This document shows positions 1 to 64,000 of a stretch of DNA of 64,000 bases, piece after piece. Made by a program: the position numbers and the translations under genes. The notes below the pieces were generated by a model that was not told the DNA's origin, did not search any database, and was given only the letters and a program-made list of their open reading frames with translations. Each line of letters begins with the position of its first letter. Positions within the stretch are counted from its first letter, which is position 1. Source of the DNA: Owenia fusiformis (Eukaryota > Annelida > Polychaeta > Sabellida > Oweniidae); assembly GCA_903813345.2 (NCBI GenBank), contig CAIIXF020000002.1, forward strand, positions 29,147,223-29,211,222, read 5' to 3'.

Positions 1-155
1 ACTGAGATGACGGGCACCTGAAATGTTCTTTCAATATTTGCTGGAAGTTTTACATTTATCTTCCAACATGCCCTTGTCAGTGTGTCGTAATATCGCCTCA
101 AGTTATCCTTGGATTACTTTTGAAATAAGTAGTATTCATTAACGTTTATTTTCAG

Positions 156-282
156 AGATGGGAAACTTGACTTAAAAGAGTTTGATCATTTTCTTGGCTG
201 TTTATTCAGTAAAAATGGGAAACCATATCCTATCACAGAGAAACAGCGGAAAATTATACACAACTTACTTGATGAAAATAAG
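156..282 (+). CDS. Naam: Nicotinamidase exon a: EF-hand region
   Basis: The acceptor TTTTCAG ends at 155 and the donor GTATGT starts at 283. The exon carries one base of a split codon, then 42 codons beginning DGKLDLKEF and ending LLDENK. The start is the second half of an EF-hand calcium loop whose first half must lie in an exon left of the window. The end supplies the first four residues of the next loop. It ends in phase 0. Confidence 0.88.
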
Positions 283-310
283 GTATGTGACTGATATATC
301 TATCTATTAT

Positions 311-452
311 GTCATCACCACAAGTGGTGACATATTGTTATAGTCTCCAACTTTGCTGTGGACATTGTTCGACGTCTGTAACAAATGGCATATGTAACAA
401 ATGGCATATGTAACAATTAGCAGGTGGTGACATTTTGCATGTCAATGCCTTG
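311..452 (+). mobile_element. Family A hairpin-ended repeat, copy 1
   Basis: It starts with a hairpin of the type GTCACCAC, 5-nt loop, GTGGTGAC, followed by ATATTGTTATAGTCTCC. It ends GGTGGTGACATTTTGCATGT then CAATGCCTTG. The same start and end recur at seven other places in the window. Non-coding. Confidence 0.8.
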
Positions 453-1190
453 TTTATGATATTTTTATTCTTATTTGCAATATTATGATGTCTCGTAAGC
501 CAATGTCAGCTGTTGGGATTTTAATCATGTAGTCGTAGAATCTGTGACACAAACTGAAAGTATATGTGAATTCAAACTGGGTGCATAACAATTATGAGAG
601 TTTTTAATTTCAAAGGAATAAATGTTATTAGTGTATATAGTTGTAGGATTTTGGCCTGACCTCCATTTACTGCAAATGAGAATCTTTATCTTTCCAAAAG
701 TAACATTTTCATTATACAAATTGATCAAATAGATGCCTAAACTTATAGTATGGTGACAGATATCACAATATTACAATCTGATTTCATCATAGTAAGCGGG
801 CACTTCATATACCTCATTACATCATTATAAAGATAAGTGTCACATATGCAATTTTATGTATTTATTTAAGTATTAATAATCACATTTATCATCCACTCAT
901 CACTCATATGATATAATAAATAATATAATATGTCATTTTATATTATGGCTATTCCATTTGCTCAAATAGTGAGATATTGTAAATACATGTATTCATCCAT
1001 CTGATTGTTAACCAACGGTATCCATAAACTAAAGTACATGTATATACAAGTTTCGGCAAAATATTTAAAATGACTGCCATTTTTATTTGATTCTACAACC
1101 AAAACCACATATAGTAGTACCACATTAAAGCAGATACCAGGCAAATTAAAACTTGAAATCTGTAATAGATCTAGAAGTGTGTTGTTATAT
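453..1190. other. Intron 1 sequence, nothing recognised
   Basis: AT-rich non-coding sequence between a family A repeat and a MITE; no convincing exon, repeat or element was found. Confidence 0.5.
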
Positions 1191-1195
1191 GTATA

Positions 1196-1397
1196 ACAGG
1201 CCCGTAGCCAGGATTTGCCAAGGGGGGTTCAAAAATTACCAGGGGGGTTCACATTTGACAATTTTGGCCCACATATGGCTAAAATCACTTGAAGTGCTCA
1301 AAATTGTGAAAAACTGCATGATTTTGAAAGAATTTTTGGCTAGGGGGGGGGGGGGGGGTTGCTCGAACCCTGCGAACCCCCCTGGCTACGGGCCTGT
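1196..1397. mobile_element. MITE with 17-bp perfect TIRs and a poly-G core
   Basis: The ends are ACAGGCCCGTAGCCAGG and its exact reverse complement. The short direct flank ATA is present on both sides. The interior contains GGGGGG blocks and a run of 16 G at 1343-1358. There is no coding capacity. Confidence 0.9.
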
Positions 1398-4025
1398 ATA
1401 ATTTACCATTTTGTATCAGGGTCTCTCTTTATCTATTAAAGCTTGTGTATACCAATAGAAGCTGGATCTGACACTTCACCAGTGATCACATTGATTTCTG
1501 TTATAAACATTTTGACTTGCTCGAGTCATTTACGCTCATGTTGTCTCATTTTATAAATATTAAATAATAGATTTAATAAGATAGGTTATAACCTATTGTT
1601 GATGTCAGTATCATTTTGATAATAACGGACCCGGTACTTGTAATATCATATCACTAAGTTTCATGAAATATGACCCAAAATGAAAGACATGAAATTAAAC
1701 CTAGAATTTGGGATCTCCTGAATCTGTGGATTGCCAATGTTAATACATATATTAAGGCATATCTCACAGTGAAAAGAAATGGTGTATCTAATCATGTTGA
1801 TACTAGTACAGTTAAACCTGTCAAAACCACTGGGATGAAACTGAAATTATTTTATTAAATGTAACTTTTAACCTTAGGTTTGTATTAACTTTACATCTAT
1901 AACCTCCTTCATTATTTGAATGAAAGTCAAGGACTTTTGAAGTGGTTGTGTTATCTTGTTTGAATACTAAATGGCATCCATATCCCAACATCATGAACTA
2001 TTTCTATCACTGAAGTTCGGATCCATTTGAAGTATATTGAATGTAAACAAATATGTATGTAAAGTCGTATATGAGATAAATTTTTTTTTTGATTTCATGA
2101 GGAAATAGAAAAAGGTATTACATTGAAATTATGAGTAACAAGGAAATTAATGTCAAAATGATGATACTAGTTTATGTACTATTATTTCCCCCTGATATGA
2201 TTTTGAGATCATGTCCCTGATCAATGCTTCAGAAAATCCAAAATGTCTGCTTGACTGGGAATTCTTGTTTATTTTCAAAATGAGATTTAGAAATAGGATT
2301 TGTTAAATATTATACATGTATGTTGGTATCTTCTATTCTGTCTAGGAGCTGCCCTTATCAAGTAAGAAAACCTAATTATGGGCTAAATGGGCGTGGCTCA
2401 AGTTTGCCTCATATCCTATCTATACCTTTATTTCCAAGTCTCATTTTCTCTAAAATTATGAAAAATGTTTTTCATTTCACCACCAATACATATTGTTACA
2501 TATTGTGACATATTGATATAGTATAGCCTCAAACTTTAACTGCAGTTGGGGTTCGGCATTTGGAGTTGGGCATCTGTAATAAATGGCAGGTGGTGACATT
2601 TTGTACTTTCATGTACCATGCCTTGTTTGAAATGTTTTATACAGTTTGGAAATACCATTTAATATACATGTAATATACACAATTTGTTGCTAATGGCAGA
2701 TTTATTTTTCCAATTTTGCAGTTTAAATCGAGCCTCTGATATCTTTCCCCGAGAGTAATATGATTCATTCATTCTGCTTATGTCTATAAGGCTATTGAGC
2801 ACATAATATTGATTTCAGCTTGTTTTCTCTAAAAAGCATTCTTTACCTGGATATTTTCCTTATTGACTTCGCTTGTTTTTCATACCTTTGAATTTATTCT
2901 CTAAAGGTATGATATTCAGGTACAGTAAGACTGTTTTCAGTGAACACCTTTTAGATCTAAAAAGTGATGTAGGTATTCTTTATTAACAAATCCTGGATTG
3001 ATATTTTTATTTTATTTCTTTTATCTTATTTATATAATTATCTAACATAAATTATAACATGGATGGCACTAGATAGAGGGTATATCAGTTGCATATAACA
3101 ATTGTTGAAAATATTGAAAGTATATTACAATTTGTTCATGTCGAAAATATTTAACTTTTGTAGTAACATACCAGATTTTCAAATGGGTGTATTCTCATTT
3201 TCAAATGGGTGTATTCTCATTTTCAAGGGGGTGCACTATTAGATCATTGAATTATTGATGTGTTGAAACACAATTTTCCTGTTAATTTTAATCTAACAGT
3301 GTAATATGTTTACTAGTTGCAAGGCATCAGTAGGTGTATGATATTGTATAATGTATTTTATAATAATGGTACCTTGTTATTGACTGAGCGCTAAATATAG
3401 ACACTCATTCCAGATTGATAATCTTAATATTCTAATAGAACAAAAGAAACTATGGAATAACCATCACTAATCAATGATTCGCAGGAACATGGCCCTCGTA
3501 GAAATTATACCAGGGAGATTTAAAACATTTGCTTGTATATGTATTTTAACATGTAGATACCTTTCCGCATAATATATCTCATTCTTAGCATATATAGTCA
3601 GCATATTTTATGCTATTTCTTCGATTGGTTTGTTCTAAATATTGAGATATCAGAATCTGTTTGCTAAGGCGGGGAACATACTATTGATTGGTTTTACCTG
3701 TTATGTTGGAATTATTTACCTGTTATACTACAGCATACAAGGTTCCTAAGAATACATAAGGAAAAGTCAGCATCTGTTAGAATAATTGTATGTAATTTTG
3801 ATTGAATTTCTGATGGCCTTTATTTTATAATGTGTGCTTAGTATACTAATCAGATTTCATGATGTAAGAGTGCCTTATAATAACATGTATTTAATAAACA
3901 AAAGTTGACATAGTACACTGATTTGCAGTCAAATATATCAATCCTGTGGGGTAGGGGGGGGGGGGGCAGGCACTTTTCGTTAAAGGAAGAGTAGCTTTCT
4001 AGTTTTCCTCCTCCTATGGTTTGTT
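1398..4025. other. Intron 1 sequence, mostly featureless
   Basis: Apart from family A copy 2 (2504-2625), a twice-repeated CAAATGGGTGTATTCTCATT (3178-3225) and a run of 13 G near 3954, I see no gene or element. Confidence 0.5.
2504..2625 (+). mobile_element. Family A hairpin-ended repeat, copy 2 (5' end decayed)
   Basis: The hairpin is partly lost (GTGACATATTGATATAGTAT). The middle GGCATCTGTAATAAATGGCA and the end GGTGGTGACATTTTG..GCCTTG are clear. Confidence 0.7.
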
Positions 4026-4202
4026 ATCACCTACAAAAAGTGGTGACATATTGTTGTAGTCTTCATTTTTATTTATGTCACCGCAAGTGGTTACATTTTG
4101 TTATAGTCTCCGACTTTTTTGTGGATATTGTTTGTTGGTTGGTTTTTGGCAGTTGGTGTCTGTAACAAATGGCAGGTAGTGACATTTTGCTCGTTAATGC
4201 TT
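4026..4202 (+). mobile_element. Family A hairpin-ended repeat, copy 3 (double start)
   Basis: Two consecutive family A starts (4026 and 4076) precede one end containing GTAACAAATGGCAGGTAGTG and ACATTTTG. This looks like a partial internal duplication or a nested insertion. Confidence 0.7.
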
Positions 4203-4314
4203 AATATGTTAAGGCCTCATCTTCGTTCACTCAGCTCCCGTTGCAGTGAAGACCAAGCGTGCAAAGATGTTAAGGCCTTGGATAGGCTAAATCTCCTGTT
4301 TAAGAATCCCAATT

Positions 4315-4590
4315 CAAATCAATTAGAATTGATAATCTATCAAACCCAGAGTAACATGATTTTACTTGTTGAGACTCACAGAGCCAGTATTCTTTGTAGA
4401 TAATGAGGATTTCTTATCCCCATGATAATATGCTGGTATCCCCATGTTAAGTTAATGGTGCATATCCCCATGTTAAGTCAATACACCCTTGCTGAAATCC
4501 TCATTTTCTAAGAAGAACACTGCTTAATTGAGCCTCAACCAGTATAGTAATATGTTACTGAGCACATCTAAAATCAAATCAATCCCAATT
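4315..4590. mobile_element. Palindromic MITE with diverged long arms
   Basis: Left arm 4315-4413 and right arm 4494-4590 are inverted and about 70 percent alike by eye, best matched around GTTGAG-CTCA and AATGAGGATTT. No coding content. Confidence 0.5.
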
Positions 4591-4689
4591 GGCTAGATCC
4601 ATCTTGTTGCATGGTATTACAGTGTATGACTGAAGGGTTCATCAGTATGGGTTAGATATGGGGTTCTTTCACTTGGTTACCTCTAATAG

Positions 4690-4848
4690 GCTCATTTATG
4701 TCTTTGTCACATTTGCTCCGATTTTCACTACGGCGCCCGGCTGATTGAGTATTTTGTTCAGAAATGTATTCAATTTTGAACAAAATACTCAATCGGTCGG
4801 GTGCCCGCCGATGAATCGCAGCAAATGTGACCCAGGCATTAATGTTCA
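4690..4848. mobile_element. Foldback MITE with about 70-bp arms
   Basis: The arms meet at GATTGAGTATTTTGTTC / GAACAAAATACTCAATC with an 18-bp loop. They extend outward through CGGCG-CCCG to GTCACATTTGCTCCGATT and its inverted match. Confidence 0.85.
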
Positions 4849-4849
4849 C

Positions 4850-5687
4850 GGAAAGATTGGGACTGGTTTTTTTTGAGTCGGCGATATCAATAAATAAGAA
4901 TGTAGAAAGGCTGTCTGACTGTGTACATGTGGTCAATCAGTTTTTATAATAAACAAAAAATGTATTATGATTTTGGTACTACTTTTTGAAAGTGCAACCA
5001 GTATACTGTTCTTTATAGTAGTCTAGCTACAAACCCTTGTGACCCCCCAGCCCCATTAAACACACCATCTCCACCCCCAAGTGGTAAAGTAGATAAGGTG
5101 GGGGATGGAGGGTTCAGAGACTTGAAGTAATACTAACATTACTTTATTTTGTAATATATCAACTGATTTAAGAATTTGAGCCTATTTCAAATCACCTAAC
5201 ATAATATTATTACAAATTATGTCCATTCAATTACTTTCATTCTGTATCTCATCTTATGAAATACCATCTAGTTTCATCGTGACTGAAGGTCAATTTACTG
5301 GTTTATTAACAGTTTGATGAAATGTCAAAAAATCTAAATTCTTTGAAGTCTCCTGATTTTTGGTGATTCGATTTCATTTATGCATTATTACTCTATATGG
5401 TTAGCAACTTGCATATAAGAACACAAACCCAGGGATAATACCTTTTGTTGGTAGAATGAGTTAAACTCTACAAAGGGCTCTGGTCTTTTATTATCATAAT
5501 GGGATTTAGTGTCCTTGAATAAGGGTTTCTAGTTTGTAAGGTCTTGGCTTTTAGGCTTAACCATATTTCTGTATACCTGTAATTTCACCAACAACAATTA
5601 AAAATCTGAAAATTTGACTCTCAGTACTGATTCCAGAGTGATTTCCAAATGACTATGTTAGAGATCTAGTCATGTACATGTATATTT
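4850..5687. other. Intron 1 sequence left of the gypsy element
   Basis: No exon was seen. A 3' LTR of the gypsy element would be expected to start next to the polypurine tract but could not be recognised. Confidence 0.45.
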
Positions 5688-8600
5688 TTAGTTTCCCCTT
5701 TGAATAGAAGATTTAGTGGGTGTTGGGACATGTAAGTTACTCGAAGGATTGGGATTTATGGGACTTGTATTTGTTACATGGGGGGTAGGCTTTGGTTCAG
5801 GAATATGCAAGAGATCTTGGCGGTCTCTTCTGTAGATTCCTCCATTATCAGCATGTACTTTGTAAGACCTGGGAGACACTTTCTCTAGGACTTTAGCCTT
5901 TACATCCCAAGTGGCTTTGTCATCATGCTTGGATTTCATTCTCACATAATCATCCTTGGTCAAGTTTGGCAGATCTCTGGATCCTTTATTGTAGTATTTC
6001 TTCTGTCTTTGTTTTAAGACTCTTCTTTGTTTGTTTATCTTTGACTTCTTGTTAATGTCAGGACTAAGTTGAGGTATTTTGCTGCGTAGTCTACGTCCCA
6101 TTAGCATTTCAGCAGGAGACATACCAGTCTCTAGGGGTGCATTTCTATATGCTAGAAGGGATAAGTAGGGATCTTCACCACTATGTGCTGCTTTCTTCAG
6201 GAGATGTTTGACTGTTCTGACTGAATTTTCTGCTTTCCCATTTCCTTGGTGTCTATAAGGACTAGATAAGGAGACCTCAAACTCGTATTCCTTGGCAAAC
6301 TCAGAAAATTTAGAGGATGCAAATTGAGAGCCAGTGTCTGCTCTAACAATATTAGGAATACCCTGTCTGGAAAATGTTGATTTCAGTTGCTGTATAATTG
6401 TGCTGGTGTTGGTGCTTTGTAGAAGAGCTACTTCTGGGTATGTGGAATAGTAATCAGTCATGATGAGGTAGTTCTTTCCAAATAGGTGGAAAACATCACA
6501 ACCAATTTTCTGCCATGGTCCGGTTGTTGTATCACCATCAATCATGCTTTGTTTCCTCTGGCTATATCTGTACATTTGGCAGGCTTCACAGCTATTTACC
6601 ATGTGTGTAATATCTTTGTAGATACCTGGCCAATACATACAGGTTCTGGCTAGTCGTTTGCACTTTTCAATGCCAATGTGACCAGCATGTAGGCGATGAA
6701 GCATATCCTTCCTCATTGAGGTTGGAATTACCATGCAGTTGCCTTTAATCAGTATGCCGTCAATCAGGGTAAGGTCATCTCTCATCTGATAGTATACTCT
6801 CTCTGCTGATGATGGCCAACCATGCAAGACATACTGGGTTACTTTCTGAAGATAAGGATCTTTAGCAGTTTCCTCAGCAATTTTCTTCATGATTTGAGCT
6901 GATGCTGGGATGGAATTCATGATCATGTTAACATGGTGGGTTATCTCAGAGTCTACTGTTTCAATCGGTGTATTACTGACTACAGACCGCGAGAGTGTAT
7001 CTGCTATCACCAGATACTTCCCTGGTGTATAAGTCATGAAATAGTCATATCTCTGGAGCTTCATCATAAGTCGTTGAATTCTTGGGGTCATTTCATTGAG
7101 ATTCTTCTTGGAGATGGGTATCAATGGTTTATGGTCAGTCTCAAGCTCAATTTGGTGAAGTCCATAAATGAGCTCATCGAATTTATGACAACCATAAGTT
7201 ATGCCTAGCAGCTCCTTCTCAATCTGAGCATACCGTTGCTCACATTTTGAGAGTGACCGAGCTGCATAAGCCACCGGCTTCCAATCATCTTGATGCTGCT
7301 GTAGGAGAACAGCACCGAGAGAATCTTTGCTGCTGTCAGTTGAAACCTTTGTTCTTTTGTCAGGGTCATAATATGCCAGTACTGGGGATGAGGTTAAAAG
7401 CTTTTGAAGGCTTACATACTCATCTTCATGATGGCTATCCCAATGCCATGGGACATCACTTTCCAGTAGTTTTCTCAGGTGTGTAGTTTGTTTTGACAGA
7501 TTTGGGATGAATTTGCCAGTGTAGTTTATCATTCCAAAGAATCGTTGGAGTTTACATTTGGAGTCTGGCTTTTCCATTTTCAGTATGGCTGCAATCCTTC
7601 CATGATCAGCCATGACACCATTGGGTGTCAAGATCTCACCAAGAAATGAGATCTTCTGAGTCTGGATAACACATTTTTTTCTATTGAGCTTCACATTGTA
7701 TCTATCAAGGCGTTGAAGTACTTTATTCAATCTATTGTCATGTTCATCTTTAGTACAGCCCCAAATGATGATGTCATCGATGTAAGCATATGTGCCCTCT
7801 ATTCCACTTAGTACTTCATCCATAGATTTTTGGAAGATTTCTGGACTGGCACACAATCCCTGGGGTAGCCTATTGTAACAGTATCTGCCCCATGGGGTGT
7901 TAAAGGTGGTCAGTAACTGAGAGTTGTTATGGAGGCGTATTTGGAAAAATGAGGATGAGGCATCTAGCTTTGACATATACTGGGCCCCATGCATAGCACT
8001 TATGATTGAATCTTTCTTAGGAAGAGGGTAGTGCTGTCTCTTAATACATTTATTGAGATCAGTGGGATCAATAGTGGTACGAACATTTTTGTCATCTTTT
8101 ACAACTGTTACCATACTATTAACCCAATCGGTAGCATCATAAACCTTGCGTATTATACCATTTGTTTCAAGTTTATCTAGATTTGTTTTAACTTTTTCAC
8201 GATAAGGCTGTGATACTACCCTGGGTGAGTGAATTACAGGAGTGGAGCCATCTTTCAATTCAATTTCATAAGTGAATGGCATCGACTCCCCTGAAGTCAC
8301 ACACTTGAACATATTTGGATATTTCTTCTCAATACTTGAGATGTCACAATTTACAACATTGACATTTGTTTCATGGTATTGACCAGAGACTTTATTTGTC
8401 ACATTTTCATCCTGGTGATTACCATTTACAACATATATTCTTTTCACCAGGTTCAATTTTACACACGTTTCATCACACAATAGTGAAATTCCATTAGGCA
8501 CTATAACAAACAAGACTTTGTGAGCTCTGTCTTTAACATGAACAGTTAGTGTACATACACCCTGTGATTTTATTTTTGACCCATTATAGTCAATCAGGTT

Positions 8601-9911
8601 GACATTTTTTGGCATCACCGAAGGCTTGTTTTTCAAGTGCTGGAAGTCATGTATATTTATCAAATTGGCCTTGGCCCCTGTATCAAGCTTGAAATCAATA
8701 AGCTGATCATTTACAAGTAACGTAGTGACCCAAGGGTCATGACCTACACTATTCACATTGATATTATCAGGCATTATTGTGGCCTGTTGATGATTTTCAA
8801 CACACGCAGGCATTATTGTGGCCTGTTGATGATTTTCCACACATTCAGGCATTATTGTGGCCTGTTGATGATTTTTCGCACTATCAGGCATTATTGTGGC
8901 CTGTTGATGATTTTCCGCACTGTCAGGCATATTTATCGTGGCCTGTTGATCACTTATAGCGTTCTTATATATGTAGCGTTCATATTCATTGTGCAGTTGC
9001 TGCAATTTACTCACTGACTTGACAGTATTGATGTAGAAGTTGAAATCTTCATCCGAGACTGATGCGTCAGAGTCTGTAGTCGTGACCTCGTTCACTTGGT
9101 TGACTGATCTACGACCTCTGCTATGACGACTGCGTTTTGAACGACTCGCACGGCTGGTGTTGGAGCTTGATCCTTTGGCCCGACAAACTGAAGATTTGTT
9201 GAAATGATTTGACCTACCACAGGCATCACATGTCTTACCATACGCAGGACACTTTCGTATGGCATGGTCCTTCGAGCAGTATTTGCAATTGATGATCATT
9301 CTGTTGGATCGGTCCTTAACATTATGAATTTCAGTTTGGGACACTGATAGTCTCTCCATAGGTTTGCTCATTATTTGAGAATATTGATGAGCTATTTCCG
9401 CAGATCTACATACTTCGATTGCTTTGGTTGCATCCAGTTGTGATTCTCTTAAAAGTCTCTCTTGCAGTCGATCATTATTTATGCCAATTACAATTTGGTC
9501 ACGGAGTATTTTGGATTCCTGGGTATCATAATTGCAAGTTGCGATTTTCGTTTGCAAGTCAGCCAAAAATTCATCGAATTTCTCATGCTCATTCTTCGTT
9601 CTGTTTCGGAAAATAAATCTTTCGTATGTTTCATTTGCTTTGGGTAGACAGTAATTAGAAAATTTGGTTACCACATGATCGTATTTCCCTTTGTCTTCTC
9701 CTTCAACAAACACAAAAGTGTCATAGATTTTTGAGGCATTCGGCCCGGCGGAAGTTATGAGCAATCCAATTTTCTGTTTGTCTGATTTGGCAGTGTCCCC
9801 CAATGCGTCGAGATACCAGGTGAAATCTCTGATAAATTGCCTCCATTGTCGTTCCAAGTCTTTGCCGAAATCTATTCTCGGAGGTGGCAATATCGAATTC
9901 TTTAAGTCCAT
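5688..9911 (-). CDS. Ty3/gypsy retrotransposon Gag-Pol polyprotein (intact 1407-codon ORF)
   Basis: A single open frame carries the gypsy order gag, protease, reverse transcriptase, RNase H, integrase. A gag-like N-terminus is followed near residues 209-243 by two zinc knuckles (CKYC..H..C and CDAC..H..C). Residues of about 320-385 are a five-fold repeat of a 13-residue unit containing NHQQATIMP. The protease motif is LDTGAKANLI. The RT catalytic box is YIDDIIIWG near residue 710. RNase H is marked by TDSSKDSLGAVL and TDHKPL. Integrase has an HHCC finger (HAGHIGIEKC..CEAC) and D, D, E positions in GCDVF, RADTGSQF and GKAENS. The start ATG gives MDLKNSILPPP. No frameshift or stop interrupts the ORF, which suggests a young insertion. 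It lies antisense in nicotinamidase intron 1. Confidence 0.95.
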   Translation of the reverse strand: MDLKNSILPPPRIDFGKDLERQWRQFIRDFTWYLDALGDTAKSDKQKIGLLITSAGPNASKIYDTFVFVEGEDKGKYDHVVTKFSNYCLPKANETYERFIFRNRTKNEHEKFDEFLADLQTKIATCNYDTQESKILRDQIVIGINNDRLQERLLRESQLDATKAIEVCRSAEIAHQYSQIMSKPMERLSVSQTEIHNVKDRSNRMIINCKYCSKDHAIRKCPAYGKTCDACGRSNHFNKSSVCRAKGSSSNTSRASRSKRSRHSRGRRSVNQVNEVTTTDSDASVSDEDFNFYINTVKSVSKLQQLHNEYERYIYKNAISDQQATINMPDSAENHQQATIMPDSAKNHQQATIMPECVENHQQATIMPACVENHQQATIMPDNINVNSVGHDPWVTTLLVNDQLIDFKLDTGAKANLINIHDFQHLKNKPSVMPKNVNLIDYNGSKIKSQGVCTLTVHVKDRAHKVLFVIVPNGISLLCDETCVKLNLVKRIYVVNGNHQDENVTNKVSGQYHETNVNVVNCDISSIEKKYPNMFKCVTSGESMPFTYEIELKDGSTPVIHSPRVVSQPYREKVKTNLDKLETNGIIRKVYDATDWVNSMVTVVKDDKNVRTTIDPTDLNKCIKRQHYPLPKKDSIISAMHGAQYMSKLDASSSFFQIRLHNNSQLLTTFNTPWGRYCYNRLPQGLCASPEIFQKSMDEVLSGIEGTYAYIDDIIIWGCTKDEHDNRLNKVLQRLDRYNVKLNRKKCVIQTQKISFLGEILTPNGVMADHGRIAAILKMEKPDSKCKLQRFFGMINYTGKFIPNLSKQTTHLRKLLESDVPWHWDSHHEDEYVSLQKLLTSSPVLAYYDPDKRTKVSTDSSKDSLGAVLLQQHQDDWKPVAYAARSLSKCEQRYAQIEKELLGITYGCHKFDELIYGLHQIELETDHKPLIPISKKNLNEMTPRIQRLMMKLQRYDYFMTYTPGKYLVIADTLSRSVVSNTPIETVDSEITHHVNMIMNSIPASAQIMKKIAEETAKDPYLQKVTQYVLHGWPSSAERVYYQMRDDLTLIDGILIKGNCMVIPTSMRKDMLHRLHAGHIGIEKCKRLARTCMYWPGIYKDITHMVNSCEACQMYRYSQRKQSMIDGDTTTGPWQKIGCDVFHLFGKNYLIMTDYYSTYPEVALLQSTNTSTIIQQLKSTFSRQGIPNIVRADTGSQFASSKFSEFAKEYEFEVSLSSPYRHQGNGKAENSVRTVKHLLKKAAHSGEDPYLSLLAYRNAPLETGMSPAEMLMGRRLRSKIPQLSPDINKKSKINKQRRVLKQRQKKYYNKGSRDLPNLTKDDYVRMKSKHDDKATWDVKAKVLEKVSPRSYKVHADNGGIYRRDRQDLLHIPEPKPTPHVTNTSPINPNPSSNLHVPTPTKSSIQRGN
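5691..5702 (-). other. Candidate polypurine tract of the gypsy element
   Basis: On the element strand the last codons read CAAAGGGGAAAC immediately before the TAA stop. A purine run at the end of pol is the normal second-strand primer of LTR elements. No matching 3' LTR could be recognised next to it. Confidence 0.4.
8768..8955 (-). repeat. 39-bp in-frame tandem repeat inside the gypsy gag/protease linker
   Basis: Five units share a core reading GGCATTATTGTGGCCTGTTG on the + strand. Each encodes 13 residues around NHQQATIMP. The last unit is diverged. The length is a multiple of three, so the polyprotein frame is kept. Confidence 0.9.
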
Positions 9912-10070
9912 GCTGAATTGTCAGCTAATTTGAGGAATTTACCCGCAGTACCATATAATAAGACTAGACTCCATGTGCAGGAAAGGAAGAACTTTATTAC
10001 TCGTTAGAATATTACAGGGGTAGTGTACGCAGACCGTACACACACGTACCGTTAATCTTAGATTGACATG
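9912..10070 (-). other. Leader, possible primer-binding site and 5' LTR end of the gypsy element
   Basis: Upstream of the Gag ATG on the - strand is a TGGTACTGCGGG stretch that could be a primer-binding site. Ahead of it lies an AATAAAG signal about 50 bp away, as expected for the R-U5 part of an LTR. A direct repeat of this stretch was not found downstream of pol near 5.1-5.7 kb, so the assignment is tentative. Confidence 0.3.
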
Positions 10071-11136
10071 AACTGATCATTACAATATTTGAGCCCAGTT
10101 AAAAGATTTAAAAAGTTTATGCGCAATAAAAACACATTCAAAGAGACTGCAGCTTCGGAAAGAATTGGAGAATTATTTTGACGTAAATACTGTATATTTG
10201 TTTCTATTTGCTATAATATAACTCATTATTGAATTGAATGTGCTACAGTTACTTGTATATTTTGGCTCAGTATGCAATACAGAGAACTACCAAATCATCA
10301 GAGATGTCACAGATACCAGATTTCACCATGATTCGCGGAACATGGAACAAATATGTGATGTTTCAGTTCACCAAAAACACCATATTTTTCTCTAAAAGAA
10401 GTATTTTCACTTGTCATTTAGAACCAGATAGACATGTCAGTTAGCTAGGTTATATGATATTTTTTGTTTCCCCGATACAAGATGTCCAATCATCACTCAA
10501 TAAGGCACTAGATTTGTTGCAAATGGACACCTATTTAGATTTATTGACTAGGATTATTTTATCTTGATAAACAATTGAGACTACTACATACTACTGTATG
10601 TTTTTAATTAACTAATCTAATCTTATCCACGCATCCACTCATCCACCCGAACCAAAATTATTCTGTTCCAAAGCCAAATGTACCGAAATCAGAATCGTTC
10701 CAATTTTTTTTTTGTTCTTTGACACCTCTCCAAATCAAAATACCAGGCTTTAGTCCAATTTACAGTTTTTGTGTCATAATTGACAAAATATTAAAGGTAT
10801 TTCAAGATCTGTCAAAACATTCAAGTGACATTTTTGGAAAGAATTTGATTCGAAAATATTATGAATGTGAATTTATTCATGGAATTAGGCTAAGCTAACA
10901 ATAATAACTTCAAAAGAAAATTGAAAATTGGATTGTTGAGTTTGAACAGTGTCTTAATCCTAGGTCATTTCCCGGCTATTTTGGCTATTTTTGATAAAAT
11001 GTGAAAGGCTCACATATAGGATGTCTGACTTTGTTAAAGGTCTCTTTTGTCACAAATATATGAGATTTTAGCCTTATTTTAATGTGAATATCAATTTCTA
11101 CATGTTATAATCTGGGCCTACTAGGTATATTATATA
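10071..11136. other. Intron 1 sequence between gypsy element and TIR transposon
   Basis: AT-rich and non-coding. The outer limit of the possible gypsy 5' LTR should fall here but no TG start could be fixed. Confidence 0.4.
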
Positions 11137-11770
11137 AGAGCTGAATAGGGTGTTCCAGAATATGGCTTTTTCATGCTAGCAAGATGCAGTTCAGTCCAGA
11201 TGGGCTCTTGATAGTAAAGTTTAAGCTGAAAAAATTTCGGTTCCTCAAATCGACGTTTGACCCCCCCCCCCCTACCGACGTTTTTGCGAAAACTGGTAAA
11301 AAACGGCAAAAAAACGTCATTTTGTAGCCTTACAAGGTAAAATATGAAGGATGGATGTTAGAAATCTTGTCAAAATCATTAGGTTATGGTCATTATGTAT
11401 TATCATACAGTTGAAAACATAGTATACCTTGTTCATTAATTATTTAACCCTTTTCCTACTAATATTTGAGCGAAAATCGCAAATATATCACATTTTGAAA
11501 CAAACTATTTGCTCTTTTACTGTTATTCATATGGTAGCTTATCTCTAACTACTAAACACCATCAAACTGGTAATACTGATGGTAATAACAATTAGATAAA
11601 TGGTACTGCAAAGGTTAAGCACTGTAAACCATATTTTAGAGTCTTGGTTATAAGGTGATCATGCATTCATTTAGATAATGGTTCACACTGAATTAGTTCC
11701 ACCCATGTACTCATAAATGATCTAACATGTTATAATAACAATGTCTAATGTCTACAGATTATTCTGCATT

Positions 11771-12148
11771 TCATTTTTTAAGGAATGCAGGGATCTTGGC
11801 CCTATGAGAGGAAGAAACAAGAATCATTCTAGCCCTCACAGTGCCATCATGGGCAGCATTGGCGTAGTCTTGTATGTCTTTTACGCTCCTCTCTGCAGCG
11901 TCATTAACCACATACAGATTATGCACAATAGCTGCTAATGTAATATATCCTTGATGTGTAGCCCACTGGTTGATGGGTAGATTGAGCCAAGTTGTATCCC
12001 CATTTGTAAGATTAAATAACAACCAAGATCTTGGCCCTAAAAAGTCAATAAGTTCTTGGTTGGGCTGAATGAGTATATCAGTATGGAAATCTGGCTTCCC
12101 AGGGTTGAAGACATTTGGTCTTTGGATTCCCAATAGATGTCTTGCCAT
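11771..12148 (-). pseudogene. Transposase-like protein, C-terminal part
   Basis: The open frame has IDFLGPRSWLLFNLTN and HNLYVVNDAAERSVKDIQDY. I associate this VVNDxAER signature with a large uncharacterised, transposase-like protein family of invertebrates; this is from recollection. No N-terminal catalytic region is present. The matching preceding segment lies on the opposite strand at 12264-12412. Confidence 0.6.
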
Positions 12149-12263
12149 ACTTTCCCGTGTGATGTCAAATACAGTTGTGCATATTACAGTTGTAATAAGT
12201 AAAAAATATTGGAGTGTTCATAACACGCAGGTCAATAAGTAAAAAACTTCTAATATATTCTAG

Positions 12264-12412
12264 GATGTAGATAATGAGATAGCCCAGGAAGTGAAATCCT
12301 CCATACTCAGACACCAATGGTACCTCACTGAATCCCTGGTAGTCTTTGCCCTGTTTGATGATGGCCTGGATGACATCACACGGAAAAGTATGGCAAATGG
12401 TTTGGTTTCAAA
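12264..12412 (+). pseudogene. Transposase-like protein, internal segment, inverted relative to the C-terminal part
   Basis: After an acceptor-like TATTCTAG the frame reads DVDNEIAQEVKSSILRHQWY then LTESLVVFALFDD..MANGLVSK. In the same family a HxWYLxExLVxLAxFDD segment precedes the FLGPRSW and VVNDxAER segments on one strand. Here it is in inverted orientation and is cut by a SINE right after VSK, so an inversion has broken the gene. Confidence 0.55.
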
Positions 12413-12726
12413 AGTCCACCCGCTATGGCTCAGAGGCAGAGTCAAGGTTACCAATATCGCTTGGCCCCGGGTTCGATTCCCGGTTCAGACAAGTTTGTTT
12501 GTGCGTTATGTAATTCTGGGTGTTTGACTGAGTGGTTCACGACTCGTATAAAAGGCTGTGGTGTGTACCTGTATGTCTGTGTACCTGTGCACATAAAAGA
12601 ACACAGGGCTCCTCCAAGGAGGGGTTTCTGGCTCTGTCTTTGAGTGTAAAATACGTAAAATACGGAATATACCAATGAGGTATTGCTCGCTAAATATGGC
12701 GGTAACCAAGATATAATAATAATAAA
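12413..12726 (+). mobile_element. tRNA-derived SINE
   Basis: The head has an A-box-like TGGCTCAGAGGC (12425-12436) and a B box GGTTCGATTCC (12469-12479). It is followed by a 3' body (GGGCTCCTCCAAGGAGGGGT, a short hairpin) and an AATAATAATAAAAA tail abutting the TIR. It lies inside the TIR transposon. Confidence 0.75.
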
Positions 12727-12799
12727 AAGAGCCCATCTGGGCTGAACTGCATCTTGCTAGCATGAAAAAGCCATATTCTGGAACACCCTAGAGCTGAAG

Positions 12800-13217
12800 T
12801 GTCAAATTCAATAATTATTAGGGTTAGTCACCCCAATAGAATTTTAAACTTCACCTTTAAGACAATGCTTTTCTTAAGGTTGACCAAAGTATTTTATGGC
12901 TAACTATATTTTAGAACAATAGACCTGTACAATAGAGGCAAACCAAGATTTTGCGAGTCCTCAACAAGATCTGGCATATTTCTTTTTATTATTATGAGGT
13001 ATTAAGTTCAATGTAAAGTCAAAAAGACTTCATAATGACTCAGCATATCAAATTATAACTTTCTTATAAAGGATCTGGTATGTTTGGAATTTTTTAGATC
13101 AACGGATGGTGTATGAATTTTGAAAAAAGGTCCAACCAGTCAGAATAAGTGATAACTCTTAAGAATTTCTTTCAAAATTTAAAAATTAAAATGCTGCCAT
13201 ATAATCAGTTTTATTAT
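12800..13217. other. Intron 1 sequence, nothing recognised
   Basis: AT-rich sequence right of the TIR transposon without exon or repeat signals. Confidence 0.5.
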
Positions 13218-13565
13218 GTTAATACCAAAAGTGGTGACAAATTGTTATGGTCTATTTTTTTGTGATGGCAGTTAGTGGTTGGCAGGTGGCAGTTGGTTGC
13301 TGGCAGTTAGTGTCTGGCATCTTGCTTCAAATTGATCAATTGTTTTTTTCAAAATCATCTACAAGATATCAGAAATTCAAACCTGATTTTTAGATTTAAG
13401 ACTTGACCTTCTCAAGGTAAAGGTATTTTTCAACTTGCTTTAAATTGACCAATTTTTTTTCTGAATCATCTACAAGTTCTCAGAAATTCAAATCTGACTA
13501 AGATTGAACTCATAATATTATGAGCAACTAGGTGGTGACATTTTGTCATGTTAATTTTGCCTTGT
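13218..13565 (+). mobile_element. Family A hairpin-ended repeat, copy 4 (with two core units)
   Basis: It starts at the half-hairpin AAAAGTGGTGACAAATTGTT. The interior holds two copies of the core TTCAACTTGCTTTAAATTGA..CATCTACAAG. It ends GGTGGTGACATTTTGTCATG then TTAATTTTGCCTTG. Confidence 0.8.
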
Positions 13566-14439
13566 ATTTCTGTTGGGATTTGTTCTTATTACCTCACAGA
13601 ATAATAATATTTTTTTAAACAACTAGAGAATGTTCAAAGCAATAAATATGTTTCAGATTGCTTTTATTTAATTACAATCTATGTTTTATGTAGAATCATC
13701 CTATTATTAAATAAAGTCAATTCTCCTTCAGACATCCCTACAATACATGTATATTGTAAAATATATTTTTTCTATGCACAAAATATTGAAGGATCCAGGA
13801 TCTGATGCTTTGTTATCAGTAATTTTCTAATATTCATACTTTGGAAACCAATATATTTGAATTCAGTTACAGTTTTAAGTTTAACATGTTACAAAATGGA
13901 CTTCAAGAGACTCTGACTTTGAGCTGTAAAGCATCTTCGTATACAGGAAATAGCTACCTCTCAGTTTACTTGAAAGTGTTTCAGGCGATCGAAATGCGGA
14001 TATGTGACATTTTGTTCGGATAGGATGCATTATATATTGATCATGGATAAAACCTGCGGCAAAAGTAGTACACTGAATCGTGTCTATTCTACTTTATTTC
14101 TATGTATTGTTTGAATGAGAATTTTCTGATAATTGGATTTCTAAACAATATAGAGGATTGACGATATACATGTATGTCTGTTTATTTCATTCCTTGGTCA
14201 TTCCTCTCTATTTTGTATTTATAACACATCCATGATAGTTTCCGGGTTTTAAATGACATTCATGGCCATTAACAGCATACAGTTAAACCTGCAAATGTGA
14301 ATGCCTTGTCATACGATAAAATATAAACATATGATAAAATATAAACAATTTCCCAAGCAACTTGTCTCCAAGATAAATGATTTGAAATATGAATCTCTTA
14401 AAACAGATACCACATTATGTGCTCTCTAACAGGGAAAGA
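13566..14439. other. Intron 1 sequence, nothing recognised
   Basis: No coding or repeat feature seen other than scattered ACATGTA motifs. Confidence 0.5.
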
Positions 14440-14960
14440 AATATGTTTACATCAAGAAAATGTTCACATTAAGAAATATTCATATAATATATACAAATAT
14501 TCAGATAATGTTCCCATTCAAAGGAGTTTATATGGACATTTGTTTACATTGAGAAATGTTCATATTGAGAGGTGTTCACATTGAGAACTTTTCTGAAAAA
14601 TGTTCATATGGAGAAATGGTCACTTTGAGAGGTGTTAACATTGAAAAGTGTTCACATTGAGAAATGTTCATATTTAGATATGTTCAAATTGAGAAATGGT
14701 CACTTTGAGAGGTGTTAACATTGAAAAGTGTTCACATTGCGAAATGTTCATATTTAGATATGTTCAAATTGAGAAATGGTCACTTTGAGAGGTGTGAACA
14801 TTGAAAAGTGTTCACATTGAGAAATGTTCATATTTAGATATGTTCAAATTGAGAAATGGTCACTTTGAGAAATGTTCACATGTGGTGTTAACATTGAGAG
14901 GTGATCACATTGAGAAGTGTTCACATTGAGTAATCTTCACACTAGAGACATGTTCCCATC
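14440..14960. repeat. 80-bp tandem repeat built of 16-bp TTGAGAAATGTTCACA-like subunits
   Basis: GAGAAATGGTCACTTTGAGA recurs at 14611, 14691, 14771 and 14851, exactly 80 bp apart, with looser subunits on both sides. Confidence 0.9.
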
Positions 14961-15390
14961 CTCACATTTGCATATTGTTTATTATATCATATTGAGAGAA
15001 CTTTTCTGAACCACTTAGAATTCGAATGAGCTGAGGACATTTAGTATTTTCTGAGGCATCAGTGTATTAGAGTATAATATATTGGATTATAGAAAAGGGT
15101 ATATCGCACTGGTCAACATATTCACCTGAAAATTAGAAATATAATGAGTGATCCAAAGCAAACATCTTGCTCAGTTATGCAATCTCTTTGAAAGTTCTCT
15201 GTCCTTATGACCTTAGGCCACTATTTCATGATCCCACTTTACAATAAATCAATTCAGTTTAATAGATTTATGTTTATTAATTGCTTGGTTAAAGATATTG
15301 TTTTCTTTAGAGATTATCTATTACCTAATTTAAACCTAGATTCTCCTAAACCCAAAGTTACATTTAGTCTAAGTTACAGCTATATTGTCC

Positions 15391-15465
15391 AGCTACAAGC
15401 CCTGGCGACTGCCCCAATACGGGGGGGGGGGGGGGGATCACACAGAGGCTTGTAGCTAGACAAAA
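15391..15465. mobile_element. Small poly-G MITE
   Basis: The inverted ends AGCTACAAGCC and GGCTTGTAGCT surround a run of 16 G starting at 15421. A related half-end (CTAGCTACAAACCC) lies near 5026. Confidence 0.6.
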
Positions 15466-17235
15466 GCTACGGGGAGAACTGAGTTTCACAAAATATGCTT
15501 CTGGTGCTACAGAATCTCATTCCGAATGTGGGATGCCTCGATTCTTTTATATACAAATGTACATTATTTCTGTCATCTTGGCACGAAAGTGTCATCATCT
15601 CACTTTTCTTGGCAATACATTTCCAGACAAACTATTGAGTTGACAGATAGATTTTTAAAAAATTTGCTGGTGGGTTTCTAGAACTGATTTTTGGCATGTT
15701 GGGTGCATTTTAAGGGGCCTTCTTTGATTTTTAGGTTCAATATTGTTTTAGGGTCGTCTCCAGGATTTTTCAAAGACTGCTGCGTCTATATCTAAAATAT
15801 ACAGTCTCCACATCTTTTGCCAGAGCATATAGTTTTTCATTCTTCTTAAAGGCTCTGGGTCTCCCTTTCCTCAGCTCCATGAAGAAAATCCCCAGGGATT
15901 GGCTCAAAAATTGAGGTAGGGGTAGGATGCACGTCACAGTTGTCACACCCATGGAGTCCCGTGTGCTTTGTTATTTATCATGGTTATTTCACAATGACCA
16001 TTACAAGGAAGGGCCTTTTTGATGTCATATTTATACAATGATCATTAAAACTAATCATAAGACCTGAGTATTGTGTCTTTCACAAAATGAAAGATAAAAA
16101 AGATAATTCTGATTGTTTACTTAGGAATCTGAAATCCATAGACAAAAACATATCTCATAGTTAGAAAATATTATTGTCAATTAATTAATTGCACAAAAAA
16201 TCTAAAAAACCAACAAAATGTTTATCAAAGAGGGAAGTTTATCAGTCCTTTGCTTTTTACAAACATTTTCATTTATTCATTTTCACAATTTTTCATTTTC
16301 ATAGGTTTTCATAGTGAGGGTGAAACCTTTATAAGGGGATACTCTCTGTTTTACTGACCATTGTTTTCAAAAGAAGAAATCAATGGCTAATATAGCTATA
16401 AATGTGTTCAAGAGCTTTTACTTAACAGTCGAGATTGGATTCAGATGTAACTCACTTCCAATGATACTTCAGGAATATAAGTGCTATTGTAGGTCATATT
16501 CATAGATGTTTATGATGTAATTCAAAATTTCATTTATTTACAGGTGTAATTATATGGTTTGCATTTTCTAAAGAGGTCATTTTTTCAAAAAATGAGGCCT
16601 CACTTTAAGCCTTTATGAATTTTTCAAAAATAAGGTAACTTAGTTACAAAATGTAACCTCTTGAGAAATTCTTCATACATATATACATGGTAAACATGAA
16701 ATTCAAGATAATTTATTTAATTATTTTATTAATTTATTATTTAATTGTTTTAACCCCAAAATCTAAAGATTAAAATACACATGGCAGGCTTGGCAGCTTT
16801 TGAAAGTTCTTATTAAAGTCAGTTGTTCAAAGATGCAATTCCCCTCTTATGTCTACATGGATGTATAATTGTTTCAAGACAGATGAAGTGTTTATTCAAA
16901 AATCTATTACTTTGTACCAGGACAAACTAGTATATAAAATTCAACTCGAATCATTGGTTTCTTTAAGTTTTCTTGCTTAAAGCTAAGTGTTAATTCAGAT
17001 TTTCTTGCATTTCTATATAATGTTGAGTTTTAGTATTGTCCCAGCATACTTCACTTCTTGCTCATTTCACTGTCTTTAATGATATTTTGCATTTGAGCCA
17101 TGACCATTGTGTTATTTCGTTTCTACATCACCCTGGATTTTTGCCAGTGGTTCAATACTTTGTTATGTACCAAGGAGAACTCTTGCACATTGATCCTAGC
17201 AAAGCTAAGGCGACTAGGCAGTATACAAATATATA
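15466..17235. other. Intron 1 sequence, nothing coding recognised
   Basis: Only a short palindrome (GAGGTCATTTTTTC / AAAAAATGAGGCCTC, about 16573-16603) stands out. Confidence 0.5.
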
Positions 17236-17433
17236 CAGTAAAACCAAACCTGTCTTAGTGAACGCCTCTCTCTAGTGAACACCTGTCTCTAGTGAACATG
17301 TGTGTTTAGTGAACATCACTTTAAGACACAGTTTACATTAACTCCTGTATAAAATCTCCTCTCTGGAATGGACACATACATAAAGTGAACACTTTTTTGC
17401 TCCATAGGTGTTCACTATATACAGGTTTCACTG
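17236..17433. mobile_element. Tc1/mariner-like MITE (CAGTRAAACC ends)
   Basis: The left end CAGTAAAACC..CCTGTCTTAGTGAAC and the right end GTTCACTATATACAGGTTTC then ACTG are inverted copies. TAGTGAACA subrepeats fill the left half. TA precedes the left end; the right flank is TT. Confidence 0.7.
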
Positions 17434-17590
17434 TTTTGAAATATGATAATGAGTAGATGAATCTGACCTTTGACATGATGAACCTCTTACTTGGTCCTTA
17501 TTAAGGTAGTCCAGACAGAATGAGTAATTTTGAAATATTGGAATTATAGTAAAATCTGTTTATCCTAAACACCTCATTTGGTCAGATTTT

Positions 17591-17725
17591 TATGTCACCA
17601 CCACAAGTGGTGACATATTGTTATAGCATCCAGCTTTTTATGGACAGTGGTCGGTGTTTGGCATTCAGAGTTTGTCAACTATAACAAATGGCATCGGGTG
17701 ACATTTTGCATGTTTTACTCTGCCA
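17591..17725 (+). mobile_element. Family A hairpin-ended repeat, copy 5
   Basis: It has a perfect hairpin start (GTCACCAC, CACAA, GTGGTGAC), the ATATTGTTATAG box, and the end GGGTGACATTTTGCATGTTT followed by a diverged GCC. Confidence 0.8.
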
Positions 17726-18872
17726 TTAAGAATTCTCTGCTAAAAAATCTTGAAATGTGAAGACTGAACACCTGTCTGTCCAAACACTTGGCTGGTCCGA
17801 GCTATTGTGGCATTCAGATAAGACAAGTTTTAATATTTAGTTTTATTTCTTGCACAATGAATCAACTGGGCCTACCTTAATGTCATAACATTTTATATCC
17901 TGGATCTCACATTGTTGCGCAGTTGGATATTCTAGAGTTCTAAAAGTTTGATCTTTAACACCATACAGCACAAACAAGTCCAAAAGTCAACCTATGGGGC
18001 CAGCTTGTTGATCAATTTATTTAAGGCATTTTACAAAGTGAAAATTGGGCCATAAATTGAAATCATACATAACATAAAAACAACTAAACCTAAATGAAAA
18101 CCCTAAAATTATGCAGTCAGTGGGCATGTAATTTTTTGTTTGTCTTTTCTCCAATGTTTTCAGTGATTTAAAATCAGGGGAAAGTTAGGGAACTTTGATT
18201 TGAAAATATTTCATTTACCCTAATAATATTGGTAAACATTAAAGATTCAATAGAGTTCATAATTAGGTAAAGGCAGGAAAAAATAATTGAACGTTCATGA
18301 TTTTACAATTTGACTGCGATTTGAAAAAATGGTCTCTTTGATATTTGACATTTAGGTAGGGCTCTTATATTGAAATGATGCAACTCATATTGATTGATCA
18401 TGAATTGATCAAGGAAAAGCCTTGTTTAAAATCTGGCCATGATGAGTTTATTTGTGTTCTCTCTCAGCCATTTTAAGTTTTGATGTTTCTCTATGTTTCG
18501 AGTTACTTTTTCAAAATGACTTTATTTTGGAAACATGAATACCATGTAATTTAATGCAAAGATCACAATGATTAAAACAATGTTATTTTATACGCAGGTC
18601 ATGAGTCTCTCAATGTAGATTATTACATAAAGTAATTATTATGAATTTTGATATTGTCAATATTTGTATAATCTCTAGTATGAATGTTCAATGAATAAAT
18701 TGTTATTAACTTTTGGCATGGTTTCTTTGACGTATGTAGTATACTTACCAATAATGGTTCTATGATAAACCAAAATTGAAACTTAACAAATTGTTATTCT
18801 TCTGTATTTAAGATTAACTGATTAAGTTACTTGTGGTATACTTGTTCAAGAAAAGGATTTTATATATACAAA
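17726..18872. other. Intron 1 sequence, nothing recognised
   Basis: AT-rich filler up to the left inverted repeat of the 12.6-kb block. Confidence 0.5.
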
Positions 18873-19186
18873 TATATGAGTTAGTTATTTTCAAAAGGTG
18901 GAGTGAACTATAGTACCTAGTTTAGTCAATAGAGGGAATAGTTATCTGTCCCCGGGAAAGTTTCCCCGGGAATTGTTACTCCAACTGAGTAATTCAGTCA
19001 GTAAATTGGCTTACACTACGATATAATTTCAATCCCAGCATTCTTTTGTATTATGTATGCGTTCTATGTGCAACATTGGACAGTTTATACCAACACGTTT
19101 CACTCGTCGGGAGACGTGTACGTTGATAAGTTGCACTTTCAATATTGCAATTATTTGGCCTTTTTAAATTTACAACTTTGACCACA

Positions 19187-19371
19187 TTGGCGGATCCAGA
19201 TGAAAATCTACGGCCCATGTTTTGAACATTTGACCTAAAAAGGCCAAATTATGGCCAAAATGCCCATTTTCGAGGCCCTATGTAATTTTTGAGAAAAACA
19301 ATTTTTGGGGCCCTACAATTTTTTTCTAAGCCCAGGAAGGGGGGGGGGTATTGGTCTGGATCCGCCAGTGG
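19187..19371. mobile_element. MITE with GGCGGATCCAGA termini and a poly-G run
   Basis: TTGGCGGATCCAGA opens and TCTGGATCCGCCAGTGG closes the element. The interior has AATTTTTGGGGCCC blocks and a run of 10 G near 19339. Confidence 0.75.
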
Positions 19372-21268
19372 ACCATGTATGATTTCAAAAATAGGCTTAT
19401 AGCTAAATACGATGAACCCCATTAGAACTCCACTATGCCGTTATTTTCATGATTTACGATTTAAGTGCGCTATGTGCATTCGTTTCTCAGAAAATATCGT
19501 CAATTACGATTCGCGGATTGACGATTTTGTTCTCTACGATGTTGTCCACGATTTTCCAAATTCTGTTTCTCGAAGCACTTCGTCAATAAAATCGGACAGT
19601 AATATAACAAAAACAGTTTTATTCGCGTCATCTTTGAAAATTACTTTTACTAAAGAGATCATAGAGAGAAGGTGAAATTTGCCTTGATGTTGTGTTGTTA
19701 TTGTGTTGTCCTGTATTGTATAACAGGCCACGACAGCCTGGCATCGCAAATCAGTAAACAAAAGTTGAAATAAACATTCTTACTAAATGTTAAGGTAAAG
19801 TTGCACTTTCGACCAGGAAGGCCCCTTTCTTGGTCGCAGACGCATTTAGCGTTAAAATAAATATGAAGACAATATTTTCCAAATACGGTTCTTTTAATTC
19901 AGAACATAGATTATGTTAGGCAGATTTTTTTACAAAAGAGTGTCTTCAGGAAACCTAGGACAACTCCGTCTAACACCGCATATCCTTATTCATCATCTAA
20001 GTCGTGATCAACACAGCCTTCTCTCTCGAGCGTTAGATAAAGAATCACCCTATGATCGCATAGAATGAACGGGGGAGGGGATGCCGGAATTTCTGCAAAA
20101 TTCAACAAATCTGGAAGATTTATTTTTTCAAGAAAAGTTAAAGTTGAAAAGTTAAGAAGTTGAAAGTTGAATTGCAAAATGAATAAGTGCACGGTATGGT
20201 AAAATGTGTTAGGTATTCTAGGATTTTTGTTTGAACTGATACGCCTCTAAGATATGAGATCTATAAAAGGGCATATCGTTATCAACGTGTAAAAGTGAAG
20301 TTTTTGCTATAAATCACGCAACAATGGTCTACACGACCTGTCATTAATACTTGTAAGGGGCGTTATTATCTCAAAACTTAAATGTCATTTGTGAATACGG
20401 TGGTATGATCTTCCATTGTGTGTTTCGTATGGAGAGCACACCCCCATCTTGCTTCACCAAGCTTCGGACCTATCCTCATAGAACGTAGAGATTGCGCGTG
20501 GGAACCGACGATGCACGCCCCCCCCCGTCCTTAACATTTCGAACGAATGAAACATTTAGAAACTAAAAAAACGAAGTCTAACGTATAGAACTTTAAAAAA
20601 GAAATCACGAAATATTTTCCTTAGACATACAGTTTGGACAATATGAAATAGATAGCAACATAATACAGCGCATCATTGAAAAAGTATACCGTCCTCTTTC
20701 TTGTTCATACGAGATTTGAATCAGGCATTTGGAGACCGATGTGCATTGAACTGACATGATAGATAGATAATATTACGGACGCTTTCATGATTTTAATTTA
20801 CCTACACATACAGCAAACATTTGTTTAAAATAAGCTTTAAGAAGAAGAATGGACAAGCCTTCTAATGGTGTGCTGATAATATGGTCAAATATTTTATAGA
20901 ATAACAAAAAATCTACTAAGTGTTGTCAATCTGCGGAAAGGTTTGTTTTAGTTCTGGTAAAATGTAGATAACAGTATTTGTAATAATTAGCTTAATTTCT
21001 TAGAGAAGGCCTATGAAGTTTTGGATTAATGGATGGACCCCATGAATTTGTTTATTAGAAAAATAAACTTACATTTTAATAATCTGCCAAGATTTATTAA
21101 AAGTTCCAAAATAGCAGAGATATGTTAATAATTAAGGCCATCGAAGGGTATGCGTTGATCAAAACTGGTCTTTCTGAGTTCATTTTTAGGAACGATAAAA
21201 CTTTCTACCAAATACACAACACAATCATACACTACCAACCACCTCATCCGACTAAGCACAACCTGCTA
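19372..21268. other. Intron 1 sequence inside the 12.6-kb block
   Basis: Short open frames around 19412-19675 show no recognisable protein. Composition is slightly richer in CG dinucleotides. No element boundaries seen. Confidence 0.45.
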
Positions 21269-21808
21269 CTCAACCAGCAACAACAGAACACAAATCATTA
21301 TAGAATTAACATAACGCAATGGGGCACAATCTGACACGAAACCAATGCCAGACAAAAAAAACTTATAGAGATAACAATTGTCAAACTGATAAAACACAAT
21401 TAGGCACAACCAATAAAATACAACCAATTCTCATCGATCAAACTTGAGGTAACACCAGTCACATACATGGACACAGCCAATTGCAAATATCTTACCGGAC
21501 TGGGCACAACCTGCCAAGCGATCAATATAATACAATCGCAACACAACCCATTAGAAAACTTACGTTTTACGAACCACAACCTCAACCTATCATTTAACTA
21601 AATTATTTAGGCACTACCTGACACAAACCTACCATAACACAACCAGGCTCAACCAAATACTCAATTTATTATACTCGATTAAATCAAACAAAACACAATA
21701 AGGCACAACCAATGAAACACAACGAAACGGTGATATTAGTATATCCAACTAATCTTCTCTAATTAGAGATAACAACACAACACAATCGTGGACAACCTGA
21801 TACATACC
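21269..21808 (+). repeat. CACAACC-rich dispersed repeat, copy 1
   Basis: Low-complexity CACAA/CAACC-rich sequence with specific landmarks (AACGCAATGGGGCACAATC, GGACTGGGCACAACCTGC, AACACAATCGTGGAC). A second direct copy is at 28448-29135. Confidence 0.8.
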
Positions 21809-23120
21809 CCCATACATACATACCTTAACCTGCGTTAAAATAATTATAATATTGATGGAAAGGTAACTTGACTTTATTTCCAATACCCTGAAATTTTCCC
21901 AATTTTTTCCTCGAATACAAAAGGTTGAAAATCGATGATAAACCTACCATTTTCCATTGGTTAACATGGGAATGTCGTTTTTCAAAAATTCATCAAGTTT
22001 ATCATCAATTTTCGACCTATTGACACTGAGGAAATTGAGAAATTTTGGAGATATTGGAAATAAAGTCAAATTACGTTTCAAGCAATAGTTTAAGTATTTT
22101 CATCGCATGTTAAGTAAATAAAAATTCAAAAGTAAAGAGACTTTAAGACGTAGTTCAATGGGGAGCTAAGGTTGCCAAACTTATGGAGGGGAGTGTAAGT
22201 TACTAGAGAGGTTAAGCTACACGTATTTGACAAAACTTGAACGTGAACTTCAATGCGCACGCAGATACATGACGTCAGATTTGTTTATTTTCTGTGGGCC
22301 AGCGTGAATTTTACAGGTTTTTACATGAGATTATCATATTCGTGCAATTTACAGACGCGTATTCAACAAAACATGAACGTGTACTTCTATGCGCGCGCAG
22401 GAAAATGACGTCAGATTAGTCTACTTTCTACAGGTAAGCGTGAAAGTTACAGTTTTTACGTGTAGATGAGTGATTACACGTCGCTCATTACGTGATTGAT
22501 TTTAGCTATGTTTTAGGATGGCCCGGGGGCCCATATTTGATACAAACACTATTGCTTGTTATATCGGTAAACCCCAAATCCTTTATTGGAAATAAAGAAT
22601 ACATTTTAGAGATTAAATGACAACTTCAAATGTGATCGTTTGTTCATTCCGTACAATATAAATAGGCAGGGCTAATTTGATTCCCGGGGCTTGGTACAAT
22701 ATGTATACTAAACGAAATGAAATGACAACCAGGGCCTACGATTGCCTTATCACTACATTTGATTTGCCTGAATCTGAATGACTGAATGGCCTGAATTGAT
22801 TGCAAATTAAATAATGTCACAATTAATATGACACAAATGGTATATCACATCAAATGTGCAAATATAAAGTATCAATCAATCGATTCAGGTCATGCTTAAA
22901 ATTAAAAGATTGTACGTTTTTTCATCATTTTTTCTACAAAATGGCTAAAGAAAAATGCTTCAAAAGCAACTTTTACACTTATGAAATCCCATACAACTTT
23001 GTAAATCCAAAGATTATACTGTTATGTTTCATTAATTAATAACATATTTGGATAAGATGTAGGGATGTGTAGGATGCAAATGGATTTTGACGGACACACA
23101 AAGACTTCCTGGTGTGGCAT

Positions 23121-24798
23121 CCAGGGCCGTCAGATGGGGGGGTGCGATGGGTGCGACCGCACCCCCCTTTGACACCCCCCCCCCAAAAAAATATTTTTTT
23201 GTAATTTTTTTTCATCGTCTCATACACTTTTTAAGTACCCAGAAAGCACCAAATAGCATCTTAAAATTGTAAAATTTTCTAGAGGGAGTGGGCCACCCCT
23301 CACACCCCCCTCAATACAATGGAAAAGTTCTTAATTTATTTTATGTATTGTCACAGACACTTTTAAAGTGCCCAAGTGCCCAGACATCATCACATAGCTC
23401 CTTGATATAGTCAATGTTTCTGGGGGACTAACACTTGCTCCCCTTCGGGATCCCCATCCCTCCCAAAAAATTGAAAAAAATTGTGATTTTCTCAATTTTT
23501 AATTGACTCATACACTTTGAAAGTGCCCAGAAAGCACCAAATAGCATCTTAAAATTGTAAAATCTTCTAGGGAAGTAGGCCACCCCTCACATCCCCCAAA
23601 AAACAATTGAAAAAAAATCTGAATTTATTTCATGCATTGTCTCAGACACTTTTTGAAGTGCCCAGACTTCATCAAATAGCACCTTGATATGGTCAATGTT
23701 TCTGGGGACAGATATGGGGGACAAACACTTGCTCCCCCTCTGGCACCCTAATCCCACCTCCCCCTGTGGCACCCCCTTTGACACCCCCCAAAAATTAAAA
23801 AAAATGTAATTGTTTTACAATTTTTTTTTTGATTGACTCATACACTTTAAAAGTGCCCAGAAGCACCACATATCATCTTGAAATTGTAAAATTTTCTAGA
23901 AGAGTTGGCCACCCCTCACATCTCCCACAAAACAATTGAGAAAATTCTGAATTTCATGTATTGTCTCAGACATTTTTAAAGTGCCCAGACATCATCAAAT
24001 GGCACCTTGATATGGTCAATGTTTCTTGGGGACAACCCCTTGCTCCCCCTCTGGCACCCCACCCCACTTCATCCTCTCATTCTCTTTGACACCCCCAAAA
24101 AGAATTTGAAATTCACATTTTTTATTGACTCATTCACTTTAAAAGTGCCCAGAAAGCACCAAATAGCATCTCAAAAGTGTAAAATTTTCTAGGGGGAGTG
24201 GGTCACTCCTCACAAGTTTGGAAGTTGCATTTGTTAATTTTAAACATTTTAAAAGTGCCTAGAAGTCACCAAGTGACAAAATGAAATCATGAAAACATAA
24301 AAATTTCTGGCAGCCCACCCCAAAAACTAAAGCATTAATTTACTCAAACACATTAAAAGTGCTCAGAATTAACCAGACAGCATCTTGAATTAGTAAAATT
24401 TTCCTTGCTGCCCCCTCGCTCCCCTAAGAAGAAAATGATTGAAAAAATCTGAATTTCTTATAAATTGATTCTATTTCAATTAAAACACCTTGAAAGGGTC
24501 CAGAAATCACTGAATGTGATCTTGAACTGGTAAAAGTTCTCAAGCATTTATGCCCTTCTAGTACACCCTCCACCTATTCCAGTGTTTCTCCAAATTGCTC
24601 ATACAATATTTAGTCTAAAATCAATGAAAACAATAAAATACTACAAAATAGGCTGAGTGGCCCAAATATAGGGAGTAACTGACCCCCCCCCCCCCTTTGA
24701 CCTACGCAATTTGATTTACGCGGCAAAAAATTGACAATTTTATTTTCCCTTTAGTGAAAACCGCACCCCCCTTGGAGAAAAGTGTCTTACGGGCCTGG
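23121..24798. mobile_element. C/G-run element with about 300-bp tandem core
   Basis: The ends CCAGGGCCGTCAGA and revcomp CCAGGCCCGTAAGA are similar and inverted, followed inward by G or C runs. The core repeats about every 300 bp (AGTGCCCAGAAAGCACCAAA at 23521 and 24146, with diverged forms near 23235 and 23850). It alternates with a half-unit containing CACCTTGATATGGTCAATGT. Confidence 0.75.
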
Positions 24799-25042
24799 GC
24801 ATCTCTACCCCTGTACACTTTATGGTTGAATATTGGCCCTAATAAGTGGCCCATTCATCAATACAGTGCTGAATATAGGTCAACAAAATACTAGTGTACA
24901 TGTCAACAATAAAAGCAGAATATTCATTTGAAAAATCAGATGAATTTATTTTGTTCATTGGGAGATTATAATGGAGGGTGCACTAGATCATTTAATTGTG
25001 GTTGAATATGAAATAAAGCAAAAATAAAAAACAAAATGTTTT

Positions 25043-25112
25043 GATGCGACTAGATTCGAACCCAGGCCTAACGGACACTGGTCCGAGGTGCTATCCATTA
25101 CACCATAGAAAC
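25043..25112 (-). other. tRNA-like relic (pseudo-tRNA or SINE head)
   Basis: On the - strand it reads TATGGTGTAATGGATAGCAC (A-box region) and later GGGTTCGAATC (B box) at tRNA spacing. The T-stem and acceptor pairing are poor and the anticodon arm folds as 5 bp with a 4-nt loop, so it is unlikely to be functional. Confidence 0.5.
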
Positions 25113-25274
25113 ATGACCCTCAGTCACAGGCACCACATGAATATAGCTCCACGTCCACTGACATGGTTTCAGACGTGTAGCTTTAACAGAAAATTTTCTT
25201 AAACGTGTACTTGAGCGTGGACTTACGCGTTCAGGTTCACGGTTTACATTTATACGTGTAGCTTAACCTCTCTA

Positions 25275-26329
25275 TTGTTACGTACACGAAACGAGCTAGA
25301 AGTAAGGCATCACATCGACGATTTTTACTGGGGAGAAACGTGATGCAAAAACACAGTGTTTTGGCATCAAGATGGCCAAGCTTCAGGTCCAGGTGATGGG
25401 TCTTCGAAAGATATTTTGTTTTCCCCATTTAAACCCATTTCTTGGACGAGTTTCTCAATAATCGTATACGGCACTTAAGACACGATCTATAATGTTAAAA
25501 ATGTTCTTAGTTTAGATCTAGCATCATCAAAAAATGAGAAATTCACTGTTTTAGTTCCTCGATTTTGATGCAAAAACACCACACCTAAGCTGCAAAAACA
25601 CTTTTTAATATTATGTCCAGTGATGCACAAACACCAATTAATGGCAGATTGTTGAACCACATTATGGGCATTCATAGACTATTAATTAATCAATCGTATC
25701 ATTTCAAAGAACATAAATCCTTAGGAACAGATTTGAAATGCTAGGGCAACCGAGTCAATTAATATCATTTAACACCTTTTAGGCAATCATGGCTCGGAGA
25801 ACATGAGATTTCTGAGACGGATACTAGATGAAAAGACAAGGAGCTTTATATAAATCACACCACTTTGGTCTGAAATTTTCGCGCCTCATTGAGCAAAAAT
25901 GAGGACCGGGGTAACAGGAATGATGGTCCCCTACTCTAGGAATGATTTCCCCCCGAACCCTTCCCCCTAGGAACGCCACTCCTACGCACGAATATACATT
26001 TTATTGAGACCGGAGTTTCTAAGGATATTGGTCCAGAGGAGACAATTGTCAAAACACAGTGATAATACCTTTAATCCCAGTACGCATTGTGTTTTATATA
26101 GTGCCACAGGGGCGATTCACACTCAGGGGACAACCATATCTGTCGCATCAGGAGCAGAGTAAATAGAGCTTAAACTTCAGCCTGTCAGGCAGCATTTCAT
26201 ATCATTGTCGTATTAACATGCGTGATTAAGCAAATGACATATTTGGTACGTATTTACTTTGGAACAAACTCAGTTAACAGATTGTGAGATATTTTGAAAA
26301 TATTGTACCGCTTAACCTTAGTCGCACAT
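25275..26329. other. Intron 1 sequence inside the 12.6-kb block
   Basis: Contains a few loosely repeated GATGCAAAAACAC words (25340-25640) and no recognisable gene. Confidence 0.45.
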
Positions 26330-27690
26330 TGATCTACGGCTACCGTACGTTGTAGTTTATTAGAATCGGCATATTTTTATGGTAATCGTAGAAAATCTAC
26401 GGCAGGATTACGGTCTCTGTTCGGCATATCCAGTTTTTCACAGCCTCAGAGTCAATCATAATCATAACCCAGAGTTATAACTGTTTTAATTTCTACGGCC
26501 AACGTAGAAGTTAATCAAAAAACTCCGCATGGCTGCCGTATGGTTGCCGCAGCAAAACTGACTCAAAGACCGAGTACATTACCAATCAAACCAATCGGCA
26601 GACGCAAGTCAACCGTAATTCAGTCAGACGTGCCACAATGGGATCTTTCTGCAATCAAGCTACGACCTGATGATTTCTACGTGAATCGCACGAATTAACG
26701 AACTCTGAGTATTTTCTACGGCTAGCCTGTATGTTATCTACGGTCGGATCACGGTATCCGTACATATCCAGTAATTTACAGCCTGTGGAGTCACCGTACC
26801 GTAGAAATTATGACTCTGAATGTTTTCATTTCTATGATTACCGTAGAAGTGAAAACGCCGTAGACTGTGAGTCATCATTTAAAAGGTCGTGCAGCACCCA
26901 TAAGTTTTATATTTTCACAAAATCAAAATACGACTTCCCAAGCGAATGTGACTGTTAAAATATTTTAATAGTATAGTTTCCATATAGCTTTTGAAATCTC
27001 GCTAAATCTCGTTTTTCGTGAGATTTTAAGAGACTTGCATATTAGACCTCTAATGACTTACATTACCTTCTTTTAAATGGTATATTTGAATTTAGTGGAA
27101 TGTTTTCTCCTAAAATAGCTTTGATGTACACAGTTATGTAATTTGAATAACTTTCTATGACAATTTAAAAAAAAGTTGGGCCAAATGTTCTTTAGATGCA
27201 ATGCTAAAATTCTTTAAAACCGTGGATTATTTGTATGTCAATCAACATTAGCATGTTTAATCACAACATGTTCATAAACAGGGTCATCATGTGGTATATC
27301 ATTCAAGTTTTATACAGATTCAACAAACACACTTTGATAAATCATGAAATTAAGCCACTTTTCCAAGATTTTAGCATGTAAGTGAATGGAGCTCTAGCCA
27401 GAGTTAAAAGCTGAATAAAAGATGGCAGCACGAGATTTCATTGATTTTTCTGCTATTTAGAAACTATCCTATTACATAAAATTTTCACGGCAGACGTATG
27501 GCTATCGGGCGTAAAATGTAATAAAACCGTGCGTTCGCCGTTGCAAGTGTGACTACGGTCGTTTTACGGTTTCTGTATGGTGTATCAATATTTTAAAGGC
27601 CGTAGAGTCCCCGTAGAAATCATAAGTCAGGGTTAACTTTTTCTATTCATTGTAGAAATGAACAAGCCGCTGGCGGACCGTGGAAAGGTC
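26330..27690. repeat. Diverged modules dense in CTACGG/CCGTAG
   Basis: At least three related stretches (26330-26560, 26715-26880, 27480-27690) share TCTACGG..GGATTACGGT..TCCGTA..CATATCCAGT..CACAGCCT..GAGTC. They are more GC- and CpG-rich than their surroundings. Not coding. Confidence 0.6.
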
Positions 27691-27839
27691 CCGCGGTGGC
27701 TGTACATAGGGCCTAGTCGACTTGCAGCTAATCCTAGAGTTTGTGGTTTACCCCTGCGACCTGTAGGATCGCTGTAAGCACCCCCGCGACCGCCTTAATT
27801 GCACTAAATTGATCTAAATAATGATTTACTTTTTGGTTT

Positions 27840-28462
27840 TCATTTACACATTTTGCGTAGATCTTTAAAGATGCAATTTTTGATTTGGAGTTGCCATTTT
27901 GATATTTTTTCCTTTCTTCCGACAAATGTTGAATATATTGTGTAACCTATAATAAGTATTAAATTTCTAAATGCTATATCACTTTTCATGAAATGAAAAC
28001 CCAAAATAAAATGTTTCCAGAGTATTTTACATTTCAATATTTTTTCCACATCCTTCCATAGTGCTTCTACTTGCTTACATTCAAAAATAAGATGTTTTGC
28101 ATTTTGAATTATATTAAATTTTGAACAATCTTGGTTAATATTAGAGTTCCATCTACATATCTCACTTCCACATGCAAAAATGTTGTGAAATAATTTAAAG
28201 TTGAATTCAGCATACTTTTTGTATTTCATGTTTGTCATTTCAAAGAATATATTTTATCATAAAACGTTTTATCATGAGGAATACTAAAAATATTACTCCA
28301 ATGTTTTTCTAAAACATTTCGTTCTTGTTTACTTTTTATCAATATATCATATAGCATATTTGTTTTCATCTCTTCTAATTTAATCCATTTATTATTTCCT
28401 AAAAGGAAAGTTTTCCTGTATTTTATGTTTGTGACCAGCCCTGCATGAGAACAACAGAACAC
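27840..28462 (-). pseudogene. 5'-truncated LINE ORF2 C-terminus
   Basis: Two overlapping frames (28462-28235, then 28238-27840) read KWIKLEEMKTNMLYDILI, then YKKYAEFNFKLFHNIFACGS and NIIQNAKHLIFECKQVEALW. The last matches the HxxxxC zinc-ribbon-like tail after the reverse transcriptase of L1/Tx1-type LINEs. A frameshift lies at about 28236. The reverse transcriptase itself is absent. Confidence 0.7.
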
Positions 28463-29135
28463 ATTCCAATTATAAAATTAGCATGACGCAATGGGGCACA
28501 ATGTGACTGTACACGAAACCAATACCAGACAAAAACACATAAAGAAAACCGACTGTCAAACTAAGTGACACAACACAATCAGGCACAACCAATAAAAACA
28601 ACCAATCTTAAATACCAATATGCACAACAAATTCTCATCCAACTTGAGATAACACTAGTCACACAGATGGACACAGCCAAATACCTCACCGGACTGGGCA
28701 CAACCTGCTACCCGACCAATGTAATACATTCACAACACAACATTATAAAACTTACGTAACCCAATGCGCCAAAACACATTAAACCAGATTCAACCAGACA
28801 AAGAACCACAATTCCGACTGCGCTGTCAAACTGCTACAACACAATCGAGCACAACCCAATCATAAACCAATCCAACACAGTCAACAAGATTAAACTCAAC
28901 TCAACCTATCATTTAACTAATTCATTTAGGCACTACCTGCAAAAAACCTACCATAACACAACCAGGCTTAACCAAATACTCAATTAATTAAACTCGATTA
29001 AATCAAACAATCAAAACACAATCAGGCACAACCTATGAAACGGTGATATCAGTATATCCAACTAAGCTTCTCTAAATAGAGACAACAATCAACCGGGCAA
29101 CCACACAACACAATCGTGGACCACCCGATACATAC
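28448..29135 (+). repeat. CACAACC-rich dispersed repeat, copy 2
   Basis: Same landmarks and order as 21269-21808, with some extra sequence in the middle. It directly abuts the truncated 5' end of the LINE fragment at about 28462. Confidence 0.8.
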
Positions 29136-31353
29136 TCCTCCAACGGAACGTTTTGGAAGTACAGATTCTAACCGTTTTTTGAAGTCCTTTAACAAGTAAG
29201 GTCGTCTGAACTATTTGTTCGTTAATATGTTCATTTTCTTAAATATATTAGTTATGATCACTCAATCACTCGATTAACGGTATGCTATGAAAACTATTTT
29301 TAATGTTTTTTAACTGATGCATTCACTGCTTTATTTTCTTGCATTTTAAAAATATTTTCTTGCGAAATTGCGTTTTAGAATTTCTGCTGGAGAGATGTTT
29401 CTCTGTAAACACAAATTTCTATCAACAATTCACAAACTCTGATGGTACATTGTGTTCTCGAATAACACATCTTGAAAATGTTCGAGCTTTGTGACGGACC
29501 CGATGCAGAAAACGTTATCCTCCATTTTAAAGGGAGTTTTTACCACACATGAGGAACACTTCCGAACACTCACAACTACTCCCATTAAAGACATGCGTCG
29601 AAATCTGATTACGCACGATCATTTCGTTTTGCCATTTGATTTAATCCTGGATGCCTGTGCTATTCCGCCAAGGTTAAAAAGCGAGGGACTAAATGAATAA
29701 ATTACAGCTTCATTTAAACCAAAAATTCCAAACCGCAGGCATTTTAAAATTCCGACTAGATTGTGTTCCTTGGTACAAAATTATAATATGTAACTTAATG
29801 TATGACATTTAGGACATGTTTTTAAAAATAGAAAACATCTTACAGAATGAGAATAGCCAACCTCCTTTATTTCGTAACATTACGTCAAAGTAACTAGAAA
29901 TAGTTGTGAAACAATAAATACGAGCGTTTAATTTCAGTAGTACACTCGCCTCCGCAAAACTAGCAACCTTTAGCCCCTTGTTAGAGCCTTTCATGTTTGA
30001 ATTGTGAAGAGAAAAAAATATTTGTAGGGCTGCAGATGTCAAATTCCTCACTTTTCTAAGTTTACGCCATTTACAATAAGTGGGAAATTGCCACAAATCA
30101 TGTAACGTAAAGAATATGCATCCATCCGAAGTTCTAACAAATATATAATTAAAGTTAATAAAGAGAAAATTGAATTTAACTTTATGGAACACAATATTGA
30201 TATCTTCTTCGAAAATATTCGGACAGTTCGGAGGTGCAGAAAATAAAGGAACCCGTTGGGGAGTTAAGGCTGTCAAACCTAAAGAGGTTTGTATGATATT
30301 GAAAAATAATGTATCCTTTTAAAAACAAATGTTAAAATAAATTATAGAAAATGTGTCCATTCGCCTGTACTTTGTTCAATATACCCGTTTATTTGTAATT
30401 GTCTGTTCGGCTTATAACCCGATGATCGGATCTAGTACAGAGGCCAATAATTTATTCATCGGTTTGCCCCTCTTGATTTTATCAGGGCTGCCCCGTAGAT
30501 TATACGTCAGTGGGTCATCTTCACTGGAACCAGACGATATTCTTGACCGACGCATGAGAGAAATCATAATATCTATACTTTTGCAAATGCGGTGTTCCCT
30601 TTTTGCTTTTGCAAATGTTGAAAATTAAATGTGATTGTAACCCCGGGAGTGTAACATTGATCAGAGGTATTCGATCCCTTAAAATAATGCATTGGACCAC
30701 AATTTCATTCGTACCTTATTCACAGAATCGATGGTACAGCTATAGTAACACCAAGTAGTAACACTACGTTATTTCTAAAGGATAAATGTCAAATATTACA
30801 TTTGTTTTTGCGAGACCTCATCGGGACCTCATCAACTTTGAATAGATGTTTCAGTTTTCCCCCTTGGAGCCCCTGGGTTTGAGACCAATCATAATACATT
30901 GTACATCTTCTAAATTACCGCTAGTGACAAATTGAATGATTGTATTTTAATCTTCACTTTACAAATATTACATACATTCCTCATGTTACAACAAAGATAT
31001 ATAAAACTGTTTTATATATCTGGTTACAAAGACAATAGAATATGATGCAGTTTCATGTTACCAGGTTTATCAATCATATAGTCACTTCACATGTAATAAC
31101 GTATTTCTCATTTATCCATCAACCTGAAATATTGCTGGGTAGTACAGATAATTTTGATTGCTGTTAGCTAACCGTTGGACGCACAAATTAGCTCGATTAC
31201 AATTTCTTTGATATCGAATTGAGCTGCATGCCAAAACTAATTAGGTGCATTCCCAAGTAGAAATTCACCAATCAGAAAACGTATATATTTGAAGTAAGAC
31301 ATGCATGATGGGATTGAAAAGGGCGCCGTTTGTTGATTATACAACTCACCTAT
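29136..31353. other. Intron 1 sequence inside the 12.6-kb block
   Basis: Open frames of 69 and 155 codons (29491-29700 +, 30276-29809 -) match nothing I know and lack splice or initiation support. Confidence 0.45.
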
Positions 31354-31611
31354 AGTAACATTCCCGGGGAAAATCCTCCCGGGGACAGATTAATGTTCCC
31401 TCTATTGACCAAACTAGGTACTACACTTCACTCCACCTTTTGAAAATAACTAACTCATATATATATATTTAGTATAGATACGATGTATCCATCCTACAGA
31501 GATTAAGCTTTTCATAATTTTACTATTTTCTCATGAAATTATATTTATTCCAAAACTACATGTACATTCATATGTAAAAGGCACCCTTTAATCATAAAAT
31601 TCTTATTGTTT

Positions 31612-32650
31612 TTGGCTCACACAGTGAGCCTATGGGATTGACCAGGCGTCCGTCCGTCCGTTGGTCCGTCCGTCCATCCGTCCGTTGGTCCGTCCGTCCG
31701 TCTGTTGGTCTGTCCGTCCGTCCGTTGGTCCGTCCGTCCGTCCGTCTGTTGGTCCGTCCTTCAACATTGGCCGCACAAATTAAAACTGCTATTCGGATTG
31801 AGTCCTATCCACATTCATTTTATGCATATCCATAATGCCTATTTGACCTATCATCGCCATTTCCCAAGTTCGCCCGGTTTCCGAGAAATTGCGGATTTTG
31901 ACGTCAAAAAGTCAAATTTTCTGTAAATACAAGACATTTTGTTGAAGTAGAACTTTCAAATACCTTTTAGTAGTTGGTGTATATGCAACTTATGTACTCT
32001 GAAGATTTCAAAGCTCTTGGAATTACGGTTTTTGGTGTTTACTCTATAAAATTTGAAAAAAAGTAGGACTTAGTTATTTTCAGGAAACTTTCTCATGTAT
32101 AAAGTCAATGGCAGGTTTTGTGATTGACAAGATTCTTAAAGTTTGCCTTATACTTGATCATTTCCTGCAATAAGTTACATCATTAATAGATTTAAGCATT
32201 CCCTACATATTTCTCAATATATGTCAGCATCAAATTTTTACCGTTTTTGAGATATTTGACGTCAAAAAACAGTAAAAATAAGTTATTTTTCAACTTGCTT
32301 CAATTTGACCAAATTTTTTTTTGAAAATCATCTACAAGTTACCAGGAGTTCAAATCTGACATTAGTTTTAGGATTTGACCTTTACTTGACCTTCAGTGAC
32401 CTTCGAAAGGTCAAAAAAGTAAATGTAAAATGTAAATTTTGGTCAGCTTAATCACAAAAGTCCTTACTGAGCTCTGAATAAGTAAAATTTTCAAGGTCAA
32501 AGGTCATCAAACTAGGTCACACAACTATGCTATCTAAGTTTCTCAAAGTTCCAGACTACAAATCCAAATCAATATTTTTGTTTGAAAGTCAGGATATAAA
32601 TTCCTCTGAAGGTTCCAAACTGTGTGAGCATAGGACCGTGGGTCCTTCAT
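31612..32650 (+). mobile_element. Family B hairpin-ended repeat sharing its core with family A
   Basis: It starts with the hairpin GGCTCACACAGTGAGCC then TATGGG, and a GTCC microsatellite (about 31645-31770). It contains the core TTCAACTTGCTTCAATTTGA..AATCATCTACAAG also found in family A. It ends CTGTGTGAGCATAGGACCGT then GGGTCCTTC, where GGACC-GTG-GGTCC can form a terminal hairpin. The end lies about 30 bp before nicotinamidase exon b. A Helitron/Helentron-like or pearl-type non-autonomous element is possible but unproven. Confidence 0.75.
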
Positions 32651-32679
32651 TAACATTCTTTGATTTTAATGTTTTTCAG

Positions 32680-32736
32680 GATGGAAAAATTGACTATGAA
32701 GAATTTAGAATAATATGGTATCACTGGCTAAAGCAG
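32680..32736 (+). CDS. Naam: Nicotinamidase exon b: second half of an EF-hand loop
   Basis: The exon is 57 bp (19 codons), with acceptor GTTTTTCAG and donor GTAAGT. Joined to the previous exon it completes a canonical 12-residue loop, DENKDGKIDYEE, with Asp, Asn, Asp, Lys, Asp and Glu at positions 1, 3, 5, 7, 9 and 12. The loop is followed by FRIIWYHWLKQ. The intron before it is about 32.4 kb, and a dispersed repeat ends only about 30 bp before the acceptor. Confidence 0.92.
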
Positions 32737-32988
32737 GTAAGTACAGCTTGAATTATATCGAAAGCCTAATATGAAAGTATTTATAATGATTATTGGAGTG
32801 CAAGTTTAAAGTTACACTATTTAAAGGTCCTGTGCAAACATTTTTCCATTGTATGATACACAAGAGTAAAAAGTAAAAGTAAAATCATTTAGTGAAACTT
32901 ATTTTCCCTGTTTATGATTCACAATTCTAATCCATTATGTTTCTAAGAACACCTACACAACTTCTTATACAAATCTCTATGATTTCAG

Positions 32989-33228
32989 ATCCTGGATCCA
33001 GTGACAGCTCTTCTGGTTGTGGATGTACAAAATGACTTTATAACGGGTAGCCTAGCTATAAAAGACTGTCCTGCTGGCCAGGATGGGGAAGCCATCATTC
33101 CAGTAATAAATAAAATGCTTGACACAGTGAAGTTTGATTGTGTTGTATATTCCTACGATTGGCATCCACCCAATCATATCTCATTTGTGGATAATGTCAA
33201 ATCTTGGAAAGTTCACAATTCTAGTAAG
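32989..33228 (+). CDS. Naam: Nicotinamidase exon c: catalytic Asp and metal-binding motif
   Basis: The exon is 240 bp (80 codons, phase 0 at both ends), with acceptor GATTTCAG and donor GTAAGG. It starts ILDPVTALLVVDVQNDF, where the Asp of VVD aligns with the catalytic Asp of yeast Pnc1. DWHPPNHISF follows, whose Asp and first His are metal ligands in the family. The intron after it opens with a CTCATTC-rich low-complexity array starting about ten bases from the donor. Confidence 0.95.
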
Positions 33229-33239
33229 GTAAGGGAGAT

Positions 33240-33485
33240 AAAACTCACTCATTCCTTTAACCCACTCATCCATATCAGTCATTCACTTCACTCATTTGCA
33301 TCACTCGCTCATTCTCATCACTCATTCACTTTTCTCACTCATTAGCTTCTCTCACTCATTCCTTTCACCCACTCATTCCATCCAGTCACTCATTCCCTTT
33401 ACTCATCCATTTATATCACTCACTCATTTGCATCATCCACTCATTTCTTTCACTCACTCATTCACTTTTCTGTCATTGCCTTTAC
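33240..33485 (+). repeat. CTCATTC-rich low-complexity array downstream of exon c
   Basis: Irregular CACTCATTC repeats begin about ten bases after the exon c donor and keep its frame open for about 38 codons. Confidence 0.85.
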
Positions 33486-33489
33486 TTGA

Positions 33490-33648
33490 GGAATAAATAA
33501 TGATAGGCCATTCAATATGATGAAATTCAGTATAAGTTGGACAGAATGTCGTACAAAGCACAAACCGAAGGTGAGTGCATTTGTACTGACATTCTGTCCA
33601 GTGAGTGTAGAATTTCACCATATTGAATGGCCTATCATTATTCATTCC
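33490..33648. mobile_element. Palindromic MITE in intron 3
   Basis: GGAATAAATAATGATAGGCC then ATTCAATATG opens it. The inverted copy closes it with two or three mismatches over about 39 bp. Inner sequences pair further (GACAGAATGTC / GACATTCTGTC). Confidence 0.88.
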
Positions 33649-34010
33649 GATTCAAACATAGAAAATGAAAGCATCAGAGAATTCAACTTTCACCAATTAC
33701 CTCTACCACTTGCTTTTTTCACTCATTCACTTCTCACACTTTTCCCCCTCTGTCACTCATTCGTTTCACCCATTCCCTCTTTTCAAATTATATTTGAATC
33801 AATTATTTTACAATCAATATCTACTATAGAATTTCTGAGAAAGTAATAATAGCGTGATGCAAGATATTCCAGTCATATGAATTTTGAATTCACAAAAATG
33901 TGCATATATTAAATAATTTAAAGAGCAGTCCTTTCAAACAGGTGAGAACTTGTTAAGTGGAGTATGTATGAGGAGACATACATTTTAAAACCTTATGCCT
34001 ATATCCACAT

Positions 34011-34112
34011 CGGAATAGCCTGACAACGGTGAAGTCAGATATCGTTGTCACAAATGGCGGACATAACCGTCACTTCAACTCTGCAATCTTTTACCGTTGT
34101 CTGGTTATTCCG
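34011..34112. mobile_element. Small MITE of the CGGAATAGCCTGACAA family
   Basis: CGGAATAGCCTGACAACGG opens and CCGTTGTCTGGTTATTCCG closes. It is an internally deleted relative of 34841-35361, ending 33 bp before nicotinamidase exon d. Confidence 0.85.
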
Positions 34113-34145
34113 TTTTGATATCAATGTTTTCGTGAATTTTTCCAG

Positions 34146-34274
34146 GTCCCTGCAGATATTGCCAAACTCTATGACACAGTGACGTTTGATGGTGATCCTA
34201 TTAAGGTTCAGAAACTCTGGCCAGCCCATTGCATACAAAACTCCTGGGGATCACAACTACATCCTGACCTAAAA
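34146..34274 (+). CDS. Naam: Nicotinamidase exon d: WPAHC metal ligand
   Basis: The exon is 129 bp (43 codons), with acceptor TTTTTCCAG and donor GTATGC. It encodes VPADIAKLYD...KLWPAHCIQNSWGSQLHPDLK. WPxHC provides the third family metal ligand, and NSWGSQLHPDL is a typical nicotinamidase segment. A small palindromic MITE (34011-34112) ends about 33 bp before this exon. Confidence 0.94.
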
Positions 34275-34840
34275 GTATGCACCATCATTTTTATTTTATC
34301 AAATATGTAAAAAATATGAAAACATTTCTTGTCATCAAAATTTCAGGAAAACTGCTTTCCTGTTCAATTTGAAATTTTTACAGATGCAAGAGCAGACTAG
34401 TACCAAGATCTGATTAGGTTTTGGGCATACTGGGAAGATTACTTGGTGGCCATTTTGAATTTTTCGATAAAAAATGCAATATTTATTATTATCGCATGAT
34501 TTGTAAAATGAAGCCTTCTGATTGGTCAGTTCTTGTGCTATACCGATCTGTATTGCTACTGAGATTGTCCCCATTGATCAACCGTCGCAGCACATAAAAA
34601 ATTGGTACGGAGGGAACATTCTCAGTAGATCACAAGAGAGACCTCTCGTTGTGGAATTCTCGAGCAGAATATATCCTGTATTGCACTTCAAATCATTCAA
34701 TAATGTATACTATTTCTTGTTAATTTGTTCATTATCTAAAGTCCACTGTGATCCCCTGTTTAAAAATTGAATTTTTATTCTAAATTGCATGAGAATGTCC
34801 AAATATATTTGCATATGTAATTTTCAGCTCATTTTAATTA

Positions 34841-35361
34841 CACACTGGAATAGCCTGACAATGGTAAAGTCAGATACTGTTGTCACAAATGGCAGACATA
34901 ACTGTCGCTTCAATTAGATTTTCATGAACTGTATGCTTAATAGAGCACATAGACTAAATTTCTTCAGAACAACAATCAATCCAAGTGTTTTTATACTCAT
35001 TGTACAGTTAATAATGTTCTACCATTGAAATAAAGTATTTGATTTAACCGATCAAAATGAGATACGGGACAAAGGACACTGTATTACCATATGCCGTTGT
35101 CTTTGTAAGTTATTTCAAATTCAGATTCTGTTGTCATTGACGATATTGAAGACGCTATATTGTGGCGATTCATGGCCCAATTTGATAGAAATTGGGATTT
35201 CATATGATACATCATCACAAGAGCTTAACACACAAGCAGAATTAGCGACGATAAAATCCCATGAAATGAGAACAAAGTGATTAGAGAGTTGAATCGATGG
35301 TTATGTCCGCCATTTGGGACAACGGTATCTGACTTTACCATTGTCAGGCTATTCCGGTGTG
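34841..35361. mobile_element. MITE of the CGGAATAGCCTGACAA family with about 75-bp TIRs
   Basis: The left arm runs from CACACTGGAATAGCCTGACA to ACATAACTG; the right arm is its inverted copy with few changes. AATT flanks both sides. No coding capacity. Confidence 0.88.
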
Positions 35362-35547
35362 AATTGTGTTTTGAAGATCTATAATAATTTTTTGAAAGAG
35401 ATCAAAAACGCCAACACTTTTATTGCTGTCCAAGATGTCCAAGTATAATACCATTTTCTATCTCCATGTCTATCCACACAATGTAGACACAACTATGTTG
35501 AAATTGACTTCTTTATTTGATTTGATTAAATTCTAGCAAACAATATA

Positions 35548-35743
35548 CAGGGTGTCAAATAAATATGTTCTCCCCTCCTTAGCTTTAACATCCACATAAT
35601 GTTGGATAATCTTTTTCTCTATATGATATCTGAATTGTTCTTTAGCACATCAAAACTGGGCTTCACAGAGCAACTCCACGAGAAGTTTCAGAAATTTAGT
35701 TTCTTGAAATTAAGGGTGGAGAACATATTTATTTGACACCCTG
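35548..35743. mobile_element. Tc1/mariner-type MITE with TA duplication
   Basis: CAGGGTGTCAAATAAATATG opens, its reverse complement closes, and TA flanks both ends (35546-35547 and 35744-35745). The TIRs are about 32 bp. Confidence 0.92.
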
Positions 35744-36609
35744 TAATAATATACAAGCATATGTTCCGCTTAAGGTAGTTAGTTATACACAGGCAAAAGA
35801 TTGCCTAATGCTTTAGCATTGGAGTAATAATGATTTGACAAATATTCAAGCATTAGGTAAAATATGTTTCAAGATATCACACATTATAAAGTTTTATTAA
35901 AGTTTAGATTACAGAGGCATAGCCAGGCAAGGTAAAAATTATTTGGCAAGGCAAATATGGACTAATTTAAGGGAGGTACATGTGTTACAGTTTATTTGGA
36001 AAAAATCTGTAACATTACTGCTGAGTTGGTAAGCAGTTGCCTTACCTTCCTCATGCCTGGCTAAGCCCTGTATTAATACATATTATTATATACCCCATAT
36101 GTATTCTAGATGCTCATTGACTTATTCATGGTCACATGATATGAAATAAATGAACTAATTTAATGGAAAGTCCTAAATCCCTGCTAACAGGGAAGATGAA
36201 ATGTACTTATCACCAGTTAGGTCATTTGTCCAGTCATTAGTACATTTTATCTTCCCTGCTAGCTGTGATTTATAGGGATAATAAAACAAATCGTGTACTG
36301 CCACATTTTCGGGAAATAGTGTAAAAATTCTCCCGTCAGGAATATCCTGTGCACCGACATGTTCCCTCGGTCTGCAGCCTCCGGAACATATAAGTGGACA
36401 GGATATTCCCTCGGGAACATATTTTGCAATATTTCCCTCAATAGTAGTCACTATTTTTATAATGTTTCATGCCCTGATTGATGTAATATAGTTCCATGCA
36501 ATATTTCTAAATTTTCTCTAAGGATGATCCTCCTTAATTTGTGTTTAAATTCTAACATAGTGATAAAATGAAGCCACTTGATAATAAGTAAAGTAACTCT
36601 GCCTATCAG

Positions 36610-37690
36610 TGTTCATTATAAAATACTGCTTCAACGTGCATAATCCTCAAATAAGAATAGGTGACATTTCAGTGTTCATAATATGTAAATAATGATGTAA
36701 CATTTCCCTAATGTTCATAGCATACTGCTTAAGCGTTCATAATGTTCATAATAATGTTCATATATTTCCTTAGCGTTCATTATCACATTCTGTCTCAGCG
36801 TTCATAATATGTAGATAAGAATAGGCGACATTTCCTAAGTGTTCAATATAAGATACTACTTTAGCGTTCACATTTCCTAATTGTTCATCATAACATACTG
36901 CTCCAGTGTCCATAAATATGAATAGGCAACATTTCCTTAGTGTTCATTATTATTATTATAAGATACTGCTTTAGCGTTCATAATCCACGAATAAGAATAG
37001 ACAACATTTCCTTATTGTTCATCATAACACACTGTTTCAGCGTTTATAATCCAAAAAATAAGAACAGGCAACATTTTCTAAGTGTTCAATACACGAGAAT
37101 CTACTGCTTCGGCGTTCATAATATGTAAATAACGAAAGGCACCATTTCTCTTATGTTCATAGCATACTGCTTCAGTGTTCATAATCCATAAATAAGAATA
37201 GGCGACATTTCCCAAGTGTTCATTATAAGCTACTGCTTTAGCGTTCATAATCCACGAATAAGAACAGGTGACATTTCGTAAGTGTTCATTATAACATACT
37301 GCTTCAGCATTCATGATCCACAAATGAAAATAGGCCACATTTCGTAAGTGTTCATTATAACATACTGCTTCAGCGTTTATAATCCACAATAAAAATAGGC
37401 GACATTTCCCAAGTGTTCATTATAAGATACTGCTTTAGCTTTCATAATCCACAAATAAGAATAGGTGACATTTGGTTAGTGTTCAATATATTCTGCTTCA
37501 GCATTCATAATCCACAAATACAAATAGGCATTATTTCCTAAGTGTTCATTATAAGATACTGATCCACAAATAAGAATAGGCGACATTTCCTAAGTGTTCA
37601 TTATACAGGAAGCTACTGCTTCAGCATTCATAATATGTAAATAACAATAGGCAAATCTTACCTAATGTTCATAGCATACTGCCTCAGTGT
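36610..37690. repeat. Tandem array of about 66-74-bp units in intron 4
   Basis: The unit resembles GTTCATTATAACATACTGCT, TCAGCGTTCATAATCCAC, AAATAAGAATAGGCGACATT. About 14 variable copies occur and they grade into the next array. Confidence 0.88.
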
Positions 37691-39290
37691 TTAAAATATG
37701 GAATTAACAATAGGCAATATTTCCTTAGCATCCATTATTACATACTGTTTTAGCATAATATGTAGATATGTACATACCAATAGGTGACACTGTCCAATGT
37801 CATGACAACATACTGCCTCAGTGTTCAAAATATGGAAATAACAATAGGCAATATTTCCTTAACATTCATTATTACATAATGTTTTAGCGTAATATGTAGA
37901 TATGTACATAGCAATAGGTGACACTGTCCAATGTCATGACAACATACTACCTCATTGTTCAAAATATGGAAATAACAATAGGCAATATTTCCTTAGCATC
38001 CATTATTACATACTGTTTTAGCATAATATGTAGATATGTACATAGCAATAGGCGACACTGCCCAATGTCATGACAACATACTGCCTCACTGTTCAAAATA
38101 TGGAAATAACAATAGGCAATATTTCCTTAACATTCATTATTACATAATGTTTTAGCGTAATATGTAGATATGTACATAGCAATAGGTGACACTGTCCAAT
38201 GTCATGACAATATACTGCTTCAGTGTTCAAAATATGGAATCAACAATAGGCAATATTTCCTTAGCATTCATTATTACATAATGTTTTAGCGTAATATGTA
38301 GATATGTACATAGCAATAGGTGACACTGTCCAATGTCATGACAATATACTGCTTCAGTGTTCAAAATATGGAAATAAAAATAGGCAATATTTCCTTAGCA
38401 TCCATTATTACATAATGTTTTAGCGTAATATGTAGATATGTACATAGCAATAGGCGACACTGCCCAATGTCATGACAACATACTGCCTCAGTGTTCAAAA
38501 TATTGAAATAACAATAGGCAATATTTCCTTAGCATCCATTATTGCATACTGTTTTAGCATAATAAGTAGATATGTACATAGCAATAGGCGACACTGCCCA
38601 ATGTCATGACAACATACTGCCTCAGTGTTCAAAATATGGAAATAACAATAGGCAATATTTCCTTAACATTTATTATTACATACTGTTTTAGCGTAATATG
38701 TAGATATGTACATAGCAATAGGTGACACTGCCCAATGTCATTACAACATACTGCCTTAGTGTTCAAAATATGGAAATAAAAATAGGCAATATTTCCTTAG
38801 CATCCATTATTACATACTGTTTTAGCATAATATGTAGATATGTATATAGCAATAGGCGACACTGCCCAATGTCATGACAACATACTGCCTCAGTGTTCAA
38901 AATATGGAAATAACAATAGGCAATATTTCCTTAACATTCATTATTACATACTGTTTTAGCATAATATGTAGATATGTATATAGCAATAGGCGACACTGCC
39001 CAATGGCATAACAACATACTGCCTCAGTGTTCAAAATATGGAAATAACAATAGGCAATATTTCCTTAACATTAATTATTACGTACTGTTTTAGCATAATA
39101 TGTAGATATGTACATAGCAATAGGTGACACTGCCCAATGTCATGACAACATACTGCCTCAGTGTTCAAAATATGGAAATAACAATAGGCAATATTTCCTG
39201 AACATCAATTATTACATACTGTTTTAGCATAATATGTAGATATGTACATAGCAATAGGCGACACTGCCCAATATCATAACAACATATGGC
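37690..39290. repeat. 134-bp satellite in intron 4
   Basis: GACACTG(T/C)CCAATG recurs at 37786, 37920, 38054, 38188, 38322, 38456, 38590, 38724, 38858, 38992, 39126 and 39260, exactly 134 bp apart. It shares words (ATACTGC-TCAGTGTTCA, AATAGG) with the preceding array, so it probably arose as a dimer. It ends about 115 bp before nicotinamidase exon e. Confidence 0.95.
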
Positions 39291-39404
39291 TTTTATTATA
39301 TGTAAATAACAAATTACTGTAGTCAACATTTTCAAATTTCTAACATTATACAAGTATCTATGTTTCTGTACAAAATCACCTAATTTATGTACTCTTCTTT
39401 TAAG

Positions 39405-39573
39405 GTGGTTGAAAATGCTTGCCATGTTAACAAAGGGAAGAACCCTGAGATTGACAGCTACTCAGCTTTTTGGGACAACAACAAACTTTCACAGACAGAA
39501 CTTGTGTCAGAACTCACGAAACGTGGCGTCACTGACGTCTATGTGTGTGGTGTCGCCTATGATGTTTGCGTTG
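39405..39573 (+). CDS. Naam: Nicotinamidase exon e: catalytic Lys and Cys
   Basis: The exon is 169 bp (56 codons plus one base). The acceptor is TTTTAAG, an AAG rather than a CAG, and the donor is GTAAGT. It encodes VVENACHVNKGKNPEIDSYS...YVCGVAYDVCV. The Lys of NKGK and the Cys of DVCV are the remaining catalytic residues. The leftover G pairs with GT at the start of the next exon to make the Gly of DVCVGSTAL. Confidence 0.95.
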
Positions 39574-39879
39574 GTAAGTAAACACATGAAAAAACATTAC
39601 AAAAACTATGGTCCTCTTGAAAACTAAAGCATTTTTGAAAAATCATAGATTTTAAACACTATTTTGTGGAAAACTAAATTTGTCATAAGTTACAGCCATT
39701 TTTAGTGAGCAATTTGACTGATATATCCATTCATATATTATTGTTCTGTTTATATCAACTATTGACACATTATATTGTTAGTAGTTGTTCAATGTGTATT
39801 AATCTTTAAAGTAGACAGACTATAATGAGTATAGTGCTATACAAACTATAAAACATATATGTAGGGTTCAATTTAGACT
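39574..39879. other. Start of intron 5, nothing recognised
   Basis: Plain AT-rich intron sequence between the exon e donor and the inverted duplication. Confidence 0.5.
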
Positions 39880-40407
39880 TCATAGTCTGGATGTAGAGCC
39901 ACTAGAGGTGGAAATGCTTATTATATGAACTTTTTTTGCATTTTCTGTTTAAACATGATATCCATATTCAGAAACTGTCGGATGCCCAACGGGCATCCTT
40001 GAGGAATTTTTTTGGCGGCCATTTTGAATTTTCACACGTTTTATGTAATTTAGCCAGCATATTAGAACAGAAAACTAGCATACACATAAACATATCTTGC
40101 TGTTTTTTCTATAATAGAGTTTTAATATGATGTATACCAATATGTTAGGTTCCAGAAATGTTTCTTGACAAAAATAAAAAAAAATTCAAGATGGCCGCCA
40201 ACCTTACAATTTATGAAATGTCTCATTCTGTGATAATATTAAATTGATATTAGTGTTTCCTACAAAATTACCAATAAATAATACTAAAAACATCTGATTA
40301 TGATCTCTTTCTCACATATAAAATATCTGAAATGAGTAAAAAGTAACCTACATAATAATAATGATGTTCCACAAGGGTCATTTCTTGGTGCTATATATAT
40401 CTTGAAT

Positions 40408-41184
40408 TTATGAATTATCTTCTTTTACTAAGATTTCATCAAGGATTTCCCTCAATAAATCCTCATCAGTTTCTTCAAATTCCTGTTCAGTTACTGTCTT
40501 TGTATGTTGGTTAATGCATTCATTCCCCTTGCAAACACAGAACAGATAAAGATGCCTTGGAGCATGAACATCGCCCAGTTTCACATACATTGCCCTCTGA
40601 TGCACATGTGCACTTAATGAGCTGGTGAATTCCTTCAGGGGCACAGGGTGTATCCTTGGGCATTGTTGTTGGGACAGATGAGCCCATGCTGTTAATTTCC
40701 CAACCATAATCTGTTGGAAGGATAAGTGGGGGGTCAGGCATATCAGCATTTTTCCATATAGCTACCTGGAAATGAGCTCGCTTCACATGCTGGGAAAATT
40801 CTTCTGTTGTTGGTGGGAGGGATTTTAGCTTTGGTGCATTGGTAATGACTGTTTTGCTGCATTTTTCTTTGCTCATACAGCATATCTCACATCAGACATT
40901 TTGTCTGTGACTTTAGGTGTAATTCCATAACATCTAGAAACAAATTCTGTTGAAGTTTTCTCAACTTCAGTCATGTCTGCATTGACATCTCCCAAGTTAG
41001 CGAATGAGTATCTATTTAACACCTCCAGGACTGTTAGCTTGCCAATTCCATGCATGCAAGATGTCGTATCACTGCCAGAGAGACCATGCGCAGCTAACAA
41101 GTTTGGGATTTTTAATTTGTGTTCATTTACGGTTGCATTAATGTTAATTTTTGCTCGGCCAGATGATGTTCCCTCCATTATCAC
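40408..41184 (-). pseudogene. PIN/FEN-like nuclease family protein, C-terminal half (- copy)
   Basis: This is the inverted twin of 41848-42620. It begins at the arm boundary inside TSSGRAKINI and carries the LLAAHGLSGSDTTSCMHGIGK block. It reaches the same TGA as the + copy (at 40873-40875), then continues from the overlapping ATG at 40876. Its six-C run keeps the reading frame into the Cys-rich segment IKCTCASEGNVC..GRCSCSKAS, after which frames shift again. The acidic tail EETDEDLLREILDEILV lies in another frame. The N-terminal half is absent, so it cannot be functional. Confidence 0.75.
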
Positions 41185-42620
41185 TATTTGATGAAAATGG
41201 AGAAATTAATATCACAACTTCAAAATCAAAACTGAAACAAAAGTTACAGATTGAGGTGACCTCAAGAGGAAACAATTGCAATGTACGTGTCGTTGATGGG
41301 CGTGCCATCCTTTGGATCATAACATGGCCGATGGCTGGCAAAATTGAAAACTTCTGTATTGCTTTCACTAAGTACATCCTGAGACTCCTAACCGAATCAG
41401 ATGTATACCTTATCTTTGACAGATATAAAGACAATAACATAAAGAACAGCACCAGGTCATCTCAAGCTCAATCAGCCAGTAGAGTGTATAAGTTCAGCTC
41501 TGACACACCTCTCCCTGCACAGAATGTTGTTCTGAATGTGACTGAGAACAAGGTCCAGTTGATAAAGTGTGTCATCGACCATCTCACTCAAAAAGCTAGT
41601 GAAGGATCATTCTCCAACATCCTTGTCATCACAGGTCCTGATCCAACAGCTGTACAAATTCACAATATTGACCAACGTGATGACTTAAGGAACACTCAAG
41701 AAGAAGCAGATGTTGTTATTGTACACCAGGTTCTGTGTGCTGCCAGTAAAGGCCAACAGAATATCAGTGTACTCAGTGATGATACTGATGTTTTCCTTCT
41801 ACTTCTTCATCACTGTCTCAAGCACAAGTTAATGGAAAATAACATCATAATGGAGAGAACATCATCTGGCCGAGCAAACATTAACATTGATGCAACCGTA
41901 AATGAACACAAATTAAAAATCCCAAACTTGTTAGCTGCGCATGGTCTCTCTGGCAGTGATACGACATCTTGCATGCATGGAATTGGCAAGCTAACAGTCC
42001 TGAAGGTGTTAAATAGATACTCACTCGCTAACCTGGGAGATGTCAATTCAGACATGACTGAAGTTGAGAAAACTTCAACAGATTTTGTTTCTAGATGTTA
42101 TGGAATTTTACCTAAAGTCACAGACAAAATGTCTGATGTGAGATATGCTGTATGAGCAAAGAAAATGCTGCAAAACACATTACAAATGCACCAAAGCTAA
42201 AATCCCTCCAACAAACAACAGAAGCATTTTCCCAGCATGTGAAGCGAGCTTATTTCCAAGTAGCTTCATGGAAAAATGCTGATATGCCTGACCCCCACTT
42301 ATCCTTCCAACAGATTATGGTTGGGAAATTAACAGCACGGGCTCACCTGTCCCAACAACAATGCCCAAGGATACACCCTGTGCCCCTGAAGGAATTCACC
42401 AGCTCATTAAGTGCACATGTGCATCAGAGGGCAATGTATGTGAAACTGGGCGATGTTCATGCTCCAAGGCATCTTTATCATGTATATTGTTCTGTGTTTG
42501 CAAGGGGAATGAATGCGCAATTACTAACATACAAAGACAGTAACTGAACAGGAATTGGAAGAAACTGATGAGGATTTATTGAGGGAAATCCTTGATGAAA
42601 TCTTAGTAAAATAAGATAAT
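41184..42620 (+). pseudogene. PIN/FEN-like nuclease family protein, truncated and frameshifted (+ copy)
   Basis: The main open part runs to a TGA at 42153-42155. Acidic signature blocks are VVDGRAILW, DVYLIFDRYKDNNIK, EEADVVIVHQ, SDDTDVFLLLL and SGSDTTSCMHGIGKLTVLKVL. The spacing of EEAD, DDTD and G-DTTS followed by GIGK resembles FEN/XPG-type PIN nucleases with a helix-hairpin element; that link is my inference. Homologous proteins are common in invertebrate genomes and look mobile. The ATGA at 42152 moves the reading frame by one. Near 42293 the C run is one base shorter than in the other copy, breaking the frame again before a Cys-rich tail (CTCASEGNVC..CSCSKASLSC). The first open bases (41151-41183) belong to the other arm. 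Confidence 0.75.
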
Positions 42621-43475
42621 TCATAAATTCAAGATATATATAGCACCAAGAAATGACCCTTGTGGAACATCATTAGTATTATGTAGGTTACTTGTTACTC
42701 ATTTCAGATATTTTATATGTGAGAAAGAGATCATAATCAGATGTATTTAGTATTATTTATTGATAATTTTGTAGGAAACACTAATATCAATTTGATATTA
42801 TCACAGAATGAGACATTTCATAAATTGTAAGGTTGGCGGCCATCTTGAATTTTTTTTATTTTTGTCAAGAAACATTTCTGGAACCTAACATATTGGTATA
42901 CATCATATTAAAACTCTATTATAGAAAAAACAGCAAGATTTGTTTATGTGTATGCTAGTTTTCTGTTCTAATATGCTGGCTAAAATACATAAAACATGTG
43001 AAAATTCAAAATGGCCGCCAAAAAAATTCCTCAAGGATGCCTGTTGGGCATCCGACAGTTTCTGAATATGGATATCATGTTTAAACAGAAAATGCAAAAA
43101 AAGTTCATATAATAAGCATTTCCACCTTCACTTAAAATATGGCACTTCACATCCAGACTATCACCTTCTCTGCCTACTGTAATTGAATATTTATGGAGCA
43201 GGCAGGTTATCAGTGAATTATAACGCATCTAATCCATCTTCATCCATCAACATGCTCAATTGCTCATGATGTACAATAATAATTTTGGGGCCATTACATG
43301 TACTTCCAAATATGTATATAAGGTATATAACATGTATATAAGGTATATAATTTACTTTATATATGTCTCTGTTATATTCTTGTTCGTCATCTGAATCTGT
43401 AAAGTATTTATAAAACACGTCTCATGCCATGATTCTTCCTAAGATTGTACTACTTAATGATATAAATGTGTTCAT

Positions 43476-45854
43476 TTATTTTGTGTTTTTGTTATTATAT
43501 TGTTGCAATAGTTTCCTGGTATGTTCCAACTCTTTCTGTTTCCCAAGGGCCTCATAGCAGCTGGTAATGTTCAAGAGAATGGATAAATACAACAAGTGAG
43601 TTTCATCCCCTTGCTTACACAGAGACTTGGCCTTTTCCAGGTAGCCCAGTGCAGATTCATACTCTTTGTTGTGTACAAGGGCATCAGTGTAGTAGTAATA
43701 TATCCAGATTGTGTCTTGGGTTGTATCTAACCATGGCTTACATTGAGATCGAAGTTCAATGAGGCGCTCACAGCACTCCTTGAGTTGTGTGTAGTCCTGC
43801 ATTGTCTGTAGAATCTCAGCCTTCATCACCATGTGCTTCAGGAGCTCACTTGGTGGAGACACCTTTAAAGCTTCATCTACAGATGTTAGTGCTGCTGGGT
43901 AGTCTTTCAGATTCATGTGGCAGTCAGCTATTTTGTTTAAATAATCTGCTTCATCACTGCTGTCTAGATCTTGGTTGGTCTGGAGTTCATCCTGCAGAAC
44001 CTTCAGCAGAGAATGGTAATCACCTCTAACAGTGTGAAAATGTATGACATCCATGAACACACTATTTCTAGAAACAGGTTCTATTTTGTGGTGCCATGAT
44101 TCTTCCCAAGATTGTAACAGTACATGTAGTTCATCAATGACCTCATCATCCTGGAAGCATGTGTATAACTTAGCTAGTAGGAGGCAATACTTACACTCAC
44201 AGTACATGGGGCATGATTGCATCAACTGTTTAACATCACTAGGATTTATGCTGGTTGCATTTTTCAGACATGCAGGGACTGACATGGAACAACTCATGTA
44301 TCTGAGGAAGTAATGCTGTAGTAAGTTGATGAATGGAATTGGTATGACCTCCCTTGAGACAGATGTGATAGGTGTCAGAAGGTCATCTGGATTTGTATTA
44401 GTAGTTGTGAACTGTGTAAATGTCTCAATGAGATCATGTTGTTGATTTTTGAAGCAGTATGTGAACAGCCTTACTGCAATTACAAAATTGATCATCAGTA
44501 ACAGGTGTGAACAACTTTCTTGACCAATGAATTTTTGTAGCTCATCAATGATATCCCATGGAGATGCTTTATCAATATTGAACAAGTCTTTCATATTATT
44601 TATCAGGATTGATGGAAATCTATAATAGTTCTTTTTAGCATTGCGTGTACTGGTATTTGAACCAAGCCTGAATTTATATCTATCACAATCTTTCTTCATT
44701 TGTTCAATGCAATTTCTAATTGTTAAGTCTTCTTTTTCCTCTTTTCTGACTCTTGCTAGCTGGTTCCTGAATTCTTGAAACAAGCCTTCATCACCCATTA
44801 TGTTGGTTGCCGTGGAGACAATAGTTGCGAGATGGTAGCCATTTTTCTCATCAGATTCATTTGTGCTAAGCTCAGCCATGTATGTAGGTGTACCAATTAG
44901 TTTGACAGGTTCTTTTTTCTCTGTACCTTCATGACCAGGTGGTATTTTAGCTGCCCAGGGCATACTACCATCAAGCTTGAACCCACTGGGTGTAGTATCA
45001 TCATAGAAATCATTCGATATTGTTTCCTCGTAAAAGTTATTTAGGCTTCTTATTCCCACAGCAGGCAGAGGGGTTTCCCCCAAGTTGAGCACCTTTAGTT
45101 GAAAGTGGAAGTGGAGATTGAGGAAATATTCATCATGCCTATCATTCTCTGTTAAAAACAGATACTCTAGATCAGAGTAGGGGGTGCTTTCACCTCTTGC
45201 AAGAGACCCCAGTCCAACCATGGTGAATTTACAGGGTGGGGGTCCACATACAGCTATGCTTTGCTCCATTAAAGCAGCACTGAACTCTTTGATAAAGCTT
45301 GTGTTGTCCGCACAAATTGATTTAACCTTTTGGTTAAGCCTTCCCTCAAAGTCTGGATTTGGTCCATTTTCTGCCTTTGGCCACTCCATCATTAACTTTA
45401 CTAGGTCTTTCATATTTGTTTTAAGACTGAATCTGTGGGAATTCAATGCCTCATTGGGATTGGCCTGTAGCTCTGTATTGATGCTCAGCTGCGAAACATC
45501 CTGCTCAATACCCGAGGCATCCTCGATGATTGTGTCCTTGCCAAGAACATTCTCCATGTACATTTTCTCAACTTCAGCACATAGTATTGGAATCTGTTGC
45601 TGGTGTTGCTCAACATTTGGACCCCTTTCTTTTGTTAAATTCAGGCATGCCTTAGCCCCATTATACAATGCCACAGCATTAACATAATCTTGTCGTTGCT
45701 TGGATTTATTCAAACATCTTTGCCTGTAAAGATCCCCCAGCTCAATCATCTTGACTCCCTCTTTTTCATGATTGCGAAGTTCTTGTTTTGTCAAAGCACA
45801 AAGTTCTTTCCCAACATTGTCTTCCTCCTCTAATACTATCGAAGATTCCGCCAT
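43476..45854 (-). CDS. Intronless nucleotidyltransferase-like (GlnD-N/DUF294 type) and TPR protein, 792 aa
   Basis: A full-length uninterrupted ORF starts at AAGATGGCGG (good initiation context). Residues about 25-75 form a helical TPR-like segment. Residues 216-230 read GSLARGESTPYSDLE, the GS..RGE..PYSDxE signature of polymerase-beta-type nucleotidyltransferases, as in the N-terminal domain of GlnD/DUF294 proteins; Asp228 and Glu230 would bind metal. Residues about 640-790 contain TPR-like helices (ADCHMNLKDYPAALTSVDEA; EYESALGYLEKAKSLC). Similar proteins occur in several invertebrate lineages without a known substrate. An AATAAA overlaps the stop codon. It is nested antisense in nicotinamidase intron 5 and has no introns, so it may have arisen by retroposition or transfer. 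The real reaction is unknown. Confidence 0.82.
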   Translation of the reverse strand: MAESSIVLEEEDNVGKELCALTKQELRNHEKEGVKMIELGDLYRQRCLNKSKQRQDYVNAVALYNGAKACLNLTKERGPNVEQHQQQIPILCAEVEKMYMENVLGKDTIIEDASGIEQDVSQLSINTELQANPNEALNSHRFSLKTNMKDLVKLMMEWPKAENGPNPDFEGRLNQKVKSICADNTSFIKEFSAALMEQSIAVCGPPPCKFTMVGLGSLARGESTPYSDLEYLFLTENDRHDEYFLNLHFHFQLKVLNLGETPLPAVGIRSLNNFYEETISNDFYDDTTPSGFKLDGSMPWAAKIPPGHEGTEKKEPVKLIGTPTYMAELSTNESDEKNGYHLATIVSTATNIMGDEGLFQEFRNQLARVRKEEKEDLTIRNCIEQMKKDCDRYKFRLGSNTSTRNAKKNYYRFPSILINNMKDLFNIDKASPWDIIDELQKFIGQESCSHLLLMINFVIAVRLFTYCFKNQQHDLIETFTQFTTTNTNPDDLLTPITSVSREVIPIPFINLLQHYFLRYMSCSMSVPACLKNATSINPSDVKQLMQSCPMYCECKYCLLLAKLYTCFQDDEVIDELHVLLQSWEESWHHKIEPVSRNSVFMDVIHFHTVRGDYHSLLKVLQDELQTNQDLDSSDEADYLNKIADCHMNLKDYPAALTSVDEALKVSPPSELLKHMVMKAEILQTMQDYTQLKECCERLIELRSQCKPWLDTTQDTIWIYYYYTDALVHNKEYESALGYLEKAKSLCKQGDETHLLYLSILLNITSCYEALGKQKELEHTRKLLQQYNNKNTK

Positions 45855-46460
45855 CTTGATATCAATTTACCACTTCCTGGTCAAATAGAATAACCCACTG
45901 AACAATATCGTACTTGAGACAAAATGAAATGAAACATTGAAATAAAGATGTCTTGTTAGCAAGTTGAACTTTAATTCTGCAATTTAATTTATTCATGCTT
46001 TAATATGTATAAGAAAGAATGTCTTACCTAATGTCTTACATTTCTTGATTTTTGTCAACAGGGTTCAATCGCGTCTTGCAATTGCGTCGTTTAGATTTTT
46101 ACTTTTTGTTATTTATTGAGGTCATCTGATCAGAGGGGACTAATCATTTGATTTTTAAATTAATTGTTCTCTCTACTTTATGTTACGATTATTTGTTGTT
46201 TTTATTGGAACTTAATTTTGTTTTGATGAAAATTTAAAACCTTGTTTTATTTAATACTTGTTATTCTTGATATGCAACACACTATAATATTTTCTCAATG
46301 GTACATCCATAGATTTGAGACTTATCGATAAATGTTCAGGTACACAAATACTTAAAACAAGTACTTGAAATGTTGTATTTTAGGTCCAAAGTATTATAAA
46401 ACTTAAAATAAAGATTATGTTTGAGAGACATCTTTAATTCAATTTATTTTGTATTTGTTA
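45855..46460 (-). promoter_or_regulatory. 5' flank of the nucleotidyltransferase/TPR gene
   Basis: This is AT-rich sequence upstream of the ATG at 45854. I see no convincing TATA box at a fixed distance and no coding exon. The promoter of the antisense gene should lie here. It is bounded upstream by the start of the hairpin-ended repeat at 46461. Confidence 0.3.
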
Positions 46461-48297
46461 TGTCACCACCAAAAGTGGTGACATATTGTTATGGTCTCCG
46501 TTTTTTTGCGACGGCGTCCGGCGGTTGGCGTCCGGCGGTTGGCGTCCGGCGTCTGTAACAATTTCTTACAACTTCCTATAACTTAACAAATACTGTTTAG
46601 ACTGACTTCAATTTTTTTCTAAATCATCTACATGTTCTCAGAAGTTCAAATCTGACTTTAGATTTGACATTTGACCTTCAATGACCTTCTCAAGGTCAAA
46701 AAGGTCTTTTTTCAACTTGCTTCACATTGACTAAATTTTTTTTCAAAATCATCTACATGTTCTCAGAAATTCAAATCTGACTTTAGATTTGACATTTCAC
46801 CTTCAAATCTGACTTTAGATTTGATATTTGACCTTCAATGACCTTCTCAAGGTCAAAAAAGGTCAAAAAGGTCTGTTTTCAACTTGCTTCAAATTGACTA
46901 AATTTTTTTTTCAAAATCATCTATGTGTTCTCAGAAATTCAAATCTGACTTAAGATTTGACATTTGACCTTCAATGACCTTTTCAAGGTCAAAAAAGGTC
47001 AAAAAGGTCTGTTATCAACTTGCTTCAAATTGACTAAAATTTTTTTTCAAAATCATCTACGTGTTCTCAGAAATTCAAATCTGACTTTAGATTTGACTTA
47101 AGATTTGACATTTGACCTTCAATGACCTTCTCAAAGTCAAAAAAGGTCAAAAAGGTCTTTTTTCAACTTGCTTCAAATTGACTAAATTTTTTTTTCAAAA
47201 TCATCTACATGTTCTCAGAAATTCAAATCTGACTTTAGATTTGACATTTGACCTTCAATGACCTTCTCAATGTCAAAAAAGGTCAAAAAGGTATTTTTTC
47301 ATCTTGCTTCAAATTGACTAAATTTTTTTTCAAAATCATCTACATGTTCTCAGAAATTCATGTATGACTTTAGATTTGACATTTGACCTTCAATGACCTT
47401 CTCAAGGTCAAAAAAGGTCAAAAAGGTCTTTTTCAACTTGCTTCAAATTGACTAATTTTTTTTTCAAAATCATCTACATGTTCTCAGAAATTCAAATCTG
47501 ACTTTAGATTTGACATTTGACCTTCAATGACCTTCTCAAGGTCAAAAAAGGTCAAAAAGGTCTGTTTTCAACTTGCTTCAAATTGACTAAATTTTTTTTT
47601 CAAAATCATCTACGTGTTCTCAGAAATTCAAATCTGACTTTAGATTTGACTTAAGATTTGACATTTGACCTTCAATGACCTTCTCAAAGTCAAAAAAGGT
47701 CAAAAAGGTCTTTTTTCAACTTGCTTCAAATTGACTAAATTTTTTTTTCAAAATCATCAACATGTTCTCAGAAATTCAAATCTGACTTTAGATTTGACAT
47801 TTGACCTTCAATGACCTTCTCAATGTCAAAAAAGGTCAAAAGGTATTTTTTCATCTTGCTTCAAATTGACTAAATATTTTTTCAAAATCATCTACATGTT
47901 CTCAGAAATTCAAATATGACTTTAGATTTGACTCTAGATTTGACATTTGACCTTCAATGACCTTCTCAAGGTCAAAAAAGGTCAAAAATGTATTTTTTCA
48001 ACTTGCTTCAAATTGACTAATTTTTTTTTTCAAAATCATCTACATATTCTCAGAAATTCAAATCTGACTTTAGATTTGACATTTGACCTTTAATGACCTT
48101 CTCAAGGTCAAAAAAGGTCAAAAAGGTCTGTTTTCAACTTGCTTCAAATTGACTAATTTTTTTTTCAAAATCATCTACATCTTTTCAGAAGTTCAAATTT
48201 GACTTTACAAGTTCTCAGAAATTCAAATCTGACTTAAGTTTGAACTCATAATATTGTGAGCAACTAGGTGGTGACATTTTGTCATGTTAATGCCTTG
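46461..48297 (+). mobile_element. Family A hairpin-ended repeat, copy 6, core expanded to about eleven 135-bp units
   Basis: The hairpin start is at 46462 and the standard end GGTGGTGACATTTTGTCATG..GCCTTG is at 48268-48297. In between, TTCAACTTGCTTCAAATTGA recurs with spacings of 134-136 bp or 147-148 bp; the longer form has an extra copy of TTTAGATTTGAC. The phrase AGGTCAAAAAAGGTCAAAAA is present in most units. No coding capacity. Confidence 0.92.
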
Positions 48298-48649
48298 TTT
48301 ATTTAGTTGTCATTTAGGGGATGAGTTGTTACGTTGTTCTTAATGCATTGTTCATGAAATTGACAAGGGGTCTTGAATGATTTTTAAAGATGTGTGTCCA
48401 TTTTCAAAAATTCAAAAATTAATAAGGAACATATCAGAAAATAGCTCTGCTCCCATAAGCGATATGTGAGAATGGGGTAAAAGCAGGGATTTTATCTGAA
48501 ATATTATTGTCAGGTCAAAATCAAAAGTATATCAGACTAGTAGATGGTAGATATTGTATATGTCTCTGGTTTAATGCCTTAAGAATAGCAAACCACCTGA
48601 GGTATTAAAACAGGGAATAACTGGTAGAGCATGTGAAGCTGATAAATAT

Positions 48650-51109
48650 GAAATGTTCATTTTCAGGTTCTACTGCACACAGTTAGGACAAGAACAGCTT
48701 TATTTACATGAAATGTACATTTTAAGTTTTTCTACACATGGACTGCTAATTAAAATGAAATGTTCATTTCAGGTTCTACTGCACTGTACTCAATTGAACA
48801 TAGATTCAGAACATTACTCATCGATGATGCCTCTAAGGGTGTTCGAATATTAAAACAGCTAATTTACATGAAATGTCCATTTCAGGTTCTACTGCGCTGC
48901 ATTCAATTGAACATGGATTTAGAACATTACTCATCGATGATGCCTCTAAGGGTGTTAGAATATAAACAGCTAATTTACATGAAATGTCCATTTCAGGTTC
49001 TACTGCACTGTACTCAATTGAACATAGATTCAGAACATTACTCATCGATGATGCCTCTAAGGGTGTTCGAATATTAAAACAGCTAATTTACATGAAATGT
49101 CCATTTCAGGTTCTACTGCGCTGCATTCAATTGAACATGGATTTAGAACATTACTCATCGATGATGCCTCTAAGGGTGTTAGAATATAAACAGCTAATTT
49201 AAATGAAATGTCCATTTTAGGTTCTACTGCACTGCACTCAATTGAACATGGATTTAGAACATTACTCATCGATGATGCCTCTAAGGGTGTTAGAATATAA
49301 ACAGCTAATTTACATGAAATGTCTATTTTAGGTTCTACTGCAATGTACTCAATTGAACATAGATTCAGAACATTACTCATCGATGATGCATCCAAGTACA
49401 TTAGAATATAAACAGCTAATTTACATGAAATGTTCATTTCAGGTTCTACTGCACTGTACTCAATTGAACATAGATTCAGAACATTACTCATCGATGATGC
49501 ATCCAAGTACATTAGAATATAAACAGCTAATTTACATGAAATGTCCATTTCAGGTTCTACTGCACTGTACTCAATTGAACATAGATTCAGAACATTACTC
49601 ATCGATGATGCATCCAAGTACATTAGAATATAAACAGCTAATTTACATGAAATGTTCATTTCAGGTTCTACTGCACTGCATTCAATTGAACATAGATTCA
49701 GAACATTACTCATTGATGATGCCTCCAAGGGTGTGAGAATATAAACAGCTAATTTACATGAAATGTCCATTTCAGGTTCTACTGCACTGTACTCAATTGA
49801 ACATAGATTCAGAACATTACTCATTGATGATGCCTCCAAGGGTGTGAGAATATAAACAGCTAATTTACATGAAATGTCCATTTCAGGTTCTACTGCACTG
49901 TACTCAATTGAACATAGATTCAGAACATTACTCATTGATGATGCCTCCAAGGGTGTGAGAATATAAACAGCTAATTTACATGAAATGTCCATTTCAGGTT
50001 CTACTGCACTGCATTCAATTGAACATGGATTTAGAACATTACTCATTGATGATGCCTCCAAGGGTGTGAGAATATAAACAGCTAATTTACATGAAATGTC
50101 CATTTCAGGTTCTACTGCACTGCATTCAATTGAACATGGATTTAGAACATTACTCATTGATGATGCCTCCAAGGGTGTGAGAATATAAACAGCTAATTTA
50201 CATGAAATGTCCATTTCAGGTTCTACTGCACTGCATTCAATTGAACATGGATTTAGAACATTACTCATCGATGATGCATCCAAGTACATTAGAATATAAA
50301 CAGCTAATTTACATGAAATGTCCATTTCAGGTTCTACTGCACTGTACTCAATTGAACATAGATTCAGAACATTACTCATTGATGATGCCTCCAAGGGTGT
50401 TAGAATATAAACAGCTAATTTACATGAAATGTCCATTTCAGGTTCTACTGCACTGCATTCAATTGAACATGGATTTAGAACATTACTCATCGATGATGCA
50501 TCCAAGTACATTAGAATATAAACAGCTAATTTACATGAAATGTCCATTTCAGGTTCTACTGCACTGTACTCAATTGAACATAGATTCAGAACATTGCTCA
50601 TCGATGATGCATCCAAGTACATTAGAATATAAACAGCTAATTTACATGAAATGTCCATTTCAGGTTCTACTGCGCTGCATTCAATTGAACATGGATTTAG
50701 AACATTACTCATCGATGATGCCTCCAAGGGTGTTCGAATATTAAAACAGCTAATTTACATGAAATGTCCATTTCAGGTTCTACTGCGCTGCATTCAATTG
50801 AACATGGATTTAGAACATTACTCATCGATGATGCCTCTAAGGGTGTTAGAATATAAACAGCTAATTTAAATGAAATGTCCATTTTAGGTTCTACTGCACT
50901 GCACTCAATTGAACATGGATTTAGAACATTACTCATCGATGATGCCTCCAAGGGTGTTAGAATATAAACAGCTAATTTACATGAAATGTCCATTTCAGGT
51001 TCTACTGCACTGCATTCAATTGAACATTTATTCAGAACATTACTCATCGATGATGCCTCCAAGGGTGTTAGAATATAAATATCTAATTTATATGTAATGT
51101 ATATTTCAG
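48650..51109 (+). repeat. Tandem array of 21 partial nicotinamidase exons, each with its own 3' splice site
   Basis: Each unit is 111 bp (three are 113 bp): 40 bp of intron end finishing TTTCAG or TTTTAG, then 71 bp of exon f encoding STALHSIEHGF and LLIDDASKGV. Exon-like starts fall at 48773, 48886, 48997, 49110, 49221, 49332, 49443, 49554, 49665, 49776, 49887, 49998, 50109, 50220, 50331, 50442, 50553, 50664, 50777, 50888 and 50999. The true exon at 51110 is copy 22. Two decayed units precede them at about 48667 and 48727. In the enzyme frame most copies read on to R-I-stop, so a copy used as an exon would truncate the protein. Variants alternate: H/Y, G/R (EHGF or EHRF), and KGV or KYI. The 113-bp form lacks the immediate stop. 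111 is divisible by three, so long spurious ORFs run through on both strands. Confidence 0.95.
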
Positions 51110-51252
51110 GTTCAACTGCACTGCACTCAATTGAACATGGATTTAGAACATTACTCATCGATGATGCCTCCAAGGGTGTTTCAGAGGAAGGTATTAGAGA
51201 CATGCGGAATGAGCTACAACAGATGGGTGCAATCATAGTCAACTCAGATGAG
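51110..51252 (+). CDS. Naam: Nicotinamidase exon f: genuine last copy of the duplicated exon
   Basis: The exon is 143 bp (two bases plus 47 codons), with acceptor ATATTTCAG and donor GTAAGT. It encodes GSTALHSIEHGF, LLIDDASKGV and EEGIRDMRNELQQMGAIIVNSDE, which follow DVCV in nicotinamidases. Only this copy continues past KGV into the conserved SEEGIRDMRNEL segment and reaches a donor at the expected place. The first 71 bp and the acceptor are the sequence multiplied in the upstream array. The donor is the first unit of a 21-bp downstream array. Confidence 0.94.
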
Positions 51253-51545
51253 GTAAGTATCTCACCCATGTGGGTATGTATTCCACCCATGTGGTTATGT
51301 ATTTCACCCGGTTGGGTATGTATTTCACCCAGGTGGTATGTATTTCACCCATATTGGTATGTATTTCACCCATATGTGTATGTATGTCAGCCATGTGGGT
51401 ATGTATTTCACCCATGTGTGTATGTATGTCAGCCATGTGGGTATGTATGTCAGCCATGTGGGTATGTATTTCACCCATGTCGGTATGTATTTCACCCATG
51501 TGGGTAAGTATTTCACCCATGTGGGTATGTATTTCACCCATTTGG
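51253..51545 (+). repeat. 21-bp tandem array seeded by the exon f 5' splice site
   Basis: There are fourteen units close to GTATGTATTTCACCCATGTGG. The first unit is the genuine donor GTAAGT at 51253. Units start at 51253, 51274, 51295, 51316, 51336, 51357 and then every 21 bp to 51525. All but the third begin GTATGT or GTAAGT; unit 13 (51504) repeats GTAAGT exactly. The fourth unit is 20 bp. The enzyme frame stays open across the array. Confidence 0.92.
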
Positions 51546-51857
51546 AAATACAGTTTCGGTTCAGTGTTCACTGATTATTTCATATTATTTCTCTTATAAA
51601 ACTGCAATGAAGCATTTATATTCCGGTATGCCCATTAAAGTGCCATTTTCATCATTTGCATGCCATCTTCGGCTTCATGGGTTGGAACAAATGTTGTATT
51701 CTATAAGAACATTAAATGAGAAAATACCAAAGCATAAAGCAAGAATCTATGGTAATCAGGTTATAATCAATGGTACTGCAAAACATTCCTAATAGAAAAA
51801 TATTGAAGTTGTATGTTTTCAGTTGCATAATCATTTTATTTATGATTTTGAATGCAG

Positions 51858-51983
51858 GTCCAAGAGTTAGTGAGCGCAAAGGACCGGAGACCAGAACTAG
51901 GGGTCCAAGCTGCGTTGAATGTTGCCCTAGCACGAAAACTTGTCAAACGAAACTCTCAGTCTCGAATATCACCTCGAAAATAA
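51858..51983 (+). CDS. Naam: Nicotinamidase exon g: C-terminus and stop
   Basis: The acceptor AATGCAG precedes 41 codons and TAA. The sequence VQELVSAKDRRPELGVQAA leads into a basic tail ending SPRK. The exon is in phase 0 with exon f. The helix with ALNVALARKLV fits the C-terminal helix of the family, and the basic tail after it is less conserved. Confidence 0.85.
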   Translation, partial: VQELVSAKDRRPELGVQAALNVALARKLVKRNSQSRISPRK

Positions 51984-52290
51984 CAAATGTACATAAATTG
52001 ATGAGACACACAAGTTAGAGTTAGAAATACAAACATTAGAGAAAATATTGGATTTCTTTCTCATAAGTTGTGGCCATCGCAGAGATCACATAATGGGATC
52101 ACAAAGGTGGAATGTGGAGTTGACATCGATGAAGAATTCACAGAAACAATCCTCATCAAATTCAACTCCAAAGTTCTTATTGGTCAGCGGAGGTTGAAGA
52201 ATTACACAGCAGTCCTAAGTAGCAAAGGTGAAGAGTTATATACTACGCAAAAACATGCTAAAAGAATAATAAATTAATGCAACCTTTGTT
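51984..52290 (+). terminator. Probable 3' UTR and polyadenylation signal of nicotinamidase
   Basis: An AATAAA hexamer lies at 52269-52274, about 290 bp after the stop codon. The stretch also holds a 69-codon open frame at 52068-52277 that I do not recognise; it may be chance. No transcript evidence can be drawn from the sequence. Confidence 0.45.
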
Positions 52291-52716
52291 AGTGATTGTG
52301 AAAGCTGTTGCTAGGAGATTGTATCATGGCGGTAGTATTTTTAAATGCACAAGAGGTCGGAGAGGGAATATCTACAATATCAATATCAATTATCCGAAAT
52401 TGTGATTTGTGACTGAAATATCGGGAAATCTGGGAATTTAGGTCACATTCTCAAGAGATATGGAAAGGAGATACAATGAACTCCCAGAGAAAAAAAATTA
52501 GTTGCCCCATTGCCAGTGCCAATCACTTCTCCCACATGGCAGATGACTTACAGACTGGTTAACTATTGAGCAGTGGACAGGGCGACAATATGGAAAATTG
52601 TTGCAGTTATGTTTTCAACCTTAGCCATGAACCCTGGCTGTGAATCTATCTGATGGCTGCAAAAAATATTTCAGAAATTGTTTTCAAATTTTTTGAATGT
52701 ATGTTATTATATTATT

Positions 52717-52835
52717 ATGTCACCACTTGTTATGTCACCGCTTGGTGACATATTGTTAAATTCTCCAATTTGGTGGACAATGTTTGGCATCTGTAAAAAA
52801 TGGCAGGTGGTGACATTTTGCATTTTAATGCCTTG
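52717..52835 (+). mobile_element. Family A hairpin-ended repeat, copy 7
   Basis: A duplicated start (GTCACCACTTG and GTCACCGCTTGGTGAC) precedes GGCATCTGTAAAAAATGGCA and the end GGTGGTGACATTTTGCATTT then TAATGCCTTG. Confidence 0.8.
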
Positions 52836-53230
52836 TAATTCTCATTTGTTATGGTTTGTCTAACTGAATTCAGTTCCTATTTGCCTCAATGCTTTGAAGT
52901 TCAGTTTCATTGACTCAATTGGAAATGTACAGACCTACTATAGGCTATTACTGAATTCCTTTCAACAGATATACACACAAAAGTTCCAAGATATCGCACA
53001 CCAATTGTTTCTTTTCAATTAAAATATCTCAAAATACCTCCTTTGTCAAATAATGGGTTGAATTATTCCTTGCTACAATGAGTTCCAATGTTCAAACATT
53101 TCCAAACACTAAAGAATATAATAAAATAAATAACAATTGTTAAATATATATTTTATTATTAATAGGCTAGTAGTTAATCAGATTCATTACAACATAGAGT
53201 ATATACATTACATGTGTGAAAGATAACATA

Positions 53231-53453
53231 CAATAAGACCTATCTAAAAGTGGAACACCTTTGGTACTTCTAAAAAGACTTGCAATGTGTTCCACATACA
53301 GAGGTTCGTTTAATATTAAGTCAGTTTGTCTTGGGACTCTGAAGTGTTCCACTAAATGAGGTGTTCCACTTCTAGAGGTATTCTACTTCTAGAGGTGTTC
53401 TACTCTGAAAAATATTCCACTTTTACAGGTGTTCCACTTTACAGGTTTCATTG
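53231..53453. mobile_element. Tc1/mariner-like MITE with internal TTCCACTT repeats
   Basis: The left end CAATAAGACCTATCTAAAAG then TGGAACACC is inverted at the right end (GTGTTCCACTTTACAGGTTT then CATTG). TA flanks both sides. It is related to 17236-17433 by design (ACAGGTTTCA end). Confidence 0.75.
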
Positions 53454-53539
53454 TAGTTTATTTATAACTTGCCTTCTATTGTTCAACGTTTTATTACAGT
53501 AATTTAGTACAGTAATTGTATCTAGTGTGAGAGATGGTG

Positions 53540-53830
53540 TAAAAATCATCATTTATATGATGTCACAATCATACAGATGATGTCATAATCACTGTACATG
53601 TGATGTCAAAATACTACAGATGATGTCAAAATCAATGTTTATATAATGTCAGTGATACAGATGATGTCACATTCACTACATGTGATGTAACAATACTACA
53701 GATGATGCCAAAATCAATGTTTTTAATGTTTTTATGATGTCAGTCATACAGATGATGTCATAATCATTGTACATGTGACGTTTTTTATTATGATGTCACA
53801 ATCGTAGGATGAAGTCATAATCACCACAAA
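53540..53830. repeat. GATGATGTCA-type short tandem repeat
   Basis: ATGATGTCA and TGTGATGT words recur about every 25-30 bp in an irregular array of about 290 bp. Confidence 0.75.
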
Positions 53831-56662
53831 GGTGTTGGCACCTAAACATTCTGAAACAATATGAATTACTGACTCATCCTTCCACTGGAAACTTACTGGT
53901 ATATGTTGAGGCTTCATTTCATGGCCATATGTGGATTCATTTTCTGGTTATTTCAAAATAAGTGTATGTGTTAGTATTATAGGCCGCTTCTTGTCAAAAT
54001 AATTTTTAACTTGCAAAATATTCATGGAAAATATCATGAATGAAAATTCTTTTTTCTTTTATTACAATTTTTAAAAATATCACCATTACATGAAATCGAC
54101 AGAGATTGAATTTCATGCTTTGATCATTTTACTATAGCAATGTGTTTATCAAACCAACATTTGTTGCCTTAATACATCTTTGTTCACTCCAATCCCAGTG
54201 ATCAGAACGCAGTGAAGCATGCAAAAATGGCTATGACAGATTTATGGACAATTCGTGGCAATCATGATGTTTTTGTGACAAGAGTTGACATAAATTTTGC
54301 GTAAATCCTTGGACTTAAAGCAGATATATCATAATATACTTTTTGTTATTTTCCTAATTGCAATTGCAATTGATGCAATGCAATAAACACATTTCAGCCT
54401 CAGTCAGGAACACTTCTTATGTAATAAAATATCATTTCAGTTAGCAGCTCATTATCAGCTTTCTAGCTTTAATTTTACCTCATAAGATATGCATGTAGTT
54501 TTTTTTTCTATTGAGCACAGAATTCATGTTTTTATTTTTATTTTTCAGACAGTTTTTACGTTATACATGTAGCACTGTGGTACATGCTTGCCAAAATATC
54601 TTCCCATTTCATATTTATCATTGTTTTATTTATTTAACAATCTCAAATAGCCAGTTGCAAATAGGTCTGTGATGTTTTGAATTGAACTTCATTTTATTTT
54701 TCCTTTAAATTCTCTTTTCATAATCACCATGACAGATAGTCAAAAATATGTGCACGTCATTAAAGGGTTCCGATTAGCATCCCGTATAAAAACAATATGG
54801 CGGCTCCAGGCGAATCAACTGGATCAGTCCATTTTTAAGAAATAAGGGGAGTTCTGTAAAATCCAGGTTATTGAAATTGTCTTTGAGATAAAGTAATCCG
54901 TTTATAATGATTTTGAAAACGTTATCCAATGAGTGATTGCGTTCAAAGAATACATGTACAACAGCCAATATAAATCCTTGTATTAGAAACCGGTTTGTCT
55001 TGCTTTGTTTCATTTGTAGGATAGTTCATATGCCAAGCTGTGTGCTATTACGTTATGGGGAAATTTAGATGCCAATTTTTCCTTATTATACACAAATAGA
55101 AGATCCTGAAACTTCACCCATAAATGTGGAATTGATTTGTCAAAATAAAAATCACCCTTTTATAAATGTGTGACGATCTATAATATACTTATGCTATATA
55201 ACAGTTAGAGGTGTTGACACAACAACCTCGAACCTGTGAACCCTTGAGTATTATTCCGGGATCGGGCCTTTTATACTAAACGGTGAGCAACACCAGAAAC
55301 GAGCGTTCGATTTGCTAAACGATATGCGTCACCCTTTAACACGCGATACTAAATTCGACTGTTAATTTGAATTTTTGACCTTCCAGCTGTTTGAGAATCA
55401 AAGATTACAAGTCTCATACTGCACTGTTTTTCTTCAAACTTGTTCCATTCAAAGCATAACAAAAACATCATAACAAAAAAGCTGTGAGAAGGGCTTTTAA
55501 CAGCTGGGGACCAAAACACTACTAAAACAAGGGACTCTTTACAATAAAGCAAGCACTGGCAGAAAGGCAATTTCATTTTGCTTTGAATGGATAAGTTTGA
55601 AGAAAATGGTGCAGTATGAGACTCGCAATATGCAATCCTTGATTTTCAAACATCTGGTAGGTCAAAGATTCAAATTATGGTCAAAGTTAGTACTGCGTGA
55701 TTAAAAGATTTATGAAACTTTTTTGTTAAAGTACTTGTAGGTCATAGTTGTTTTGACTTATAAACTTTTTGTAACTTATGCACAAATAAAATATTAAAAC
55801 ATTACATAAAAGTTTAATGTCTGTGTTATTTTCTTAACTATGATTGTTATGTCACTACAGCAAGTGGTGACATATTGTTATGGTCGTCAACTTTTTTGTG
55901 ACAGCATCCAGCGGTCAGTGTTCGGCATCTGTAACAAATGGCAGGTGATGACTTTTACATGTTAATGCCTTGTTTATTAAGCAAATTTAATTCATAACAG
56001 AATATCATTTAGATTTCTATAAAATATTACTTTATTCATTAGTGGCTTAATTACATACAAGTACAATACAATACAATAAGGCTAATAATACAAGGTTGAT
56101 TTGAGAAATACTGAATTTTCAATGAATGAAGACTTCTTGCTTTGTATTGATTTGGACTAAACATGGTCACCTATTTAGACTGACCAAAATAGACCATATG
56201 TTTCAAAAGCAATCAAATATGATGTTCTCACTTCAAAAGGATTTTGTTTTTTGCCACTTGCTGGTTTGTTATGCAATATTACCAAAATTAACATGGTGGA
56301 GATGATTTCATTATGACATGCCACACTTATCATTTTGATTTCGGCAAAATGTATAAAAAACCGTTGAAGCAGAGCCATCTATTTGACATAAGCAGACCTC
56401 TTTCAATAAAAACAAATTTTTCTACCAGATAGCCCATTGCGAAAGCTTACATACTGAATACAGTATACAATGAATGGATAGTTTGATCATATAAACATAT
56501 TCAAAAATGAATACCAAATATTAATTCAACATAAATTAATGTTTTACATCTGTTACATGTATAATGTGTCTATTTATATTGAACAGTAAGCAATGAATAT
56601 TAATCAATGTTTCCTTAAGTGCTCATCAGTTTGAAATAAATTAATGTTTAAAGAATAAATGA
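53831..56662. other. Intergenic sequence
   Basis: Apart from family A copy 8, no gene is recognised. AATATGGCGGCTCCAGGCG near 54795 opens only 13 codons. Around 55330-55700 two related stretches share AGTATGAGAC, CTTTGAATGGA and GGTCAAA-like words in opposite orientation. Confidence 0.45.
55850..55972 (+). mobile_element. Family A hairpin-ended repeat, copy 8
   Basis: It starts TGTCACTACAGCAAGTGGTG then ACATATTGTTATGGTC. It contains GGCATCTGTAACAAATGGCA and ends in the GTTAATGCCTTG terminus. Confidence 0.8.
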
Positions 56663-57216
56663 GGGTGATCAATAAGTATTGGACCCATTTTTACACAGAT
56701 GGTTCTTTGAGATCAATGTCTATGATTTAATTGCAGTGATGAAGCATCATACAATTATCTAGCATATATGCATAAGGCATGCATTATTTTGACCCTTTTA
56801 TACCTATCCGTGGTTGTCGGTAGATTGTGCACAGCAACGAGCCTGCACTTGGCCGATAATCGTGAGTTCTTCAATGAGTGAATGCACAGTATCAAATCTG
56901 CAATCCTCTTGTAAATTATTATTTTGACCAATTGATGATGCCTGCATTGGTGTTAATTTAAATACCAACAAATGTCAGGCACCAACCTTGGGGAAGGTGT
57001 TCTGTCACAGGTGTTCCACTGTGTATATCACAATGGATGGGGCGTTTACAGCAAGAGGTGCTCACCTGGCCGGGCCCCACCTTGCACCCGGCAGGCACTC
57101 ATCAATCATTTAAGGGGGGTGTAAACAGACTTTAGAAGGTTTTTCCTTCAAATCTGAGCAACTTAATCGTCTCATACTTTTGTTTAAACATTACAAACAT
57201 TTATTGATCACCCCTT
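56663..57216. mobile_element. Probable non-autonomous element with GGGTGATCAATAA ends
   Basis: GGGTGATCAATAAGTATTGG opens and TTTATTGATCACCCC closes; the matched inverted end is about 13 bp. The interior has a GC-richer part (56980-57120) that I do not recognise. Confidence 0.5.
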
Positions 57217-57929
57217 GAAATAGGCATAATAAAACAATTTTGGGTAATTAACTCAGATCTTTTCAGTTTTCTATTCATTCTACTTGGCCCACTTTAACAG
57301 CACATTTTTAGATGACAGGACACAAACTTAACATGTAACTATGGTAACTATTGTTCCAATATTGTTATACCTTGTTCACTGCTTTACATTTACAAATAGG
57401 CATATCACAATAACTGATACAGCAAATATTATCGAGAATCTTGTCTCATAACTATTTATCTAAAGCAATACATTTCTTGCAAAAATTACATTTAAAATAC
57501 AATGTATACAACCTTAGCCTCGTTAGCTTCTCTAATGGAAAACATTTCCAGTTGACAAGGAGTGTACTTGTTCATATTTTTAGAGTATTGGCATTGTTTT
57601 TCACCAAGCCACAGTTTTGCCCTATCCCATCAAACACCAGTACAACTGATAAAAATATATAGATGGAGGGTAGGGGGTCAATCGAGCTCCATTAACATGT
57701 GAATATCCACTTCAACTTTTTAAGTTCTTATTTGTCATTATGGACACAAATTCCACTATATTTGGACTTACTAGGATGGAGAAAATAGAGCACTGAATAC
57801 ACTGAGGTAAGAATTTATTCAAGTGCGACAGCATGTAATTTTCATAGCTATAGTAATTGTTTATGTTCCCTACTGTATTGTGTGTATCTAATTTTATGTT
57901 AATTACTACAGAAGTTAACATTATCGAAC
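57217..57929. other. Intergenic sequence
   Basis: AT-rich, with no exon or repeat identified before the CCAATCAG array. Confidence 0.5.
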
Positions 57930-58460
57930 ATCATTTCACCAATCAGAAGCAAATTAAAGTTATTATTACTATTACAAATTATTTCCAGTCAACAAGACAC
58001 CATTTCACATGTTCTAGAAATGCACCAACCATCAGAAGCAAATAAAAGTTCAGTATACGAATAAATATTTCAGCCCATTGGACACATATTCTCCAACTAC
58101 ATCGAGCAATCAGAAGTTCATTGAAGTTTAGTATAAATACAAATTATTTCAGCCAATCAGACATCATTTCACATATTCTAGAAATGGATCAACCAATCAG
58201 AAGTAAATTAAAATTCAGTATACAAATTATTTCAGTCAATCAGACATCATTCCACATATTCTAGAAATGGATCAACCAATCAGAAGTAAATTAAACTTCA
58301 ATGTACAAATTATTTCAACCAATCAGACATCATTTCACATATTCTAGAAATAAATCAATCAAAAAAATGAATTTCAGCCAATCATAGATCATTTTAATCA
58401 GAAGTAAATTAAAGTATTGTATACAAATCATTTTAACCAATCAGACATCACTATTCTATC
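57930..58460. repeat. About 90-bp tandem repeats rich in CCAATCAG
   Basis: Five to six units contain AACCAATCAGACATCATTTC, ACATATTCTAGAAATG and AATCAGAAGTAAATTAAA. Each unit carries one or two CCAAT-box-like motifs. The array ends at the edge of a promoter-like region. Confidence 0.85.
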
Positions 58461-59340
58461 ACTCAATTCTCCCTTTCGCGGTTCGCTCTTTGAATCAGAA
58501 CGTTCGCAAATATGTACTGAAAAAGCACTCAAAAAGGACAAAATTTGATTGGTCAATATTTTCCCACTATGCATTTCGCGTAGCTATTTGCGTGACCCGA
58601 AAGTTCTAAATCAAACTAATTACCCAATTTTGTTTTTACACCCGCACGCTAAATAAAACAATGACACCATCGGAAGTATTCTTCCTTGTCATTGCTTGAA
58701 TAGTCAGTTTACCGAGTTTAATCAATAAAAGATTGTACAATGAACAACAAAATTCGGAAACGAGTACTATAGATTTGCTTTCGGACCACTGAACAGATTG
58801 ACCTAGATAATAGCAACGCGTCTTCTTTGGTCTACTGCTCAGTTGTCTGTGGGTTTTCAAGGTAACTCTATAATGTAATTTGAAGATGAATACTTTTATT
58901 CAGTTGTTGCATCGATGTTGCAGTTTGTAGTGCGGTAAGATTGGCATGAAAGTATTGAAAGTCGAATGGAATTGTTTTTTCCAATATGGCGACTAGTCAA
59001 CTGATCACGTGACCTTCTCTTCCGGAATGTTTTCTCACTTTTCAATCATCGTTTTCACCACGCTATGAATCAATACAATGAAAAAATTAGCTGTTATATT
59101 AAGATTAATAAGAGATCAATCGTTTCTAATATTTTTTTCTGTACTCTCGCACGGGAATATGAACGAATATATCGTTTGAAAAATAGGTGTGAAAATCGCC
59201 ATGTTAAACCTATGAGGGAAAACAAGGAAATATAAATTTGTTCCTCCGCTAAATGCATCATGGGAAATATTTTGACCTTATAAGGAAAGATTTTCGCGTC
59301 TCCTCTTTTGAAGAGGGAACAACGATTTCGACAATTAGAG
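58460..59340. promoter_or_regulatory. Promoter-like stretch with no recognised gene
   Basis: This part is richer in CpG than its neighbours. It holds an inverted CCAAT box (GATTGGTC, 58547-58554), AATATGGCGAC (YY1-like, near 58984), GATCACGTGACC (E-box), CTTCCGGAA (ETS-like, near 59018) and GCATCATGGGAAAT (near 59258). Such a cluster is common in housekeeping promoters. I could not identify a first coding exon on either strand. Confidence 0.35.
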
Positions 59341-60346
59341 TTAAGCAGTCAAGAACTAACATTTAAACAAGAGTGACTGACTCATGATTTTACATGTAAT
59401 ATTGGAAATATGAAAAAGCGTTCTGGAAATATGAGATCTGCCAAACCTCCCAGGGGTTACACACTGCATGTATTTATAACATTCAAATAGTATCTTTGTC
59501 TATATACAGTATTCTGTTTCTCTATACAATTGTTCCATCTCTTATACACAAATATGTGGTCACGGTGAGGCCTGTCACCTGGTGGGTTGCGGCTTGTATG
59601 TTTTTATGTAAATCTGAAACAAAAATGCATAAATCATAGTTCATTGATAATGGTGTTATAGTAAACATCCGCCAGAAAAAATAGTCCCTGGAAAAACCTC
59701 AAATTTTTCCATTAACAAACATAGACATTTCAGCCCATCGTCAATTTTTCTTGTGAGCATGGGTAACAACAATAACGAGACTGTACTGGTAGAACACTGT
59801 TTTCAATACAGTACTATTATAATACACATGTAATATATTTTGATACAAGAGTTTTGTGGAATGTATATTTTAGGAACACTCTGATAATGAAGGTTGATTT
59901 TATGACTTTAAATTATTGGTTGAATACCCTATAATGGGCTAAATATAAACATTGACAAAATATATTTCTAATACATTTATATATTGCTGATTCGAACATG
60001 ACTGTATTTACGCCCTCTATAAACTGTGAAGAAAGTCAATATTTCACCCAGTATTTATTCCTTGTTACAACACCTGGTAATACATGTATGAGTAGTATGT
60101 GACGTCATAACGGCAGGCCATAGTAAGCCATAATGAATATTCAAATAATGTTGGTGAGTTTTCATGTTTTAATCGTAATTTAGACCTCAGATAAGGTATT
60201 ATATCGAGTAATAAATACCTTAGGGTTAGGCACAAAAGCTTTCAAACCCCTTACTCCCTTCAGTTGTTCAGGGTACAGAAAACATGTGTGCCTAGACATG
60301 CGGTATTCATTCGTTGATATAATACCTGCTCTTCGGTCTATATTTC
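59341..60346. other. Downstream flank of MGAT4
   Basis: Probable 3' UTR and flank of the - strand MGAT4 gene. An AATAAA on the - strand lies near 60051-60056. No alternative terminal exon was recognised. Confidence 0.4.
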
Positions 60347-60653
60347 TTAATTACAATACTTTACACTCACCTCACTTAAAATCACCCAGACATCACTCTC
60401 TGTGAGCACAACTAACTGAACAGCTGATACAGCTCCTATTGAGCTGTTTAATTTTGCAAAAGCACCCCCTGTGGTATGACTAAAGTGGTCTACAACAAGA
60501 TATCCATCTGGAGTTTTTGGGTATGGATCTTCATGCTTTTCATTGTCTAATATCCCTTTTTGTTTCTCTAAATGTTTTACAGGGAGTATTTCCACTGATG
60601 TATTGTAAAACCTGTCTCCAGGGTGTTCAATGTTGCCACTCTTGAATGTGAGA
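60347..60653 (-). CDS. MGAT4: MGAT4 terminal exon C
   Basis: The acceptor CCTTTTCAG precedes LTFKSGNIEHPGDRFYNTSV and, further on, PKTPDGYLVVDHF and ESDVWVILSEVSVKYCN with a TAA stop. The stop position matches the usual family C-terminus, where about seven residues follow ILSE. A good donor-like GTGAGT at 60370-60365 right after SEE/GAG leaves open an alternative last exon further left; I could not find one. Confidence 0.88.
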
Positions 60654-60671
60654 CTGAAAAGGAAAACAAAA

Positions 60672-60945
60672 GTGCATTGACACTCCAGAGAGAACAAAAG
60701 TGCATTGACACTCCAGGGAGAACTTAAGTGCATTGACACTCCAGGGAGAACAAAAGTGCATTGACACTCCAGGGAGAACAAAAGTGCATTGACACTCCAG
60801 GGAGAACAAAAGTGCATTGACACTCCAGGGAGAACAAAAGTGCATTGACACTCCAGGGAGAACAAAAGTGCATTGACACCTCAGGGAGAACAAAAGTGCA
60901 TTGACACTCCAGGGAGAACAAAAGTGCAATGACACTCCAGGGGTT
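60672..60945 (-). repeat. 28-bp minisatellite just upstream of the MGAT4 exon C acceptor
   Basis: Ten units of GTGCATTGACACTCCAGGGA plus GAACAAAA (+ strand) step exactly 28 bp from 60672 to 60924. On the gene strand each unit is a pyrimidine-rich run ending in AG. It resembles the true acceptor stretch (GCACTTTTGTTTTCC..CAG) that ends 18 bp away. All three reading frames are open through the array. Confidence 0.93.
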
Positions 60946-61409
60946 TCATTAGCAGCAGGTAACAAAATATTTTCACTGGTTGTTTTCACAAAATCGCCTG
61001 TTGTTATACATGTAGAGACTTTTCAACTTTTCCATGTTAAATTCATGGTTTCCATTATGTTGTTTTCATTTATTTTAGCCTGTTGTGAGAAATTCTAGTG
61101 AAACCCCTGCACTCTCTGAAACATATGCAGCTTTTTTGAATCGTATACAGCCCCTAGGAAGGATAAACATTCAAGTGAAATAAAATACATTTATATTGAC
61201 CTCTGTGAATCATTTTCAGTGCAAAGATATGATATACAGCATCAGTGCAAAATAAAGTCCCTGTGAAATATTAAAAAGCTCTTTCCTGTAATATACTGTT
61301 CCTGAAAAACCTGAATAGCTTCTATGCATCATATAATTCTTGTAATACAAAAACCACTTTATTGGAAATAGAATGAGTAAAGAAAGGAAAAATCTGAAAA
61401 ATCATATAC

Positions 61410-61528
61410 CTTTCAATGTACTGAGGTTCGTGAAACTTAAAGTTGAGAGTGTCCCCTTTTGTGGGTTGGTACGCCCAAAAGAATGTTTCCCCCAGATAGG
61501 CTCTCTCCAGTGTGTACTGTTGATATAC
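61410..61528 (-). CDS. MGAT4: MGAT4 exon B (C-terminal domain)
   Basis: The acceptor is TATATGCAG and the donor GTATAT; the exon is 39 codons plus two bases. It encodes VYQQYTLERAYLGETFFWAY, then QPTKGDTLNFKFHEPQYIE. The split AG codon completes to Ser with the next exon. A 27-bp minisatellite begins about 30 bp upstream of its acceptor. Confidence 0.92.
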
Positions 61529-61554
61529 CTGCATATAAATATGACATTATAGAT

Positions 61555-63420
61555 GATAGGGATATGATAAAATACATAGGGAAATGGTTTATGGTAGAAT
61601 ACATAGAGATATGATTTCTGGTATAATACACAGGGATATGATTTATGGTATAATACATAGGGATATGATTTATGGTATAATACTTAGGGATATGATAAAA
61701 TACATAGGGATATGATTTCTGGTATAATACATAGGGATATGATTTCTGGTATAATACATATGGATATATGATTTCTGGTATAATACATAGGGATATATGA
61801 TTTCTGGTATAATACATAGGGATATGATTTATGGTATTATACATAGGGATATATGATTTCTGGTATAATACATAGGGATATGATTTCTGGTATAATACAT
61901 AGGGATATATGATTTATGGTATAATACATAGGGATATGATTTATGGTATAATACATAGGGATATGATTTATGGTATAATACATAGGGATATGATTTATGG
62001 TATAATACTTAGGGATATGATAAAATACATAGGGATATGGTTTATGGTATAATACATAGGGATATGATTTCTGGTATAATACATAGAGATATGATTTCTG
62101 GTATAATACACAGGGATATGATTTATGGTATAATACATAGGGATATGATTTATGGTATAATACATAGGGATATGATTTATGGTATAATACTTAGGGATAT
62201 GATAAAATACATAGGGATATGATTTCTGGTATAATACATAGGGATATGATTTCTGGTATAATACATATGGATATATGATTTCTGGTATAATACATAGGGA
62301 TATATGATTTCTGGTATAATACATAGGGATATGATTTATGGTATAATACTTAGGGATATGATAAAATACATAAGGATATGATTTATGGTATAATACATAT
62401 GGATATATGATTTCTGTTATAATACATATGGATATATGATTTCTGGTATAATACACAGGGATATGATTTATGGTATAATACATAGGGATATGATTTATGG
62501 TATAATACATAGGGATATGATTTATGGTATAATACTTAGGGATATGATAAAATACATAGGGATATGATTTCTGGTATAATACATAGGGATATGATTTCTG
62601 GTATAATACATATGGATATATGATTTCTGGTATAATACATAGGGATATATGATTTCTGGTATAATACATAGGGATATGATTTATGGTATAATACATAGGG
62701 ATATATGATTTCTGGTATAATACATAGGGATATGATTTCTGGTATAATACATAGGGATATATGATTTATGGTATAATACATAGGGATATGATTTATGGTA
62801 TAATACATAGGGATATGATTTATGGTATAATACATAGGGATATGATTTATGGTATAATACTTAGGGATATGATAAAATACATAGGGATATGATTTCTGGT
62901 ATAATACATAGGGATATGATTTCTGGTATAATACATATGGATATATGATTTCTGGTATAATACATAGGGATATATGATTTCTGGTATAATACATAGGGAT
63001 ATGATTTATGGTATAATACATAGGGATATATGATTTCTGGTATAATACATAGGGATATATGATTTCTGGTATAATACATAGGGATATGATTTCTGGTATA
63101 AAACATATGGATATATGATTTCTGGTATAATACATAGGGATATATGATTTCTGGTATAATACATAGGGATATGATTTCTGGTATAATACATATGGATATA
63201 TGATTTAAGGTATAATACATAGGGATATGATTTATGGTATAATACATAGGGATATGATTTATGGTATAATACATAGGGATATGATTTCTGGTATAATACA
63301 TAGGGATATATGATTTCTGGTATAATACATAGGGATATGATTTATGGTATAATACATAGGGATATGATTTATGATATAATACATACAGATATGGTTTATG
63401 GTATAATAAATAGGGATTAT
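61555..63420. repeat. 27-bp minisatellite with higher-order structure in the MGAT4 intron
   Basis: Units of about 27-28 bp resemble ATAGGGATATGATTTATGGT plus ATAATAC. Two subtypes (TTTATGG and TTTCTGG), some with an extra AT, are arranged in longer blocks that recur, for example 61.6-61.75, 62.1-62.25 and 62.45-62.6 kb, each including the irregular unit AGGGATATGATAAAATACAT. It fills almost the whole intron between exons A and B. Confidence 0.93.
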
Positions 63421-63541
63421 TTGAGGTATGGATGGATGGATGGATTGATGGTGTTGATGGATTGAATGGATGGATGAATGGTTTGGATGAAATAGATGGA
63501 TGGAATGGATGAATGGAATGAATGGATAGAGTGGATGAGTT
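63421..63541. repeat. TGGA/TGAA-type tetranucleotide microsatellite
   Basis: Imperfect GGATGGATGGAT repeats with GAATGGATGAAT variants directly follow the 27-bp minisatellite. Confidence 0.85.
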
Positions 63542-63645
63542 GGCGCTTTCTAAGAGAAACAAAAATAACAATCATATAATCTATGCAGCATGCCCAGAAA
63601 ATAACCTTATGATTAGCTGAACAGACTGGACATTGCATTTTTTAC

Positions 63646-63720
63646 CTTCATTGTTGTTGTAACATCGGCAGTTGGATTCAGATGAGCCCTATGGAGCTCC
63701 CTTTTACCAAATGTTTTATC
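63646..63720 (-). CDS. MGAT4: MGAT4 exon A (C-terminal domain start)
   Basis: The exon is 25 codons in phase 0, with acceptor TTTTAG and donor GTAAAA. It encodes DKTFGKRELHRAHLNPTADV and TTTMK. This is the linker between the catalytic domain and the C-terminal domain. Confidence 0.88.
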
Positions 63721-64000
63721 CTAAAATAAATACAAAAATAAATTATACACCGCACATTTTGTTAGCTTTTGTCTCATTGTAGCTTTGAACAAGTGGGTAT
63801 AACAGATATGAACAAAATATTTTCTGAAATAACTGAAGACAAATATGCTTCTCACAAAGTACAATCTTAAAAAGCCAATTTCAGTCTCAGCATGTAACAC
63901 CCCTTTGTCGAATCCAGCTCCATAATTGTTTGTCGTTGGATCCAATATATAAATTATTTTTCCAAGTTAATTCCTTTGAACAGATATTAAGAGAGGATTG
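63721..64000 (-). other. MGAT4 intron upstream of exon A
   Basis: Intron sequence; the 74-codon open frame here has no family similarity and lacks splice support. Confidence 0.5.

Follow-up and report, generated by a model that had tools for sequence, protein, structure and literature searches.

A 21-copy array of acceptor-bearing partial exons in a nicotinamidase gene of Owenia fusiformis, probably a mirage minisatellite

Results

Nicotinamidase gene

The window, that is the whole stretch of 64,000 nucleotides of Owenia fusiformis DNA that was analysed, carries on its plus strand a gene that, judged by sequence homology, is an animal EF-hand nicotinamidase. The exon list starts, with earlier exons outside its scope, at 32680–32736 (DGKIDYEEF...; acceptor TTTTTCAG and donor GTAAGT read from the sequence), an exon which is EF-hand-like as judged by its motif. 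It is followed on the same strand by 32989–33228 (DVQNDF, SYDWHPPNH; splice sites read from the sequence), which matches the nicotinamidase PDB 9u8m_A in phmmer (E 1.5e-25), and, by sequence reading, by 34146–34274 (LWPAHCIQNSWG), 39405–39573 (with the YDVCVG motif) and the complete authentic exon of 143 nt at 51110–51252 (GSTALHSIEHGF...NSDE), which has its GTAAGT donor at 51253. A probable terminal exon (VQELVSAKDRRPELG...SPRK-stop), a candidate by motif whose phase fits exon 51110–51252, is situated at 51858–51983; it was chosen by a motif of insect nicotinamidase C-termini. Joined together, the four catalytic exons encode a peptide that matches 9u8m_A with an E-value of 1.4e-76 over query residues 2–218, such that homology to the nicotinamidase (isochorismatase-like) family extends across the catalytic domain, and the gene call of the earlier note is confirmed. 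The same holds for the upstream donor it had placed at 39574: exon 39405–39573 is directly followed by the GT of a GTAAGT donor at this position. Since this exon ends with YDVCV-G and exon 51110 continues with GSTALHSIEHGF, the junction lies just after the catalytic cysteine of the family. The intron between them is 11.5 kb long and contains the array described below.

Acceptor-side array

On the plus strand, 21 partial copies of the intron-exon border (48733–51069), each with 40 bp of the intron 3' end and 71 bp of the exon, precede the intron end with the authentic acceptor (51070–51109; CTAAT at -27, TTTCAG). TRF reports a single array at 48745–51180 (period 111, 21.9 copies, 94% matches, score 4006), and a scan for YAG/GTTC[AT]ACTGC, the slash marking the exon start, yields 23 acceptors, namely the authentic one (51110), the 21 of the partial copies and one of a decayed unit (48667). 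Both methods thus agree with the 111-bp unit and the 21 copies before the complete exon that the earlier note had described. A second decayed acceptor (AAG at 48724–48726) is found between the decayed unit at 48667 and the first copy, so that, by sequence reading, two decayed units form the left edge of the array at 48627–48732, their acceptors lying before 48667 and 48727.

The exon parts of the copies start at 48773, 48886, 48997, 49110, 49221, 49332, 49443, 49554, 49665 and 49776 in the first half of the array, and at 49887, 49998, 50109, 50220, 50331, 50442, 50553, 50664, 50777, 50888 and 50999 in the second. From 48773 to 51110, 18 of the 21 steps measure 111 bp and three measure 113 bp (after 48773, 48997 and 50664), the latter spacing reflecting a linker 2 bp longer in three copies. 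All 21 copies retain the 71 bp of exon, and homology ends at exon position 71 of 143. Equally, the joint GGTGTT/AGAATA, or a point or 2-bp variant of it, is common to all 21, so that they derive from one truncated duplicate and not from repeated truncations of full exons. The tandem unit crosses the exon-intron boundary and adjoins the authentic boundary of exon 51110–51252, as in a mirage minisatellite.

The searched genome yielded no other locus with the array, a missing match not being proof of absence. The protein of the exon gave 22 matches, all of them at the nicotinamidase locus, so that no paralogous donor is visible for the variants found in the copies (Y for H, R for G, KYI for KGV). 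Within 48400–51700, no match to an Rfam family passed the gathering score of that family. An antisense open frame of 565 aa running across the array was rejected as a gene, being a by-product of the 37-codon period.

Splice signals and coding outcome

The copies resemble the authentic site and all keep its reading phase: the branch-like CTAAT is found at -27 in 21 of 21, as at the authentic acceptor, pyrimidines amount to 8–9 of 17 positions (authentic acceptor: 9), and the acceptor reads TTTCAG/GTT in 18 copies and TTTTAG in the remaining three. Concerning donors, a hexamer scan finds the first GTAAGT at 51253, such that the copies possess neither a GTAAGT donor nor the 3' half of the exon; they do contain weaker donor-like hexamers, i.e., the moderate GTGAGA in five copies and GTACAT or GTGTTA in others.

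Homologous tandem copies within one intron, five of them with GTGAGA, might suggest mutually exclusive or cassette exons. However, the copies lack half of the exon, and a copy exon ended by GTGAGA would, counted from the positions, measure 68 nt; the authentic exon would then be out of frame, and the intron in between would be 43 nt long. Mutually exclusive exons were rejected, as no complete in-frame copy with acceptor and donor was found (homology stops at 71 of 143, and there is no GTAAGT before 51253), and the explanation as a whole is regarded as extremely improbable.

If translation is followed from the first codon common to all copies, 18 of 21 run for 26 codons into a stop, their short tail ending in R-I, whereas the frame shifts in the three 113-bp copies, which reach a stop after 101, 68 and 68 codons. 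This bears out the earlier observation that most copies stop soon after KGV. Every one of the 21 acceptors leads to a stop 174–2287 nt before the end of the authentic exon, and a copy would therefore not ordinarily give a productive transcript. As the terminal exon lies further downstream, splicing into a copy would be expected to lead to nonsense-mediated decay (NMD). No AATAAA was found in the array; in three copies, ATTAAA closely follows the exon part.

Turnover and constraint among the copies

Copies were compared for n=20, without the first one, since its intron part falls within the decayed edge. Pairwise identity ranges from 0.838 to 1.000 (mean 0.928, n=190 pairs), and four exact internal repeats of 213–236 nt occur at shifts of 111, 111, 224 and 1667 bp. 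The exact repeats show block duplication or conversion and, together with the identities among copies, recent turnover. The intron part of the authentic unit is 0.65–0.85 identical to the copies, whereas the copies differ there from each other by 0.046 on average. The internal repeats and the decayed left units correspond to concerted evolution inside the array with the edges excluded, as in mirages. The range of pairwise identity among the copies speaks against a false expansion of the array during assembly. Tandem arrays are error-prone, and in the amphioxus draft the haplotype-1 mirage of the globin gene BflGb6 appears aberrantly assembled, according to the accessible part of PMC3087553; here, however, a contig of 35.75 Mb suggests a long-read assembly. 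An artefact is considered very unlikely, even if the assembly may not give the exact number of copies.

The acceptor AG is retained in 21 of 21 copies, as the earlier note had stated, and thus the splice signal is preserved as in mirages. With 24 of 111 columns variable among the 20 copies, any two given columns would both be invariant with a probability of 0.61; conservation of the acceptor is what recent duplication alone predicts, without selection. The share of variable columns is not significantly different between the intron part (4 of 33, linker left out) and the exon part (16 of 71; Fisher P 0.29). These figures bear on the possibility that the copies act as poison acceptors, competing for the upstream donor and diverting transcripts to a premature stop and NMD, whereby the level of nicotinamidase would be tuned. 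The authentic-like acceptor features and the stop before the end of the exon, both applying to all 21 copies, would suit such a role, as would the position of the copies, which are transcribed 0.1–2.3 kb ahead of the authentic acceptor. Against it stand the conservation expected without selection, the missing GTAAGT donors and the amphioxus mirages, which, in the accessible parts of PMC3087553 and PMC3902484, are reported or inferred not to disturb splicing. We regard this regulation as unlikely, and no direct support was found for decoys, a splicing regulator or truncated enzymes.

In the exon part, 8 of 11 single-base events are synonymous, compared to about three expected (P 0.002–0.007 across six mutation models); with two clustered multi-base changes counted as nonsynonymous, the ratio is 8 of 13 (P 0.004–0.022), and 9 of the 16 variable exon columns are third positions (P 0.007–0.031). 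This bias runs counter to a neutral reading of the array; it is drawn from small numbers, in a test chosen after the data had been seen and among copies that are not independent. Its likeliest source would be exchange with the constrained authentic exon, and the copies themselves may be constrained as well. Concerning amino acid changes, the glycine of IEHGF is replaced by R in 10 of 21 copies and by L in one, and KGV by KYI in 6 of 21; both altered glycines match in both aligned PDB nicotinamidase sequences. Judged by these changes at common glycines, the copies do not look like a maintained part of the enzyme.

They likewise tell against the idea that the copies serve as alternative terminal exons of truncated isoforms, the enzyme then ending with ...DDASKGVRI. 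Such isoforms would agree with 18 of 21 copies keeping the frame up to the short tail that they have in common, with ATTAAA behind three of them and with the excess of synonymous variation; yet the product would be devoid of the last part of the domain, nearly half of the copies carry R at the IEHGF glycine, and the array lacks AATAAA. This reading, too, is highly improbable.

Donor-side array

A second tandem array, found by TRF and sequence reading, opens at the donor of the same exon (51252–51545, plus strand) and consists of 14 units of 21 bp, mostly starting with GGTATGT. GTATGT or GTAAGT occurs at 13 places within it, i.e., the authentic donor and 12 further donor-like sites, of which the first two are in frame and the other ten shifted; the frame of the authentic exon stays open through the array up to a stop ending at 51507. 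Aligned to the rest of the 21-bp array, the authentic donor scores 37 compared to a mean of 11 for shuffles, none of 500 of which scored as high. Taken together with the acceptor-side array, both borders of one exon are multiplied.

Genomic setting and search for further mirages

Tandem arrays are common here. TRF covers 17.3% of the window, or 14.9% if arrays shorter than 200 bp are disregarded. For ten 10-kb pieces, taken at hand-picked positions and not by random draw, the figure is 9.8%, with more than half of that in one piece and none in two; for a set of 42 loci surrounding conserved exons it is 5.7%. Among these 42 exon loci (12 of 92 myosin-head and 30 of 144 kinase matches), no clear further mirage was found; as the scan used the ends of profile matches instead of true exon ends, it is a weak test, and mirages are not shown to be frequent in this genome. 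With the adh_short profile, all 19 scored matches were long and intact.

Two loci were flagged by the scan. In L009, an array of 12 units of 33 bp (around 1715–2147) starts 24 nt past the myosin exon match; its resemblance to the donor junction is weak (P 0.02 for a case chosen after looking). In L032, the flag was due to one imperfect pair, spaced 119 bp and close to the start of the match. A close kinase pair (L055, G000:C10:2256401-2257700) was rejected as a mirage, being two complete tandem exons with HRD and DFG separated by a 47-nt intron; they are probably mutually exclusive exons of a GSK3-like kinase. At G000:C9:37986009-37994334, 12 matches on one strand, all covering one and the same part of the myosin head (profile around 18–84), follow each other in steps of 0.3–1.9 kb and probably constitute a large set of alternative complete exons.

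Further open frames are situated within the window. An intronless frame of 796 aa lies on the minus strand within the nicotinamidase intron (43476–45866), and a frame of 1410 aa on the minus strand (5688–9920) resembles, by eye, a Gypsy-type gag-pol polyprotein. At 39906–43127, related open frames are inverted about a point around 41.5 kb (e.g., 39906–40130 on the plus and 42903–43127 on the minus strand), the pair being an inverted duplicate of a repeated element.

Discussion

The organization found here is most similar to that of the mirage minisatellites of amphioxus, which, as described in the accessible part of PMC3087553, duplicate the 3' end of an intron and the 5' part of the following exon. 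The closest case there is BflGb6: in both arrays, many units keep the splice signal, identity among units is high (81–100% in BflGb6), edge units are excluded from homogenisation, and the authentic boundary is part of the transcript. Despite this similarity, the BflGb6 mirage belongs to a different gene and comprises, depending on the haplotype, 6 or 3 units of 150–160 bp, whereas the nicotinamidase array comprises 21 units of 111–113 bp. For BflGb6, regular splicing is suggested by RT-PCR.

Further amphioxus mirages are described, in the portions of PMC3087553 and PMC3902484 available, for BflGb9, Adh3, TnC and PGBD5, the latter paper adding PGBD5 and citing TnC. These share with the nicotinamidase exon the duplication of 5' or 3' exon boundaries. 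Those of Adh3 and TnC are said not to generate aberrant mRNA (PMC3087553, PMC3902484), and that of PGBD5, with repeats at 5' and 3' splice sites, is inferred not to interfere (PMC3902484). In what appears to be a difference, the arrays of the nicotinamidase gene flank the same exon on its acceptor and donor sides. Adh3 being a metabolic gene, the claim of the earlier note that no comparable array is known in such a gene does not stand, at least on the accessible parts of these two papers, and its interpretation as a whole is partly supported.

Minisatellite expansion at exon boundaries with cryptic splice sites is also described for human genes of segmental duplications, where some of the repeats create introns; according to the available part of PMC2812944, however, these variable internal tandem repeats of primate paralogs average four units of 30 bp, compared to 21 units of 111 bp here. 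Intron gain by tandem duplication is treated in PMC2891723, and in PMC7960049 'mirage' is the name of a transposon, as far as the accessible text of both goes. A named mirage outside amphioxus was not found in a partial literature search covering titles and abstract openings, and a search for nicotinamidase and splicing yielded no nicotinamidase paper among the matches listed.

Given that boundary-duplicating tandem repeats are already described, the surprise of the nicotinamidase array is much reduced; what is unusual in relation to the described mirages is the copy number of 21 and the two-sidedness. The acceptor-side array is probably a mirage minisatellite of little selective effect, in which exon definition selects the true exon. 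A segment of 111 bp, running from the intron 3' end into the first half of the exon, would have been duplicated in tandem; unequal exchange, slippage or conversion, processes commonly inferred for minisatellites, would then have amplified the duplicate and homogenised it in part. Under exon definition, an acceptor would be paired with a donor around 143 nt further on, such that the last acceptor is chosen; the cell presumably ignores the copies because a strong donor at exon length follows only after this last acceptor. Occasional use of a copy would give a premature-stop transcript, probably removed by NMD, and hence the array is probably close to neutral.

The two arrays, with 21 additional acceptors and 12 additional donor-like sites around an exon of 143 nt, might instead constitute a length-dependent heritable tuner of nicotinamidase and NAD salvage, in which a fraction of transcripts would be diverted to a premature stop and the synonymous bias would reflect selection on the copies. 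We consider this quite improbable.

The locus offers a natural experiment on the choice that the spliceosome makes between numerous acceptors of nearly the same sequence: what mainly sets the copies apart from the authentic site is that no strong donor follows them at exon distance, and the donor side has 12 more donor-like sites of its own. For the idea that new introns can be seeded by boundary minisatellites, it provides a further case, probably one from beyond the amphioxus lineage.
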